NCBI RefSeq assembly: GCF_000024205.1
Contig: NC_013216.1
Coordinates: forward strand, 868,001-932,000
DNA from: Desulfofarcimen acetoxidans DSM 771
GTDB lineage: Bacteria > Bacillota > Desulfotomaculia > Desulfotomaculales > Desulfofarciminaceae
Direction of reading: 5' to 3'
Length of the DNA: 64,000 nucleotides
In this document: piece by piece, positions 1 to 64,000 of the stretch
How positions within the stretch are numbered: the stretch's first letter is position 1
How the letters are laid out: the number at the start of each line of letters is the position of its first letter
Program-made: the position numbers and the translations under genes
The notes under the pieces: model-generated
Seen by the model: the letters and a program-made list of their open reading frames with translations, nothing else
Databases searched by the model: none
Told to the model about the DNA's origin: nothing

Positions 1-234
1 GCTTATTTTGGTACTTCTTAAAATGATATATCTTCCTAATTCTTCATCTTCAGTGATACCTTCTTGCCTTGTTGGACTCCAGGTAAGTGTTGAAAAAAGC
101 GTACTTAGGATAAATGTAATAGAAAATAGTTCATTTTTACCAATATGTTCATTGGCTAACCATTTGTAGAAAGTGTACCCGAGAATAACTAGACTTATTA
201 TGATACATGTAACTAATTTCACCTTTTTTATCAC
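1..234 (-). CDS. Partial small membrane protein, unknown function
   Basis: An open frame on the minus strand runs from a GTG at 232-234 to the window edge, so the C-terminus is missing. An AGGGAG-like ribosome site lies about 9 bases upstream. The 78 visible residues begin with lysines, then a hydrophobic stretch (roughly residues 8-20), a short polar link and a second hydrophobic stretch (about 34-50), followed by a charged acidic tail. This looks like a two-helix inner-membrane protein. I do not recognise a family. The lack of stops and a plausible start support a real gene, but it is short. Confidence 0.5.
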   Translation of the reverse strand, partial: MIKKVKLVTCIIISLVILGYTFYKWLANEHIGKNELFSITFILSTLFSTLTWSPTRQEGITEDEELGRYIILRSTKIS

Positions 235-443
235 GATTTTATTCTCCCTACATCATCAGATAGGAACAAGGTATAAAAGGTTATCTTTAGGCATTTGCGT
301 TTATATGATTAATATAAACTAAGGACACTTTACTCGAATATATTAACTTTACTTGTAATAATAATTTCCACAGCAGATCAATTTATCCTTCCTTGCTTGT
401 GGTCTGGGAATAAAAATATCTAAATTATTACACATCACAAGGA

Positions 444-655
444 TTGAGTGAGAGAAGAATTAATGACTGTCGTACTCATGTTAAAATGTTCTTTAACCGT
501 TATTCTGAAGCTTACAACAAAAATGTGAAATCTGCAGCGTTGGAATATTTAGTCCAGCCAGTAAAGCCAGCAACGTTTAATCTAAGATTGGTTTATCTGA
601 AAGACTTCTTTGAATGGTGCGTTGGCGAGAGGTTATTTGAGTTTGGGTATAATTC
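444..655 (+). pseudogene. Tyrosine recombinase N-terminal fragment
   Basis: The reading frame resembles the SAM-like core-binding (N-terminal) domain of phage-type integrases, including a THVKMFFNRY helix and a NLRLVYLKDFFEWC motif where family members usually have T/N-x-x-x-x-LR-x-F-x-W. The catalytic domain is absent. After about position 650 the frame enters DNA that is antisense to the neighbouring anti-sigma gene, so the fragment ends at a rearrangement junction. It starts at a TTG. Best read as the leftover of a deleted integrase gene. Confidence 0.55.
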
Positions 656-965
656 TAAAATCCATAAAGCAATAGAGAACAAGAGCAATAAGGGCAATAG
701 CCAAAATAGTGATTAAAATGCCTTTTAGCAGTGATTTTAACATTCCTTTTTTCCATCTCTTTGACAGTTTTTTTACCGCCTCGGCCTCGTGCAAATTCTG
801 TTCCGCTTTGTTAATAGATAATGCATTGTTCATTACCAGCAGCTCGGCTTTGCATCTGTCACAATAAGCAAGATGTTCCTCAACCATCGTTTTGCTGTCG
901 TTACTGCAAACGCCATCGTGATACAATGGCAACAAATCTTTAACAATTTCACAAGATATTTTCAT
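633..965 (-). CDS. Anti-sigma factor with zf-HC2 zinc finger
   Basis: A protein of about 110 residues with the anti-sigma zinc-finger signature HLAYCDRC (H-x3-C-x2-C) near residue 30, a charged linker and a single hydrophobic membrane segment near residues 80-102. Such proteins hold a partner ECF sigma factor at the membrane. I place the start at the ATG at 963-965 because it overlaps the sigma gene stop in an ATGA arrangement, which implies translational coupling. The C-terminus stops shortly after the membrane helix, where the DNA joins the integrase fragment, so the extracytoplasmic sensor part has probably been lost and the last few residues are foreign. Confidence 0.75.
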   Translation of the reverse strand: MKISCEIVKDLLPLYHDGVCSNDSKTMVEEHLAYCDRCKAELLVMNNALSINKAEQNLHEAEAVKKLSKRWKKGMLKSLLKGILITILAIALIALVLYCFMDFRIIPKLK

Positions 966-1450
966 TTCATTGCCTCCTGTAATTGTTTTTTTGCCCTGTA
1001 AAAAATCAGCCTTGCCCAACTATCGGTTTTCCCGAATAACTCACCGATTTGAGAAAATGGCAGTTCTCCGAATACCCGCAAAGTAAAGACCTCTTTGTAT
1101 GGCTCATTCAGATTATGAAGCAGAATGTGTAACCGCGTTGCCGCTTCTTTATTAAAGTAATCTCTTTCTATGTCTGATGTTATATCCGGGAAATCTGCAT
1201 CTATATCCAGAGCGATACGCTTTCGTTTTTTGGAAAGTGAGAAGTAAGTATTTTTAGCAATCTGATAAAGCCATACGTATAATTTGCAGCTTCCATTGAA
1301 CTGATCTATATGCCGCATGGCTTTGAAAAAAGTTTCCTGCGTAACCTCTTCCGCGATAGCCTCGTTCCGGCATAGGGTTAGCACATATTTATATACATCA
1401 GAAAAATATTTTGTATATATTTCTTCGAAGTCTGTCACTTTCTCACTCAC
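962..1450 (-). CDS. ECF-type RNA polymerase sigma factor
   Basis: A 162-residue protein with sigma-70 region 2 (EEIYTKYFSDVYKYVLTLCR, then EEVTQETFFKA for core binding and WLYQIAKNTY for -10 recognition) and region 4 (EPYKEVFTLRVFGELPFSQIGE with a helix-turn-helix). Its length is typical of the ECF group. The GTG start overlaps an AGGAGG site; an alternative in-frame GTG lies 12 bases downstream. It directly precedes, and overlaps by 4 bases, a zinc-finger anti-sigma gene, the usual signal-transduction pair. The inducing signal cannot be read from the sequence. Confidence 0.9.
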   Translation of the reverse strand: MSEKVTDFEEIYTKYFSDVYKYVLTLCRNEAIAEEVTQETFFKAMRHIDQFNGSCKLYVWLYQIAKNTYFSLSKKRKRIALDIDADFPDITSDIERDYFNKEAATRLHILLHNLNEPYKEVFTLRVFGELPFSQIGELFGKTDSWARLIFYRAKKQLQEAMK

Positions 1451-1496
1451 CTCCTGCCCATAAGACTCAACTCCTATAAAAACGTTTCAAAGTTTT

Positions 1497-1904
1497 TTAT
1501 TTTTCTTTCGCCTTGCACCTACTAATTTTTGCATTCATTTCGATGAAAGGGTCATGTATAATATTCTTGATTTTTTTCTTAAGCCGACAAATTCTTGTGG
1601 TTATTGCTATAGCTGAAACATCATATTTTCCCGACAATTCTAAAATCGACATATGGTTAATTTTCACTATTTGTTGTTTTTTCAATATCTTATCAGATAG
1701 CATTTCGATATCGTCAATATTGCCATTTAAAATTTTCTCAAAATCATTATCTGATGATAGTATAATATTTGATATATTATCATCAATGAATACTTCATGC
1801 CTCTTTTTTATATACATGCTCCTGTATAAACTGTTAATCAGATTTCTGGTTTTAGTATATAGCCAGCCTTCAAACAACCTTAAGCTGCTGTGTTCAAAAG
1901 GCAC
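1497..1904 (-). pseudogene. Truncated ECF sigma factor-like gene
   Basis: The 135-residue frame begins abruptly inside what looks like sigma region 2.4 (FEGWLYTKTRNLINSLYRS) and ends with a region-4-like helix-turn-helix (ILELSGKYDVSAIAITTRI followed by basic residues). Region 2.1-2.2, needed for binding core polymerase, is missing, and no ribosome site is visible at the start. Upstream DNA encodes an unrelated fragment on the other strand. I read it as a 5'-truncated sigma gene. Confidence 0.5.
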
Positions 1905-2008
1905 GTGTAGGTGATTTTGAATCCGTAAAAGATTTCTTGGAGTATAGAGTTGACCAAGGCAGAGGCTCGGATTATGTATCAGTAATTCAAATTAAATCTG
2001 GATATTAA
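1901..2008 (+). pseudogene. C-terminal coding remnant, unknown family
   Basis: A plus-strand frame of 35 codons (ending IQIKSGY, then TAA) reads like the end of a globular protein, with motifs such as SVKDFLEYR, and starts exactly where the truncated sigma frame on the other strand begins. It has no start codon of its own. I do not recognise the parent protein. Low confidence. Confidence 0.25.
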
Positions 2009-2048
2009 TGGGGGTGAAAATTATTCAACTTTCATCAAGTACGACGTT

Positions 2049-2071
2049 AGTCTTGTCGGTAGGACAAGACT
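2049..2071 (-). terminator. Perfect 9-bp hairpin downstream of the TolB-like gene
   Basis: AGTCTTGTC and GACAAGACT form a perfect stem with a 5-base loop, eight bases beyond the stop of the minus-strand gene at 2079. There is no clear T-run on either side, so it may be an mRNA 3' end stabiliser rather than a classic intrinsic terminator. Confidence 0.35.
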
Positions 2072-2078
2072 GGATGCC

Positions 2079-3803
2079 TCAATAAATGTTAATCCACTCG
2101 GGATAGTAATTGCCATAGTAGCCAGGTTGCCCGCTGATACCACGAATTAATTCTTTAGGCGGTCCACCTGCCATAGGTTGATAATACAATGAGCCGCAAT
2201 TATAGTTAGTTAACCGGAGGAATAATAAACCCTGACCGTCAGGGGAAAGGTGCGGGGCATAATCAGCCGTATCAACTGGTCCGCTTGTAACATCTAACTC
2301 TTTACCATCCGCCGTTCTGTGCCAAATTCGCTGCCCTGGGACCAGGACACCAGCCTGCTCTTGGCCTTCCCAGTCCAATGTTTCTGTTCCCCTGCAGAAC
2401 AAAATGCCGCTTGCAGGAGTTGATAGCCACCTGGGTTGAGTATCAACCTGACCAGTTTTCCCACAATCACTAATTTGACCGGTTTTCACGTCAACGATAT
2501 GTAAGCGTTTTTGAATAGTTGCTTCCCGGCCACCACCTACAATATAAGCCAATTGACTGCTGTCGGGTGCCCAATCAAGCCATTGGGCATAGGCCAATCC
2601 ACAACCCAGATCGATCGACTTTTTTTGTGGTATATTTAGCACTTGCATGGCGACCCCATCGGCCGATATTGAAGCCGAATTGGGTTTTAAATAGTAGGCC
2701 AGGTAGCGTCCGTTCGGGGACCACTTTAGCCCGGTGGCAACTCGGGTATAGATTTCATTTTCCATTTTGCCAGTTTCACCCAGGGTCAGTAGATTGGTAT
2801 GATCGCCTTTTAATGTGATCTGGTCAATTTGCAGAGGATGTTTTTCATTTCTAGGCAGAGAAATGGCTAGGCTTTGCCCATCCGGTGACCAGGCCAAGCT
2901 CTCAATTATTTCGCTATTCTGTGGCCACAAGCTTGTTGTGGTGACCACGCCGGTTTTTAAAGAGGAGATTTTCAAGTTGCCATCTGGAATATACTCTTCT
3001 TGAGGGTCTTTAGTGGTATAAGCAAGCAGATTTTCTGTTGGCGACCAGGATGGGGTAATATAGACTGGTCTTTCGTCTAACTGTATAGCGCCGGTCCCAT
3101 CAGCTTTTACCACCCAGAGATACTGCCTGCTGGCATATTCATCACTGATATCGCTCTGCAGATAGGCTAACCATTCACCATTTGAAGACCAACCCACGAT
3201 TTCTGCCGGGCCAGCCTCTGTGAGACTGATTGGTGTGCTATCAGTCTGCCTGCCATCTACCAGCCACAAGTGGCCATCACTGGTGAAAGCTACTCGGGCG
3301 GCAAAAGCCGCCATTTCAATCCGTTCCGGCTTGGGGAGTGGGACTGGTTGGCTGGTGGTAATTTGGGCCATTGACGCAGCTTGATCCCATTTGACCCGGC
3401 CCCCTAGGGCGGATGCCAGAAAATTGAGGGAGACTTGTAGTCGATTGTTTATTATTTGTGGTGGGGTGGCGAGTTCAAACTGATGGCCATTTTGCCAAAC
3501 TTCACGATCACCCGGTTTCAGAATAATCGTTTGATTACCTTTAACGATGGTAGCTGTGTTGGTGGCTGAGTCCCAAGTCACACTGGCTCCTAAAGCGTTA
3601 CTAATCTCCCGCACAGGTACGATTATCCATAAATAATTGCATTCATCGCTCTGCAGCCGAGGTGGCTCAGACAGTTCAAGTTTTTGACCGTTTATAGTAA
3701 CCGTAATTGCTGATTGGTCAGCTAAAGCAGGTGAACTTAAGCCACCTCCTATCAGGAATAATATAGCGATTGCCGTCCATAACCATAAATTGGGTTTGTT
3801 CAT
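2079..3803 (-). CDS. Secreted stalk-domain protein with TolB-like propeller
   Basis: A protein of about 574 residues. A signal peptide (WLWTAIAILFLIGGGLSSPALA) precedes a copper-amine-oxidase N-terminal type stalk domain (motifs PVREISNALGASVTWD and LNFLASALGGRVKWD). The rest is a series of TolB/PD40-type beta-propeller blades marked by W-S-P-x-G/E-x-x-L-A motifs, for example SWSPTENLLAYT, AWSPDGQSLAIS and KWSPNGRYLAYY. Start chosen at the ATG at 3801-3803, seven bases after AAGGAGGG. It probably acts outside the cell as a binding or scaffold protein; no catalytic site is visible. A weakly related stalk protein follows upstream. Confidence 0.85.
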   Translation of the reverse strand: MNKPNLWLWTAIAILFLIGGGLSSPALADQSAITVTINGQKLELSEPPRLQSDECNYLWIIVPVREISNALGASVTWDSATNTATIVKGNQTIILKPGDREVWQNGHQFELATPPQIINNRLQVSLNFLASALGGRVKWDQAASMAQITTSQPVPLPKPERIEMAAFAARVAFTSDGHLWLVDGRQTDSTPISLTEAGPAEIVGWSSNGEWLAYLQSDISDEYASRQYLWVVKADGTGAIQLDERPVYITPSWSPTENLLAYTTKDPQEEYIPDGNLKISSLKTGVVTTTSLWPQNSEIIESLAWSPDGQSLAISLPRNEKHPLQIDQITLKGDHTNLLTLGETGKMENEIYTRVATGLKWSPNGRYLAYYLKPNSASISADGVAMQVLNIPQKKSIDLGCGLAYAQWLDWAPDSSQLAYIVGGGREATIQKRLHIVDVKTGQISDCGKTGQVDTQPRWLSTPASGILFCRGTETLDWEGQEQAGVLVPGQRIWHRTADGKELDVTSGPVDTADYAPHLSPDGQGLLFLRLTNYNCGSLYYQPMAGGPPKELIRGISGQPGYYGNYYPEWINIY

Positions 3804-4064
3804 TCGGTATCCCTCCTTAAAAATATCTTGTAAGGGTATAGACAACTAAAAAGGATTTTGCAACAAGATTTTCTATAATATTTCTTGTCTTCTCTAATCC
3901 ATATATTTCACTCCTTCAACTGGTGCCAGTCTATGGTGTCCTGGATGAATATTACAGCACCACAAAAAAGGGCCGGCCGGGTTCCGTCAAACAACCAGGA
4001 AGTGGCCCGCGTTTGTTAGGGTGACATCGTTCGGCTTTGTATCTTTTACGGTTCCCGGCAAAGC

Positions 4065-5291
4065 CTAGTCAAAATTATAAAATTCCACCCTTTGAACCTT
4101 CCATGCACCGTCAATATATCTATATGTAGTGTGAAGATACGTTAAACTATTCGGCAGGACGGCGGCGATCACTTCTGTTGTGACAAGCTCAGGCAAAGAG
4201 CAGCCCTCGACGCTTTGAAATTTCATTTCGATAAAGAAGTCCTGACAGAATTCCTTTCCGTACAGCTTATAATCAGACAACGCCGTATCGGAAAGCTCGA
4301 CTGTCTTTTCTGAACCGTTTGCCATAAGTTTCGCCGTTTTTTTATTTTCATCCACGCTGACATCAAATTCAGTTCCGTCCGTGATTTCCGATACATCTAT
4401 TTTGGTAAAGACTCCGTCCTGAAAGCTGTAAAGCTCATAGGCAGAACCTCCGAACGGCATGCTCATAAAGTCGGACGCGATTAGAAAATCAATCGAATTC
4501 TTACTGATCATATGCCCTGCGGCAATGGAAGTGGAAAACCCGTATTCGTTTCCTTTAAATACCGGAATAGAGGCTTCCGATGCGCCGTCTTTATAGACAA
4601 GCATCCACTTTTTTGTTTTCTCCTCCGACATGACCAATTCAGCGGTTTCGTTTTGACCGTCGCCGTTCAGGTCCGCGCTTAAAGAGGATTTCACACCGGT
4701 GGCCGGTTCATCCCTCAGCCACGTATTATCCGAATTGTAGATTTTATTCCCCGTGACGGAATATCCAGCGGAAGTATCAATTTCAATGGTGTTTGCGTCG
4801 CCGTATGCAATGTAGAAGTCTAAAGCCTCGGCAAGATCAGACAGTTTAAAGTAGTTGTTGTCGCCAATACTGTAAACTGTAAAACCTAATTCATGGTATC
4901 GGTTGTTCATGTATACTTTTGAGGTGGCGCGGGATGCCGTCTTGCTTTCCGTATCCTCTGTCGGAACCGGTTCGTCGCCGGCTTTCAAATAGGCTGTACT
5001 GGAGTAGATGCATATTTCATTACTTGCCCCGTCCCAGGTTATACTAAAACGTTTCCTTGTTTCACTGAGAGCCTTCGCAACATCGCGCAGCTTGAAATAC
5101 ATGCCGCCGTTGATAACATACGCCCGCAGAGAGGCGCTTTCACCGTCTACCGACAGGTTGTATCGGATAGGCGAGGCGGTAAAATAGTCGCTGCTGCTAG
5201 CAGCTGCTAATACTGGAGTATTAGACCAGATAGCTATAAATACTCCGGCGACAACAAGTGTTATACTAATTATTCTTTTAATTATTTTCAT
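4065..5291 (-). CDS. Secreted stalk-domain protein with VCBS-like motif
   Basis: A protein of about 408 residues with a signal peptide (ISITLVVAGVFIAIWSNTPVLA), two stalk-type repeats (YFKLRDVAKALSE and YFKLSDLAEALDF, each preceded by a hydrophobic strand) and a C-terminal part with a calcium-site-like DLNGDGQNETAEL motif. It resembles copper-amine-oxidase stalk proteins of Clostridia. I prefer the ATG at 5289-5291; the GTG at 5325-5327 falls in a hairpin that belongs to the neighbouring IS607-family element end. The element end sits only about 35 bases from this start, so its native promoter has probably been replaced. Confidence 0.75.
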   Translation of the reverse strand: MKIIKRIISITLVVAGVFIAIWSNTPVLAAASSSDYFTASPIRYNLSVDGESASLRAYVINGGMYFKLRDVAKALSETRKRFSITWDGASNEICIYSSTAYLKAGDEPVPTEDTESKTASRATSKVYMNNRYHELGFTVYSIGDNNYFKLSDLAEALDFYIAYGDANTIEIDTSAGYSVTGNKIYNSDNTWLRDEPATGVKSSLSADLNGDGQNETAELVMSEEKTKKWMLVYKDGASEASIPVFKGNEYGFSTSIAAGHMISKNSIDFLIASDFMSMPFGGSAYELYSFQDGVFTKIDVSEITDGTEFDVSVDENKKTAKLMANGSEKTVELSDTALSDYKLYGKEFCQDFFIEMKFQSVEGCSLPELVTTEVIAAVLPNSLTYLHTTYRYIDGAWKVQRVEFYNFD

Positions 5292-5324
5292 AACCTGGTT
5301 TCTAAAACCTACAAGTAGTTTTTT

Positions 5325-5545
5325 CACCCGTCCGACAAACGGGTGGCAGTGTCACAGGATTCAACTGCTAGGCCATAGGCTCTCGCCTATGTTCCGGGTG
5401 GTCTCCTCTAAAAGAGTTCCCCGCCGCTGCTTAAAGCGAGCGTACTAACCGGAGAAGGTGTTACCTCCGCCTGGGTTCTGACTTGCGGCAACAGCCTTTC
5501 GCTGCGTGTACTGTGCCGCCCGCAAAATTTATAGCAAAGGGATTA
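5325..5545 (-). ncRNA. Candidate TnpB omega (guide) RNA / right end of the IS607-family element
   Basis: The 220 bases downstream of tnpB on its strand are non-coding and rich in hairpins: ATAGGC/GCCTAT with a 4-base loop (5375-5390), and a terminal 7-bp stem CACCCGT/ACGGGTG (5325-5345) just after a GAATC-type motif. Position and architecture match the right-end non-coding RNAs that guide TnpB nucleases. By that model the guide segment would be read from the flank starting at about 5324. The RNA and its exact 3' boundary are inferred. Confidence 0.55.
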
Positions 5546-7000
5546 ACCTATACCTAACACATTTTTCCGGTGAATCTGCCATGAAACCAGGCTATTCACC
5601 TTCTTCCTTTTCGTGATTTTTTTAATCTTGGCCAGCACAGACTTTTTAACTGCTGACCATTGTTTCCAATTTGTCATTTGTTTAAATTCAGGTTTCTTTT
5701 TAACCAGTTTATCAAGCAATATCTTGGGTATCTTCTCATGATCAAAGCCCAAGCCACGCCGGGCTATGACATAGCCCGCCGCTTCGTGAACAGCTATGCC
5801 GTACATGTGCTGGTATTTTAGGATGCCTATGACCGAAGTAAAAGCCGGTTTTACCTTTAATATCGGCACTCCCTCACGGGCAGCACACCGGTCAACTGCT
5901 TTTAGAAACTTCGACCAGACAAAACTGTGACTCATTCGGTTAAACTTGGCCGTTACGGACTTGTCATTTTTAAACTTCAAGTCCTCTACCGCCAGGGCGT
6001 AACCTTTTTCTTTAGCCTGGAGGATCACTTTCTTAGCCATTTCACAGGTCTGGTTATTTCTCCGGTTTGTTCTGGCATAAGTCCATTCGCCTTGCCCCAG
6101 CCATTCACTGCCCCGGTATTGCCCCAGACAGTCTACCTGGGTTACGCCTAATCCGTCCGGGTTGGTGTCTACACCAAACGCACCCTTATGGTTATATGGC
6201 ATCGGAACTTCTTCTTCAATACTCACATGGACGTAATATTTCCCGTCTCTGCGGAGGATTTCTACCTGATAGGCACTGCCTGTTTTAAGATAATCCAAAA
6301 CCATTTGCCGGTAGTTGATACCATTAATCTTGCCGGTCTTTTTCGATGGCTTTTGAGCTAAATAGATCGGCACCGTTATGCGGTTATAGCGAACGGATTT
6401 CCCTTTCTGTACCGGGTCGGCAGCTATATCAAGATAGATTTGGTCTTGGTCTTCGTATATGCGGGTATTTAGGTTGCCGCCTTTGGTTTTATCTCCCCGT
6501 GATAGATAACGGTTACTTCTGACTTCCTGCCACTCTTCCCTGGTAATATTGCCTTTGCAGCGTTCTTGAAAGAACTTCTTTCCTCCGAATACAATAGGCG
6601 GAAAAGTGTTGTTATCCAGGTGCTTTTGCCAGAAGGCCAGTTTACGCTGTTCCTTTTCTAACCGTTTTTGCAGTTTGGCAATCTTAGCCGGTGATTTAGC
6701 CTTGGCGATACGCTTTTCTGTAAATTCAACCTTTGCTTTGACGTTTTCATAGTGCATCTGCACTAATTTATATTGGCTTTTGATTGTGGTCTGGGCATCA
6801 TATACTGCATCGTTAGCCTGCCGGGAGTTAAGTCTGAACTTTCCTTGTACAGTTATACGAATGTCCTGTACTTTCCATCCGTCCAGCAGTCTTTTAAATG
6901 TCCAACGAACTGCGGCACAGTAACTATCCATGAGGTTATCAATGTATTCTTTCTGTTTAGCTGTCAGTTCCGGGATTATCCCCATCGCCGTTGTCTTCAC
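5543..7000 (-). CDS. tnpB: TnpB-related RNA-guided nuclease-like protein
   Basis: A 485-residue member of the TnpB-related branch of the IS200/IS605-IS607 accessory proteins. RuvC-I aspartate is D278 (GAFGVDTNPDG) and RuvC-II glutamate is E339 (ALAVEDLKF). At the place of the third RuvC residue, where canonical TnpB has D-x-N-A-A, this protein has HEAAGYVIARRGLGF with H405/E406. No CxxC zinc ribbon is present. A long coiled, basic segment (about 85-125) precedes the core. The GTG start lies inside the 3' end of tnpA. Whether it cleaves DNA or acts only as an RNA-guided binder cannot be told from sequence. Confidence 0.85.
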   Translation of the reverse strand: MKTTAMGIIPELTAKQKEYIDNLMDSYCAAVRWTFKRLLDGWKVQDIRITVQGKFRLNSRQANDAVYDAQTTIKSQYKLVQMHYENVKAKVEFTEKRIAKAKSPAKIAKLQKRLEKEQRKLAFWQKHLDNNTFPPIVFGGKKFFQERCKGNITREEWQEVRSNRYLSRGDKTKGGNLNTRIYEDQDQIYLDIAADPVQKGKSVRYNRITVPIYLAQKPSKKTGKINGINYRQMVLDYLKTGSAYQVEILRRDGKYYVHVSIEEEVPMPYNHKGAFGVDTNPDGLGVTQVDCLGQYRGSEWLGQGEWTYARTNRRNNQTCEMAKKVILQAKEKGYALAVEDLKFKNDKSVTAKFNRMSHSFVWSKFLKAVDRCAAREGVPILKVKPAFTSVIGILKYQHMYGIAVHEAAGYVIARRGLGFDHEKIPKILLDKLVKKKPEFKQMTNWKQWSAVKKSVLAKIKKITKRKKVNSLVSWQIHRKNVLGIG

Positions 7001-7532
7001 TGGCAGTCACCTCGCTTTCAATGACCTTTGACAGCTTTTTTTCTATTACTGCAATATGCCCGCCAAAGTCGCTAATGTATTTCTCTAAGTAGGCATAACC
7101 GAACCGTGCTAAACGGTCTTTATACTCAATAATTACTAAGGCGTTATTAGTCTCCTTTACAGCCTTAAGTAACTTTTGTAGACCTTTACGGTTTTCATTT
7201 AAACCACTGGCAATATCACGAAAAACAGCCTGAATAGCATATTTGTTATTTGATGCATATTCAGTAAGCCTTCCTATTTTTCGATCAAGATTCCCGGCAT
7301 CAGCCTATTTTTGCGTAGATATCCTGGCGTAGGGAAATACGGTATTTTGAATTCGGCTATATTTTTTGCCCTCAAAGGATTCTACTTGGGACATTTTATA
7401 GCGGTGATGGCTAGTAGGAGTTCTTTCTGGAACTAATATCTTTTTCTTTTCCCAAACACGTAAAGTATTAATACTAACCCCTAAATATTTAACTGCTTTG
7501 CCAATACTTATATGGTTTTCCATCCTAATCAC
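6957..7532 (-). pseudogene. tnpA: IS607 serine recombinase TnpA, interrupted by TAG
   Basis: The frame starts with a MerR-like helix-turn-helix (ISIGKAVKYLGVSINTLRVW) and enters the serine recombinase catalytic motif YARIST with nucleophile S72. It is cut after codon 75 by TAG (7305-7307). The same frame then continues without further stops for the rest of a normal TnpA, including FRDIASGLNENRKGLQKLL and VIIEYKDRLARFG, to TAA at 6957-6959, overlapping tnpB. Total length of 191 codons is normal for the family. One nucleotide change explains the break; read-through or reading of UAG as sense is unlikely but not excluded. Confidence 0.85.
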
Positions 7533-7824
7533 CTGCCAAAATCATATCCTATTATAGCAGGCTTTTTGATATTAATTTAGTTTTCTAGCAACAGTTATAT
7601 CCTCCCTGCATGATTGCATTATATAATTATAACATAAGGATAATATTAGGCTAAAAACAATCTTGTAAAAAGTGATGAATATCTTAATAATCTCTTTAGA
7701 CTGAGTATTGTCTTGCCACACCAACGGAGTGACTTCCTTGTTTGGGAAAACCGGTATCATCAATTAGCCATTCCGATTTTCCTATCCTTATAAAAATAAG
7801 GGCAGCACAAAAGGCGCGTTGCAA

Positions 7825-8151
7825 TTATTTGTTTAATATGCTTTTGTCATCATCTTGCCGACAATCTTGTATATCATCCACAAACACTTGATTGCCAATA
7901 ATCTGATAAACGATCCGATACCTTTTGTTTAATAGTATATAGTGGTATTTGCCGACTGGAAGATACGGACGGTTATATACAGGATAACGGAACGGATCGG
8001 TTCGGAGATTTCGAATATCTTTGAGCAATCCATCCAAAAGCATGTTTGCTGCATTAACGCTGACACGTGCTAAAAATTCAAAATGGTCATACATTCTTTC
8101 ATTTGCATCGGATGCGATAATTACCTGATATACCTTTTCATTACGCTCCAT
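7825..8151 (-). CDS. RelE/ParE-family toxin
   Basis: A 108-residue protein with the ParE/RelE fold signature: a helical N-terminus, DIRNLRTDPFRYPVYNRP, then the strands YHYILLNKRYRIVYQIIGNQVFVDDI. Toxins of this family act on ribosome-bound mRNA or on DNA gyrase. It overlaps the end of the upstream antitoxin gene by 11 bases, the normal arrangement of a type II toxin-antitoxin operon. The C-terminal tail QDCRQDDDKS is typical of the family. Confidence 0.88.
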   Translation of the reverse strand: MERNEKVYQVIIASDANERMYDHFEFLARVSVNAANMLLDGLLKDIRNLRTDPFRYPVYNRPYLPVGKYHYILLNKRYRIVYQIIGNQVFVDDIQDCRQDDDKSILNK

Positions 8152-8437
8152 GCTCCGCTCCCTTGGCGATTGCTTCCCTCATGTTCTTTTCGAACTCATC
8201 AACCGTATATCCTTGAGTTCCAAGCAAACGGGAACGTTCCGTTGCAAGCAAACGCTCGGCTGTCGCCAAATCATCCTCGCGCCGGTTGAATGTTTCCATA
8301 TCCATGATAACTGTATCGCCGACGCCATTTCTGGTTAAAAATACAGGTGCTTTCGTTTTACGGCAAATATCAGCGATACTGTTGTAATTTTTCCGAAGCT
8401 CACTTGATGACTTAATGATTGTACTCAATTTTCTCAC
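8141..8437 (-). CDS. Phd/YefM-family antitoxin
   Basis: A 98-residue protein whose N-terminus (STIIKSSSELRKNYNSIADI, KAPVFLTRNGVGDTVIMDMETF) is the Phd/YefM DNA-binding dimer fold; the C-terminal half is a charged helix that would wrap around the toxin. It lies immediately before the ParE-type toxin and overlaps it, so the pair is expected to be co-translated and self-repressed through the antitoxin. It stands next to two insertion sequences, in line with horizontal gain. Confidence 0.88.
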   Translation of the reverse strand: MRKLSTIIKSSSELRKNYNSIADICRKTKAPVFLTRNGVGDTVIMDMETFNRREDDLATAERLLATERSRLLGTQGYTVDEFEKNMREAIAKGAEHGA

Positions 8438-8798
8438 TCCTGATAGTCAAATTTGTATCAATATTATACCCTTATAAGACTAAAATAACAAGAGCGAGAT
8501 TGCAGATAAAAGGCTGATAAGCTACAGCCTTACACCATTTGGTGAATTAAGTGCTAGGGTAATATGTCAAGAGGGAATTTAAAAACATATTTTTCCTTGT
8601 TTTTGGGTATAAAAAATTAACCACCACAGAAACACCCAAAAATTCCTGTTGCGGCTATAAAATTATTCCCTGATATTAAGGCATAATCTTAAAATATGGT
8701 TATTGTTTGCACCAATAAAGCTCAGGGAAAAACATATATTGGTGCACAAATAATATTTCAGTGCATCACCACTCTTTTACCTGTGGATAACTATGATA

Positions 8799-8846
8799 AT
8801 TAATATTCCTAGCCAGTTGGCAGCAGACAACCGCAGGAATATTAAT
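8799..8846. repeat. Inverted repeat beside the IS110 transposase 3' end
   Basis: ATTAATATTCC (8799-8809) and GGAATATTAAT (8836-8846) form a perfect 11-bp stem with a 26-base loop, 30 bases past the transposase stop. It may mark the right non-coding end of the IS110 element or serve as a transcription stop. The remainder of 8438-8875 shows no coding region. Confidence 0.4.
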
Positions 8847-8875
8847 CAGCACCGTTACCGCAGTTATTTAAACAG

Positions 8876-10102
8876 CTATCCCCTGTCCGACCTGTAAAGC
8901 TGGTTCTTTGAAAGTAAGGAAAAAACCAGCCTTACAAACTTCCTAGCTGTAAGAACCTGAGCTCGTTTATGGGCATGTTTTTTTGATTCTTGAAATTTTT
9001 TTTGATAGTAAGCTCGGTACTCGTCATTATGTCTCCTCAAACTGTCCGCAGCTTCTATCAGATAATACCTGAGATACCGGTTTCCAGCCCTATTCAGGGG
9101 TTTATCTTCACCGTCAAATTCGCCGGATTGATTGCTATTCCAGGTGATACCTGAAAATTTAGCTAACTGGGACTGATCTTCGAACTTGTTAATATCCCCA
9201 ATTTCAGAGATAATGCCGGCGGAAAACACTGGCCCAATTCCCTTGATTGACATCAATGGATTCGAGAGCTTGGCCATATCCCTGGCAATCACACTGTCCA
9301 ATTTGCGGATGGTTTGCTCAAAAAAGCGGATATTATTCATACTGGTTTCAAGAATCAGATTAACCGAATCCGTGAGCTTCGGACTCATCCGGTAGGATTC
9401 ACGGCAAATTCGTTTTAGCTCAGTAGCCAATGTTTCAGGGTTAGAAAATTGCTTATTTCCTTTATCCACAAGCAATTGAACCAAGTCTTCAAGTGGTGTA
9501 TTAATAATTTCTTCCGGGCCAAAAAAATCGGTAATAATAGACATGCTGGTGGCTCCAAAGATATCACTGAATACATCACCATAATTACTAAATTTCATAA
9601 ACAACATAGTTAAAAAATAACTTTTTTCTCGCACAAGTGAACCCACCAGGTGAAACCTGTAACGGGTCAGTCGCTGTAGCGGAAGATACATCTCATCAAC
9701 CTCGTAAGGTTTAGGTAATCTGCCGTGTCTTAGTTTTTCAGCTATGATATAAGCGTCATATGCATCGTTCTTGCCCTTTGGAGGATAAGACTTCTTGAAG
9801 TTCTTGATACTTCTGGCATTGAGTTGGTAAACTGTAGGCCTGTATGGCTTTAATTCTTCGGTGATTAGTAAATAATTCATCAAGTGAAAGTGGTATAAAG
9901 AAGTAGCTTCCATTCCAAAAACAACATGATCAAAGCTATCTTTAATCGATAACTCTTTAGTTTTAGATGCCAAACTCTCGGCACCTGAAATGGAGTTATC
10001 GAAAACTAACTTTTTCAACAAAATCGTTCCGTCTAATTTCATAAAGCAAGCCACATTCTTATTCTTACCAATATCAATGCCAACATGCAAGGATATTGTC
10101 AT
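8876..10102 (-). CDS. IS110-family transposase (DEDD recombinase)
   Basis: A 408-residue protein with an N-terminal RuvC-like DEDD domain (GIDIGK, VFGMEATSLYHF, KNDAYDAYIIAEKL) and the C-terminal Tnp20 domain (MSIKGIGPVFSAGIISEIG, LAKFSGITWNSNQSG, AGNRYLRYYLIEAA). The serine of NQSG corresponds to the catalytic serine of this family. IS110 enzymes act with a bridge RNA made from a non-coding end of the element; a 5' location is expected for the IS110 subgroup. No terminal inverted repeats are expected. The frame is intact, so the element may be active. Confidence 0.92.
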   Translation of the reverse strand: MTISLHVGIDIGKNKNVACFMKLDGTILLKKLVFDNSISGAESLASKTKELSIKDSFDHVVFGMEATSLYHFHLMNYLLITEELKPYRPTVYQLNARSIKNFKKSYPPKGKNDAYDAYIIAEKLRHGRLPKPYEVDEMYLPLQRLTRYRFHLVGSLVREKSYFLTMLFMKFSNYGDVFSDIFGATSMSIITDFFGPEEIINTPLEDLVQLLVDKGNKQFSNPETLATELKRICRESYRMSPKLTDSVNLILETSMNNIRFFEQTIRKLDSVIARDMAKLSNPLMSIKGIGPVFSAGIISEIGDINKFEDQSQLAKFSGITWNSNQSGEFDGEDKPLNRAGNRYLRYYLIEAADSLRRHNDEYRAYYQKKFQESKKHAHKRAQVLTARKFVRLVFSLLSKNQLYRSDRG

Positions 10103-10129
10103 AAAAACACCTCTGGTAAGTGGATTAAC

Positions 10130-10275
10130 TTTTCCGTTTTCTACGCGAGAACATCCTCGTAATCAGAACTGACATGGAGCGGGAGACTACCTGGATCTGC
10201 TGCCATCCAGGTCAACTATCATGCTGAACAGGCTAGGTGTTAGAACTAAAACGTAGAAGGAAAAGAAACATACTT
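10130..10275 (-). ncRNA. Candidate IS110 bridge RNA / structured left end
   Basis: This stretch upstream of the transposase is non-coding and folds: an 8-bp perfect stem ACCTGGAT/ATCCAGGT (10189-10196 and 10205-10212), and an outer pairing of CTACG-type sequence near 10142 with CGTAG near 10251 flanked by A/T-rich arms. IS110-group elements encode their bridge RNA in this position. The RNA, its strand and its loops are inferred, not observed. Confidence 0.45.
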
Positions 10276-10470
10276 TATTAAGCAGTCTATGCTGCTCGGG
10301 GTATTGAGAATTTACCATCTTACCGGGATCATTCTAACTAAATGATTATTTAAATTGCTTATTTCATCAAACATTGACAGACAGGCACCTAAAAAGTACT
10401 ATCTAAACCATTGTAAATTATAGCACTCTTTAAAGAAAGTTGACAACACCACTCCCCCGGGTTTAAACAG

Positions 10471-10548
10471 CCTCACGTAAATCAGAATTGCTAAGCAAAC
10501 ATTCTAAGTGTCAGAATCAAACCCTGACGGGGAAAGAGAAACAGACTT
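10471..10548. repeat. Diverged, internally deleted copy of the IS110 left-end sequence
   Basis: The segment matches 10153-10275 in both flanks: CCTC-GTAATCAGAACTG against CCTCACGTAAATCAGAATTG, and CTAGGTGTTAGAACTAAAAC against CTAAGTGTCAGAATCAAACC followed by a shared A-rich tail. The central hairpin of the first copy is missing. It is probably the relic of an older insertion of a related element. No gene is visible between 10276 and 10935 apart from this. Confidence 0.5.
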
Positions 10549-10935
10549 AAAAAGCATTGTGGATATCACCACATGCGAGGAGGACTGATGAATTCATCTT
10601 ACTAATTTTTCAGTGTGGGCTGTCTCTTTGAAAATGATTTGCCTGTGGATATTTTTCTGTCAATAAAATTTTCGGTTCGTATAGACATCACCATCCTATC
10701 ATTGATTGGGTACCTTGGCGCAACTACTTCCAATAAGTAACCCACATGCAGTAATTCACGTGATTAATAGGTACCTTTACTGCATTGTTGTGGTATTGTT
10801 ATTGACTTCATCAAACCCAGGTACCCTTGATATGGGAACCGGTTCCCTGAACATCCGGACCACAACATTCTACTATTTTAGAACATGTCGTATTCGGTTG
10901 TTCTGACTCTATTATACGAGGAGATGTAAAGAGCT

Positions 10936-11316
10936 TTGAGGCTGCTTAAAAAAGAGCAGGTTCTCACGCCAGGCAATTATTATTACAGTAAAACCGGCAT
11001 TCTTCTAACTAACGTAGACACCACAAGGCATTACGACTGGAGCGGACGGTCTGTTGCCGATATTTTAGAGGATGAGGTCTACCTGAGGCATACCATCAGT
11101 CTGAAGTCCACCACAATATCCTATAAAAATAAGAAGCGTATCAAACGTCCCACATCCGAACAGCTTCGCTTTGAAAATATCCATGAGCCGCCGGTGAATC
11201 GTGAAACCTGGGACATTGTACAGGACATCAGGAAAAATAGCCGTTTAGACGGCAAAGGCAGACAGCGAGATCTGCTGCCTGCCTTCCGCATAAAATTTTT
11301 CCTGATTAGGGGCTAG
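10936..11316 (+). pseudogene. Large serine recombinase fragment
   Basis: The frame encodes only the middle recombinase domain of a large serine integrase: NYYYSKTG, DWSGRSVADILEDEVYL, SYKNKKRIKRP and FENIHEPPVNRETWDIVQ are typical of the Tn916/TndX-like group. The catalytic N-terminal domain is absent, and the frame departs from the family after RKNSR, before the zinc ribbon. A TTG could act as start but no function is likely. It shows that a transposon or conjugative element once lay here. Confidence 0.65.
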
Positions 11317-11518
11317 TTCCTTTAATAATCTTAGAAATTCTTCTGCTTTTTGTTTATTTGACATTATCCAATGTGTTAATGCTAGGTGTATCTGCAATGG
11401 CCTTGCCATATGCAGAATCCGTCTTTAAACAGTTGCCGATAATATGTCTCTGATTTAAATTTTCTCTTGAACCATTGGTACTCAATTAAAGAGTTATTGA
11501 AATTGTTTATGCAGCGAT

Positions 11519-13825
<2,307 letters not shown>

Positions 13826-14043
13826 TCATACTTATTTCTTATATATTAAGCGACTAGCGGTCGCGTAATACCTTGCATCCATATTTCTTATAACCCATAC
13901 AAAATGATATTTTATATTATGTATAGATTGACTGCTTTTTTATATTCTGTCATAGCATTGACCTCTGAGTGGGTGATATGCTTGTGTTTTTTAAAAATCA
14001 CGTCTAAAGCTAATGTTTTGAAAAATCAAAAATTGTAATGATT

Positions 14044-14073
14044 ATTCTTTTATTATATATATAATAAAAGAAT
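14044..14073. repeat. Perfect 30-bp AT-rich palindrome
   Basis: Thirty bases equal their own reverse complement (ATTCTTTTATTATAT followed by its mirror). It lies 228 bases upstream of the peroxiredoxin relic/katG start. The core TTATTATA/TATAATAA resembles a Fur/PerR-type operator, but a cruciform or a bidirectional stop signal would look the same. Confidence 0.5.
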
Positions 14074-14152
14074 TTACAATATGAAAAATAAGCAAAGTAT
14101 AAATATTTATAACGAGATCTCGTGGCAAATTTTAAGAGGGGTCTATAGTGAC

Positions 14153-14219
14153 CTACCTTTCGCAGAGTGTTATGAAAGTTTATAACTCAATTCCTTTCAT
14201 AACGCGCTGCGAAAGGTAG
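14153..14219. repeat. Long imperfect inverted repeat, 26-bp arms
   Basis: Arms 14153-14178 and 14194-14219 pair over 26 positions with only two mismatches around a 15-base loop; the outer part is CTACCTTTCGCAG. No T-run follows. It may be a small miniature element or a stable RNA hairpin. Confidence 0.6.
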
Positions 14220-14248
14220 CTTGTAAGCAATGCCAACTATAGCTATAT

Positions 14249-14316
14249 GGGTGAATAAGCATAAGTCTGGCCTATTGGCAAATAATCCGAGGCAGACCTA
14301 ATGCTTGAGCCTGTAT
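14249..14316 (+). ncRNA. Structured RNA-like element, copy A
   Basis: The segment GGGTGAATAAGCATAAGTCT...CAGACCTAATGCTTGAGCCTGTAT can fold into an outer stem (TAAGCAT with ATGCTTG), a second stem (GTCTG with CAGAC) and an inner GCC/GGC hairpin. A paralogous copy at 14428-14500 has the same layout with compensating base changes. Strand is inferred from neighbouring reading direction only. Confidence 0.45.
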
Positions 14317-14427
14317 GGGAAGTATCAGTAAGTGTGTATTTCAAAAAATATCTTCAAAAATATCTTCAAAAATATCGAAAATATTGTTTAGAAGAACTTG
14401 TAAATCTCTCAAATTGCCAAGTTATAA

Positions 14428-14500
14428 GGGTGAGCGAGTATAAGTCCGATCCACTACATCGGAAAATAAACCTGGGTGGACTTAATGTTCGAGCTTGTAT
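14428..14500 (+). ncRNA. Structured RNA-like element, copy B
   Basis: Second copy of the element at 14249. Outer stem CGAGTAT with ATGTTCG, second stem AAGTCC with GGACTT, inner CGAT/ATCG hairpin, then the shared end GAGCTTGTAT. Relative to copy A, paired positions change together (for example A-T to G-C and T-A to C-G). I do not recognise it as a known riboswitch or ribozyme. Between the copies lies a short A/T-rich tandem repeat (AAAAATATCTTC units, 14345-14378). Confidence 0.45.
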
Positions 14501-14702
14501 AAAAGGGCTTTGGTTAAAATGAGTATCAAACTAACAGTTAAATATAGGAGTAATCGCGGTGCGGCCTTACCAGCCATCCCTCTTTTTTAAGGTTTTTATA
14601 AGACCAACGGCTAAGATATAAGTGTGTATAAAAATTATGCACAAACAATAATGGAAAATAGATGATTTTGAAAAGCCAAGGCGGAATTGGGAGGATGTAA
14701 TA

Positions 14703-15387
14703 GTGCAGCGCGGATCTGCGTATACAGAAGACGAGGCAGACAGTCTGATCATTGATATGTCAGAACAGGACCAACGTGCTGCAGATGCTTTTGAATTTAT
14801 TAGTGCAACCGGTTGCAGGGCTGAGACAATATTTGGCCGACAGAGAAAAACAGGCGGGAAAGTAGTTGTAAATGGTGTAGTTGTTAAGGAAACCAAGGCT
14901 TCTAGGGATTTTTCCAAGGCAATAAGAGCAGAAAAAATAGACCTGATGAAAGGTACTGTTACTCTAACAGAAAAAGGTGACAAGACGCATACGTAATTTA
15001 TGACAGTAAGTATCATAAATTTGTGGAAAGGTTGGCAAATGAAAAACCTAACGGACAAATATTCGTTAGACTAAAACAGCCAACTGTATATGGCAGAGTT
15101 AGAAGAATTTCTTCTGAAGCTGGTTTCTACGGTCAGGGGTTACGCAGTATGCTAAAGACATTGCAGTAAAACGTTATGCTGATTATACGAAAAGAATTAA
15201 CGAACTTGTTAATATAAAGGAATGGCCTATTCTCCTAAGAGAATTTATGATTAGTGAGCAAAAAGCTAAAGAATTATGTAAAAAACCTTATGTAAAAATG
15301 GTTGACAATTTAGCCAGGCTTAAACTGACAAAGGACCTAGGTCATTATAGGATTGAGGTTACTTTTTGGTATGTTCCAAAAGAGTAA
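14703..15387 (+). pseudogene. Degenerate tyrosine recombinase
   Basis: Three consecutive reading frames each carry part of one integrase-like protein. The first (to 14996) has the catalytic-domain motif AFEFISATGCRAET with the first active-site arginine. After a stop, the second reads VIYDSKYHKFVERLANEK and then GRVRRISSEAGF. The third continues as TQYAKDIAVKRYADYTKR and ends at TAA 15385-15387. At least two frameshifts are needed. The gene is dead. It and the fragment at 444 may be relics of the same class of element. Confidence 0.6.
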
Positions 15388-15843
15388 TAGCAAGAAATGG
15401 CCGGAAAGCTTTATTATCTATTTAGTTGTATTATATCGATGATGCTGAAAACCTAATAAAATGATGTAACTTTTTTAGAGTAGCTCCTTGTGAAGAGAGA
15501 AAAAGAGATAATGCTATACATAGCGCGCTGGAAAAGGAAACAAAAAATAATGTAATAAAAAATTAACTTAAAATTATTAAAAAATAATAAAAGTCGAATA
15601 GTATATAACATTGTCGTAAAATTTATCCATAAATATGAAGGATATTGTTGTTATTATGAGGAAATATCTAATTTAGAGAGTAATTTCTAATATATGAAGT
15701 ATTTAGTTTGAAATGCCATTTGGTTTGACGAAAGGTGATGATATAAATTGTATTATTGATAGTATTTTGATTATCATATCCACCATTTTTTTGGAAGTTA
15801 GAAAATGTAGTGCTGTGGAATTTAATAATTGCCAGTTTATTTA

Positions 15844-15897
15844 AGTTTTATTTCCAATTGGACTTAGTGAACCATTAATCAAACTGGAAATAAAACT
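15844..15897. repeat. Inverted repeat in the Rhs gene leader
   Basis: AGTTTTATTTCCAATT (15844-15859) pairs with AAACTGGAAATAAAACT (15881-15897), leaving one mismatch, about 60 bases before the Rhs start. It may act as a leader hairpin controlling the large toxin gene. The rest of 15388-15937 is AT-rich with no gene visible. Confidence 0.45.
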
Positions 15898-15958
15898 GGA
15901 AGGCTAAGAATGAAATTGGTAAAAACATTGACAGATTTTGAAAGGAGTTATTATAGAG

Positions 15959-18900
15959 ATGGCTTTTCATAAAGCGAAATTATTTTGTTTAATCTTTCTA
16001 GTAGTAATACTATTATCTCTAACCGCCGGTTTCCCTGCAATAATATTTGGAACCGAATTAGAGCAATCAACTGATTTAATAAAAGAACAAATCTCTAATA
16101 CAGATAAAGATGAAATATTATATTCGATTAAACAGGATGAATCTTATTTATTGGAACAAGACCCTTCCAGTAATAATAAAATTTTCATTAAACATATAAA
16201 ACATATGCCTGATGATAATATAATTGAACCGAAACCCTTTGCTCCTGTTAGGGATTCATCTGTTTACATTTCCCCAAAGCAAACTGTTACAAAAGAAGTA
16301 TATAAAACCAATACACATGATTTAACATTGGTAAGCGAAAAAGAATTACAAAAGTCGGTAACCAGCGTAGTATATGGTTCATTTTCTATTAGAAACAAGC
16401 AGGGTTTATATACTGCCAAATTTAGTGATAAAATTGAAAAAAATGTATTAAAATTTTCTTATGGAAATACTGAATTATTTCTTGCTCCCTTAGAAGCTGT
16501 TTCTGTTAGCGGTAAAGTATATGAAAACACGATAAATTACGAAAATATATTTCCTAATACTGACCTGCGTTATATTTTAGAAGAAAATCGACTCAAGGAA
16601 GAAATCGTTACTAAGAAGTATACCGGACAAAGTGAATTTTCTTTTCAGTTAAGTGTAACCGGTGCTGTTTATGCATTTTCAGAAGACGATAGAATTTATT
16701 TTATCGAACCGGATACTGGCAGGATATCCTTTTATATGCCAAGGCCATACGCTTTGGATAGCAATGGCAATCGCTGTGATGCAAATAATTTCGAACTGAG
16801 CAAAGAAGGAATTCTACAATTTTCCATAAACTCAAATTGGCTTCAAAAGGCTGTTTATCCTGTTATCATTGATCCAACAATCAATCTGGCGGGAAGTGAC
16901 GGATCAGGAATAGAGTCTTATTGGAACTATTCAAAAATAGATTTAGGAGGGGGATGGGAAAGCTCCGTTAACACCTGCAATCTCAATCTGGTTTTGAGTA
17001 AAGGGCTATTTCTTATTCCTGGTCGTGGTTTGCCCATAGGAGACAGCTTAACATACAATTCCATTGACACCAGAGGTGGCCCTGTAGGTATCGGTTGGCA
17101 TCTTGGCACCGATATCAGTTTAACCGAACGCCAGGATGGAACTGTCCTTTATGTGGAAGGAGATGGTTCCTCACACATTTTTACTCCCAATGGAACCGGC
17201 GGTTACACATCGCCTAAAGGTATATACCTCACTTTACAGAAACTAGGGTCAGGTAATTTTAAAATCACCGATAAAAAGCAAAACATATATACTTTTGTAA
17301 ACGGAAAACCCAGTAAGTTTGTTGATCGAGATAATAATACCACGACCTTCACTTATGACGCAAGCGGGCGTCTTTACCAATTAAGCGATCCTTCAGATCG
17401 GAAGCTTACGTATACTTACAACACCTCTGGCCAGTTATCTGCCATGACAGATCCGGGCAACCGGACCTATCAGTTGGCTTACCAGAACAGCCGCCTAGCA
17501 GCTGTCACAGATCCGCTAAATAAAACGGTTACTTTTGCTTATGATGCAAATGGATATTTAGCCTCCTTAACCGATCCGTTGAACCGTGTTACTTCATTTA
17601 TAAATAGTTCTGATGGAAAACTTCAAACTATCAGGGATGCCAGGACAAATGGCCAGGATATTTATGATACATTATTTAGCCAGAGTACCCAAACAAACAC
17701 GATAGTAACAACTGTAATAGATCCGGGAAGTCATAGATTTACCTTTACCCATGATTACAGTACAGGCAATTTAACAAAATACCAAGATCAATTGGGCAAT
17801 TCCTGGCAATACAGCTGGTCCAGCAACAGCCTTATAACGGCCCAGGATGCTAAAGGTACGATAACATACGAATATGATACCAAGGGAAATATTATCAAAA
17901 AAACTATCACCGTAGACAACGATGCCAACAACAACATCATCCAAACCATGACTTATGACGAATATAACCAGCTTCTCGAGTTCGTAGACGGTAGCGGCAG
18001 AAAAACCTCTTATAAGTATGATAACAGAGGAAACCTTCTTTCCACCGGTAATCCTGATATTAAAGAGTCGAACGGCAGGAGATACGACCAATACGGCAAT
18101 GTTATAGAATATAGTCCCAGACTCTCAAGTACTTGTAACCTTCTCAATAATGGCAGTTTCGAAAACTCAACGAATTACTGGACTCGGATTGCCGGCAATG
18201 CCACGGTTAGCATGGAAGGATGCCAGCTTTACGGTAATTCCGCTTTGAAAATGAGCAGCAATACATATACCACTGACTTGTTTTATCAAAGAGTTACTGG
18301 TTTGCATAACTATGACAAGCTTACCCTGAGGGCTGATATTAAACTTGACAACGTTCATGGTGGTGTCATAATCAAACTGTATTACGACCCGAGTCACTGG
18401 GAATCTTATGTATGCTCGGGTAGCGGTACCACACCCATTGTGATAACCTCAACCGTGCCTTACGGAACTGGCTCCAGATATGTCGATGTTTATATTGGTT
18501 TAAATAACGCCACTGGTACAGCCTGGATTGACGGAGTTCAGCTTGAAAACATGTGCCAATCAGGCAATGGCTACACTCTTAGTGCTTATAATTCAGTTGA
18601 GGACAGCAGCTTTGAAAATTATGCTCGGAACTGGACTATTGGTTCAAATTTTTCTATTTATACAGGCGTAGCCTGGGAAGGGGTAAGATCGGGACTGTTA
18701 TATCATTCCACAAATAATCTATCTTCGTTTTATCAGGATATTCCTGTTTATGGCGGGGAATCAATGACTCTTTCGGGAATGGTATCTGCGTCATGTGAAG
18801 GTACAGGCGCCTACTTTAAAGTCGATTATTATGATGCGTCGAATCAGATAATCCCTGGTTATACCGTGCAAACTGGTTCTGTTAAAACTTATGAAAAGTG

Positions 18901-21157
18901 GGGTGAATTTACCCGGCTTTCATGTTTGGCAATTACACCCTCCCAGGCCAAATATGCGCGACTACGAGCTGTACTCGATGGCAAGGGCAAGGCATTTTTT
19001 GACTCTATTAAACTAGTGCATAGAGATGGTGAAAAATATACTTACAGTGCGTCAGGGAACTACTTGACTACTTCAGAAGATGCTTTAGGCAAACAGAGTA
19101 GACGAGTATATAATGAGAATACCGGTACTCAATTAAGTTTCACAGACGCTTCCAATAATACTACGTATTATGACTACGACAATTTGAACCGTTTAGTCAG
19201 AGTGACTGACCCGATGTCTGGACATGCCTATTATGAGTATGACCCTGTGAGCAATCTCACAGCCACTCGAGATCCTAAGAGTTCAAGCTCAACAGACAGC
19301 ACATACCGAACATTGTTTGCACATAACAACATAAACCAGTTAAACACCCTTGCCGATCCATTGCTAAGGAATATATCAAACACTTATGACCGATCTAGTA
19401 ATTTAACAAGAGTTTCCTTACCAAACGGGCTGCAAATAAATTACACATACGACAGTGCAAACCGGCTTACCAGTAAGATATTGGATAATGGAAAACACTA
19501 CAACTATTCTTATGACGGTGCTAATAATCTGATTAGCGTTACCGATCAGGACAATAAAAGTTGTTTGTGGGATTACGACGGTGCTGGTAGAGTTAAGTAC
19601 TCGACAGATTCCTTTGGTTACCGTTTGGATTATACGTGGGATAAAAGTAATAATCTTGTAAAGGAAAGTTACCCACCCAGTACCTATGCTTGTATAAGTT
19701 ATATTTATGGAAGTGACAATAGACTTTTGCAAGTTAATGGAATAGGGGATAGTTTTAATTACTATTATGATGAAAGTGGCCGTGTTTTTAAAATAATTTA
19801 TGGTAATGGATTATACTCTCTAAAAAATATTATATATTATCCCAATGGTTGGTGTAAAAATATTCAGAATTGCCTTAGAGGTGGAGAGCGCTATGTTTAT
19901 GATTATTCCTACTATAATAATGGAAATATCTCTTCCATCTCGTCCTGGGCAGGTATTGATAACTTTGTGTATGATGCTAATGGAAGATTGACATCCTGGT
20001 CTTTTACACCCCAAAATGGTAGTCCTGTTCAGGAAAGCTATATATATGACGCTGCAGGGAACATGTTGAGAAAAGGAAGTAGAGATTTTTCTTATAACAA
20101 CGCGAATCAGATAACAAATAGCGGTTTCACCTATGACAATAACGGTAATATGACCAGTGATGGAACCTTTAACTATACTTATGATACAGAAAGTCAATTG
20201 ACTCAAGTAAAAAGGGTATCCGATAATAGTCTGGTTGCAACCTACAACTATAGACATGATGGATTGCGAACAAGTAAGACTGTATATAGTGGACAGACAT
20301 CCCAGACTACATATTTCAACTGGGATGCATTCGGGCGCCTGGTACGTGAAAGTGATTCAGCAGGTAACGTCTCTTTCTATAATTACGACAACCAAGGGAA
20401 GCTAGTTTGTTTTAGAAAGAACAATTACACCTATGAAGTACATCTTAATTTAAGAGGTGATGTTTATTTATTAACTAACATTGATGGCGGTTTTTATGCT
20501 AAATACAACTACGATCCATGGGGTAACCAAATTTCTTATTCTGGTTGGATTTCTGCTCCTTTTAGGTATGCCGGATACTACTATGACGAGGAGACAGGGT
20601 TATATTATCTGAAGAGCAGGTACTATAGTCCAGCGTTGGGGAGGTTTTTGACGAAGGATTCGATTAAATATATTAAGTATAAAAATCCACAAACACTGAA
20701 TCTTTATAGCTATGCGGGTAGCAATCCTGTAAATAATGTAGATCCGACAGGGGAGATTCCTGTTCGCGCAACTTGGAAAGCATTTGAAGACAAACTTGGG
20801 GAATTACTTGATACCGCAAAAAATAGCAAAAAAGGGCTTGGAAACAGAATTGTTGATTACATCACAAAGACAGGTGAAGCTTGGGAAGCCAAATCGGGTG
20901 AGTATATATCGAATAGTCCACAGTTAAAAGCTTTTATGAGACAATTTGGAGATAAGTTTAGATTAGTTATTAATGAAACAACAGAGTGTTCAAAACCCCT
21001 TCTTGAGAATCTTCGAGATACTCGCGGGAAATTATATAGAATGGTTAATGGAAAGCTTATTCCGATCAATATCGAAGAAGCTTTGAAAGCACCACCTGCG
21101 ATTTTTGTATTCCCACCTGGTTGGAAGAACTGGTTTCAAGAAGATTATGGAACTTAA
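15959..21157 (+). CDS. Secreted Rhs/YD-repeat polymorphic toxin
   Basis: A protein of about 1732 residues. It starts with a signal peptide (LFCLIFLVVILLSLTAGF), then a region ending YPVIIDPT like those of WapA-type Firmicute Rhs proteins, then YD repeats (for example TFTYDASGRLYQLSDPSDR), two jelly-roll-like modules (NNGSFENSTNYW and DSSFENYARNW), more YD repeats, and the Rhs core end YYDEETGLYYLKSRYYSPAL...DPTGEIP. About 125 residues after DPTGEIP form the variable toxin tip, of a family I do not recognise. ATG chosen at 15959 after AAAGGAG; a TTG lies 21 bases upstream. It should be exported, cut at the core and deliver the tip to rival cells. The immunity gene follows. Confidence 0.9.
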   Translation: MAFHKAKLFCLIFLVVILLSLTAGFPAIIFGTELEQSTDLIKEQISNTDKDEILYSIKQDESYLLEQDPSSNNKIFIKHIKHMPDDNIIEPKPFAPVRDSSVYISPKQTVTKEVYKTNTHDLTLVSEKELQKSVTSVVYGSFSIRNKQGLYTAKFSDKIEKNVLKFSYGNTELFLAPLEAVSVSGKVYENTINYENIFPNTDLRYILEENRLKEEIVTKKYTGQSEFSFQLSVTGAVYAFSEDDRIYFIEPDTGRISFYMPRPYALDSNGNRCDANNFELSKEGILQFSINSNWLQKAVYPVIIDPTINLAGSDGSGIESYWNYSKIDLGGGWESSVNTCNLNLVLSKGLFLIPGRGLPIGDSLTYNSIDTRGGPVGIGWHLGTDISLTERQDGTVLYVEGDGSSHIFTPNGTGGYTSPKGIYLTLQKLGSGNFKITDKKQNIYTFVNGKPSKFVDRDNNTTTFTYDASGRLYQLSDPSDRKLTYTYNTSGQLSAMTDPGNRTYQLAYQNSRLAAVTDPLNKTVTFAYDANGYLASLTDPLNRVTSFINSSDGKLQTIRDARTNGQDIYDTLFSQSTQTNTIVTTVIDPGSHRFTFTHDYSTGNLTKYQDQLGNSWQYSWSSNSLITAQDAKGTITYEYDTKGNIIKKTITVDNDANNNIIQTMTYDEYNQLLEFVDGSGRKTSYKYDNRGNLLSTGNPDIKESNGRRYDQYGNVIEYSPRLSSTCNLLNNGSFENSTNYWTRIAGNATVSMEGCQLYGNSALKMSSNTYTTDLFYQRVTGLHNYDKLTLRADIKLDNVHGGVIIKLYYDPSHWESYVCSGSGTTPIVITSTVPYGTGSRYVDVYIGLNNATGTAWIDGVQLENMCQSGNGYTLSAYNSVEDSSFENYARNWTIGSNFSIYTGVAWEGVRSGLLYHSTNNLSSFYQDIPVYGGESMTLSGMVSASCEGTGAYFKVDYYDASNQIIPGYTVQTGSVKTYEKWGEFTRLSCLAITPSQAKYARLRAVLDGKGKAFFDSIKLVHRDGEKYTYSASGNYLTTSEDALGKQSRRVYNENTGTQLSFTDASNNTTYYDYDNLNRLVRVTDPMSGHAYYEYDPVSNLTATRDPKSSSSTDSTYRTLFAHNNINQLNTLADPLLRNISNTYDRSSNLTRVSLPNGLQINYTYDSANRLTSKILDNGKHYNYSYDGANNLISVTDQDNKSCLWDYDGAGRVKYSTDSFGYRLDYTWDKSNNLVKESYPPSTYACISYIYGSDNRLLQVNGIGDSFNYYYDESGRVFKIIYGNGLYSLKNIIYYPNGWCKNIQNCLRGGERYVYDYSYYNNGNISSISSWAGIDNFVYDANGRLTSWSFTPQNGSPVQESYIYDAAGNMLRKGSRDFSYNNANQITNSGFTYDNNGNMTSDGTFNYTYDTESQLTQVKRVSDNSLVATYNYRHDGLRTSKTVYSGQTSQTTYFNWDAFGRLVRESDSAGNVSFYNYDNQGKLVCFRKNNYTYEVHLNLRGDVYLLTNIDGGFYAKYNYDPWGNQISYSGWISAPFRYAGYYYDEETGLYYLKSRYYSPALGRFLTKDSIKYIKYKNPQTLNLYSYAGSNPVNNVDPTGEIPVRATWKAFEDKLGELLDTAKNSKKGLGNRIVDYITKTGEAWEAKSGEYISNSPQLKAFMRQFGDKFRLVINETTECSKPLLENLRDTRGKLYRMVNGKLIPINIEEALKAPPAIFVFPPGWKNWFQEDYGT

Positions 21158-21224
21158 CTCGAAATATGTTTCAAGGGGTTCGATTTTTGCATGAAAAATA
21201 CAGATTATACAAGGAGGGATCATT

Positions 21225-22094
21225 ATGAGAGGTAAAAAATCTGATGACGTTTATTTAACTATTTACGGTTATAAAACTTTTGGAGAAGAACATTTCGCAG
21301 AAGAATTTTTTCAGATGCTCAATGATGCTAATCCAGCCTATCTTCCTCATAAAATTGGAATGTATGAACCGATTAAAACCCCATTTTCCATGGAGGAAGC
21401 CAAAAAAATGTGGGTGGAATCGGAAAAGGTAGGGAAATTTTATGGCGGTATTATGTTGAAAGGTCGGAAAACACGTGGAGACATAAGCTGGAAAAATGAT
21501 AATTCTAATATCGTTGGACTTGTGATGTCCAGGGAGCTCGTTATAAAAAATAACGGAACTAAAAATTTCATAGAGTTAGCCAAAAAGCTGTTTCTCTGGT
21601 CAAATGGGGTTTATGGTTACACCTGTCATATTTCAAATCTTATCTATACGCCAGGACTTAGCCATGAAACATGCCTGGGCCATATAACCTGGATGACGCT
21701 GTACGGGCCGCCCTATGTTGAGATGTTTGGGAAAGAGGTAATCCAAACCGCTCCCTGTAAGGTGGAGGAATTCGCTAAAGATCACTTCATACTTTTAACT
21801 TCAGATGAGCCCATGGAAATAAATCCGGAAATGTTGGAAATACAAGAAAGGGTCAAAAAGCACCTAGGGGAAGATGCCTTTTGCCGCAAAGAACCTTTCC
21901 GTACAGAACCATTGACGATGGAAGATCTTATTGCTGGAAGGGACAGTCCTAGCACTGAAGGATACCGCTCTCCTGATTTATCGTCATATACCACAGATTC
22001 GGGGAAGAAAGACGAAGACGAGGGACTGGTCGTAAAGATCAATGATGATGGAACGATGACGACATACACAGTAAAACCGGAAAAGAAGAAATAA
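21225..22094 (+). CDS. Putative immunity protein for the Rhs toxin, copy 1
   Basis: A 289-residue cytoplasmic protein with no signal peptide, starting at an ATG seven bases after AGGAGGG and 67 bases after the toxin stop. Gene order, lack of an export signal and co-duplication with the toxin tip argue that it neutralises that toxin. The central part (TCLGHITWMTLYGPPYVEMF, QTAPCKVEEF) somewhat recalls the Imm52-like group, but I cannot assign it firmly. The C-terminal 70 residues are charged and low in complexity. Two further copies lie downstream. Confidence 0.7.
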   Translation: MRGKKSDDVYLTIYGYKTFGEEHFAEEFFQMLNDANPAYLPHKIGMYEPIKTPFSMEEAKKMWVESEKVGKFYGGIMLKGRKTRGDISWKNDNSNIVGLVMSRELVIKNNGTKNFIELAKKLFLWSNGVYGYTCHISNLIYTPGLSHETCLGHITWMTLYGPPYVEMFGKEVIQTAPCKVEEFAKDHFILLTSDEPMEINPEMLEIQERVKKHLGEDAFCRKEPFRTEPLTMEDLIAGRDSPSTEGYRSPDLSSYTTDSGKKDEDEGLVVKINDDGTMTTYTVKPEKKK

Positions 22095-22356
22095 GAAGTG
22101 CTAGAAGTAACAAAAGGACGACTTCGTAAGGCTCCTAAAACACACTCTATCTCTTTATATATCCAAATTAAGAATGCACAGGTATATCTCTTCTGTCTAG
22201 ATTCTAGATATATTGTTATTTAGCTTAAGCCCTAAACAGGGCTTTTTCTTATATCTCCAGGTAATACAAAGCGTCTCCTAAAGTTTGAGAGAGGCACATA
22301 TATACTCGGCCGTTTCATATTTCTTATTATGGTCTTGTCTCAGCCTTTTAGGTATG
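22095..22356 (+). repeat. Intercassette spacer, repeated at 24749-25010
   Basis: This non-coding spacer is repeated essentially base for base 2654 bases downstream. It contains a hairpin-forming stretch (AAGCCCTAAACAGGGCTTTTTC at 22227-22248), which resembles an intrinsic terminator for the immunity gene, so each copy has its own stop signal. Confidence 0.8.
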
Positions 22357-23829
22357 CCTGGCATTAAGGAGTCAAACGGCAGGAAATACGACCAGTACGG
22401 CAATGTTGTAGTGGAGTAGTATCATTTTAATTACTATTATGATGAAAGTGGCCGTGTTTTTAAAATAATTTATGGTAATGGATTATACTCTCTAAAAAAT
22501 ATTATATATTATCCCAATGGTTGGTGTAAAAATATTCAGAATTGCCTTAGAGGTGGAGAGCGCTATGTTTATGATTATTCCTACTATAATAATGGAAATA
22601 TCTCTTCCATCTCGTCCTGGGCAGGTATTGATAACTTTGTGTATGATGCTAATGGAAGATTGACATCCTGGTCTTTTACACCCCAAAATGGTAGTCCTGT
22701 TCAGGAAAGCTATATATATGACGCTGCAGGGAACATGTTGAGAAAAGGAAGTAGAGATTTTTCTTATAACAACGCGAATCAGATAACAAATAGCGGTTTC
22801 ACCTATGACAATAACGGTAATATGACCAGTGATGGAACCTTTAACTATACTTATGATACAGAAAGTCAATTGACTCAAGTAAAAAGGGTATCCGATAATA
22901 GTCTGGTTGCAACCTACAACTATAGACATGATGGATTGCGAACAAGTAAGACTGTATATAGTGGACAGACATCCCAGACTACATATTTCAACTGGGATGC
23001 ATTCGGGCGCCTGGTACGTGAAAGTGATTCAGCAGGTAACGTCTCTTTCTATAATTACGACAACCAAGGGAAGCTAGTTTGTTTTAGAAAGAACAATTAC
23101 ACCTATGAAGTACATCTTAATTTAAGAGGTGATGTTTATTTATTAACTAACATTGATGGCGGTTTTTATGCTAAATACAACTACGATCCATGGGGTAACC
23201 AAATTTCTTATTCTGGTTGGATTTCTGCTCCTTTTAGGTATGCCGGATACTACTATGACGAGGAGACAGGGTTATATTATCTGAAGAGCAGGTACTATAG
23301 TCCAGCGTTGGGGAGGTTTTTGACGAAGGATTCGATTAAATATATTAAGTATAAAAATCCACAAACACTGAATCTTTATAGCTATACGGGTAGCAATCCT
23401 GTAAATAATGTAGATCCGACAGGGGAGATTCCTGTTCGCGCAACTTGGAAAGCATTTGAAGACAAACTTGGGGAATTACTTGATACCGCAAAAAATAGCA
23501 AAAAAGGGCTTGGAAACAGAATTGTTGATTACATCACAAAGACAGGTGAAGCTCGGGAAGCCAAATCGGGTGAGTATATATCGAATAGCCCACAGTTAAG
23601 AGATTTTATGAGACAATTTGGAGATAAGTTTAGATTAGTTATTAATGAAACAACAGAGTGTTCAAAACCCCTTCTTAAAAATCTTAAAAATACTGGTGGG
23701 AAATTATATAGAATGGTTAATGGAAAGCTTATTCCGTATAATATTGATGAAGCTTTGAAAGCACCACCTTCGATTTTTGTATTCCCGCCTGGTTGGGAAA
23801 ACTGGTTTCAAGAAGATTATGGAACTTAA
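22357..23829 (+). pseudogene. Orphan Rhs tip cassette, copy 2 (headless)
   Basis: The cassette repeats the last about 470 codons of the Rhs protein, with YD repeats, core and toxin tip, but has no signal peptide or natural start. Its first 20 codons (IKESNGRKYDQYGNVV) match a distant point of the main Rhs gene (about 18055), followed by TAG at 22417-22419, and then homology resumes 1.6 kb further on. So it comes from an Rhs gene with an internal deletion. The tip differs from copy 1 in about a dozen residues (for example EALKAPPSIFVF for EALKAPPAIFVF). It probably serves as a silent recombination donor. A GTG at 22639 could start a 396-residue cytosolic product. Confidence 0.8.
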
Positions 23830-23878
23830 CTCGAAATATGTTTTAATGGGTTCGGTTAAAACAGATAGGGGGATCATT

Positions 23879-24748
23879 ATGAAAGGTAAAAAATCTGACG
23901 ATGTTTATTTAACAATTTACGGGTATAAAACTTTTGGAGAAGAACATTTTGCAGAGGAGTTTTTTCAGATGCTCCAGGACGCTAATCCAGCCTATCTTCC
24001 TCATAAAATTGGAATGTATGAACCTATTAAAACCCCATTTTCCATTGAAGTGGCCAAAAAAATGTGGGTAGATTCAGAAAAGGCAGGAAAATTTTACGGG
24101 GGTATTATGTTGAAAGGTCGAAAAACCTATGGAGATATAAGTTGGAAAAATGATAATTCTAATATCATTGGACTTGACATGTCCAGGGAGCTCGTTATAA
24201 AAAATAACGGAACTAAAAATTTCATAGAGTTAGCCAAAAAGCTGTTTCTCTGGTCAAATGGGGTTTATGGTTACACCTGTCATATTTCAAATCTTATCTA
24301 TACGCCAGGACTTAGCCATGAAACATGCCTGGGCCATATAACCTGGATGACGCTGTACGGGCCGCCCTATGTTGAGATGTTTGGGAAAGAGGTAATCCAA
24401 ACCGCTCCCTGTAAGGTGGAGGAATTCGCTAAAGATCACTTCATACTTTTAACTTCAGATGAGCCCATGGAAATAAATCCGGAAATGTTGGAAATACAAG
24501 AAAGGGTCAAAAAGCACCTAGGGGAAGATGCCTTTTGCCGCAAAGAACCTTTCCGTACAGAACCATTGACGATGGAAGATCTTATTGCTGGAAGGGACAG
24601 TCCTAGCACTGAAGGATACCGCTCTCCTGATTTATCGTCATATACCACAGATTCGGGGAAGAAAGACGAAGACGAGGGACTGGTCGTAAAGATCAATGAT
24701 GATGGAACGATGACGACATACACAGTAAAACCGGAAAAGAAGAAATAA
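23879..24748 (+). CDS. Putative immunity protein, copy 2
   Basis: Same length as copy 1 (289 residues) and identical to it over roughly the last 190 residues; differences cluster in the first third (for example DSEKAGKFYGG for ESEKVGKFYGG). The ATG at 23879 follows GGGGG at the proper distance; a longer in-frame start at 23777 would overlap the toxin frame and is not preferred. The intact frame next to a headless toxin cassette suggests it is kept as protection against toxin from sister cells. Confidence 0.75.
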   Translation: MKGKKSDDVYLTIYGYKTFGEEHFAEEFFQMLQDANPAYLPHKIGMYEPIKTPFSIEVAKKMWVDSEKAGKFYGGIMLKGRKTYGDISWKNDNSNIIGLDMSRELVIKNNGTKNFIELAKKLFLWSNGVYGYTCHISNLIYTPGLSHETCLGHITWMTLYGPPYVEMFGKEVIQTAPCKVEEFAKDHFILLTSDEPMEINPEMLEIQERVKKHLGEDAFCRKEPFRTEPLTMEDLIAGRDSPSTEGYRSPDLSSYTTDSGKKDEDEGLVVKINDDGTMTTYTVKPEKKK

Positions 24749-25010
24749 GAAGTGCTAGAAGTAACAAAAGGACGACTTCGTAAGGCTCCTAAAACACACT
24801 CTATCTCTTTATATATCCAAATTAAGAATGCACAGGTATATCTCTTCTGTCTAGATTCTAGATATATTGTTATTTAGCTTAAGCCCTAAACAGGGCTTTT
24901 TCTTATATCTCCAGGTAATACAAAGCGTCTCCTAAAGTTTGAGAGAGGCACATATATACTCGGCCGTTTCATATTTCTTATTATGGTCTTGTCTCAGCCT
25001 TTTAGGTATG

Positions 25011-25620
25011 CCTGGCATTAAGGAGTCAAACGGCAGGAAATACGACCAGTACGGCAATGTTGTAGTGGAGTAGTATCATTTTAATTACTATTATGATGAA
25101 AGTGGCCGTGTTTTTAAAATAATTTATGGTAATGGATTATACTCTCTAAAAAATATTATATATTATCCCAATGGTTGGTGTAAAAATATTCAGAATTGCC
25201 TTAGAGGTGGAGAGCGCTATGTTTATGATTATTCCTACTATAATAATGGAAATATCTCTTCCATCTCGTCCTGGGCAGGTATTGATAACTTTGTGTATGA
25301 TGCTAATGGAAGATTGACATCCTGGTCTTTTACGCCCCAAAATGGTAGCCCTGTTCAGGAAAGCTATATATATGACGCTGCAGGGAACATGTTGAGAAAA
25401 GGAAGTAGAGATTTTTCTTATAACAACGCGAATCAGATAACAAATAGCGGTTTCATCTATGACAATAACGGTAATATGACCAGTGATGGAACCTTTAACT
25501 ATACTTATGATACAGAAAGTCAATTGACTCAAGTAAAAAGGGTATCCGATAATAGTCTGGTTGCAACCTACAACTATAGACATGATGGATTGCGAACAAG
25601 TAAGACTGTATATAGTGGAC
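25011..25620 (+). pseudogene. Orphan Rhs cassette, copy 3, truncated
   Basis: A third copy of the headless Rhs fragment, starting with the same internal-deletion join and TAG stop as copy 2 and running to TVYSG. There it is cut by foreign DNA before the core and toxin tip. Base identity to copy 2 is very high (a few third-position changes), so the duplication is recent. Confidence 0.8.
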
Positions 25621-26046
25621 ACTATATAGCCCCTTAAAAGGATTTGAGTCTCATCCCCAAATAGTATAAACTAAAAACAGTGGAGGGGATAAAATGGCAT
25701 GTAAAAGATATCCAAAAGAATTTTATTTCCGAGAAATCCCAAATGAAATATTCCAAATAAGCCTGATAACTATATCAGGCATGTATCTTTTCAGACACAT
25801 CAAACTCCAGCTGCTGATAGTCTTGGATTTTTGATAATGTCGCATAATGACTGAGATTGCGAAAATTCCAAGACAGTTCCTGCTGGATCACCGAACGAAC
25901 GGTTTCTACGAATGGAAGCGCTGATGATCTGGTCCGAAGCCAACCCGAAAATTTTTGCCAAACTAAGGTTGGAAATGTTAGAGAAACTATCGTCAAGATT
26001 CCCATGGCAAACTAAAGGCCGGCGACCGGAAAAAGTAGGGGGGGAT
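25616..26046. mobile_element. Insertion sequence relic between Rhs copy 3 and its immunity gene
   Basis: Sequence unrelated to the other cassettes replaces the toxin tip. It begins with TGGACACTATATAGCCCC, which resembles an IS3-type end, and a GGAGGGG site precedes a short frame starting MACKRYPKEF, like IS3 OrfA proteins. No full transposase remains. A second stretch encodes ALMIWSEANPKIFAKLRLEM on the plus strand, perhaps the end of another transposase. Assignment is tentative. Confidence 0.35.
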
Positions 26047-26050
26047 CATT

Positions 26051-26920
26051 ATGAAAGGTAAAAAATCTGACGATGTTTATTTAACGATTTACGGTTATAA
26101 AACTTTTGGAGAAGAACATTTCACAGAAGAATTTTTTCAGATGCTCCAGGACGCTAATCCAGCCTATCTGCCTCATAAAATTGGAATGTATGAACCTATT
26201 AAAACACCATTTTCCATGGAAGAAGCTAAAAAAATGTGGGTAGAATCGGAAAAGGTAAAGATATTTTAAGGTGGTATCATGCTGAAAGGTCGAAAAATAT
26301 ATGGAGACATAAGTTGGAACAACGATAATTCTAATATCATTGGACTTGATATGTCTAGGGATCTCGTCATAAAGAATAACGGAACTAAAAAATTCATAGA
26401 GTTAGCCAAAAAACTGTTTCTCTGGTCAAATGGAGTTTATGGTTACGCCTGCCATATTTCAAACCTTATCTATACACCAGGACTTGACTATAAAACATGC
26501 CTGGGCCATATAACCTGGATGACGCTATACGGGCCGCCCCATGTTGAGATGTTTGGGAAAGAGGTAATCCAAACCGCTCCATGTAAGGTGGAGGAATTCG
26601 CTAAAGATCACTTCATGCTTTTAACTTCAGATGAGCCCATGGAGAAGAATCCTGAAATGTTGGAAATACAAGAAAGGGTCAAAAAGCACCTGGGGGAAGA
26701 TGCCTTTTGCCGCGAAGAACCTTCTCGTAAAGAGCCATTGACGATGGAAGATCTTATTGCCGGAAGGAACAGGCCTAGCACCGAAGGATACCGCTCTCCT
26801 GATTTATCGTCATATACCACAGATTCGGGGAAGAAAGACGAAGACAAGGGACTGGTCGTAAAGATCAACGATGATGGAACGATGACGACATACACGGTAA
26901 AACCGGAAAAGAAGAAATAA
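26051..26920 (+). pseudogene. Putative immunity protein, copy 3, with internal stop
   Basis: The gene has the same 870-base length as the other two copies, but TAT is changed to TAA at 26267-26269, after residue 72. The remaining frame is intact and somewhat more diverged than copies 1 and 2. An AAGGTGG site lies just before the ATG at 26279, so a 213-residue C-terminal product could be made by restart. Without the N-terminal quarter it is probably not functional. Confidence 0.8.
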
Positions 26921-27086
26921 GAAGTGAATTTGGTAGGGGAAATAGTTGGAAATATCAAAAGTATAGAATTGATTATGAGTCTCAGGATATATTTTATTTT
27001 TTATCCAAACATATATATGCCAGTACCATACTTTACTCCCATATTTGTACCAATATTGTCAATATAATAAAAACGAGAGGTATGTT

Positions 27087-28111
27087 ATGAAATTTAAAAG
27101 ACGAAATTTATGGAATATACAAATTGTAGATGAGGAAGGTAAAGTAGGTTATGAACCTCCGATGACTTTAGATCAAAACGATGTGCCACACGTTTGTTAT
27201 TTAGAGAGTAAAAAAACAATTATAAATATGCTTTTGGGTCGGGTGATGTTTGGTATATTGAAATGCTAGAAACTCATGGTGCTGCCGGAGCATTCTCTTC
27301 CCTTGCAATTGATAGTGCAAACCATCCGCATATAAGTTACTACGATATTGTAAAAAAAGAACTGATATATGCTCAACAATTAGGTAATAAATGGGGATTT
27401 GAGGTGGTTAAGGGGGCTAAGGGTGCAGCTAAAAAACTCTCTCTGGCTCTTAACCATATTGGTGAACCGTGCATATGTTTTTATGATTTTGATATGGAAG
27501 AAGTAAAAATTGCTAAGAAAATTTCAGGAAGGTGGGAAATAGTAAAGGTAGACAGTGTCGGGTGCGGTGAAGGACGTTATGAAGTAGCGCTTGCATTAGA
27601 TAATTTTGACAATCCTCATGTTGCATATTATGACGGTGAAAATGAAAATCTGAGATATGCTTGTTTTAAGGATGGCACCTGGCGAATTGATATTGTTGAT
27701 AATCATGGGGACGTTGGATATAATGCTTCACTTGCTTTGGACAACAAGGGCATCCCTCATGTTAGCTATTATGATTATCTCAGAGAAGATTTAAAATATG
27801 CTGTTTTGCAAGATGAAAAATGGGTTATAGAGATAGTAGATAAAAAAAATGATGTTGGTTACGGTGTGTCAATGGCTCTTGATAGTAATAACACTCCACA
27901 TATTGTATACACTGATACAACTATCCATGTCTTAAAATATGCCAAGAAAAAAAATCACAAATGGCTTGTTGAATTCGTTGATGTTGATGAATATATTGGT
28001 AGTGCGATTTCTATGGCTTTAGGCAGTAAGGGGAAGCCACATGTTTTTTACCAAGATTATAAAAACAAACGTTTAAAATATGCAAGAATGTTGATTGAGT
28101 GTGTAAAATAA
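27087..28111 (+). pseudogene. Repeat protein of propeller type, frameshifted in an A7 run
   Basis: About 340 codons form six or seven repeats of about 47 residues with the consensus S-x-A-L-D-x-x-x-x-P-H-V-x-Y-Y-D and L-K-Y-A-x-x-x-x-W-x-I-E-x-V-D, as in ALDNKGIPHVSYYDY. Such repeats usually form beta-propellers. The first repeat (from ATG 27087) and the rest (from about 27230) are in different frames; the shift falls at a run of seven A near 27218, and one extra A restores YKYAFGSGDVWYIEM. There is no signal peptide. It lies at the end of the Rhs/immunity region, function unknown. Confidence 0.7.
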
Positions 28112-28254
28112 TTATTATTAGAATTATATTGGCCATATCAGGCTGAAACACACTATTTTTATGAGGTATTTTTCAGTTAACATTAGAAATCCGAAGGTTA
28201 TATGATTAAACTGATGGAATTGTCAGAGGATAGCCTCTATTGATGTTCGAATCG

Positions 28255-28290
28255 AAATCGGAAATAACAAAAAGGCGTTATTTCCAATTT
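28255..28290. repeat. Inverted repeat in a gene-free stretch
   Basis: AAATCGGAAATAAC pairs with GTTATTTCCAATTT around a short loop, with one mismatch. It may stop transcription from either side. Nothing else is recognisable between 28112 and 28514. Confidence 0.4.
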
Positions 28291-28514
28291 CTCTTGGGGG
28301 CTGACATCAGTAAAAAATACCGCAGGCCAAGCATACCCGTTTCAGGGCGTGTTCAATTGTAGCCTCTTGTGTATTTTTACATAATTGGCATACAGCATAA
28401 GCGTTCAAGTATGTATTGATGTACTGCTAATTGGAACAAGTAACCTGTTCGGAACCCTACGAATGAAATTCTATTTTAACTATCGAAATAGATGGGGTAG
28501 CTCAACCATTTTTA

Positions 28515-29390
28515 TCAATATTTTCTCATGAAGTTCATAAAGGCAAGAAGAGTTGGACAGTGGTGCTGATCCTTAGCAGTTACTAAATATACCCATCGGG
28601 TTAAAGCAGTTCCTTCCCCTTTAACGACCTGCAGAGCACCGGAGACTAATTCTGTTTCCACAGCTCGTTTAGGCAGAAAAGCAACACCGATTCCGGTTAT
28701 TACCAGTCTTTTAATTACTTCATTATCTGGAATCTCCATAATTAATTTAGGTCTAATGTCGTACTTAGCCAGATGATCTTCTATAGTAATTCTAGTAGAA
28801 GAGGGTTTTTCTCTTGTAATCAATGGGTAGTTAATAAAAATTTCGTTAAACATAGGAGAATCCTCACCAGGGGGACAAACCAAAACCAGAGCATCCTGGG
28901 TATATCTCTCTAAATGTATTCTGTCGCTTTCCAACGGTCCCACCACTAGGGCTAAATCCAGTTTTCCATCTTCAATTCTCTTAATCAATTTTTGTCCGCT
29001 ATCCAGTTGTAAGGAGACTTTAATATTAGGAAAACGAGTATAGAATTCTTTCAAGATTGAAGGGAGCAGATAGCAGCCTAACACCGGGCTAACCCCTAAT
29101 CGAACTTCCCCCCTTTCCAAGTCGTGGTACTGGGCCAGTGTCCGGCCAGCCTGCTGAGCCAGACCCATGATGCGATCCGCATAATCATAGAGAGACCGGC
29201 CGGCGTCGGTTAGCACCACCTTGCGGCCACGCTGTGTAAATAAATCCAGTCCTAATCCTTTTTCTAGTGATGAAATTTGCCGTGATACTGCCGGTTGACT
29301 TAAGTTAAGTTCTTCTCCAGCCTTGGAATAACTCAAGTGTCTAGCCACCGAGTGAAAAACCCGCAGGTAGTTAAAAATTATATCAGTCAA
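28515..29390 (-). CDS. LysR-family transcriptional regulator
   Basis: A protein of about 291 residues with the LysR winged helix (LRVFHSVARHLSYSKAGEEL, LSQPAVSRQISSLEKGLGL, LFTQRGRKVVLTDAG) and a periplasmic-binding-type effector domain (RLGVSPVLGCYLLPSILKEF, GKLDLALVVGP). It belongs to the CysB/CysL-like branch. TTG at 29388-29390 is preferred as start since GGTGG lies seven bases before it; an upstream in-frame ATG at 29435 has no site. It is divergent from selD, so it might control the selD side; the effector is unknown. Confidence 0.9.
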   Translation of the reverse strand: MTDIIFNYLRVFHSVARHLSYSKAGEELNLSQPAVSRQISSLEKGLGLDLFTQRGRKVVLTDAGRSLYDYADRIMGLAQQAGRTLAQYHDLERGEVRLGVSPVLGCYLLPSILKEFYTRFPNIKVSLQLDSGQKLIKRIEDGKLDLALVVGPLESDRIHLERYTQDALVLVCPPGEDSPMFNEIFINYPLITREKPSSTRITIEDHLAKYDIRPKLIMEIPDNEVIKRLVITGIGVAFLPKRAVETELVSGALQVVKGEGTALTRWVYLVTAKDQHHCPTLLAFMNFMRKY

Positions 29391-29513
29391 CAAATCACCA
29401 CCTATAATAAAATTGTATAGGTTAAATACAAACAATGCATTTGTATTATATAAAATATAGTGCTAAGCTGTAAACATGTATTGAGTTATGCTGCCTGTGA
29501 TAGAGTTTTCTTT

Positions 29514-29597
29514 AGAGACCTGGTTGTGGCAGTGGTAGGAGGCGGTGATGCAGCAGTGGAAGTGGAAAATACCTTGCTGACATCAAATAAAGGGTAG
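29514..29597 (+). pseudogene. Thioredoxin reductase-like fragment
   Basis: A 27-codon open stretch reads RDLVVAVVGGGDAAVEVE, the NADPH-binding GGGDSA-type motif of thioredoxin reductases, and then stops at TAG. Nothing before or after continues the protein. It is the remnant of a deleted flavoprotein gene between the LysR gene and selD. Confidence 0.5.
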
Positions 29598-29664
29598 AAT
29601 AAGTTCGATATTTAAGTATATTTCTATAATTATAAATACCTGTTAAGAAAGGAAATTTTACATT

Positions 29665-30699
29665 ATGGATGTTAATCTCACCTCGTATTCACCTGGCTCT
29701 GGATGAGCATGTAAAATAGGTCCGGCGGACCTATTGGAGCTTCTATCCGGATTGCCTAAAGTGGTTGACCCCAAGGTGTTAGCTGGCCGGGAGGATAATG
29801 CCGCTGTTTATAAAGTAAGTAATGACTTGGCTGTGGTTCAAACGGTGGATTATATCACCCCGGTAGTGGATGACCCGTATCAATATGGCATGATTGCTGC
29901 AGCCAATGCCATTAGCGATATTTATGCGATGGGAGCAACTCCGGCTTTTGCCCTAAATATTGTAGGCTATCCTAACCAATCCCTGCCTTTAAGCATTCTT
30001 GGCCAGATATTAAAGGGTGGTGCGGACAAGGCTGCAGAAGCTGGTATTGCCATTATCGGAGGTCACTCTATTACTGACCATGCACCTAAGTACGGCTTGG
30101 TGGTAACCGGCTTTGTTAATCCAAGCCGGATGATCAGCAAAAAGGGAGCTAAACCAGGAAATGCTTTAATATTAACTAAACCGTTGGGTATTGGAGTGAT
30201 CACAACAGGCATAGATCGTAAGCTTGTAAATAATGAGCTAATAGGACGAGTTACTAAACAGATGACTACATTAAACAAACAGGCTGCTGAGATTATGCAG
30301 GAGGTGGGGGTAAATGCCTGTACGGATGTAACTGGCTTCGGACTGTTGGGACATTTACGTGAGATACTCATAGCCAGTGGAACCGGGGCATGTATAACTG
30401 CTTCCAAGGTACCCATTATACCGGAAACTGAAGAATTAATACAAGCAGGGGCAGTGTCCGGGGGAACACATAACAATTATCGCTATTTACGTGATTTGGT
30501 TGAATGGGATACCAGACTCTCCAAGGAAGTAAAACTAATTTTGTGCGACCCGCAAACTTCGGGAGGTCTGTTGATTGCAGTTCCCCAAGAAAATAAAAAT
30601 AAATTACTCAAAGCTCTACAAAGTAAAGAAGAAGTCTTAACTGCAGTAGAAATCGGAGAAGTGGTTGAAGGGCCGGGTCAAGTTAGCGTGGTGGTTTGA
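29665..30699 (+). CDS. selD: Selenide, water dikinase (selenophosphate synthetase), selenoprotein
   Basis: SelD makes selenophosphate from selenide and ATP, the selenium donor for selenocysteine and selenouridine. The frame from ATG 29665 (site AAAGGA) contains an in-frame UGA at 29704-29706 at the family's active-site position: SPGSG-U-ACKIGPADLLELL, where other members have Cys or Sec followed by x-C-K or G-C-K. Downstream motifs are intact (EDNAAVYKVSNDLAVVQT, NAISDIYAMGATPAFALNI, GGHSI, TDVTGFGLLGH, CDPQTSGGLL). Full length is 344 residues with Sec at 14. A simple frame search would start it wrongly at 29734. Confidence 0.93.
29704..29737 (+). promoter_or_regulatory. bSECIS-like hairpin following the selD UGA
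   Basis: Eight bases after the UGA a perfect 9-bp stem AATAGGTCC/GGACCTATT (29715-29723 and 29727-29735) closes a short GGC loop. Bacterial SECIS elements, bound by SelB, lie at this distance and have a short G-bearing loop. It supports Sec insertion rather than termination. Confidence 0.75.
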
Positions 30700-31133
30700 T
30701 TATGAATTCATTGGAATTAAAAACTAATAAACGGGAGAAGGTTGATTACAAGTTGGAATCGGGGGGCCGCGATTAATAAATTGGCAGGCTGACTTGGTAG
30801 CTGAAGTTTATTATTTCTTTCTTGACCAGTAAATAGCCTTTAAACTCCGGGGTATTGGGGTTTAGGATATCAAAGCCTGAGAATATATATTCGGTTTTGA
30901 GATGATAGACTTGGCTCAAGATGCATATAATTTAAAAATAGGGGCGTTGTGAAGATATCCTAATAGCCTGTAAAGACAGTCTTTCTGGTTTTGGCGAGGC
31001 TATTTAACGCTGTTTTCCGTAATTGTGTCATTCGCCAAATTCGTAACTCCATGAAATATGTATCTTACAAGGAGCAGGGGATTAGCAGTAAGTATATTTT
31101 CCTTTCGTTCTCTCAAAAATAGCTATAAAAAAA

Positions 31134-31168
31134 GGAGATAGCTGGGAATAATATCCTTAGCTATCTCC
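31134..31168 (-). terminator. Intrinsic terminator, minus strand
   Basis: A perfect 10-bp stem GGAGATAGCT/AGCTATCTCC is followed on the minus strand by seven T. It lies downstream of the small minus-strand gene at 31384. The 430 bases between selD and here carry no gene I can support. Confidence 0.75.
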
Positions 31169-31383
31169 GGCAGGTAAGATCCATTATAAGCCCACCTAAA
31201 TCTACAAGGGAATAAATCAATTACACAAAATCTTGTAAACCACAGATATCGTTTTTGCTTTGCACGTTATGTTAACTAGAGAATTTAATAGTGGTATTGA
31301 ATAATTAGCGGCTCATACCACATACTACCATACTCGGTTTACTGGCTGCCCATGTTTACTACCAGTGACAATTAAATTAACCC

Positions 31384-31611
31384 TTACCCAAGAGCGATTA
31401 TTTGATTCATATTTATTCTTAATACTTGACCTGCGAAATAAGGAGCTGTAGCGGTTCTCAATCTAATAATTAAGAAACTATCTGTTGTAGTTGTCGTGTC
31501 TGTTGTGCCTGTAGTTTGATCAATCAGTTCACCAGTGAAAGCAAAGCCACCGGTAGTTAAAATATTAACAGTAACTCCTGTTGCAAAGTTAATTGCTGTT
31601 GATAATGCCAT
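31384..31611 (-). CDS. Small conserved-looking protein, unknown function
   Basis: A 75-residue protein starting at an ATG eight bases after AAGGGGG. It is rich in Thr and hydrophobic beta-type residues (VTVNILTTGGFAFTGELID, a poly-Thr turn, SFLIIRLRTATAPYFAGQVL). It looks like a small beta barrel that could form part of a coat or surface layer; I cannot name a family. It has its own terminator, so it is a single-gene unit. Confidence 0.7.
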   Translation of the reverse strand: MALSTAINFATGVTVNILTTGGFAFTGELIDQTTGTTDTTTTTDSFLIIRLRTATAPYFAGQVLRINMNQIIALG

Positions 31612-31801
31612 TTTTATACCCCCTTTATATTTTAAGTTATAATATGGGGTTAGTTAGACATTTGATACATTATTGGTATAAAGTACTTGTTCTATAATGT
31701 GGCTAGCAGTATGATGCTGCTAAAAAGCTAATGAAAATATATCTACGCCAATCATGGATCGCTCTATTAGATAATAAAAATATTGAAAGGGGCAATTTAA
31801 G

Positions 31802-32770
31802 ATGAATCCATGGGAAGGAAAGCATATATGGATATGGCAACTAAATCAGAGCGGCAGTCCCGAAGTCATTGTTAACCGTGCTGTGAATCTTGGTCTTGCC
31901 GGGCTTTTAGTGAAGGGTTGGGATGGAAGAAGCTACTGGTCGCAAATAGAGGATATTATTGCTTTGGCACACGCAGCAGGTTTAATTATTGGTGCATGGG
32001 GTTATAGTTACGGTACATATCCGCAGGGCGAGGCTGCGGCTGCAAAAAGGTGTTTAGATGCGGGTGCGGATTGGTTAATAATTGATGCTGAAGTTGAGTA
32101 TGAACAGAATCCCAGTAGAGCTGGCTCCGTTCTGGAGGCTTTTAGAGTTTTTGGCGTACCACTGGGTTATTCCAGTTTCGGCATACCGTCTTATCACAGT
32201 AAATTTCCCTGGCAGGTTTTTAACGCAGCTTGTGATGTAGTTTTACCTCAAGTATACTGGGGCGACTTTGCTATGCCGGTAGATAAAGCTTTATCTCTAT
32301 CTTTGCGTGACTGTATGCAATTTGGCATACCCGTTATGCCTGCCGGTCAGGTATATGGCAAGGTAGCAGCAGATGAAATTGTTAAATTTGCTGATTTGTG
32401 CAAGAATGCCGGTCTTCCCGGTATCAGTTATTGGGATTGGCAGGAAGCGGGCGAGGTAAGACTGGAAGCTGTGGGCGCGGCTGAATACGGAAAGATAATA
32501 GATGTAGTGAGTGATTGGGCAAAGGCGGGTTGGGATAAGGCAACAGCAAAAGGATTCATGGATGGTACTAATCCTCAAGGTGTAGTAACGAGGGAGATGT
32601 TAGCAGTAATTTTAGATCGGTGCGGCCTTCTGGATGCGGCTGAGATACCGCAAAGCGCTGTTGATACTCTAAAAAAAGAGGGTATAATAACCAGTGGGCA
32701 TCAGGCTGATTGGAGACCTACCTGGGGGGAACTGGCGGTTGTGGTTAGTAAACTGGAGGTTAAGAAGTAA
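31802..32770 (+). CDS. TIM-barrel glycoside-hydrolase-like protein with SLH-like tail
   Basis: A 322-residue protein starting after AAAGGGG. The first 235 residues look like a (beta/alpha)8 barrel of the glycoside hydrolase/lysozyme-like superfamily (LAGLLVKGWDGRSYW, WLIIDAEVEYE, VVLPQVYWGDF, GISYWDWQEAG), with acidic residues at barrel strand ends. The remaining 85 residues (WAKAGWDKATAKGFMDGT, GVVTREMLAVILDRCGLL) resemble S-layer-homology-like segments. No signal peptide is seen, which is odd for a wall-acting enzyme. Substrate unknown; a phage or spore-lysis origin is possible. Confidence 0.7.
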   Translation: MNPWEGKHIWIWQLNQSGSPEVIVNRAVNLGLAGLLVKGWDGRSYWSQIEDIIALAHAAGLIIGAWGYSYGTYPQGEAAAAKRCLDAGADWLIIDAEVEYEQNPSRAGSVLEAFRVFGVPLGYSSFGIPSYHSKFPWQVFNAACDVVLPQVYWGDFAMPVDKALSLSLRDCMQFGIPVMPAGQVYGKVAADEIVKFADLCKNAGLPGISYWDWQEAGEVRLEAVGAAEYGKIIDVVSDWAKAGWDKATAKGFMDGTNPQGVVTREMLAVILDRCGLLDAAEIPQSAVDTLKKEGIITSGHQADWRPTWGELAVVVSKLEVKK

Positions 32771-32865
32771 TTTCGCTGCCATAATGTGTTTAAAAGCTTG
32801 TTAAGAATATCACACTTAGCCTTGGCCGGGTTTTAATAGTTTAATAGTATCCATTTTCTCTTTTT

Positions 32866-32910
32866 GGCGAATAGAACCGAAGGCCCCTTCTGCCTTCGGT
32901 TCTATTCGCC
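32866..32910. terminator. Very stable 18-bp perfect hairpin
   Basis: GGCGAATAGAACCGAAGG (32866-32883) and its exact complement (32893-32910) flank a 9-base loop about 95 bases after the TIM-barrel gene. A T-run precedes it rather than follows it on the plus strand, so it is not a textbook terminator for either strand, though it could end or protect transcripts. Confidence 0.5.
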
Positions 32911-32973
32911 TTGATCCTCAATTTTCTCCAAACCAACGCTTTCCAGAATCTCATTGATTAGCTCCTCAGTCAA
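32902..32973 (-). CDS. Possible 23-residue peptide
   Basis: A TTG start at 32971-32973 lies seven bases after a strong AGGAGG on the minus strand and opens a short frame MTEELINEILESVGLEK that ends within the big hairpin. Such a strong site before a tiny helical acidic peptide is notable, but a chance occurrence or gene remnant is equally likely. The sequence 33100-33498 is AT-rich with no gene. Confidence 0.3.
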   Translation of the reverse strand: MTEELINEILESVGLEKIEDQGE

Positions 32974-33061
32974 CTTTCTCGCCTCCTATAAGTAATGACT
33001 TGAACATATTAACACTAAGTTGCTAAAATGTCAATGAATTACTTGTCTTATTTTGACCAAA

Positions 33062-33088
33062 AGAAAAACCTCCTGTTAGAACGGAGGT
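33062..33088 (-). terminator. Terminator-like hairpin, minus strand
   Basis: ACCTCC (33068-33073) pairs with GGAGGT (33083-33088) and is followed on the minus strand by TTTTTCTT. It would end a minus-strand transcript, but no minus-strand gene is visible just upstream. Confidence 0.4.
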
Positions 33089-33498
33089 CATAGGAGTGAA
33101 TATTTAGATTGGAGAGAATATATTTTAACGGCGCTTGGGAGTTGGAACTTTAGAAAGAACATTGCTGTGAGACTAATGCTGATGAATATGATATTAATAA
33201 TACTTACGGAACCTTAAAATAATATTAAATTGTTACTAACATATTTCGTTTTATTCTAAATAAACTTTTGGAATTTTTAAGAGTATTATAAGGGTTAATA
33301 TTATATTTCTTTTACTAAAATTTATCTTAAGATTGTTTTTTCCATGATAGTTGATGTAAAATTAATGTAGTTGGTTATATTTATAGAAAAGGTAAGCCGA
33401 GAAAAATTGATTAAAAACGTATAGTCATTTCAGTAGTTCATAATATTAAGCTTAAGGGTAGTTTTGATATCCAAGATTATTTGATCGGAGGCAATATT

Positions 33499-34089
33499 AT
33501 GGAGAGTAAAATATTCTATTTCGAGGATGTTAAATCCGAAAATACCGGAATCACCTTTAATTTAGTTCAAGAAAGATTGCAGAACTCAGGTATTAATAAA
33601 TTAGTATTAGCTTCTACTACAGGTACGACAGCCAAGAAAGCTATGGACTTTTTTAAAGATAGCGGTGTCAAGTTAGTAGTAGTACCTCATCAGTTTGACT
33701 TTTATAAAAAAGAGAACCCATTTCCTCATGATTTGGTTAAGACGCTTAGAGAATCCGGTCACGAAGTACACTTTGGAAGTATGCTTTTCCATACGGATAA
33801 TTTATATGGGAATAATACTTCAACTGCGATGGCGAACCTATTGCGCTGTTTTTGCCAGGGAATAAAAGTATGTTTTGAAATAGTTCTCATGGCCACAGAT
33901 GCAGGCCACTTAAGAAGTGGAGAGAAGGTAATAGCGATAGCCGGAACTGCCAAAGGTTCAGATACTGCTCTGGTTATGCAGGCAGCCTCTTCACAGCATA
34001 TAAGGAGGCTTCGGGTTAACGAAATTATTTGCAAGCCGCTTTACCCGCTAAATATAGATGAGGTTAAGGAGAAGATGGCCAAGGAATAA
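33499..34089 (+). CDS. Pyruvate kinase C-terminal (alpha/beta) domain-like protein
   Basis: A 196-residue stand-alone protein resembling the allosteric C-terminal domain of pyruvate kinase (KLVLASTTGTTAKKAMDFF, KLVVVPHQFDFYKKENPF, SGEKVIAIAGTAKGSDTAL). It lacks the catalytic barrel. Such free-standing domains occur in many Clostridia and archaea; their role is unknown, perhaps small-molecule binding. ATG at 33499 follows GGAGG at a good distance. Transcribed with the next gene, 33 bases away. Confidence 0.8.
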   Translation: MESKIFYFEDVKSENTGITFNLVQERLQNSGINKLVLASTTGTTAKKAMDFFKDSGVKLVVVPHQFDFYKKENPFPHDLVKTLRESGHEVHFGSMLFHTDNLYGNNTSTAMANLLRCFCQGIKVCFEIVLMATDAGHLRSGEKVIAIAGTAKGSDTALVMQAASSQHIRRLRVNEIICKPLYPLNIDEVKEKMAKE

Positions 34090-34122
34090 TTTAAACAGGA
34101 GTAAGAGGCCTATTACGATCTT

Positions 34123-34833
34123 ATGTTATTAAAACGAAAGGTACTAATTCAAATGAAAGCCAGGAATAAATGGACATGCATCGTTATTATAGTAATATTT
34201 TTTGTGATTGTGTTTGCCGGTCTCGCGATTGATAATTATGTAAAAAATAACGGTTCCAGATATATTACTAATGAGAATGATGTGCCCAAATCGGATGCTA
34301 TTCTCATACTGGGTGCCTATGTTTATCCCAATGGAATTGTGTCAACGATGTTAAATGACCGTTTAACTGTTGGTTTTGAACTTTATCAACGAGGCAAAGC
34401 TGCAAAATTAATAGTCAGTGGTGATCATGGAAAATTCAGTTATGATGAAGTCAACGCCATGAAAAAGTTCCTCATAGATAAAGGCGCCAGGAATGAAGAC
34501 GTATTCATGGATCATGCAGGTTTTAGCACATACGAAAGCTTGTATAGGGCAAGAGATATCTTTCAGGCTAAAAATATTATAATTGTTACACAGCAATACC
34601 ACTTGTTGCGGGCAGTTTTCATTGCCAGGGAATTAGGACTTAAAGCATACGGAGTTGCGGCAGATAGGCAGGATTACGGTATTGTTATGGAAAAATACAA
34701 GCTCAGAGAAATTGCTGCCAGGGACAAGGATTTCTTTAACGCGAAAATCATCAAGCCAAAACCCACTTTCTTAGGAGAAGCAATACCGGTAAAAGGTGAC
34801 GGGAGACTTACTAATGATAAAAATTCAAATTAA
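34123..34833 (+). CDS. SanA/YdcF-like DUF218 membrane protein
   Basis: A 236-residue protein with one N-terminal membrane helix (CIVIIVIFFVIVFAGLAI) and a DUF218 domain (DAILILGAYVYPNGIVS, LNDRLTVGFELYQRGKA, LIVSGDH, STYESLYRARDIF, IIVTQQYHLLRAVFIAREL). The family includes E. coli SanA and YdcF, linked to envelope barrier function or peptidoglycan intermediates. The domain would face outside. ATG at 34123 may be replaced by ATG at 34153; neither has a strong ribosome site. Confidence 0.85.
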   Translation: MLLKRKVLIQMKARNKWTCIVIIVIFFVIVFAGLAIDNYVKNNGSRYITNENDVPKSDAILILGAYVYPNGIVSTMLNDRLTVGFELYQRGKAAKLIVSGDHGKFSYDEVNAMKKFLIDKGARNEDVFMDHAGFSTYESLYRARDIFQAKNIIIVTQQYHLLRAVFIARELGLKAYGVAADRQDYGIVMEKYKLREIAARDKDFFNAKIIKPKPTFLGEAIPVKGDGRLTNDKNSN

Positions 34834-34845
34834 CTTGACAATAAA

Positions 34846-34897
34846 CAGTATGAGCCATTGCGATAGTATATTTTCAGCAATGGCTCATACTGTTTTT
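34846..34897 (+). terminator. Strong intrinsic terminator
   Basis: CAGTATGAGCCATTGC (34846-34861) pairs perfectly with 34877-34892 and is followed by a T-run. It ends the two-gene transcript above and also faces the convergent DUF1540 gene. Confidence 0.85.
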
Positions 34898-34922
34898 ATA
34901 TGAGTGCAGCTAATCTTTTTGA

Positions 34923-35171
34923 CTATTTCATTTTTTTAATTCCGTCAAGAGTCTTGTAATTAGAACCGTTAGGCATAAAAGATTTACAGCAAGTTGTCGT
35001 ACAATTTCCAGCTGATTCCGGGGTAAGCTGAGCTGCCATGTGGGCATCCATTTCTTCAGGATATTTTGCCCCAAATTCATCTGTTGCTACCAGAATTTCA
35101 TTAGCGGTACACTTGTTTCCTTGTTGCCAGTAATGGCAATCTTTAATAATGCAGTGAATATGTTGGTTCAT
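34923..35171 (-). CDS. DUF1540 protein
   Basis: An 82-residue cysteine-rich protein with the DUF1540 pattern: CIIKDCHYWQQGNKCTANEI near the start and NCTTTCCKSF near the end. The cysteines probably bind a metal ion. The family is widespread in spore-forming Firmicutes and has no known biochemical role. Start at an ATG after AAAGGGTGA on the minus strand. Confidence 0.88.
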   Translation of the reverse strand: MNQHIHCIIKDCHYWQQGNKCTANEILVATDEFGAKYPEEMDAHMAAQLTPESAGNCTTTCCKSFMPNGSNYKTLDGIKKMK

Positions 35172-35368
35172 TTATTTCACCCTTTCAAAGTTATTTACGA
35201 TATTATGGTTCGTAGTTAAATCATTTAATATGCGGTTTAAAATAAATTGTGTTGAGTTAAGTTATGATATCTAATGGATAAATATCAAAATAAGGAAATA
35301 ATGTTCAATTAGAAAGAGTAAACATTATTGATGAATCTTTTTTGAGAAACTTGTTGTATTTCCAAAGG

Positions 35369-35402
35369 AAAAACCACTAAGCGGCTCATGTACTTAGTGG
35401 TT
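35369..35402 (-). terminator. Terminator-like hairpin after the S24 repressor gene
   Basis: AACCACTAAG and CTTAGTGGTT form a perfect 10-bp stem; on the minus strand it is followed by five T. It sits five bases beyond the stop codon of the S24 repressor gene. Confidence 0.65.
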
Positions 35403-35406
35403 TTGA

Positions 35407-36423
35407 TTAATCTAAACCTGCTAATCTTTTAGCTAAATCCACCTGGATATCAATCATTTCCCGAATGGCGGAGGGTTTGATTCCGTTAGCGGCAGCTTTT
35501 TCGATTGCCTCATTCCATTCTTGCAAGTGATCCTCTTTAAGGTAGAGATATTCTTTATAAACATTTATTGACGGGGGTTCCTTGAGAATTTTAACTACAT
35601 TGCCCTGGATTTGGTCACCCGGCCCTAATTCAATATCTTTATACTTGGGATTAGCTGCTCTTAATAATACTTTATCATTTTCCTTGATGTAATACTTGAG
35701 GGTTGTTTCATCAGTGTTAACTAAAGCAACTACAATTTCACCAGGGTAAGGGTTGTAATCCTGCTTGCATAGAACAAGATCTCCTTCATTTATTCCCGCC
35801 CCGATCATGCTGTTCCCATTCACATATAATGCAAAATCTACTCTGCCAACAAGGTTTGCCGGGACATCAATTTCACCTATTTTATTTTGCTCAGATAATA
35901 AAGGTATGCCGGCTCTGATAGAACCTAAAATTGGAATTAAATCTGCGGCCTTATCAATATTTTTATTGGTTGAAGTCTTATCCAATAGCTTAAGTAGATT
36001 TAATCTATGTTTTCCGTTTAAAGGTTTTCCGCCGGCGGTTAGCATGACAGTGTCATTTTCTAAAATATCAGCTAATTCAATAACCATACTGTATTTTCGG
36101 GATAAATTATTTGTTTGCTGTGTATTTGTCATTACTCCAGGCGATCTTGGGACGGCAGCACATTTGCCATTCAGCAAATTTTTAATTTCTTCAGGAGCTT
36201 TTTCTTTGTAGCCTTCGACTACAAGGGTTTCCGGGTCACCATTCAAAACTTCAGCAAGTACACGAGACAGCTCCTCAGAGGGAGGCGGTTTCTTACCATT
36301 CCTGAGTTTGCTTATGTAGGAATGATCTATAGAAAACCCTTTTTCATTACAGAGTTCAGCTACTTTTCTTAAACTATAAGTAGATCTTTTGATGTATTCC
36401 GATAATAGTTCTGAGTAACTCAT
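35407..36423 (-). CDS. XRE-family regulator with S24 (LexA/CI-like) peptidase domain
   Basis: A 338-residue protein. The N-terminal helix-turn-helix (SLRKVAELCNEKGFSIDHS, YISKLRNGKKPPPSEELSRV) binds DNA; the middle is a linker; the C-terminal S24 domain has a self-cleavage site in GSIRAGIP, catalytic serine in NGNSMIGAGI and lysine in TLKYYI. Such proteins are cleaved upon RecA activation and derepress phage or damage genes. No phage genes are adjacent, so it may act as a host stress regulator or be left from a prophage. A C-terminal extension of about 60 residues is unusual. Confidence 0.88.
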   Translation of the reverse strand: MSYSELLSEYIKRSTYSLRKVAELCNEKGFSIDHSYISKLRNGKKPPPSEELSRVLAEVLNGDPETLVVEGYKEKAPEEIKNLLNGKCAAVPRSPGVMTNTQQTNNLSRKYSMVIELADILENDTVMLTAGGKPLNGKHRLNLLKLLDKTSTNKNIDKAADLIPILGSIRAGIPLLSEQNKIGEIDVPANLVGRVDFALYVNGNSMIGAGINEGDLVLCKQDYNPYPGEIVVALVNTDETTLKYYIKENDKVLLRAANPKYKDIELGPGDQIQGNVVKILKEPPSINVYKEYLYLKEDHLQEWNEAIEKAAANGIKPSAIREMIDIQVDLAKRLAGLD

Positions 36424-36942
36424 ATATTCACCTCTGTTTTATCTTAATATAGCGGGTAAGTATTGGTCAACATGATTATGGGAAATTTTCTTATTTTTTT
36501 AAACTGTGAGTGCCTTTTAGGTAGTATTTGAGCAAAAGTACTTGGTGACCTATTGAACACTTTTTGAACAAAAGAATATTAAAGTGTTATATTGCTAAAA
36601 GAATCTGACATAAGTTTATAAATCACTGCTGGTTTTTGCAGGAAATTTAATTCGTTTGTGGTATAGTAATTATTAAGAGTAAAAAAGTTTTCAATAAAAT
36701 ATACAGAAGCATTTCCTAATGTAAGGATGTTTTTAGTTATTAGAATAATCAGAATATTATTAATAGCCGGAAAGGTATAGAAAATATGCCAACCAATAAA
36801 ACAATGTATGTTGTTAAAATTCTACTCAATAGATATTTATAGAAACTTTTTTCTCTTAAAAACAATACTAATATATTACAAATTATGGGGGGTGTTATTT
36901 GATATTTTTTGTTAACTATCATAAAAAAGGAGGAGAAGGAAT

Positions 36943-37662
36943 TTGAAAAAGAAAATTACAATACTTATTTTTTGTTTGTTATTAATCTTCGTGACATCAA
37001 TAGCTGCGGCTAACGTAGATAACATTAAGCTTTTAGTTAATGGTAAGGATATCCAATCAGATGTGGCACCATTGATGCAAAATGATCGTGTACTTGTACC
37101 TATTCGTATTGTTGCTGAAGCATTAGGCTGTGATGTAAATTGGGATTCAGAAAACAGTTCTGTTGTTATTACTCGATCCAGTGGGGATAAATTCTTAAAA
37201 GGGAAAAACGATGCCAGTCAGTCTCAGCCTACCATTCATACTAATTTTGTTAAGGCAGTGGATTTAAAAGCGGCTCTTGATGATAGTGATATGGCAAAAC
37301 ATCCATTAGTTGTTGATGTCAGGACCCAAAAAGATTATGACGTGAGTCATATCCCGGGAGCTGTTTGGATAGCCGAAGCTCAAAATATTGCAGAGCCGGG
37401 TAACTTGACAAAGCTTGAGGATGCGTTAGCTGATCATGTTGCTAAGGGTGGTAAAAATGAGATAGTTATTTATTGTTACACCGGGAATACTGCCGGCCTG
37501 GCAGCAGGCGTACTTGGGGATGCAGGGCTTAATGTAAAGAACATGCGTTTCGGCTATTCAATTGCATGGGAAGGTACTAGACAAGCCGATGCTCCTATTT
37601 TTGGCCCAAGAGTAGATAAAGATGGTAACCCGGTAGCATATGAAACTCCGGTTGCCAAATAG
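36943..37662 (+). CDS. Secreted rhodanese with copper-amine-oxidase-type stalk domain
   Basis: A 239-residue protein: signal peptide (ITILIFCLLLIFVTSIAAA), a stalk domain (LLVNGKDIQSDVAPLMQ, VPIRIVAEALGCDVNWDSE) and a rhodanese domain (PLVVDVRTQKDYDVSHIPGA) with active-site cysteine in IYCYTGNTAGLAAG. Rhodaneses move sulfane sulfur; placed outside the membrane, this one may act on sulfide or thiosulfate. TTG start after GGAGGAGAAGG. Domain fusion with a stalk is characteristic of sulfate-reducing Clostridia (inference). About 520 bases upstream are AT-rich without genes. Confidence 0.88.
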   Translation: MKKKITILIFCLLLIFVTSIAAANVDNIKLLVNGKDIQSDVAPLMQNDRVLVPIRIVAEALGCDVNWDSENSSVVITRSSGDKFLKGKNDASQSQPTIHTNFVKAVDLKAALDDSDMAKHPLVVDVRTQKDYDVSHIPGAVWIAEAQNIAEPGNLTKLEDALADHVAKGGKNEIVIYCYTGNTAGLAAGVLGDAGLNVKNMRFGYSIAWEGTRQADAPIFGPRVDKDGNPVAYETPVAK

Positions 37663-37669
37663 TTGTTTT

Positions 37670-37696
37670 ATACCCCCTAATCAGGGGGTATTTTTG
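37670..37696 (+). terminator. Intrinsic terminator of the rhodanese gene
   Basis: ATACCCCCT/AGGGGGTAT stem with a 4-base loop, followed by a T-run, starting eight bases after the stop codon. Confidence 0.85.
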
Positions 37697-37704
37697 GTAT
37701 TTCG

Positions 37705-37775
37705 GGAAATTATGCTTATGATGGATCTGTGGATAAGTTAAGGTTAGTATTGCATAATTTCCAATAAGTACACGT
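37705..37775. repeat. Dispersed intergenic repeat, copy 1
   Basis: GGAAATTATGC (37705-37715) and GCATAATTTCC (37752-37762) are exact inverted repeats, followed by AATAAGTACACGTGCCTGTG. A related unit lies at 46570-46682 with the same ends and flank. It looks like a small non-coding repeat family in this genome. Confidence 0.5.
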
Positions 37776-37937
37776 GCCTGTGTTTTCTGTGGATAACTCT
37801 GTGAATAATGTGAACATTCTGTTTTTGGTATACTAATAACAAATTTCGAGTATTTTCGGAGTTGTTGTGCTTGACTTTTATTAGGGGAGAAGGTATTCTA
37901 TTGAAAATATATTGCCATTTATTGAAAGGAGTTTAAT

Positions 37938-38501
37938 ATGGAAACAATTGAAGCCATTAAATCGCGAAGAAGCATTCGCAAATACAAAAGTGACCCTATC
38001 CCAGAACAGACAATCAGAGAATTGCTGGAACTTGCTGCCTGGGCACCAAGTGGTATAAACAGTCAACCCTGGGCCTTTGTTGTTTTGGAGAACAAGGAAT
38101 ACCTTAAAAACCTTTCTGATCGAGCCAAGGCTTTTCTTTTGGAAAAATTAGACGCCATGCCAGCCCTTGAACAATACCGAAACGCTCTTGCTAATCCTAA
38201 TTTTAATATTTTTTATGATGCTCCTGTTCTGGTTATAATTTATGGCGACAAGAACTTTTTTACATATATCAATGATTGCAGTATGGCTGCTCTTAATATG
38301 ATGTTGGCCGCTTATGACAAAGGCCTCGGGAGTTGTTGGATTGGTTTTGCCAGTAGTATTGCAAATACCTCAGAAGTAAAAAAAGAATTAAATGTTCCGG
38401 AGCGATATGAAGTAGTGGCTCCCATTATTCTGGGATATCCTGATCTCTCTCCCGGAAAAGGCAGTAGAAAAGAATTAAATATTATCAATTGGAAGAAATA
38501 G
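37938..38501 (+). CDS. Nitroreductase-family flavoprotein
   Basis: A 187-residue FMN-dependent oxidoreductase. Motifs: AIKSRRSIRKYKSDPIP (phosphate and FMN binding), LELAAWAPSGINSQPWAFVV, and AYDKGLGSCWIGFAS near the C-terminus. It reduces nitro compounds, quinones or similar acceptors with NAD(P)H. ATG after AAAGGAG. Its last 17 bases overlap the convergent methyltransferase gene. Confidence 0.92.
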   Translation: METIEAIKSRRSIRKYKSDPIPEQTIRELLELAAWAPSGINSQPWAFVVLENKEYLKNLSDRAKAFLLEKLDAMPALEQYRNALANPNFNIFYDAPVLVIIYGDKNFFTYINDCSMAALNMMLAAYDKGLGSCWIGFASSIANTSEVKKELNVPERYEVVAPIILGYPDLSPGKGSRKELNIINWKK

Positions 38502-39822
38502 AATATTGTTTTTTGTTTTGTTTACGACAGCCTTTGTAAACGTAAACAATGGCTTCATGTAAGTCTTTGTCACTGTGTCTTTTGCGAATCCTCTCTATTT
38601 TGTGAATTTGATAACCTAAATCCAGGCCCTCAAAAATTTCTCCGAGAATTTTATCTGTTTCGATGAAAATACCTTTTATTCGAGAACAACCGACTACATA
38701 GGCACACCGGGCATAATCCGAAAGGAACCTGTCTTGAGCTACAATCTGTTTGGCTAGCATATTGAAATATTTTGTTATGTAATTGGCCATTAAGTTATCC
38801 TGCTCTCTGATTTGCCCGGCTATAGGTGATACCTTTTGATTAATAATTGGGTATAGGGGGTCTATTACGCCTTTATTTAATATGGAGGTGGCAGAACCCC
38901 AGGTACCGCCTATGGTGATTTTGTCTAAATCGGCAGCCTGTTTACTGTTACTTAGAAAATCAAAAAAGTATAGGTGGGGCCGTGTATTCCATACATAACT
39001 ATACCTGTTGGGATAAGGCGGCGAGGTTATTACCCGGTCGATTTTTTGAGGTATGTCAATGCCTTCTAAATGAGTTGAATCAGTCATAAAGACGGTGGAA
39101 GGAGTATTAGCAACCTTACTGCCGGTGCTTTCCAGATCCGAAAGCATTTCTTCAATGTGATTAGAAAAAGTGCTCCACACTTCAATGTCCCTGCCGGTTT
39201 TATCGACAAAATGCAGCTGCAGCCTTCCGAGAGTTACATTAGTTAAGTCAGGTACCAGAACCCCTGCCAATCCTAACAGGAAAAAATTGCGCTCCGGTTC
39301 ATCCATCCTGGCAGTGGTAATAGCCAGTTTTAATACTAACAAGTCTTTTAAAACATCTTTTCTCCACCAGCGGAAGATATTATGGATAGCTGGAAGTCTG
39401 ATACCCGTTTCCTCAACTTCAGCGTTTTTTAAAGCAAGCTTTTTCTCGAAGTAGAAAGAACTTAGATTCTCTAAGTTCTTTCTCAGAAGAGAAGCATTTA
39501 ACTGCCAGTTTGTGCTTACCCGGCAGTTAAAATGAAGCATTGGATTTATTTCGAAGCCATAGGCGGCTATTTGATTTAGTTTGCATTGGATAAGTGTTGT
39601 TCCTCCACCGGCAAACGGATCGAGAACCACGTGCTTATCACAGGTTTCCGTTTCAGCCAGCATGATTTCGACTAGCTCCGGGCCGTAACTGGGTGTAAGG
39701 CGAAACCACCTGTGAAAGGGACTAATCAAACCGCCACGAAATGTTGCTTCCCCCGTAAGGATTTTCCGGTATACTACCTTATCTTCAGATCGCTTATTTT
39801 TTTCAGGATCGAGCAAACTCAT
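38485..39822 (-). CDS. DNA methyltransferase, alpha/beta type with TSPPY motif
   Basis: A 445-residue protein with SAM-binding motif I (VVLDPFAGGGTTLIQCKL) and catalytic motif IV TSPPYPNRYSYVW, which places it among amino-methyltransferases (N4-cytosine or N6-adenine). The order motif I then motif IV is that of the beta-like or permuted groups. No restriction endonuclease gene is adjacent, so it appears to be an orphan enzyme, perhaps regulatory or a defence relic. The C-terminal basic tail lies across the nitroreductase stop. Confidence 0.85.
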   Translation of the reverse strand: MSLLDPEKNKRSEDKVVYRKILTGEATFRGGLISPFHRWFRLTPSYGPELVEIMLAETETCDKHVVLDPFAGGGTTLIQCKLNQIAAYGFEINPMLHFNCRVSTNWQLNASLLRKNLENLSSFYFEKKLALKNAEVEETGIRLPAIHNIFRWWRKDVLKDLLVLKLAITTARMDEPERNFFLLGLAGVLVPDLTNVTLGRLQLHFVDKTGRDIEVWSTFSNHIEEMLSDLESTGSKVANTPSTVFMTDSTHLEGIDIPQKIDRVITSPPYPNRYSYVWNTRPHLYFFDFLSNSKQAADLDKITIGGTWGSATSILNKGVIDPLYPIINQKVSPIAGQIREQDNLMANYITKYFNMLAKQIVAQDRFLSDYARCAYVVGCSRIKGIFIETDKILGEIFEGLDLGYQIHKIERIRKRHSDKDLHEAIVYVYKGCRKQNKKQYSISSN

Positions 39823-39944
39823 CTTTCTGTCTCCATATTTATTGCATATTTTTCTTAAATAGTTTTCCTTAAAAGAATAAACCTGTAGGGTGCTTTTGTG
39901 TTGCGGTTGCCTAAGTTTTGTTTTAACAAAGAGTTTAGAGACAA

Positions 39945-41315
39945 TCAGGCGTCTATAAAAGCAAGCAGTTCGGCTGTTTTTTGCAGCATTAGTTGATGGT
40001 TGCCCCTGCTTTCAACATTTAGTCGCAGTAGTGGTTCAGTATTGGACATGCGAAGGTTAAAGCGCCAGTCAGTGAATTCCAAGCTTAAACCGTCAGTATG
40101 ATCAATAAGGGCTTTTCCGATAAAATGCTTCTCAACTTTTTTTAGAATTTCTGTCGGGTTTGCTACCTTACGGTTGATTTCACCACTGGCCGGGTATTTG
40201 CGCATCTGTTTGCCGATTAATTTTGACAGGGGGGTGTTTTCTCTGCACATAATTTCCAAAACAAGCAACCAGGGGATCATGCCGCTGTCACAATAGGCAA
40301 AGTTTTTGAAATAGTGATGTGCTGACATTTCACCGCCGTAAATGGCATCCTCCACGCGCATGCGTTCTTTTATAAAAGCATGTCCTGTTTTACTTAAGAC
40401 CGGTATGCCTCCCGCCTGCTGCACCATCTCGATGGTATTCCAGGTAAGCCTGGGATCATGAATTATCTTGGCTTCCGGATTTTTACACAATAATGCGCTA
40501 GCCAGAAGACCTACTATATAATAACCCTCGATGAAATCACCTTTCTCGTCAAAAAAGAAACAACGGTCAAAGTCGCCGTCCCAGGCAATTCCAACATCTG
40601 CTTTGCTTTCTTTAACAACCTTAGCTGTGGCTTCACGATTTTCAGGCAGCAATGGGTTGGGAATACCGTTAGGAAATTCACCGTCCGGCTTATGATGAAC
40701 CTTAATTAGCCGGAAGGGTAAACGGCTTTCCAGTAAATCAAGGATAGGCCCGGCACACCCGTTGCCCGAATTAACTACCACTGTGAGAGGCTTTAAAGCC
40801 GATAGATCAACATAAGAAAGCAGGTGCTCAATGTAATCAACCGTGATGTCCATTTTACGGACTTTTCCCCTGGCTGGATTTAGATCTGTTGGAGGTGCAA
40901 AAATCCCTTTTACTACCCGTTCCTCCAGCTCTCTTAATCCGCTGTCCCCGCTTATGGGCCTGGCTCCCGCACGCACCAGCTTCATGCCGTTATAGTCCAT
41001 GGGATTATGGCTGGCTGTTACCATTATTCCCCCGTCCAGATTTAAATGAAAAGCAGCAAAATAAACTTGCTCTGTACCGCAGTTTCCGATATTGATAACA
41101 TTGCAGCCGGCGTCATTAAGCCCGCTGGCTAAGGCAGCAGCCAGCGGCGGACTGGAAAGACGCACGTCATAACCCACAGCCACTTGCCGCGCCTTGAAAA
41201 GATCCACATAAGCACGACCGACGCGGTAGGCAATTTCTTCATTGAGTTCATCCGGAACCCGGCCACGAATGTCATAGGCTTTAAATGCATTTCGGATTTG
41301 GTTTTTTCCCTGCAT
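39945..41315 (-). CDS. Phosphomannomutase/phosphoglucomutase
   Basis: A 456-residue alpha-D-phosphohexomutase that interconverts mannose- or glucose-6-phosphate and the 1-phosphates, feeding sugar nucleotides for envelope polysaccharides. Motifs: [20 protein letters not shown], phosphoserine loop [16 protein letters not shown], metal-binding [12 protein letters not shown], sugar-binding [10 protein letters not shown], and phosphate-binding [14 protein letters not shown]. The ATG at 41313-41315 is chosen after GGAGGA; a longer in-frame start at 41360 lacks a site. Confidence 0.93.
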
Positions 41316-41495
41316 GATAAATCCTCCGTTTTTTATTCTAAACATAAAAAAATATTCCATAAGATGGTGATTTGTGCAGATGATAATGCTTTTATTATAG
41401 CATGCAATCGTATGGCGGGGTATTCAAAATCAAGTGGTTTCAGAAGCGGAAGACATATTATGACAGAACCTTTGATTTGCAAAAAACAATAAATG

Positions 41496-41681
41496 CTACC
41501 TTTTTTCTTCAACTAATATAAATATTTTATTTTTCTTACTGCTGGAACCATTAGCTTCAGCACCAATATACTGAATACTGATTACCTGTTCCCGGGCCAG
41601 ATTAGTGTTGGCCAAAAACTTATTAAACTGAGCTTCTGCCGATTCAGTCGCTGTATCAATAAACACGTAGCTTCTTAACAT
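41496..41681 (-). CDS. Small protein, unknown function
   Basis: A 61-residue protein starting at an ATG seven bases after AGGAGG. The sequence (SYVFIDTATESAEAQFNKFL, REQVISIQYIGAEANGSSSK, KIFILVEE) suggests a small ferredoxin-like alpha/beta fold with two strands and one helix. No family recognised. A strong ribosome site and clean frame support a real gene. The following 430 bases (41682-42108) contain no feature I can support. Confidence 0.65.
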   Translation of the reverse strand: MLRSYVFIDTATESAEAQFNKFLANTNLAREQVISIQYIGAEANGSSSKKNKIFILVEEKR

Positions 41682-42108
41682 TATGTGAACCTCCTAAATC
41701 ATTAGCTCTTTTTTTCTCAGTGTTGTTTAATACGATTTTTAATTTGTGTGTCTTTTATTTAAACAGTCCTTTTGGCAGATCGTTCGGACTTGATTATTAT
41801 ATTGCGTATCCGGATGAAATGATTAACTTATAATTCTGAGTATGATGAGTTTTTGTATGTTTGGCGATTAAATTAATACTTAAAAAGCTTATATTTTACG
41901 AAGGAATAAATATAAAGTAGATGAGCATAGGGGAAAGAGGAATTTGATGGCATCCTTATTTGGTTTACTCATTTTAGTCCGTCATTGGCAGACCCGGATC
42001 AATTCCCCCACCTGACAACTAATATTTTTCCCTCTGCTGTTGTGGGAAAGACTATGATGATCAAAACTATAAAGTATGGGTAAAAAATAATCAGTTAGGA
42101 TAAAAATT

Positions 42109-42454
42109 ATGAGAGAAGTTAAGACCTGCTACGGAATTATTAAAGGAGTTTCATATATGGATTGTTACCCGAAGGGAAACCTGAGAAATTGTGTGGTAGC
42201 AGAGCATAATGAGCTGGTCACACCGTTTGGTATTCTTGTGCCTATGTTTAGAAATAATGAGATAAGGAGAAAATCCGGTAAACCGATTGCCTTTTACTCT
42301 AACGGCTGCCTAAAAAATCTGCCTCTTCAGGAACAAACCCTTATTCCAACTTCACTGGTCCGAAGAGGATGAGAGGGAGCTGGCTTATGAAATGGATTTG
42401 CAAATTTCCTGCGGGCATTTTAAAAGCCCTATAATCGGTATTCATTTTTATTAA
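42109..42454 (+). pseudogene. Clostridial conserved protein with internal deletion
   Basis: The first 82 codons (REVKTCYGIIKGVSYMDCYP, PFGILVPMFRNNEIRRKSGK, AFYSNGCLKNLPLQEQT) match a conserved protein of Clostridia that continues with a longer repetitive middle part. Here the frame stops after TSLVRRG. In the next frame, starting at 42356, WSEEDERELAYEMDLQIS followed by SPIIGIHFY and TAA is the normal end of the same family. A deletion of the middle plus a frame change has inactivated it. The family assignment is from memory of the family pattern. Confidence 0.6.
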
Positions 42455-42569
42455 ATTCTCCTCTTGGTCCCCTGAATGTGCGTACGGGAATTTCCTTTTA
42501 CCAGGGAGGACAAATCAAATCACTCGAGCCGGCCTGCCCCACACCGGTGACAAGTTGCGATAAAGTGTG

Positions 42570-42745
42570 AACTACCCCCGCTTACGTTCCACTAAGAAGC
42601 GGGGGCTTCCAAAGGAACATCAACGAGCGTTTCCTGATTCATCAGCCACGGCCTACCGTTACAAAGAGCAATAGGTCTTACACGGCCTCCAGCAGGCATG
42701 ATTTCGGGCGGTCCCCGCCCTACAACTATATATCTAAGCCGCTAG
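42570..42745 (-). ncRNA. Candidate omega RNA / right end of the IS200/IS605 element
   Basis: Downstream of tnpB on its strand lies about 160 bases of non-coding, GC-rich sequence ending in a 9-bp stem (42575-42583 with 42597-42605, CCCCCGCTT/AAGCGGGGG). This is the usual place and shape of the TnpB guide RNA scaffold. The guide would be read from the flank beginning near 42570. The RNA is inferred. Confidence 0.6.
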
Positions 42746-43834
42746 CATTTCTAAGCCACGACGTTCTATCAATATAGCTGACACCAAATCCCTGGGCATA
42801 ACCATTCCACAAGCAGGACACCGGTGCACTCTGACACTCAAATCCTTTGGCACATTGGCACCACAAAGACATGTCTGGGAAGTGCCATGAGGAGGGACAG
42901 GAAGAAATATTTTACCATATCTGTGACATTTATACTCAACAAAGTTTCTGAATGTACCCCATGAAGCATCATGTATGCTTTTAGCTAGGTAGTGGTTTTT
43001 GACCATGTTCTTGATCTTTAGATCTTCCATGAAGACAATATCATGGCTCTGAACCACGTCTAGACTGGTCTTGTGTAGAAAGTCTTTTCGTTGATTAGTT
43101 ATCTTAGCATGAAGTTTAGCCACTTTAGTTTTGGCTTTCCCTCGGTTGTTAGAACCTTTCTTTTTGCGAGAAAGTCTTCGCTGTTGTTTGGCTAACTTCC
43201 TTTCTGATTTACGATAGTATTTTGGGGTTTCTATTTCTGTACTATCAGACAATACAGCAAAATGTTCAAGGCCCACGTCTATTCCAATGGATTTGGTACT
43301 GTCGATAAGATTTTCGAGTACTTCCACTTCGGCAGTCAAATTAGCGTACCACTTACCACCGTGATACTTTATGTTAACCCTGGATATTTGACTGGCATCA
43401 AATTCCCGGTGAGTTGTCATTTTTACGAAACCTATTTTAGAAAGATAGATTTTACCCGGCTTAGAGAAAGTTTTCTTTATAGCATCCACCTGGGGATAGG
43501 TAAATGATGTGTAATGGTCACGGTTTTTGAACCGGGGGTATCCGGCTTCTTTGGCAAAAAACTGCTGATAGGCAAAGTCTACCCGGCGCAAAGTATCCTG
43601 CATTACCTGACTGTGAACTTGCTTGTATTCCAGATGTTCTTTTGTATAGCCTGGCAGCATATTCTGCTGTTTATTATATGTCAACCCTTGGCCGGTTTCT
43701 TTATACACACGCTGACGCTCAGATAAAGACCGGTTATAGAGTTTCCGGCAAAGTTTTAGTGTGTGAAACATTTTTTTCTGTTGCTCTTTGGTCGGACGCA
43801 TTTCAAACCGGTAGACAATTTGCAAATGATTCAC
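42734..43834 (-). CDS. tnpB: TnpB RNA-guided nuclease
   Basis: A 366-residue protein with the N-terminal helix-turn-helix-like region (YRFEMRPTKEQQKKMFHTL) and the RuvC core: D186 (SIGIDVGLEHFAV), E270 (IVFMEDLKIKNM) and D349 (VMPRDLVSAILIERRG). A zinc ribbon is formed by C322, C324, C339 and C342. All catalytic residues are present, so it should be an active omega-RNA-guided DNA nuclease. It overlaps tnpA by 4 bases. Confidence 0.92.
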   Translation of the reverse strand: MNHLQIVYRFEMRPTKEQQKKMFHTLKLCRKLYNRSLSERQRVYKETGQGLTYNKQQNMLPGYTKEHLEYKQVHSQVMQDTLRRVDFAYQQFFAKEAGYPRFKNRDHYTSFTYPQVDAIKKTFSKPGKIYLSKIGFVKMTTHREFDASQISRVNIKYHGGKWYANLTAEVEVLENLIDSTKSIGIDVGLEHFAVLSDSTEIETPKYYRKSERKLAKQQRRLSRKKKGSNNRGKAKTKVAKLHAKITNQRKDFLHKTSLDVVQSHDIVFMEDLKIKNMVKNHYLAKSIHDASWGTFRNFVEYKCHRYGKIFLPVPPHGTSQTCLCGANVPKDLSVRVHRCPACGMVMPRDLVSAILIERRGLEMLAA

Positions 43835-44235
43835 CTCTTTTCACCCTGGGTTTCAATGTACTTCTTAATTGCTTCAATGGGTGCACCACCTGTAGTTAGA
43901 AGACAAAAACTTTGCGACCAAAAATATTCTTTCCACAGCTGCTTTCTAACTTCCGGAAACTCCTTTTTAATAAGTCTGGATGATGCACTTTTGAATGCAT
44001 TGATGTACTTAGAAATTTCCGTATTAGGGTGAGCCTTGAACAATATGTGTGTGTGATCTTTGTCATGGTTGTATTCAAGAAAACTAATATTATATTTTGG
44101 TGCAATATACTCACCAATTTCTTTGATACGGTTTGCTATTGTGTCGTTTATAACTTTTCTGCGATATTTTACTACCAAAATCAGATGATATGTGAGTAAG
44201 AAGACCGAGTGGCTATTTGTATCAAGTTTGCTCAA
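43831..44235 (-). CDS. tnpA: IS200-type Y1 (HUH) transposase
   Basis: A 134-residue single-strand transposase. HUH motif in NHDKDHTHILFKAHP and catalytic tyrosine in AIKKYIETQ near the C-terminus. It works as a dimer on hairpin ends during replication. Length is normal. It forms one transcription unit with tnpB. Confidence 0.95.
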   Translation of the reverse strand: MSKLDTNSHSVFLLTYHLILVVKYRRKVINDTIANRIKEIGEYIAPKYNISFLEYNHDKDHTHILFKAHPNTEISKYINAFKSASSRLIKKEFPEVRKQLWKEYFWSQSFCLLTTGGAPIEAIKKYIETQGEKR

Positions 44236-44331
44236 TAATAATCAGCCTTTCGTTATTGCGTCTGATTATATTTTGCCACATCATAGAGGCTTTGGCAAAC
44301 ATTTTATTAGTACACAAAACAAGGCTGCCAT

Positions 44332-45531
44332 TCATCTCACCACCTTAGAGGTGGGGGAATTCTGGCGGGGTTTGGTTAAATCTGCAGGTAAAGGTATACT
44401 GACAGTGAATGTGGTGCCCTCGGCCTCACTGGACTGAAACCAAACGGAGCCTTTGAGGTAACGTTCTGTAAGAAGCTTTACGCTGTAGGTACCCAGTCCT
44501 CTCCCATTACCCTTGGTAGAAAAGGATCTTTGGAATATTTGCAGTGACACGTTTCTTGGCATAAAGGCGGGATTGTTTACCCAGAATTTAATTCGAGAGT
44601 CGCATATTTTTACGCCAGTGGTGATAATATCCCCTTTACCGGAAGCTTCCAGCGCGTTTTTTAACAGGTTGCCCAGTATTCTCTTGAGCAGAACAGGATC
44701 AGTATTAAATTCAATATCAGCCGAATTATTATCAATCTCTATGGATTTTTCTCCGGTCAGTTGGTGGTTGGCAAATTGTTTAACAGTTGTTTTTAATATT
44801 GCTAAGGATTCTATCTTTTCTGTATTGATGACCAGTTCATTATTCTCAGCGGATACTAAATCTCTTTGGCATTTGATTTCTTCTAACAAGTTGGCGGATA
44901 TCTGCAATAAGTCCTGCGTAATATCTATGGTATACGGAGACTCGGTGGATGATGCATCAAGCAGTTGAATAAGCCCGTGCAGTCCGCCGGCCGTATTTAT
45001 CACATCGTGAAAAAATATCCTTTCAAGGGCCTTTCTTCTTTTTTCATCACTAATGTCTTTTATCAAAACAATAATATAGTCCTGCAGTTCCAGAGAGAAG
45101 GGAGCCGTAGTGACCATTAAATCCAGTGAGAAGTCTTCCTTTTCTTTGTTTACAGTAATCCTGCACTCTTTAGAGGTTTTTGTGCCGTTTCTGCTTGCCA
45201 GAATGGCCTGAAGTGCCCCGCAGGCAGTGCAGTGCTCGCTTGTGCCGCAGCCGAACTTACTGTTACTATGGATACAATTCAAAACTTCCCCTGTCCTGTT
45301 CCCAATAATTTTGTCTAAGCCGGTACCTGTCTTGTTGGTAAAATTTAAAAAGGCTTCGTTGCAGTAAACCACTTGCAAGTATTGATTCAGTACTATAACA
45401 ATACCGAAAGCATCCAACAGGTAACGGATATTCTTAAATCTCTCCAAATATTTCGTCTGCTCCAGAACATTAATCTGGGGTAAGCGACTGGTAGTGGCAA
45501 GAGATAAATTGAGTTCACTTGATGTAGGCAA
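44332..45531 (-). CDS. PAS-domain histidine kinase with Cys cluster, C-terminus altered by IS insertion
   Basis: A 399-residue cytoplasmic sensor kinase. A PAS domain (LLDAFGIVIVLNQYLQVVYC) carries a cysteine group (CIHSNSKFGCGTSEHCTACG) that could bind an iron-sulfur cluster or metal. The phosphoacceptor helix is FFHDVINTAGGLHGL and the ATP-binding domain has RILGNLLKNALEAS (N box) and GNGRGLGTYSVKLL (G boxes). After SIPLPADL the last about 18 residues and the stop codon come from the left end of the IS200/IS605 element, so a few native residues have been replaced. The core looks functional. No response regulator is adjacent. Confidence 0.88.
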   Translation of the reverse strand: MPTSSELNLSLATTSRLPQINVLEQTKYLERFKNIRYLLDAFGIVIVLNQYLQVVYCNEAFLNFTNKTGTGLDKIIGNRTGEVLNCIHSNSKFGCGTSEHCTACGALQAILASRNGTKTSKECRITVNKEKEDFSLDLMVTTAPFSLELQDYIIVLIKDISDEKRRKALERIFFHDVINTAGGLHGLIQLLDASSTESPYTIDITQDLLQISANLLEEIKCQRDLVSAENNELVINTEKIESLAILKTTVKQFANHQLTGEKSIEIDNNSADIEFNTDPVLLKRILGNLLKNALEASGKGDIITTGVKICDSRIKFWVNNPAFMPRNVSLQIFQRSFSTKGNGRGLGTYSVKLLTERYLKGSVWFQSSEAEGTTFTVSIPLPADLTKPRQNSPTSKVVR

Positions 45532-45801
45532 ATTTTAGACCTCCAGAAATTTCATAATTGATATTTTTAAAAGAATATATAATGAATATATCGTAATATA
45601 CAGCTAAGTCTTAAACCTTTTTTATTTATTCAATATTTGTCTGAAAATCCCTGCTTGATTAATCACTTAGACAAATTTTCGTTATTATATTCGTTGCTGA
45701 AGAATGTATTGCATCCGGTTAAAGAAGGAAATAACCGGATGCATGTCAAATAATTATACGAAAGAAAATATCAAATCATAAAGTTAAAATAGGTGATGAA
45801 A

Positions 45802-46134
45802 ATGAAAAAGAGAACAAAAATTAGAAAGAATTTAACTGATCAGGATATGCTGGCAAGTTTTTTAATAAATAATAAAGGAGAACGTATAACCTGTTTGTTT
45901 GATGAGGAGGAAGCAGAGCCATCGGCTCAACCGGTCAAAAGAGCATCGACAAAGGAAGAAAGTTCGTTTTTAACACCTGAACTTCAGGAGAAGGTTGACA
46001 AAGCTTTATTAGAGCTTAAAGTAAAGCTTTTTAAGGATGGTATTATTGATTATGAAATCAAGGTTTCTCTTCAGGCAAACCAGGTAGTACTGGCTGCTGT
46101 TCCTTTATCTGAGAAGAAGAAAATAAAACGCTAG
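45802..46134 (+). CDS. Small charged protein, unknown function
   Basis: A protein of about 110 residues starting at an ATG five bases after AGGTGA. It has a very basic N-terminus (MKKRTKIRKNLTDQD), an acidic, low-complexity middle, and a C-terminal half that looks like a mixed alpha/beta fold (LQEKVDKALLELKVKLFKDG, DYEIKVSLQANQVVLAAVPL). No family recognised. It stands alone before the T-box leader. Confidence 0.6.
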   Translation: MKKRTKIRKNLTDQDMLASFLINNKGERITCLFDEEEAEPSAQPVKRASTKEESSFLTPELQEKVDKALLELKVKLFKDGIIDYEIKVSLQANQVVLAAVPLSEKKKIKR

Positions 46135-46280
46135 AAAAGAGTTAAAGAAGAGCCCAAGTGGGTTGTGAAACAGGCAGAAAGGTTTGAGTAAGTTATGGAA
46201 TTGAAAAATCTTCTAAAAAACCACTTGCAATATCTCCTTTATATGTTATAATCACTATTAATTAAATCTTTATTAAAAGC

Positions 46281-46562
46281 TGTGAAGGAGAAAAGTAAGT
46301 TAAGCCCAGCTTTTCAGGGAGAAGGTGTCATTGACTGCAAGCACCTTTAAAGTATGGTTAACCGAAGTTCTCTCCGGAGTTGCCGGCTGAAACCCGTCAG
46401 GGTAAGTAGGTTGGGCCGTTTGCTTCCAACGTTAGAGGGAAGGGGATATCGGAATATTTTCCCGTATCTTGTATGAGTGGAACTGTATTGATACAGTTCA
46501 AGCAGGGTGGTAACGCGGCGAGCGAAGGCTCTTCGTCCCTTTGGGATGAAGAGCTTTTTTTG
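46281..46562 (+). promoter_or_regulatory. T-box riboswitch, phenylalanine specifier (UUC)
   Basis: The leader has a stem I with GGAGA/TCTCC base and an AGTAA bulge on the left. The right side of the specifier loop reads CGAAG-TTC, aligned with the glyQS pattern CGAAA-GGC, so the specifier is TTC (46368-46370), phenylalanine. The T-box motif AGGGTGGTAACGCGG (46505-46519) has TGGT, matching a tRNA ending ACCA. The terminator stem 46529-46555 is followed by eight T. Uncharged tRNA-Phe should allow read-through into the DAHP synthase and pheA genes. Confidence 0.88.
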
Positions 46563-46569
46563 TACTCTG

Positions 46570-46682
46570 GGAAATTGTGCTATGATAATTTGGCAGATAA
46601 ATTATTGTTTAATGTTGTGCAAATTTATATAGCATAAGCAGGGTTGATATTGCATAATTTCCATTGAGCACAAGTGCTTGTG
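46570..46682. repeat. Dispersed intergenic repeat, copy 2
   Basis: GGAAATTGTGC (46570-46580) and GCATAATTTCC (46652-46662) frame this unit, followed by CCATTGAGCACAAGTGCTTGTG, which matches the flank of the copy at 37705. It lies between the two T-box modules. Confidence 0.5.
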
Positions 46683-46789
46683 GCTGCTCGAAAGTCGCTT
46701 AAGACGATTTTCTTGAGCAGTTGCGAATAAAAATAACCTTCTACTCATATGAATACAAGCGGGCTGATCGGGAATAATATTTTTTGTGT

Positions 46790-46890
46790 ATCTTTGACTA
46801 AGAGGGTCTTTATATTAGACCAATTAGGGTGGTAACGCGGAAGCCTTGAGTTTTCGTCCCTGCGCGGGCGGAAGTTCTGGGCTTTTAATT
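46790..46890 (+). promoter_or_regulatory. Second, partial T-box (stem III, antiterminator and terminator only)
   Basis: A stem III (GGTCT/AGACC, 46805-46821) precedes an exact T-box motif AGGGTGGTAACGCGG (46826-46840), followed by a terminator-like stem and TTTTAATTT just before the DAHP synthase gene. I cannot find stem I or a specifier loop in the 220 bases upstream. It is either a decayed duplicate or a module with an unusual tRNA-binding part. Confidence 0.7.
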
Positions 46891-46911
46891 TATATAACGG
46901 AGGGAATGTTT

Positions 46912-47931
46912 ATGATTATAGTTATGTCTATTGAATCCACAGACGCACAGATAGAGGCAGTTATAGAGAAATTAGATGGTCTGGGTTTTAAGACACAGGT
47001 CATTCGCGGGGTAAAGAGAATAGTTATAGGTGCGGTAGGTGACCGGCAGGCGCTCGACAGCGTTAGTCTGAAACAAATGCCAGGTGTGGAGGATATTGTT
47101 AAAATTATGAAGCCTTTCAAAATGGTCAGCAGAGAAGCCAGGGAAGAAAACACGGTTATTAATATACGCGGTATCAGCATAGGTGGAGAGGGCGTTGTTG
47201 TTATGGCCGGTCCCTGTGCGGTGGAAAGCAGGGAACAGCTTTTGACCGCCGCCCGGCAGGTTAAAGCTGCGGGTGGTCATGTCCTGCGTGGCGGTGCTTT
47301 CAAACCACGAACATCTCCTTACAGTTTCCAGGGTATGGAGGAGGAGGGTTTAAAGCTTTTAAAAGAAGCTTCGGAGGAAACAGGTTTGCCAACGGTGACG
47401 GAAGTTATTGATGAACACAGTTTGCAGCTGGCGCATGATTATGTAGACATAATACAAATCGGTGCCAGAAATATGCAAAATTTCCGTTTGCTCAGGGCGG
47501 CCGGACAGACAGATAAAATTATTTTACTGAAAAGAGGATTGTCCGCTACCATAGAGGAATGGTTAATGTCAGCCGAGTATATTATGTCAGAGGGCAATGG
47601 CAAGATTATTCTCTGCGAGAGAGGTATCCGTACTTTTGAAACCTATACCCGCAATACTCTCGATCTCAGTGCCGTTCCGCTGGTTAAGAGGCTCAGTCAC
47701 CTGCCGGTAATTGTTGATCCCAGCCATGCCACAGGTGACAGGCAGCTGGTTGTGCCTATGTCTCTGGCGGCTGCGGCGGGGGGTGCGGACGGTCTGATAG
47801 TGGAAATGCATCCGGAACCGAGTAAAGCTCTTTGTGACGGTGCACAGTCTCTGCACCCGGGGGAACTGGTTGGCTTGATAGCTAAATTAACAAAAATGAT
47901 GCCTGCGATAGATCGCACTATGTCAGTTTAA
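46912..47931 (+). CDS. aroF: 3-deoxy-7-phosphoheptulonate synthase with ACT-like regulatory domain
   Basis: First step of the shikimate pathway: phosphoenolpyruvate and erythrose 4-phosphate to DAHP. The 339-residue type I-beta enzyme has an N-terminal ferredoxin-like regulatory domain (MIIVMSIESTDAQIEAVIEK, residues 1-70) as in Thermotoga DAHPS, and a catalytic barrel with [53 protein letters not shown] and DPSHATGDR. ATG at 46912 follows GGAGGG by seven bases. It is first in the operon and under T-box control. Confidence 0.93.
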   Translation: MIIVMSIESTDAQIEAVIEKLDGLGFKTQVIRGVKRIVIGAVGDRQALDSVSLKQMPGVEDIVKIMKPFKMVSREAREENTVINIRGISIGGEGVVVMAGPCAVESREQLLTAARQVKAAGGHVLRGGAFKPRTSPYSFQGMEEEGLKLLKEASEETGLPTVTEVIDEHSLQLAHDYVDIIQIGARNMQNFRLLRAAGQTDKIILLKRGLSATIEEWLMSAEYIMSEGNGKIILCERGIRTFETYTRNTLDLSAVPLVKRLSHLPVIVDPSHATGDRQLVVPMSLAAAAGGADGLIVEMHPEPSKALCDGAQSLHPGELVGLIAKLTKMMPAIDRTMSV

Positions 47932-47945
47932 TAGGAGAATAACAT

Positions 47946-49106
47946 ATGTGTGAAATAAAGACAGCTAACAATATCAATAAGATTGCTTATCTCGGTCCCA
48001 TTGGTACCTTTTGCGAAGAAGCCGCCTGCAAGTTTACTATGCGGGAGCAAGTTGACTGGCAATTACTTCCTTGCGGCACTATTGTGGATGTATTCAATTC
48101 CGTTTACCGGGGAGAGGTGGATTTAGGCATAGTGCCAATTGAGAATTCCTGTGAAGGCTCGGTAAACCAGACTCTTGATCTGCTGGCTAACGAATTCGAC
48201 TTGAAGATAACCGGGGAGATTATACTGCCGGTGCAGCAGAATTTAATAAGCAGGCAGGGCGTGGAGCTAACGGCTATTACCCGTGTTCTCTCTCATCCCC
48301 AGGCACTGGCTCAATGCCGGGAATATCTTGAAGGTCACTTGCCGGGGGCTGAACCGGTTGAGATTGCCAGTACGGCGGAAGCAGCCAGGCAGGTGGCTTT
48401 GAGCGGGGAGGTCTGGGCTGCTATAGGCACAGCCGGAGCAGCCGCGGCTTACGGGCTAGCTGTACTGGTGCCGGCAATTAATGATTATTCCAATAATGAA
48501 ACCAGGTTTGTGCTGCTTTCCCGGTTTGACAGCGATTGTTTTTGGGATTGTAAAACTTCACTGCTGGTTTATGTATTGAACCAACCAGGCGCGCTGTCCC
48601 GCGTATTGGGGGAGTTTTCTTTAAGGGGAATTAACCTGACCAAGATAGAATCACGCCCGACCCGCAAAAAAATAGGTGAGTATTTCTTTTTTATAGACAT
48701 AGAGGGCCACAGGCTGGAACCCAAAGTAAAAGAGGCGCTGGAGGAAATAAGGACAGTAGCGCAGGCAGTCAGGGTACTGGGTACTTACAGATCGGCTGTC
48801 AAAGTTGAGACGGCTAAAAGAAGTGTCTTTGAACCGACGCTGGACGATTTAAGGCAGGAGATAGATATGATCGATGACCAAATCATAGAACTGCTGGGAC
48901 GTCGTACCCGTACGGTGGATAAGGTTGGCAATTTTAAGAAGGTGGGCAGTGTGCGTGATCCCGAAAGAGAGAGCCGCGTATTGGAAAAACTGAGAAAACT
49001 GGCTGAGATAAAGGGCTTTGATCCTGATGTTATATCAAAGGTCTATAGAATATTATTTGACCATTTCGTTAGTTTGCAACAGAAGAAGGTTGATTCAGGG
49101 CAATAA
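47946..49106 (+). CDS. pheA: Fused prephenate dehydratase-ACT-chorismate mutase
   Basis: A 386-residue enzyme for phenylalanine synthesis. Prephenate dehydratase domain (residues 10-190: AYLGPIGTFCEEAA, VPIENSCEGSVNQTLDLL, catalytic NNETRFVLLS), ACT domain (205-275: QPGALSRVLGEFSLRGINLT, KIESRPT) which senses phenylalanine, and a C-terminal AroQ chorismate mutase (295-380: LDDLRQEIDMIDDQIIELLG). The domain order is the reverse of E. coli PheA. It follows aroF by 14 bases and fits the phenylalanine T-box. Confidence 0.93.
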   Translation: MCEIKTANNINKIAYLGPIGTFCEEAACKFTMREQVDWQLLPCGTIVDVFNSVYRGEVDLGIVPIENSCEGSVNQTLDLLANEFDLKITGEIILPVQQNLISRQGVELTAITRVLSHPQALAQCREYLEGHLPGAEPVEIASTAEAARQVALSGEVWAAIGTAGAAAAYGLAVLVPAINDYSNNETRFVLLSRFDSDCFWDCKTSLLVYVLNQPGALSRVLGEFSLRGINLTKIESRPTRKKIGEYFFFIDIEGHRLEPKVKEALEEIRTVAQAVRVLGTYRSAVKVETAKRSVFEPTLDDLRQEIDMIDDQIIELLGRRTRTVDKVGNFKKVGSVRDPERESRVLEKLRKLAEIKGFDPDVISKVYRILFDHFVSLQQKKVDSGQ

Positions 49107-49251
49107 GATAATCGAAGAATAGGTTGTTTTATAAAGCTTATTCTTTTCATCATAAAAAATCATACCTAAAAAGTAACTTTAGCTTGAAATAAAATTTGGC
49201 TTAGTATATAATTTTGTTAATCAAATAGTATAAGATATTCCAAGTGTTTTT

Positions 49252-49355
49252 TAGTTGAGAAGAGTAAAGTTGAGTGAGTTTCATGAGTAGAGCTGAGATG
49301 AGTACGGTATATCTGTCAGTATACAGCCGTCTCTCATTTGAGTACGGTTTTTTAT
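49252..49355 (+). promoter_or_regulatory. TRAP-type trp attenuator leader
   Basis: Between 49252 and 49302 there are about ten NAG triplets (TAG, GAG, GAG, AAG, GAG, GAG, GAG, TAG, GAG, GAG), several spaced by exactly two bases, as in mtrB/TRAP sites. The last GAGs belong to an antiterminator (GAGA, CGG, TATA with TATA, CCG, TCTC; 49295-49333). This overlaps a terminator stem (CCGT..CTCA with TGAG.ACGG, 49327-49347) followed by six T. Tryptophan-loaded TRAP would block the antiterminator and stop transcription before trpE. Confidence 0.75.
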
Positions 49356-49375
49356 TTTGCGCTGGATGGAAGTGA

Positions 49376-50857
49376 TTGTATATTATGATAAAACCTGGTT
49401 ACGAGGAATATCTCAGACTGAGTGCTGATTATAACCTGATACCTGTATATACAGATTGTGAAGCGGATACTGAAACGCCCAACACGGTTTATTTAAAGAC
49501 AGTCGGTGATGGCCATGGCTGCCTGCTGGAAAGCGTAAACGGTGGGGAGAATGTGGGGAGGCACTCCTTTATCTGCCTGAAGCCCTTTTTGACTTACAGG
49601 GGATCTAATACGGAAGGTGAACTGACCTATCCCGGCGGATTGAAAAAAGCTGTTGTTGGTTCACCCCATAAGGTGTTGCAGGGCCTGATGGACAGTTATA
49701 GAATTCCTTCCTTTCCTGAACTGATCGAATTTTCCGGCGGGGCGGTTGGCTATATAGGCTATGATGTTGTGCGTTCCGTCGAGGAGTTGCCTGAGCTGTT
49801 GCCGGAAGACGATTCATTGCCTTTGTGTATGATGTTTTTTCCTTCGGTGATTTTATGCTACGACCATGTTTGCCGCAGTATGAAAATTGTAGCCAATGTT
49901 CCGGTAGGTGATGACCCGGCACAGTCATATGAGCAGTCTCTGGAGCTAATTAAGGCTGTGAAGCAGGATTTGCAGAAACCGCTGGTTTTACCGGGGGATA
50001 ATTTCGAGCAGGAAAAGCGGTCACCCGCCGCCGGTCTTGAGGAGATAGTATCTGAGCCGGGCAAAGAATTATTTATGGAGATGGTAGAACAGGCTCTGGA
50101 ATATATCAGAGCCGGGGATATCATTCAAGTTGTTTTATCCCGCCGCTATTCAACGCCGCAGAGGGAGGAGCCTTTCAGTATCTTTAGAAAGCTGCGTCGT
50201 TTAAACCCTTCGCCTTATATGTACTTTATGGATTTCGGTGATCCTGTGGTGGTAGGGTCTTCGCCTGAGATGTTGGTTAAGGTGCATAACGGCCAGGTCC
50301 TCACTCATCCCATTGCCGGAACCAGACCGAGAGGCAAGAACGGTGCTCAGGACAGTGAACTAGCTAAAGATTTATTGGCTGACGAGAAGGAGCGGGCGGA
50401 ACACCTGATGCTGGTGGATCTGGGACGCAATGACATAGGCAGAGTCAGTTTGCCCGGTACGGTTGAGGTGGCCCGTTTTATGGAAATAGAAAAGTTTTCT
50501 CACGTAATGCATATAGTATCTACCGTTCAGGGGAGGCTTTTGCCGGAAAAAACACCTTTGGATGCCTTAATGGCCTGTTTTCCTGCCGGCACAGTCAGCG
50601 GGGCGCCTAAAATCAGAGCCATGAGTATTATAGAGGAGTTGGAACCGATGCGGCGCGGTATCTATGCCGGCGCTGTCGGCTATATCGGCTTTAATAACAC
50701 TATGGATACGGCTATTGCCATCAGAACAATTGTTGTAAATAAAGGCAAATGCTATGTGCAGGCAGGGGCTGGTATTGTTGCCGATTCAGAACCGGAAAAA
50801 GAGTATGTGGAAACGCAAAACAAAGCCGGAGCCCTTTTGCGGGTGTTGGGTTATTAG
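49376..50857 (+). CDS. trpE: Anthranilate synthase component I
   Basis: A 493-residue chorismate-utilising enzyme making anthranilate with TrpG ammonia. The LLES feedback motif ([18 protein letters not shown]) binds tryptophan. Catalytic motifs: [54 protein letters not shown], and [15 protein letters not shown]. The start is TTG 49376 (six bases after GGATGG) or ATG 49385; the sequence does not decide. It is the first gene of the trp segment behind the TRAP-type leader. Confidence 0.95.
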
Positions 50858-50903
50858 TTTACGAGAAAAGATGAGTTAGGAATAATGAGCCGAGGTGAGC
50901 CGA

Positions 50904-51509
50904 ATGATTTTAATGATTGACAATTATGACTCCTTTACCTATAACCTGGTGCAGTATTTTGCCAAACTGGGTGAACGGGTTACAGTAGTGCGCAACGATA
51001 AAATAACTCTGACGGAAGTAAAATCTATGAAACCGGAAGGCATAGTCATCTCCCCCGGTCCGGGGAACCCGGACAGTGCCGGTATCTCTCTGGAATTGGT
51101 GAAAAACTTTTCCGGCCGTCTGCCCATTTTGGGTGTTTGCCTGGGGCACCAGGTTATCGGGCAGGCTTTTGGCGGCCGGGTTGTGCGGGCGGCCAGGCTG
51201 ATGCATGGCAAGACCTCTGCTGTGGTTCATGATGGGGAGACAATATTTAATCAAGTGCCTACTCCCTTTACTGCGGTGCGCTACCACTCGCTTTTGGTGG
51301 AAAAAGAATCGCTGCCTGATTGCCTGGAGATTACTGCCTGGACGGAGCAGGGAGAGATTATGGGGCTAAGACATAAAGTATACCCGGTGGAAGGAGTTCA
51401 GTTCCATCCTGAATCAATGCTTTCGGAATATGGCATGGATATGCTGGCCAATTTTTTAAATATGGTTCAGAAACATAAAGAGTACCGCATCATAGAAAAG
51501 GTTGTTTAG
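50904..51509 (+). CDS. trpG: Anthranilate synthase component II (glutamine amidotransferase)
   Basis: A 201-residue class I amidotransferase that supplies ammonia to TrpE, and possibly to aminodeoxychorismate synthase. Motifs: [31 protein letters not shown], nucleophile in [17 protein letters not shown], and [13 protein letters not shown] 50904 is preferred over the GTG at 50895 since AGGTGA lies five bases before it. Confidence 0.95.
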
Positions 51510-51528
51510 CTGAGGGGAGGAGAGCTTA

Positions 51529-52563
51529 GTGAAAGCTATTTTAGAGAAAGTGATTGCCGGAGAGCCTCTGACTGAGGAAGAGTCCAGTTATGCTATGAAC
51601 CTGATTATGGAAGGAGAGGCAACTCCGGCTCAAATAGCCGCGCTCTTGACAGCACTGCGTTTAAAAGGCGAGACTGTGGATGAGATAACCGGCTTTGCCA
51701 GAGTGATGAGGCAAAAGGCGACTGTAGTGGAAGCCGATTTTCCCATGCTGTTGGATACCTGTGGTACCGGTGGTGACGGTTCCAATACTTTTAATATTTC
51801 TACCACGGCTGCCCTGGTGCTGGCCGGCGCCGGTGTTAAGATAGCCAAACACGGCAACCGGGCTGCTACAAGCAAGTGCGGCAGTGCTGATGTGTTAGAG
51901 AAACTGGGTGTTAACCTGGAACTGGAGCCTCAGGAAATTACTGATTGCCTTAATAAGGTCGGTATAGGCTTTTTATTCGCACCCGCCCTGCATAAGGCCA
52001 TGAAGCATGCTATCGGACCGCGTCGTGAATTAGGCTTTCGTACAGTATTCAACGTTCTCGGTCCATTGACTAACCCGGCGGGTGCCAAAGCGCATGTGCT
52101 GGGAGTATACAGCAAGGATTTGACAGAAATTATGGCCAGTGTTCTGGCCAGGCTGGGAGTTTTCAGAGCATTTGTAGTTCACGGGGCGGGAGGTCTTGAT
52201 GAAATGTCCCCGGCCGGGTTGACAGAGGTCAGTGAGGTAAAGGACGGACAGGTTGTTTCCTATCAAATTGATCCTGCGGACTACGGCTTCAGACCGGCTA
52301 AAGTCAGCCAATTGGCAGGGGGAACGCCGGAGGAAAACGCTGCTATTACAACCAGTGTGCTGTCCGGGGAAAGAGGCCCTCGTCGGGATGCGGTAGTGTT
52401 AAATGCCGCCCTTGGTTTCATGGCGGCAGGCTATGCGGAAGATTTTGCTGCCGGGGTAGACCTGGCGAATAAGAGTATAGACAATGGTTATGCTTTGAAA
52501 AAATTAATCGAACTGGTGGAGTTTACATCACAGTATAAAAAGAAGCTGGTGGCAGGTTTATGA
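51529..52563 (+). CDS. trpD: Anthranilate phosphoribosyltransferase
   Basis: Transfers phosphoribose from PRPP to anthranilate. The 344-residue protein has the PRPP-binding LLDTCGTGGDGSNTFNIST loop, KHGNRAATSKCGSADVLE, and FLFAPALHKAMKHAIGPRRE. GTG start after GGGGAGGAG. Its stop codon overlaps the trpC start (ATGA). Confidence 0.95.
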   Translation: MKAILEKVIAGEPLTEEESSYAMNLIMEGEATPAQIAALLTALRLKGETVDEITGFARVMRQKATVVEADFPMLLDTCGTGGDGSNTFNISTTAALVLAGAGVKIAKHGNRAATSKCGSADVLEKLGVNLELEPQEITDCLNKVGIGFLFAPALHKAMKHAIGPRRELGFRTVFNVLGPLTNPAGAKAHVLGVYSKDLTEIMASVLARLGVFRAFVVHGAGGLDEMSPAGLTEVSEVKDGQVVSYQIDPADYGFRPAKVSQLAGGTPEENAAITTSVLSGERGPRRDAVVLNAALGFMAAGYAEDFAAGVDLANKSIDNGYALKKLIELVEFTSQYKKKLVAGL

Positions 52564-53375
52564 GAGAACTTCGGGGTATCCTGAAAGAGATTATAGAGCA
52601 CAAAATTTTTGAATTGAAGAGTCAAAAAGAGAGAATTACTCCGGCTGAAATGCAGGCGGGAGCGGAAAAAATATCTGCAGCAGCAAAAAAGCGGGCTAAA
52701 GCCAAGTCTTTTTATCGGGCGCTGAAAAAGCCGGGTGAAATGTCTATCATTGCCGAGGTTAAAAGAAAGTCTCCTTCCAGGGGGTTGTTAAGAGCTGATT
52801 TCAACCCGGCAGAGATAATCAAATCCTATACTGACGCAGGAGCTTCAGCCCTGTCAATTTTGACTGACGAAAAGTTTTTCGGCGGCAGTTCTCAATACTT
52901 AAAGCTCGGTGCGGAGATAACACACTTGCCTCTGCTGAGAAAAGACTTTATTATAGATGAGTATCAAATATATGAAGCGGCTGTTCTGGGTGCTTACTCC
53001 GTTCTTTTAATAGCCAGGGTACTTCACCCTAAAACCTTAAAAAGATTTTATGCTCTGGCAAAAGAACTGGGTTTGGATGCCCTGGTAGAAATCCATGGAG
53101 AAGCGGAATTGACTGCGGTTCTGGAAGCGGGGGTCAGGATCGTGGGTATAAATAACCGCAATCTGGAGACTTTTCAAACCGATATCAATCACACCCTGCG
53201 TATGAGAGAAAAAATTACGGTTCCGGAGATTGTAGTGGTCAGTGAAAGCGGTATTAAAACTTATGCTGACATACTGACCTTGAAATCAGCGGGTGTGGAC
53301 GCCGTTCTGGTAGGAGAGAGCTTTATGGTTCATCCTGATGTAGGTGCTGCTGTAAGAGAACTGAGGGGTGCATAA
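52560..53375 (+). CDS. trpC: Indole-3-glycerol phosphate synthase
   Basis: A 271-residue TIM barrel that closes the indole ring. Motifs: SIIAEVKRKSPSRGLLRADF, SALSILTDEKFFGGS, LLRKDFIIDEYQIYEA, GINNRNLETFQTD, SESGI and ADAVLVGESFM-like VDAVLVGESFM. The ATG overlaps trpD by 4 bases, so the genes are translationally coupled. Confidence 0.95.
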   Translation: MRELRGILKEIIEHKIFELKSQKERITPAEMQAGAEKISAAAKKRAKAKSFYRALKKPGEMSIIAEVKRKSPSRGLLRADFNPAEIIKSYTDAGASALSILTDEKFFGGSSQYLKLGAEITHLPLLRKDFIIDEYQIYEAAVLGAYSVLLIARVLHPKTLKRFYALAKELGLDALVEIHGEAELTAVLEAGVRIVGINNRNLETFQTDINHTLRMREKITVPEIVVVSESGIKTYADILTLKSAGVDAVLVGESFMVHPDVGAAVRELRGA

Positions 53376-53376
53376 A

Positions 53377-54012
53377 ATGCCTGGAACAGTGCGGGTTAAA
53401 ATCTGCGGCATAATGAGCGAGGAAATAGCAGGGGCGGCAGTAGCCGCCGGAGCCGATGCACTGGGCTTTGTCTTTGCTCAGAGCAGGCGCCGTGTAACTG
53501 CGGAAAGGGCCAGACAAATCATTGCCACAGTACCTCCTTTTATCAGCCGGGCAGGTGTTTTTGTTGATTCCTCCCCGCAAGAAGTGTTGGATATTGTTAA
53601 CTACTGCGGGTTGGACTCTGTGCAGCTGCACGGTGAAGAAGACCTGGCTGAGTACAAGGCTTTACTGCACCGGACGGTTAAAGTTATTCTTTCCTGCCGG
53701 GTCAAGGGTGAGGAGTCGGTAAGCGGTGTGCTTAAATCAGCGGCAGATGCTTATTTGTTTGACACCTATAAGAAGGGTATGCCCGGTGGGACAGGTGAGG
53801 TTTTTGACTGGCGGATTTTAAAGAGCTTCACTTTTCCGGCACCGGTGATACTTTCCGGCGGCTTAAATACGGAAAACGTGGCGATGGCAGTCGAGACTGT
53901 AAAGCCCTTTGCCGTGGATGTTTCCAGCGGTGTGGAGACTGACGGTGTAAAAGATGTAGAAAAAATAAAAACCTTTATTAAACAGGCGAAAGGAGTCCAT
54001 ATAAATGATTGA
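53377..54012 (+). CDS. trpF: Phosphoribosylanthranilate isomerase
   Basis: A 211-residue TIM barrel catalysing the Amadori rearrangement of phosphoribosylanthranilate. Motifs: VRVKICGIMSEEIAGAAVAA (catalytic cysteine), ADALGFVFAQSRRRV, DSVQLHGEED, LSGGLNTENV and AVDVSSGVETDGVKD. ATG at 53377 comes one base after the trpC stop; GAGGGG lies before it. An in-frame GTG at 53368 is less likely. It overlaps trpA by 8 bases with no room for trpB. Confidence 0.94.
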   Translation: MPGTVRVKICGIMSEEIAGAAVAAGADALGFVFAQSRRRVTAERARQIIATVPPFISRAGVFVDSSPQEVLDIVNYCGLDSVQLHGEEDLAEYKALLHRTVKVILSCRVKGEESVSGVLKSAADAYLFDTYKKGMPGGTGEVFDWRILKSFTFPAPVILSGGLNTENVAMAVETVKPFAVDVSSGVETDGVKDVEKIKTFIKQAKGVHIND

Positions 54013-54823
54013 GAAGAGATTAGCTGAGCTGAGAAAAAACGGTGAGAAAGCGTTGATTCCCTTTGTTACGGCAGGGGACCCCGATCTGCCAACTACAGTT
54101 AAGCTGGTTCTGTCTATGGCGGAAGCGGGCGCTGATGTGATTGAACTGGGAGTGCCTTTTACCGATCCGGTAGCTGACGGACCGGCTATTCAAAAAGCCT
54201 CTTTGCGTTCCCTGGCCGGGGGTACCAATCTGGCCGGTATTCTTGATTCGGTCAGGGAAATCAGGCAAAAATCTGATATACCGCTGGTGCTTATGACTTA
54301 TTACAACCCGGTTTTCAGGTTTGGTATAGATAAATTTGTCGCCGAGGCGGCAGAGGCGGGAGTGAACGGCCTGATCATGCCGGATGTGCCCCTGGAGGAA
54401 TCAGGACCTCTGGCAAAACCGGCCAGAGAAAAGGGTATTGACTTGATTCCCCTAGTAGCTCCCAACAGTCCGGAAGAGAGAATTAAGAAAATCACAGCCG
54501 AAGCAGGCGGGTTTATTTATTGTGTATCTTCTCTGGGTGTTACCGGGGTGCGCAAATCTATCAAGACTGACATAGCCAATTTTATCAGCCGTGTTAAAAA
54601 GTATACGGAGCTATCCGTAGCAGTGGGTTTTGGCATTTCCGGACCGGCTCAGGCGGCTGAAATGGCTGCCTATTGCGATGCGGTTATTGTGGGCAGTGCC
54701 CTGGTCAACTTGATTGAAGCTAATGCTGCTTCCGCTGAACTGGCGGAAATACTGGCCGGAAAAGTTCGCGAGTTGAAAGCTGCCATCAGCCGGAAGGAGG
54801 GTGAGGCAGTTGCCGCAGTGTAA
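54005..54823 (+). CDS. trpA: Tryptophan synthase alpha chain
   Basis: A 272-residue TIM barrel that cleaves indole-glycerol phosphate to indole. Catalytic glutamate in [20 protein letters not shown], catalytic aspartate in [14 protein letters not shown], phosphate site in [13 protein letters not shown]. It normally forms an alpha2-beta2 complex with TrpB, yet trpB is not next to it. AAAGGAG overlaps the end of trpF and serves as its ribosome site. Confidence 0.95.
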
Positions 54824-55634
54824 GCTTTACAGCAGGGAGCACCAGAAAGATTCTACGGTTGTAAAAGTAGGGGATGTCAGCATAGGTGACGGTACGGTGG
54901 TTGTCATTGCCGGCCCCTGTTCGGTGGAAAACCGGGAACAGTTAGTCGGTCTGTCTGTACAGATTAAAGAAATGGGCGTTAATGTTTTGCGCGGCGGCGC
55001 TTTTAAGCCGAGAACATCCCCTTATGATTTTCAGGGTTTGGGTTTGGAAGGTTTGAAAATATTGGCTGAGGCCAGAGAAGCCTCGGGACTGCCGGTAATA
55101 ACGGAAGTTATGGATATACGGCAAATGGATCTAGTTTGCCGTTATGCGGATATTATCCAAATCGGCAGCCGCAACATGCAGAATACTCCGCTCTTGAGGG
55201 AAGCAGGCAAAACCGATAAACCGGTAATGTTAAAACGCGGTTTATCCTCTACGCTGGAGGAATGGCTGCTGGCTGCCGAGTATATATTGATGAACGGCAA
55301 CAAGCAGGTGATATTATGCGAACGTGGCATTCGCAGCTTTGAAACCTATACCCGCAATACCTTTGATATAAACGCTATACCGGCTATTAAGCATCTCTCC
55401 CACCTGCCTCTGATTGCCGATCCCAGCCACGGAACAGGCCGCAGGGAGTTAGTAGGCCCGGTAGCCACAGCAGCCCTGGCGGCAGGCGCGGATGGCATAA
55501 TGATTGAGGTTCACCCTGATCCGTCAAAAGCTCTGTCGGACGGCGCCCAGTCATTAAGGCCGCAGGAGTTTAAGGATATGATGAACGGGTTGCGCAATTT
55601 TCGGTTATTGTTTGATAAAAAAGTATCTGCTTAA
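54810..55634 (+). CDS. aroF: 3-deoxy-7-phosphoheptulonate synthase, short form without regulatory domain
   Basis: A second type I-beta DAHP synthase, about 274 residues, closely similar to the first ([82 protein letters not shown]) but without the N-terminal ACT-like domain. It should not be feedback-inhibited in the same manner, and its supply is set by trp operon transcription. TTG 54810 (eight bases after GGAGGG) is preferred over GTG 54801. It overlaps the end of trpA. Confidence 0.92.
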
Positions 55635-55640
55635 TAATGG

Positions 55641-55677
55641 ACCGTGGTATCAGTTTAACTGGTGCCGCGGTTTTTTT
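55641..55677 (+). terminator. Intrinsic terminator of the aromatic operon
   Basis: An imperfect stem starting ACCGTGG and ending CCGCGGT around CAGT/ACTG is followed by seven T, seven bases after the stop of the last gene. The 250 bases from here to cas6 are very AT-rich and probably hold the cas promoter. Confidence 0.85.
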
Positions 55678-55926
55678 ATTTGAGGCGGTTTTATATTATA
55701 TTGTTTGTGCTATTACCTAATAAGTTAAAAATTATGAATTTCCTAATGAAATAGCATTGACATATTGAGATTGATATATTATTATAATAAAAATTAACAA
55801 TAGGTTTAAATAATCTGTATTTAATCTAAGACATAATGTAATGTAAATATTGTTAATTTTTATTATTAATCTAACCATCCTGGAATTTTGAGTTTGGTAT
55901 CAATAATTTTAGAGGTAGGTGTGAAG

Positions 55927-56661
55927 ATGCGAATTAAAGTTGATATAGAAACCGGATCTATGGAACTGCCAATTGATTACAGAAGAAAATTTTTATCTTA
56001 TATTAAAAGTGCTTTTGAAGATTACAATCAGGAATTATACACGGAACTCTACGAAATGGGCAGTTCACCCAAATCCTTTTGTTTTAGTATTTATTTTTTA
56101 CCGGAGGTGGAAATAGGTAAGGAGGAGATCATCCTGCGTAGCAAACGCTTTACTGCCTGGTTTACGACTCCTGATATTTTAATGGGGGTACACCTGATCA
56201 ATGCTTTAATGGCTCGTCGCAATAAGTGGTTCCCCCTGGCGGATTGCGATAATAAGCTGCGCACTCTGTCAATTAACAATGTTCAGGAGCGACCTATTAC
56301 CGCTAATACCGCACTCTTTAGAATTCTCTCACCAATAGTTATTAGGGACCACGACAATAAAGAAATGAAAAAGGATTGGTACTATACCTATGAAGATAGT
56401 GAATTTGAAATTATTTGGAAGCGAAACCTAAAGGCAGAACTGAAAAACAAGTTTGGCCGGGATGTTAGCAGCGATATTAATGAACTGCAAATCAAGCCCA
56501 TTAAGCTGAGAAAAACGGTGGTAAGAAATTATGACATTTATATACCCTGCACTATCGGAAATTTCATTTTAGAGGGGGAAAGGTATTTGTTGGAATATAT
56601 TTATAAGGCAGGAATTGGCAGCCGGCGGTCCTTGGGTTTCGGCTGCCTTGATATAGTGTGA
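55927..56661 (+). CDS. cas6: CRISPR-associated endoribonuclease Cas6
   Basis: A protein of about 244 residues that cuts pre-crRNA within repeats. RAMP-fold pattern with strands RIKVDIETGSMELPIDYRR at the N-terminus, and a C-terminal glycine-rich loop GIGSRRSLGFGCLDIV typical of Cas6. ATG 55927 is chosen over an upstream start at 55888. First gene of the operon. Confidence 0.93.
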   Translation: MRIKVDIETGSMELPIDYRRKFLSYIKSAFEDYNQELYTELYEMGSSPKSFCFSIYFLPEVEIGKEEIILRSKRFTAWFTTPDILMGVHLINALMARRNKWFPLADCDNKLRTLSINNVQERPITANTALFRILSPIVIRDHDNKEMKKDWYYTYEDSEFEIIWKRNLKAELKNKFGRDVSSDINELQIKPIKLRKTVVRNYDIYIPCTIGNFILEGERYLLEYIYKAGIGSRRSLGFGCLDIV

Positions 56662-56673
56662 GGAGGGATGAGA

Positions 56674-58365
56674 ATGAAAAGTGATAAAATACGCCTTACA
56701 CTTGGTGATTGGCAGTGGAATGCATCCGTTATCGGCTTCATTAACATTGTGGGGGAGGAAAATGTTTGCCATATTGAAGCGGATACGGTTGAATTTTGGC
56801 CGGAAGCTCTTGATGGGTTTGAAAACAAATATTTTGCATATTTTATCAACACCTATGAAAAAACTCTATCATGGTACAAAATTGTTAACTTTCAGGACAG
56901 GCTTAACACATACGAAGAAAACAATTTTGAGGAATTTGACCTAAAGGCTTTAGAATTTTTGAATGTATATATAAAAGATGTAAAGCGCTACATCAAAAGT
57001 AATAGCTATAAGGCGGCATATGAGTTGATAGATTCAGAAGTTGAACTGCTTTCCTTTGAAAAACAGCTTATCACCATTAAAGAGCCGAAAAATCAACAGA
57101 GATTTGATGTGGACAAGTCCGAAATTGTTAATGAAGTTAAGCGAAGATTTCTCCTTTTGCAGCAGATTATTAATTACTGTGCAAGTTCTGAAGGAAGAAG
57201 GTACATCGGTGCTAAAAATGCCATTTACAATATTATTAATAATGCCTGGAATGGTGTGAGTTTTCTTAATTCACAGACAAAGGAAAAGAATATCTATTCT
57301 GATTACAAAAGCTATTTTGTTGATACGGCTACCGGTTATCTACAAAGTGAAAAAGGCAAATATAAATATAATTGCTTTGTCTGCGATGCTCCAATAAAGG
57401 ATATGAGCAATGATTTAAGTTTCCTGAATGCAACGGGCTTTGATGTTGCAAGAAAGTCTTCTCATGTATGGAACTTTCAAAATGACATAACCATTTGCCC
57501 TCTGTGTAAATTAATATACTCCTGTTTGCCTGCGGGGATTATCTACACTTACAACAGGGGGATTTATATCAATCAAACTATCAAACTAAAAGATGCCGTA
57601 CGGATAAATAATAAAATCAAAAGCAGAATATTGCGTTCACAAGATGGTAGTATGCGCCCTATATACCATGCATTAGTTAGTGTATTGCATGAGCAGGAAA
57701 ATGACTCTGCCAAATATGAGCTTGCTGATGTACAGGTAGTGCGTTATGAGAATGAAAGCTACCGCTTTAACATTTTGGCCAAACCAATGTTGCAGATAAT
57801 AGTAAATTCTAAGAAAGAATTAGACAGTCTGATAAGAGTGAATTTTATTGAAAACGGCAGAAATATCAATGTTTACGATGAGGTCATTGGACGAATTTTC
57901 AATAATCAAAACTTGTTTACTCTTATACACAAAATGCTGTACGGCAAGCTTTCCGATGCATCAAAATGCTATTTTAACGGGTCGCATGTTAGAAATGTGT
58001 TAATAATCAACCAATTAATATGTAGTCGTTTGGGAGGGATGAAGATGGATAATACCTATCTAGTTAAAAAATCAAGAGAAGCGGGAGAGTCGCTGCGCAA
58101 TAAATATTTCAATAAAGATTCGAATCATAAGCTGGCAGGAATTTGTTACCGGCTGCTCAACGCACTGAAAACCACTAATGAAAACATGTTTATGGATGTG
58201 ACACTTAATTGTTATCTTTATGTGAATAGTCAAGTTCCAAAGGTTATTACAGATGCTTTGGGTAGGGGAAAGGACTTTAGTACAATGGGCTATGCCTTTG
58301 TGTCAGGACTGATAGACGGGCAAGACGGAAGCGGTAATAAGGAGAAAAAGGCTGAGGGGGAATAA
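56674..58365 (+). CDS. cas8b: Type I-B Cascade large subunit (Cas8b/Cst1-like)
   Basis: A protein of about 563 residues with the Cst1 (Tneap subtype) outline: an N-terminal WQWNASVIGFINIVGEENV motif, and a zinc-finger-like pair of CxxC motifs (YNCFVCDAP about residue 238, ICPLCKLIYSCLPAG about 275). The large subunit recognises the PAM and recruits Cas3. Sequence is variable, so assignment leans on position between cas6 and cas7 plus the Cys motifs. ATG 56674 is seven bases after AGGAGG. Confidence 0.85.
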   Translation: MKSDKIRLTLGDWQWNASVIGFINIVGEENVCHIEADTVEFWPEALDGFENKYFAYFINTYEKTLSWYKIVNFQDRLNTYEENNFEEFDLKALEFLNVYIKDVKRYIKSNSYKAAYELIDSEVELLSFEKQLITIKEPKNQQRFDVDKSEIVNEVKRRFLLLQQIINYCASSEGRRYIGAKNAIYNIINNAWNGVSFLNSQTKEKNIYSDYKSYFVDTATGYLQSEKGKYKYNCFVCDAPIKDMSNDLSFLNATGFDVARKSSHVWNFQNDITICPLCKLIYSCLPAGIIYTYNRGIYINQTIKLKDAVRINNKIKSRILRSQDGSMRPIYHALVSVLHEQENDSAKYELADVQVVRYENESYRFNILAKPMLQIIVNSKKELDSLIRVNFIENGRNINVYDEVIGRIFNNQNLFTLIHKMLYGKLSDASKCYFNGSHVRNVLIINQLICSRLGGMKMDNTYLVKKSREAGESLRNKYFNKDSNHKLAGICYRLLNALKTTNENMFMDVTLNCYLYVNSQVPKVITDALGRGKDFSTMGYAFVSGLIDGQDGSGNKEKKAEGE

Positions 58366-58368
58366 CTT

Positions 58369-59980
<1,612 letters not shown>

Positions 59981-59991
59981 GAGGTTTTTCT

Positions 59992-62226
59992 TTGGATGAA
60001 AATGCATTAGCAAAATCAGCACCTAAGGAGGATATACAAACCCATACAGACAACCTGTTAAAGAATGTGAATTTATTAAAAGAATTATACCCCAATCTAA
60101 AAGTAGATTGGGGTCTGCTGCATTGGGCTTGTGTCTATCACGATTTAGGTAAGCTGCATTTTAAATTTCAGGATCGTATTAAAGGGATTAAACATCACCC
60201 GGGTGAAATACCCCATGGTCTTTTGAGCCTGGCCATGATTGATCACAAAGCTCTCAAGAATATGGGGTATGACAGAAATGCGATTAAACTTTTATATCAA
60301 GCTGTTGCCTATCATCACGACCGGAAAATGCCATTCCAAAATGAAGAGATTGAAAAAGAGTTTGCAGGCTTGTATCCTAATTTTGCAAGCTTTGAATATG
60401 ATAAGCTTCCAGAAAAATTGAAGATAGCGACTGAAATTAACCAGCGTTATTTTAGTGTAAACAAGAGATTTTATGAGGAACGTGACAAAGATCTGTTTTT
60501 TGAATTCATTATGCTGGAGGGACTGCTTAACCGCATGGATTATGCCGCCAGTGCAGGTATTCCGGTGGAGACTCCAAACGATTTCTTATCTGCTTCAATG
60601 GATGAGTTAATGTGTAGTTGGCAAGAAGTGGACGAGAATACCAATTGGAATGATTTGCAGATATATATGAGAAACAAGCCTGACAAAAACCTCATTGTAA
60701 TTGCACAAACCGGTATGGGTAAAACAGAAGCGGGACTTTTATGGCTAGGCAACGCCAAGGGCTTTTTCACTTTGCCCCTTAAAAGTGCTATCAATGCTAT
60801 TTACAAGCGGATATCAGAAAAAATAGTTCGTGAGAAAATGGATGAGAGGGTGGGGTTGCTTCATTCGGATACTTATATCAAATATCTTGAACAAGGAGAA
60901 AAGGATGAGAGTATATCCCTTGATACCTATTATACAAAAACAAGACAGTTGTCCCTGCCCTTGACCATCTGTACCTTAGACCAGCTATTTAATTTTGTTT
61001 TTCGCTACAGGGGTTTTGAGCAGAAACTGGCGACATTATCTTATTCCAAGGTTATCATTGATGAAGTGCAGATGTATTCTCCCGAATTAATAGCCTATCT
61101 TGTGCTCGGATTGCACTATATCACCCGTATGGAGGGGAAATTTGCCATTTTGACAGCAACATTGCCGACTTTATTTTTAGACCTGCTGCGGGAACAGGAT
61201 ATTATATTTGAACCGGCCCAAATATTCACAAATGATATAATCCGCCATAGTCTAAAGGTACTGGACGAGGATATTAACTCTAAGGATATTGTGGATATTA
61301 GTAAGCAATATGGCGGTAAGAAAATTCTTGTTATCTGCAACACTATTAAAAGTGCGCTTAAATTATATCATCAACTTGCTCAAGTGGCGGGTAAGCAGCA
61401 GGTTTGGCTCCTGCATAGTCACTTTACAAAAGAAGATCGATCTATCAAAGAAAGTCATATAATGGAAATGGGGAAAAGGGAAAATACTCAGTGCGGTATT
61501 TGGGTTGCTACACAAATTGTAGAGGCATCTCTGGATATTGATTTTGATCTGTTGTTTACTGAACTATCCGACCTAAACGGCTTATTCCAACGTATGGGAA
61601 GGTGTTATAGAAATAGGATTTTAGACATGGAATATAACTGCTTTGTATTTACCGGTGGCAATAAACGATGCAGCGGTGTGGGAGCGTTTATTGATAAAAA
61701 AGTTCATAATTGTTCAAAGGAGTCCCTTGTAGGTATTGATGGAATTATTACTGAAGGGCAAAAAATTGCTATGGTTGAGGAACTTTACACAAAGGAAAAA
61801 CTGTCTGATTATTATCGTAACATTAAAGAAAATATTGATTATGTAAAAAGCATTAATGAATATGAGTTTAGCAAAACAGATGTAAATAACAAGTTTCGCA
61901 GTATTGATACGGTAAGTGTTATCCCACGTGGCGTTTATAATAAGTATCCAGTAGAAATCAATGAGGCTATAAATATACTGAAAGCAGATTATAGTGGCGT
62001 TGATAAAAGTGAAGCGAGGGTGCACAGGGCAAGTGCAAGACGTATTATCGCTGAGCAAACCGTAGATATCCCCTTTTATTTGGCTCAAAAAATAATACTT
62101 AAAAAAATATATATTAACGCATATGAACAATTGTCTATTGCTGAGTGCGAATATAACAGTCAGGAGGGAATTATTAAGCCGGACATGAAGACAGGGGGCG
62201 AAGACTTTTCATCACATTCGTTTTAA
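59992..62226 (+). CDS. cas3: CRISPR-associated nuclease-helicase Cas3
   Basis: A 744-residue fusion of an N-terminal HD nuclease (VYHDLGKLHFKFQDRI, HHPGEIPHGLLSLA, AYHHDRK) and a superfamily 2 helicase (Walker A AQTGMGKTEAGLLWLG, Walker B VIIDEVQMYSPE, ILTATLP, motif VI NGLFQRMGRCYR). It is recruited by Cascade to degrade target DNA. TTG start ten bases after GGAGG. Confidence 0.95.
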   Translation: MDENALAKSAPKEDIQTHTDNLLKNVNLLKELYPNLKVDWGLLHWACVYHDLGKLHFKFQDRIKGIKHHPGEIPHGLLSLAMIDHKALKNMGYDRNAIKLLYQAVAYHHDRKMPFQNEEIEKEFAGLYPNFASFEYDKLPEKLKIATEINQRYFSVNKRFYEERDKDLFFEFIMLEGLLNRMDYAASAGIPVETPNDFLSASMDELMCSWQEVDENTNWNDLQIYMRNKPDKNLIVIAQTGMGKTEAGLLWLGNAKGFFTLPLKSAINAIYKRISEKIVREKMDERVGLLHSDTYIKYLEQGEKDESISLDTYYTKTRQLSLPLTICTLDQLFNFVFRYRGFEQKLATLSYSKVIIDEVQMYSPELIAYLVLGLHYITRMEGKFAILTATLPTLFLDLLREQDIIFEPAQIFTNDIIRHSLKVLDEDINSKDIVDISKQYGGKKILVICNTIKSALKLYHQLAQVAGKQQVWLLHSHFTKEDRSIKESHIMEMGKRENTQCGIWVATQIVEASLDIDFDLLFTELSDLNGLFQRMGRCYRNRILDMEYNCFVFTGGNKRCSGVGAFIDKKVHNCSKESLVGIDGIITEGQKIAMVEELYTKEKLSDYYRNIKENIDYVKSINEYEFSKTDVNNKFRSIDTVSVIPRGVYNKYPVEINEAINILKADYSGVDKSEARVHRASARRIIAEQTVDIPFYLAQKIILKKIYINAYEQLSIAECEYNSQEGIIKPDMKTGGEDFSSHSF

Positions 62227-62255
62227 AAAGGACATAAACACAAGGGGACGATTAT

Positions 62256-62744
62256 GTGCATATTACCGGAACCATGTTCTATTATTATTTTGTTTGTCAC
62301 CGGAAGTTATGGTGCTTTTACAATTATATCAACTATGAGAATGAAAGCGAAAAGGTGATATTAGGCAAGTTAATTGATGAAAGTGCATATGGCAGAGAAC
62401 ATAAACATATTATGATTGACCAAACCGTCAATGTTGATTTTATTAAGGATTGGCAAGTGCTTCATGAGATTAAAAAGAGCAGAAGTATTGAGGAAGCCTC
62501 TATTTGGCAGGTAAAATACTATTTGTATTTCCTGAATCAAAGGGGGATAAAAATCGAAAAGGGAATTCTTGATTACCCTAAAATAAAAAAGCGCAGAGAG
62601 GTTGTCTTACAAGAGGGTGATTCGGAAAAAATTGAGGAGATACTTATAAGCATAGAAAAAATCCTCCTACAAGAAAAAATGCCCCCACCCATTGAATCTA
62701 AAATTTGTAAAAGCTGTGCTTACTATGAATACTGCTATATTTGA
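62256..62744 (+). CDS. cas4: CRISPR-associated exonuclease Cas4
   Basis: A 162-residue RecB-like nuclease for spacer processing. An N-terminal Cys (YYYFVCHRKLWC) and the C-terminal ICKSCAYYEYC group should bind a 4Fe-4S cluster; the catalytic part has LHEIKKSRSIEEASIWQVKY. GTG start after AAGGGG. Overlaps the longer reading frame of cas1. Confidence 0.92.
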   Translation: MHITGTMFYYYFVCHRKLWCFYNYINYENESEKVILGKLIDESAYGREHKHIMIDQTVNVDFIKDWQVLHEIKKSRSIEEASIWQVKYYLYFLNQRGIKIEKGILDYPKIKKRREVVLQEGDSEKIEEILISIEKILLQEKMPPPIESKICKSCAYYEYCYI

Positions 62745-62755
62745 GGAGATATGAC

Positions 62756-63748
62756 ATGGCTGAAAGTTTCTACTTATTTTCAAATGGAGAGTTGCAAAGA
62801 AAGGATAACGTGCTTAGGATTACTGCTTCGGATGGGCGATACAAGGATATTAAGGTGGAGATGACACAAGATATTTATCTGTTTGGGGAGGTTGATTTAA
62901 ATACAAAGTGTTTGAATTATGCGGGTCAATTATCCATCCCAATTCACATATTCAATTATTATGGCTCATATACAGGCAGCTTTTATCCTAAGGAAAAAAA
63001 TGTTTCGGGTAAGCTGCTTATCGAACAGGTCAACCATTATACGGATAAGTATAAGCGGCTGGAAATAGCCAAGGCATTTATTGAAGCGGCTAGTTATAAT
63101 ATTTTGCGGAACTTACGTTATTACAGTGAGAGAGGCAGAGATCTGCAGGCATGCATGACAGAAATCAAAGGATTAAGGAAGGTTATTCCCCGGACAGAGG
63201 ACATTAATGAATTAATGGGAATAGAGGGATGTATTAGGCAAGCCTATTATAATAGCTGGAAAGATATTATCAATCAAGAGGTTGATTTTGAAAAGAGGGT
63301 GAAACGCCCGCCCGATAACATGATTAATGCGCTCATATCCTTTGTAAATTCACTGATATATGCAACCTGTTTGACGGAAATATATAAGACTCAGTTACAT
63401 CCAACTGTAAGCTATCTCCATAGTGCTGGGGAAAGAAGATTTTCTTTATGTTTGGATATTTCAGAAATCTTCAAACCGCTAATAGGTGATCGGTTAATTT
63501 TTTCTATGCTGAACAAGAATATGCTCACTGAAAAGGACTTTGAAAGCCAATCTAATTTCTGCTATTTGAAGGATAATGGACGTAAGCGGTTGCTTCAGAA
63601 GTATGACGAAGATTTGAAGCGTACTATTCGGCATAAGGTTCTAAATAAAAACGTATCTTATCGATATTTAATCCGGCTTGAGTGTTATAAACTAATTAAG
63701 CATCTAATGAGTGATAAAAAATATGAAGGATTTACAATTTGGTGGTGA
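62756..63748 (+). CDS. cas1: CRISPR integrase Cas1
   Basis: A protein of about 330 residues that integrates new spacers together with Cas2. Catalytic residues: glutamate in LMGIEGCIRQAYY, histidine in LHPTVSYLHSAGERRF, and the acidic LCLDISEIFKP. ATG 62756 follows GAGGAG at a good distance; an in-frame upstream start at 62741 overlaps cas4. Confidence 0.95.
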   Translation: MAESFYLFSNGELQRKDNVLRITASDGRYKDIKVEMTQDIYLFGEVDLNTKCLNYAGQLSIPIHIFNYYGSYTGSFYPKEKNVSGKLLIEQVNHYTDKYKRLEIAKAFIEAASYNILRNLRYYSERGRDLQACMTEIKGLRKVIPRTEDINELMGIEGCIRQAYYNSWKDIINQEVDFEKRVKRPPDNMINALISFVNSLIYATCLTEIYKTQLHPTVSYLHSAGERRFSLCLDISEIFKPLIGDRLIFSMLNKNMLTEKDFESQSNFCYLKDNGRKRLLQKYDEDLKRTIRHKVLNKNVSYRYLIRLECYKLIKHLMSDKKYEGFTIWW

Positions 63749-63750
63749 TT

Positions 63751-64000
63751 ATGTACATTATATTAGTATACGATATCGAGATGGATGAGGGTGGAGCGAA
63801 AGCATCAAGAAGAGTTTTCAAAACCTGTAAAAAGTATCTTACTCATATACAAAAATCAGTATTTGAGGGCGATATTACACCATCCTTGCTGCAAAAGTTA
63901 CGAATAGAGCTAGACAAGTTTATTAGAAAGGATAGGGATTCGGTATTAGTATTTAAAAGTAGAGAAGAGCGTTGGCTTCAAAAAGAATTTTGGGGAAAAG
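63751..64000 (+). CDS. cas2: CRISPR-associated protein Cas2, cut by window end
   Basis: From the ATG at 63751, two bases after the cas1 stop, 83 codons read YIILVYDIEMDEGGAKASRR and further, with the Cas2 N-terminal strand and catalytic-type aspartate (VYDI), then RKDRDSVLVFKS. A normal Cas2 is about 85-95 residues, so only the last few are missing. A GGTGGTG site overlaps the cas1 stop. Confidence 0.93.
   Translation, partial: MYIILVYDIEMDEGGAKASRRVFKTCKKYLTHIQKSVFEGDITPSLLQKLRIELDKFIRKDRDSVLVFKSREERWLQKEFWGK

Follow-up and report, generated by a model that had tools for sequence, protein, structure and literature searches.

A lineage-restricted, modular hairpin repeat in Desulfofarcimen acetoxidans, probably of BOX-like organisation

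The BOX elements of Streptococcus pneumoniae are built of ordered, distinct modules with a variable number of tandem units, occur also as lone modules, are predicted to fold in the manner of an RNA, and are dispersed in many intergenic copies within one lineage, where they occupy 125 places and contain short boxB repeats (PMC3049150). The repeat described here from Desulfofarcimen acetoxidans DSM 771 is likewise modular and ordered, with variable tandem units, lone units, a folded core and dispersal over intergenic places of one lineage; unlike BOX, it occupies 10 places, has units of about 175 nt, is without established terminal inverted repeats or target-site duplications, and carries a phage-gene remnant at three places. 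The likeness is one of organisation, drawn by analogy with the description of BOX rather than from homology to boxA, boxB or boxC. With the MITE-type repeats RUP, ERIC and Correia, it shares an imperfectly palindromic core, dispersal, nearness to insertion sequence (IS) copies and the lack of coding capacity, but defined ends and target duplications were not established for it, no transposase ends that match were recognised, and tandem ordered units are unusual in MITEs. With the REP elements moved by TnpA-REP (RAYT), it shares hairpins, and the Y1 transposase family is present in the genome (35 matches); however, no core lies beside either of the two longer Y1 reading frames (4.21 and 4.24 Mb), a single core (3621 kb) abuts what appears by eye to be an IS605-type end, and REP elements are much shorter than the core of about 84 nt found here. 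The repeat resembles the large phage RNAs ROOL and GOLLD in having several structured domains and, in part of its copies, a link to phage DNA, but it repeats a short domain instead of forming one large ornate fold, and Rfam gives no match.

The window, a stretch of 64,000 nt comprising positions 868,001 to 932,000 of NC_013216.1, contains two such units at 882 kb of the genome. An earlier note had described two alike structured elements here, and both exist on the + strand, separated by a gap of 101 nt and lying 179 nt apart from start to start. Scores below refer to R1, a covariance model built from 11 copies of the repeat and used for the family searches.

14153 to 14219, no strand assigned: inverted repeat of 26 bp with a 15-nt loop, immediately 5' of the CTTGTAA of core 1 and outside the repeat family; a partial relative lies at 2330 kb.
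14220 to 14226, + strand: candidate promoter-like CTTGTAA motif, 17 nt 5' of the TATATG of core 1 (CTTGTAW pattern in 12 of the 14 full copies).
14242 to 14319, + strand: core copy 1, subtype A, an interrupted hairpin of about 80 nt with a 6-nt deletion in the apical part (R1 match 79.9 bits; fold z -2.83).
14320 to 14420, + strand: linker separating the two cores, AT-rich and weakly conserved save for its 3' end (judged by 61-70% identity of linkers and tail vs 88-95% of cores between the 1958 and 3984 kb arrays).
14397 to 14403, + strand: candidate promoter-like CTTGTAA motif, 18 nt 5' of the TTATAA of core 2 (same pattern, 12 of 14 full copies).
14421 to 14503, + strand: core copy 2, subtype B, with GCGAG...TTCG arm variants and apical AAAATAA (R1 match 85.4 bits; fold z -2.58).
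14548 to 14651, + strand: 3' block, GCGGCC..CCAGCCATCCC..AAGGTTTTTATAAGACCAACGGCTAAG.., downstream of the array (found by genome search at four places, each 3' of a core array).

Both cores follow a common layout, ATATAAG-tgaat-AAGCAT-AAGTC-ca-GCC-(apical part with CGG-ACAAATAAA-CCG)-GGC-ta-GACTT-aATGCTT-ga-GCTTGTAT. Against dinucleotide shuffles, the + strand folds better than its shuffles (z -2.8 for copy 1 and -2.6 for copy 2), whereas the - strand is weaker (z -1.5 and -0.2). Over 181 nt, core copy 2 together with its linker shares 85% identity with the B unit found at 3984 kb. As the earlier note had supposed, the elements belong to no known RNA class: Rfam 15, searched at gathering and at relaxed thresholds, holds no matching family, and the relaxed matches were chance ones only, mostly of microRNA models on the strongly folding 26-bp hairpin at 14153-14219, whose one relative in the genome is the partial one at 2330 kb. 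The sole Rfam match at gathering score within the window is a T-box leader (RF00230, 46273-46543, + strand, 105 bits). On the 3' side of the array, the stretch at 14.65-15.4 kb that had been taken for integrase debris is not confirmed as such, since it holds three reading-frame fragments, none of which reaches the cut-off of any Pfam family; elsewhere in the window (8876-10102, - strand), a reading frame of 408 aa has by eye the look of an IS110-type transposase.

That the two elements form an isolated pair, or are riboswitch-like, finds no support: they are one array of a dispersed family with nine further places in the same genome and no consistent neighbour gene. BLAST of the organism's own genome with copy 1 gave the first sign of this, returning further diverged copies; R1 brings the family to 14 strong copies plus 2 partial ones, spread over 10 places, with E-values down to 1.8e-19. 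Three units stand at 1958 kb and two each at 3984 kb and in the window; 2372 kb has one full and one partial copy, 3347 kb one full and one truncated copy, and the remaining places are 484, 521, 752, 1869 and 3621 kb. The covariance-model search for homologues proposed in the earlier note thus yielded further copies, all confined to this genome: R1 found none among 39 relatives, none among 397 further genomes of the phylum and none among the 112 others searched in the order (overlapping sets; about 500 genomes for order and phylum). Absence from close kin is weakly tested by these searches, because those of the order and phylum were run under stricter filters and the set of relatives had only one other genome of the family. 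By blastn, 50,697 phage records and the plasmid records gave no match, nor did viral contigs of IMG/VR to exact patterns, both being less sensitive than R1; exact-pattern matches in Moraxella boevrei and Alkalicoccus daliensis are due to chance, scoring 13 bits or nothing under the model. Judged by Rfam and by a text search of open papers on the species, the family is, as far as these show, undescribed so far.

Copies occur singly or in ordered arrays, in which tandem units recur every 170-185 nt (about 175 nt). Each unit combines the CTTGTAW motif with a core of about 84 nt and a linker that varies; the core folds as a single long, interrupted hairpin whose apical loop, AAATAA, is conserved. 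Three subtypes of unit stay recognisable from place to place: A' (GGGTATAAAGCAT), A (GTGAATAAGCAT...TGCTTGAGC) and B (GTGAGCGAGCAT...TGTYCGAGC, whose apical loop is shorter). The order A'-B-A, followed by the 3' block, makes up the longest array, which lies at 1958 kb; the array at 3984 kb reads B-A and the block; that of the window reads A-B and the block; and 2372 kb has A' without other subtypes, together with a partial block. This block, about 100 nt long, occurs at these four places only, always downstream of an array, and its three long copies are 86-89% identical to one another. In 12 of the 14 full copies, a TATA-like hexamer follows the CTTGTAW motif after 14-20 nt, an arrangement that resembles a promoter and may serve as a lead, being a candidate that a generic sigma-70 scan did not score. 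Copy ends differ between places by eye, in a comparison confined to one strain and containing no empty site. Several other features were seen around the copies: terminator-like GGGGATTAACCCTCGGTTTTTT sequences recur beside arrays (in locus L040 at about 7118-7142, and near the cores in L045, L046 and L047); a stretch of 240 bp upstream of the core in L041 is repeated about 2.5 kb further on with 96% identity, as an unrelated second repeat; a RAGATH-18 RNA (RF03064) lies at 2126-2189 (- strand) of L046 near a TnpB-like-looking reading frame; and a fluoride riboswitch (RF01734) lies at 2740-2797 (- strand) of L047.

The base-pair changes quoted in the earlier note are present, namely T-G to C-G (alignment columns 16/74), A-T to G-C (17/73) and T-A to C-G (33/56); since two copies alone could agree by chance, covariation was tested on the 14 full copies. 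The alignment behind these counts and tests was fitted to the model's structure and so leans towards it. When pairs are simply counted over 16 copies, 91% are standard and 16 cells are double-changed, vs 5.8 in column shuffles. Because column shuffles ignore relatedness, a tree-aware null was used, in which every column was simulated along the tree relating the 14 full copies and kept its own change count (3000 simulations). In the inner stem (16 pairs), 93.5% of pairs are standard vs a null mean of 85.7 (p 0.0013), and 12 cells are double-changed vs a null mean of 2.2, a number reached in 0 of the 3000 simulations. The outer stem (7 pairs) does not exceed this null (p 0.11 for pairing and 0.57 for double changes), and in the third, apical stem (CGG...CCG, 3 pairs) 76% of cells are paired and none is double-changed. 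Covariation had been claimed for both the outer and the second stem; it holds for the inner stem, beyond the tree-aware null, while the outer stem falls within it. The structure is thus conserved, and selection on pairing, as the earlier note proposed, is supported by the inner stem. Part of the double changes in the palindrome may have arisen without selection, through templated repair of hairpin DNA. A surplus of G-U over A-C, considered as proof of RNA, was not upheld, as it is no greater in the 14 full copies than the null predicts; with the surplus at null level, the data do not tell RNA from single-stranded DNA.

The cores are also conserved preferentially. When the arrays at 1958 and 3984 kb are compared, identity reaches 95% in the B core and 88% in the A core, vs 61-70% in linkers and tail (Fisher p 1e-6 for the B core vs linkers, and 2e-9 for cores vs linkers and tail). 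Conservation of the 3' block stands at 86-88%. Cores of different subtypes stay distinct, which argues against homogenisation across subtypes. The constraint on cores may have acted in this bacterium, or else in a phage population from which the genome was seeded repeatedly.

A reading frame of 35 codons (MAYIHVYTTPTAGGTDGTQVSEGTG...) lies upstream of A' at 1958, 2372 and 3347 kb and nowhere else in the genome; between its copies, which show few changes, dN is well below dS. In a different genome of the phylum, a homologue of 143 aa stands in what looks by eye like a tail-type gene cluster, and the frame matches the phage family phrog_23562 weakly (E 4e-4). Together, these two similarities suggest by sequence that the frame may be what remains of the beginning of a phage tail-region gene, encoding the protein's N-terminus; the idea that it is a small gene of the repeat element itself was set aside, because the homologue adjoins phage tail genes. 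Phage genes also follow the array at 1958 kb, where a terminase small subunit, an integrase and a tail gene lie downstream on the same strand within 1.8-5 kb. The single copies at 484, 521, 752 and 1869 kb lack the tail-gene remnant, and neither inspection by eye nor a scan of a few neighbours revealed phage genes near them. The second association is with a DDE insertion sequence of about 15 copies, whose transposase gene encodes 604 aa with DUF4277 and DDE_Tnp_1 domains: the IS lies 0.9-1.4 kb from 4 of the 10 repeat places, with p 5e-6 for random placement under a model that ignores avoidance of genes by both IS and repeat, and the gene is within 4.2 kb of 5 of the 10 (near 481, 522, 1956, 3616 and 3982 kb). 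It lies on either side and in either orientation with no fixed geometry, and the two probably accumulate in the same tolerant regions. The IS605-type end at 3621 kb abuts the only core so placed, and no match of the repeat to an IS end or attachment site, which the earlier note had raised, was recognised. No neighbouring gene or orientation is common to the places examined.

We regard the pair in the window as probably a two-unit array of a lineage-restricted, modular, hairpin-forming interspersed repeat that is BOX-like by organisation, of which shorter arrays and single copies would be shortened versions, or single units, of the longest array. It is filed with repeats of the BOX kind on account of its ordered modules, tandem units, terminal block, lone modules, conserved fold and dispersal in one lineage. 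The repeat would have spread as a non-autonomous element along with phage-derived and IS-rich DNA, and its core would be recognised or kept in folded form, either as transcribed RNA or as a hairpin in single-stranded DNA, much as has been proposed for BOX, RUP and REP repeats. Transcription of the repeat and any effect on neighbouring genes would likewise belong to this proposal. Movement, too, would be part of it, terminal inverted repeats and target-site duplications not having been established in the one strain compared.

The main rival, which we consider unlikely, places the origin in a phage: the arrays would be what is left of several prophages, all from a single phage lineage that carried a noncoding RNA or structured late-region element, and the bacterium would hold decaying copies of it. 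The cores and the 3' block would then function together as one large RNA of several domains, or else as a signal for replication or packaging. Such an origin would account for the position of the arrays at 1958, 2372 and 3347 kb, directly 3' of the 5' portion of a phage tail-region gene in which dN is well below dS, for the phage genes that follow on the same strand at 1958 kb, and for conserved cores and block joined by free linkers, a pattern that fits selection in a phage population; but neither the 50,697 phage records nor the exact patterns in IMG/VR yielded a match, and the copies at 484, 521, 752 and 1869 kb have neither the tail-gene remnant nor recognised phage genes nearby, as far as inspection by eye and the few neighbours scanned extend. 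A more specific version, which sees in the arrays what remains of a large multi-domain noncoding RNA from an unsampled phage lineage, made of three hairpin domains related to each other plus a 3' domain and expressed beside tail genes, is somewhat more doubtful still.

A regulatory RNA acting on adjacent genes, as a tandem riboswitch, an antiterminator or a protein-binding leader, is favoured by the covarying fold, the conserved unpaired residues, the promoter-like CTTGTAW...TATA arrangement and the tandem units; we nevertheless hold it improbable, as the downstream gene and its orientation are inconsistent between the places examined, the other 112 genomes of the order were searched without finding a copy, and no Rfam class fits. 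The riboswitch form of this reading is rejected for want of a gene link. That similarity and complementarity arose by chance in intergenic, AT-rich sequence, or that the repeat is just an ordinary duplicated palindrome, would be consistent with an outer stem and a G-U surplus that lie within the null, but R1 E-values to 1e-19 at ten places, inner-stem covariation with a probability of about 1 in 1000 or less under the tree-aware null, and conservation of cores relative to linkers make it highly improbable, and for the family as a whole it is already refuted. Two further candidates were considered and appear less likely: an integron attC, as paired R'/R'' boxes were not seen by eye, and the repeat RNA of a type III toxin-antitoxin system. 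Such RNAs consist of short adjacent repeats, from which a unit of about 175 nt differs in length, and no toxin gene was noticed beside the arrays.

Should the multi-domain phage RNA prove to be the origin, the arrays would represent a new class of phage RNA with a repeated-domain design. For the modular repeat that we favour, the lesson is that neighbouring elements which covary within one window are not necessarily a riboswitch, and that genome-wide copies can reveal a repeat family. With 14 diverged copies that combine covariation with ordered modules, the family is a good subject for studying how modular hairpin repeats originate and what keeps their fold.
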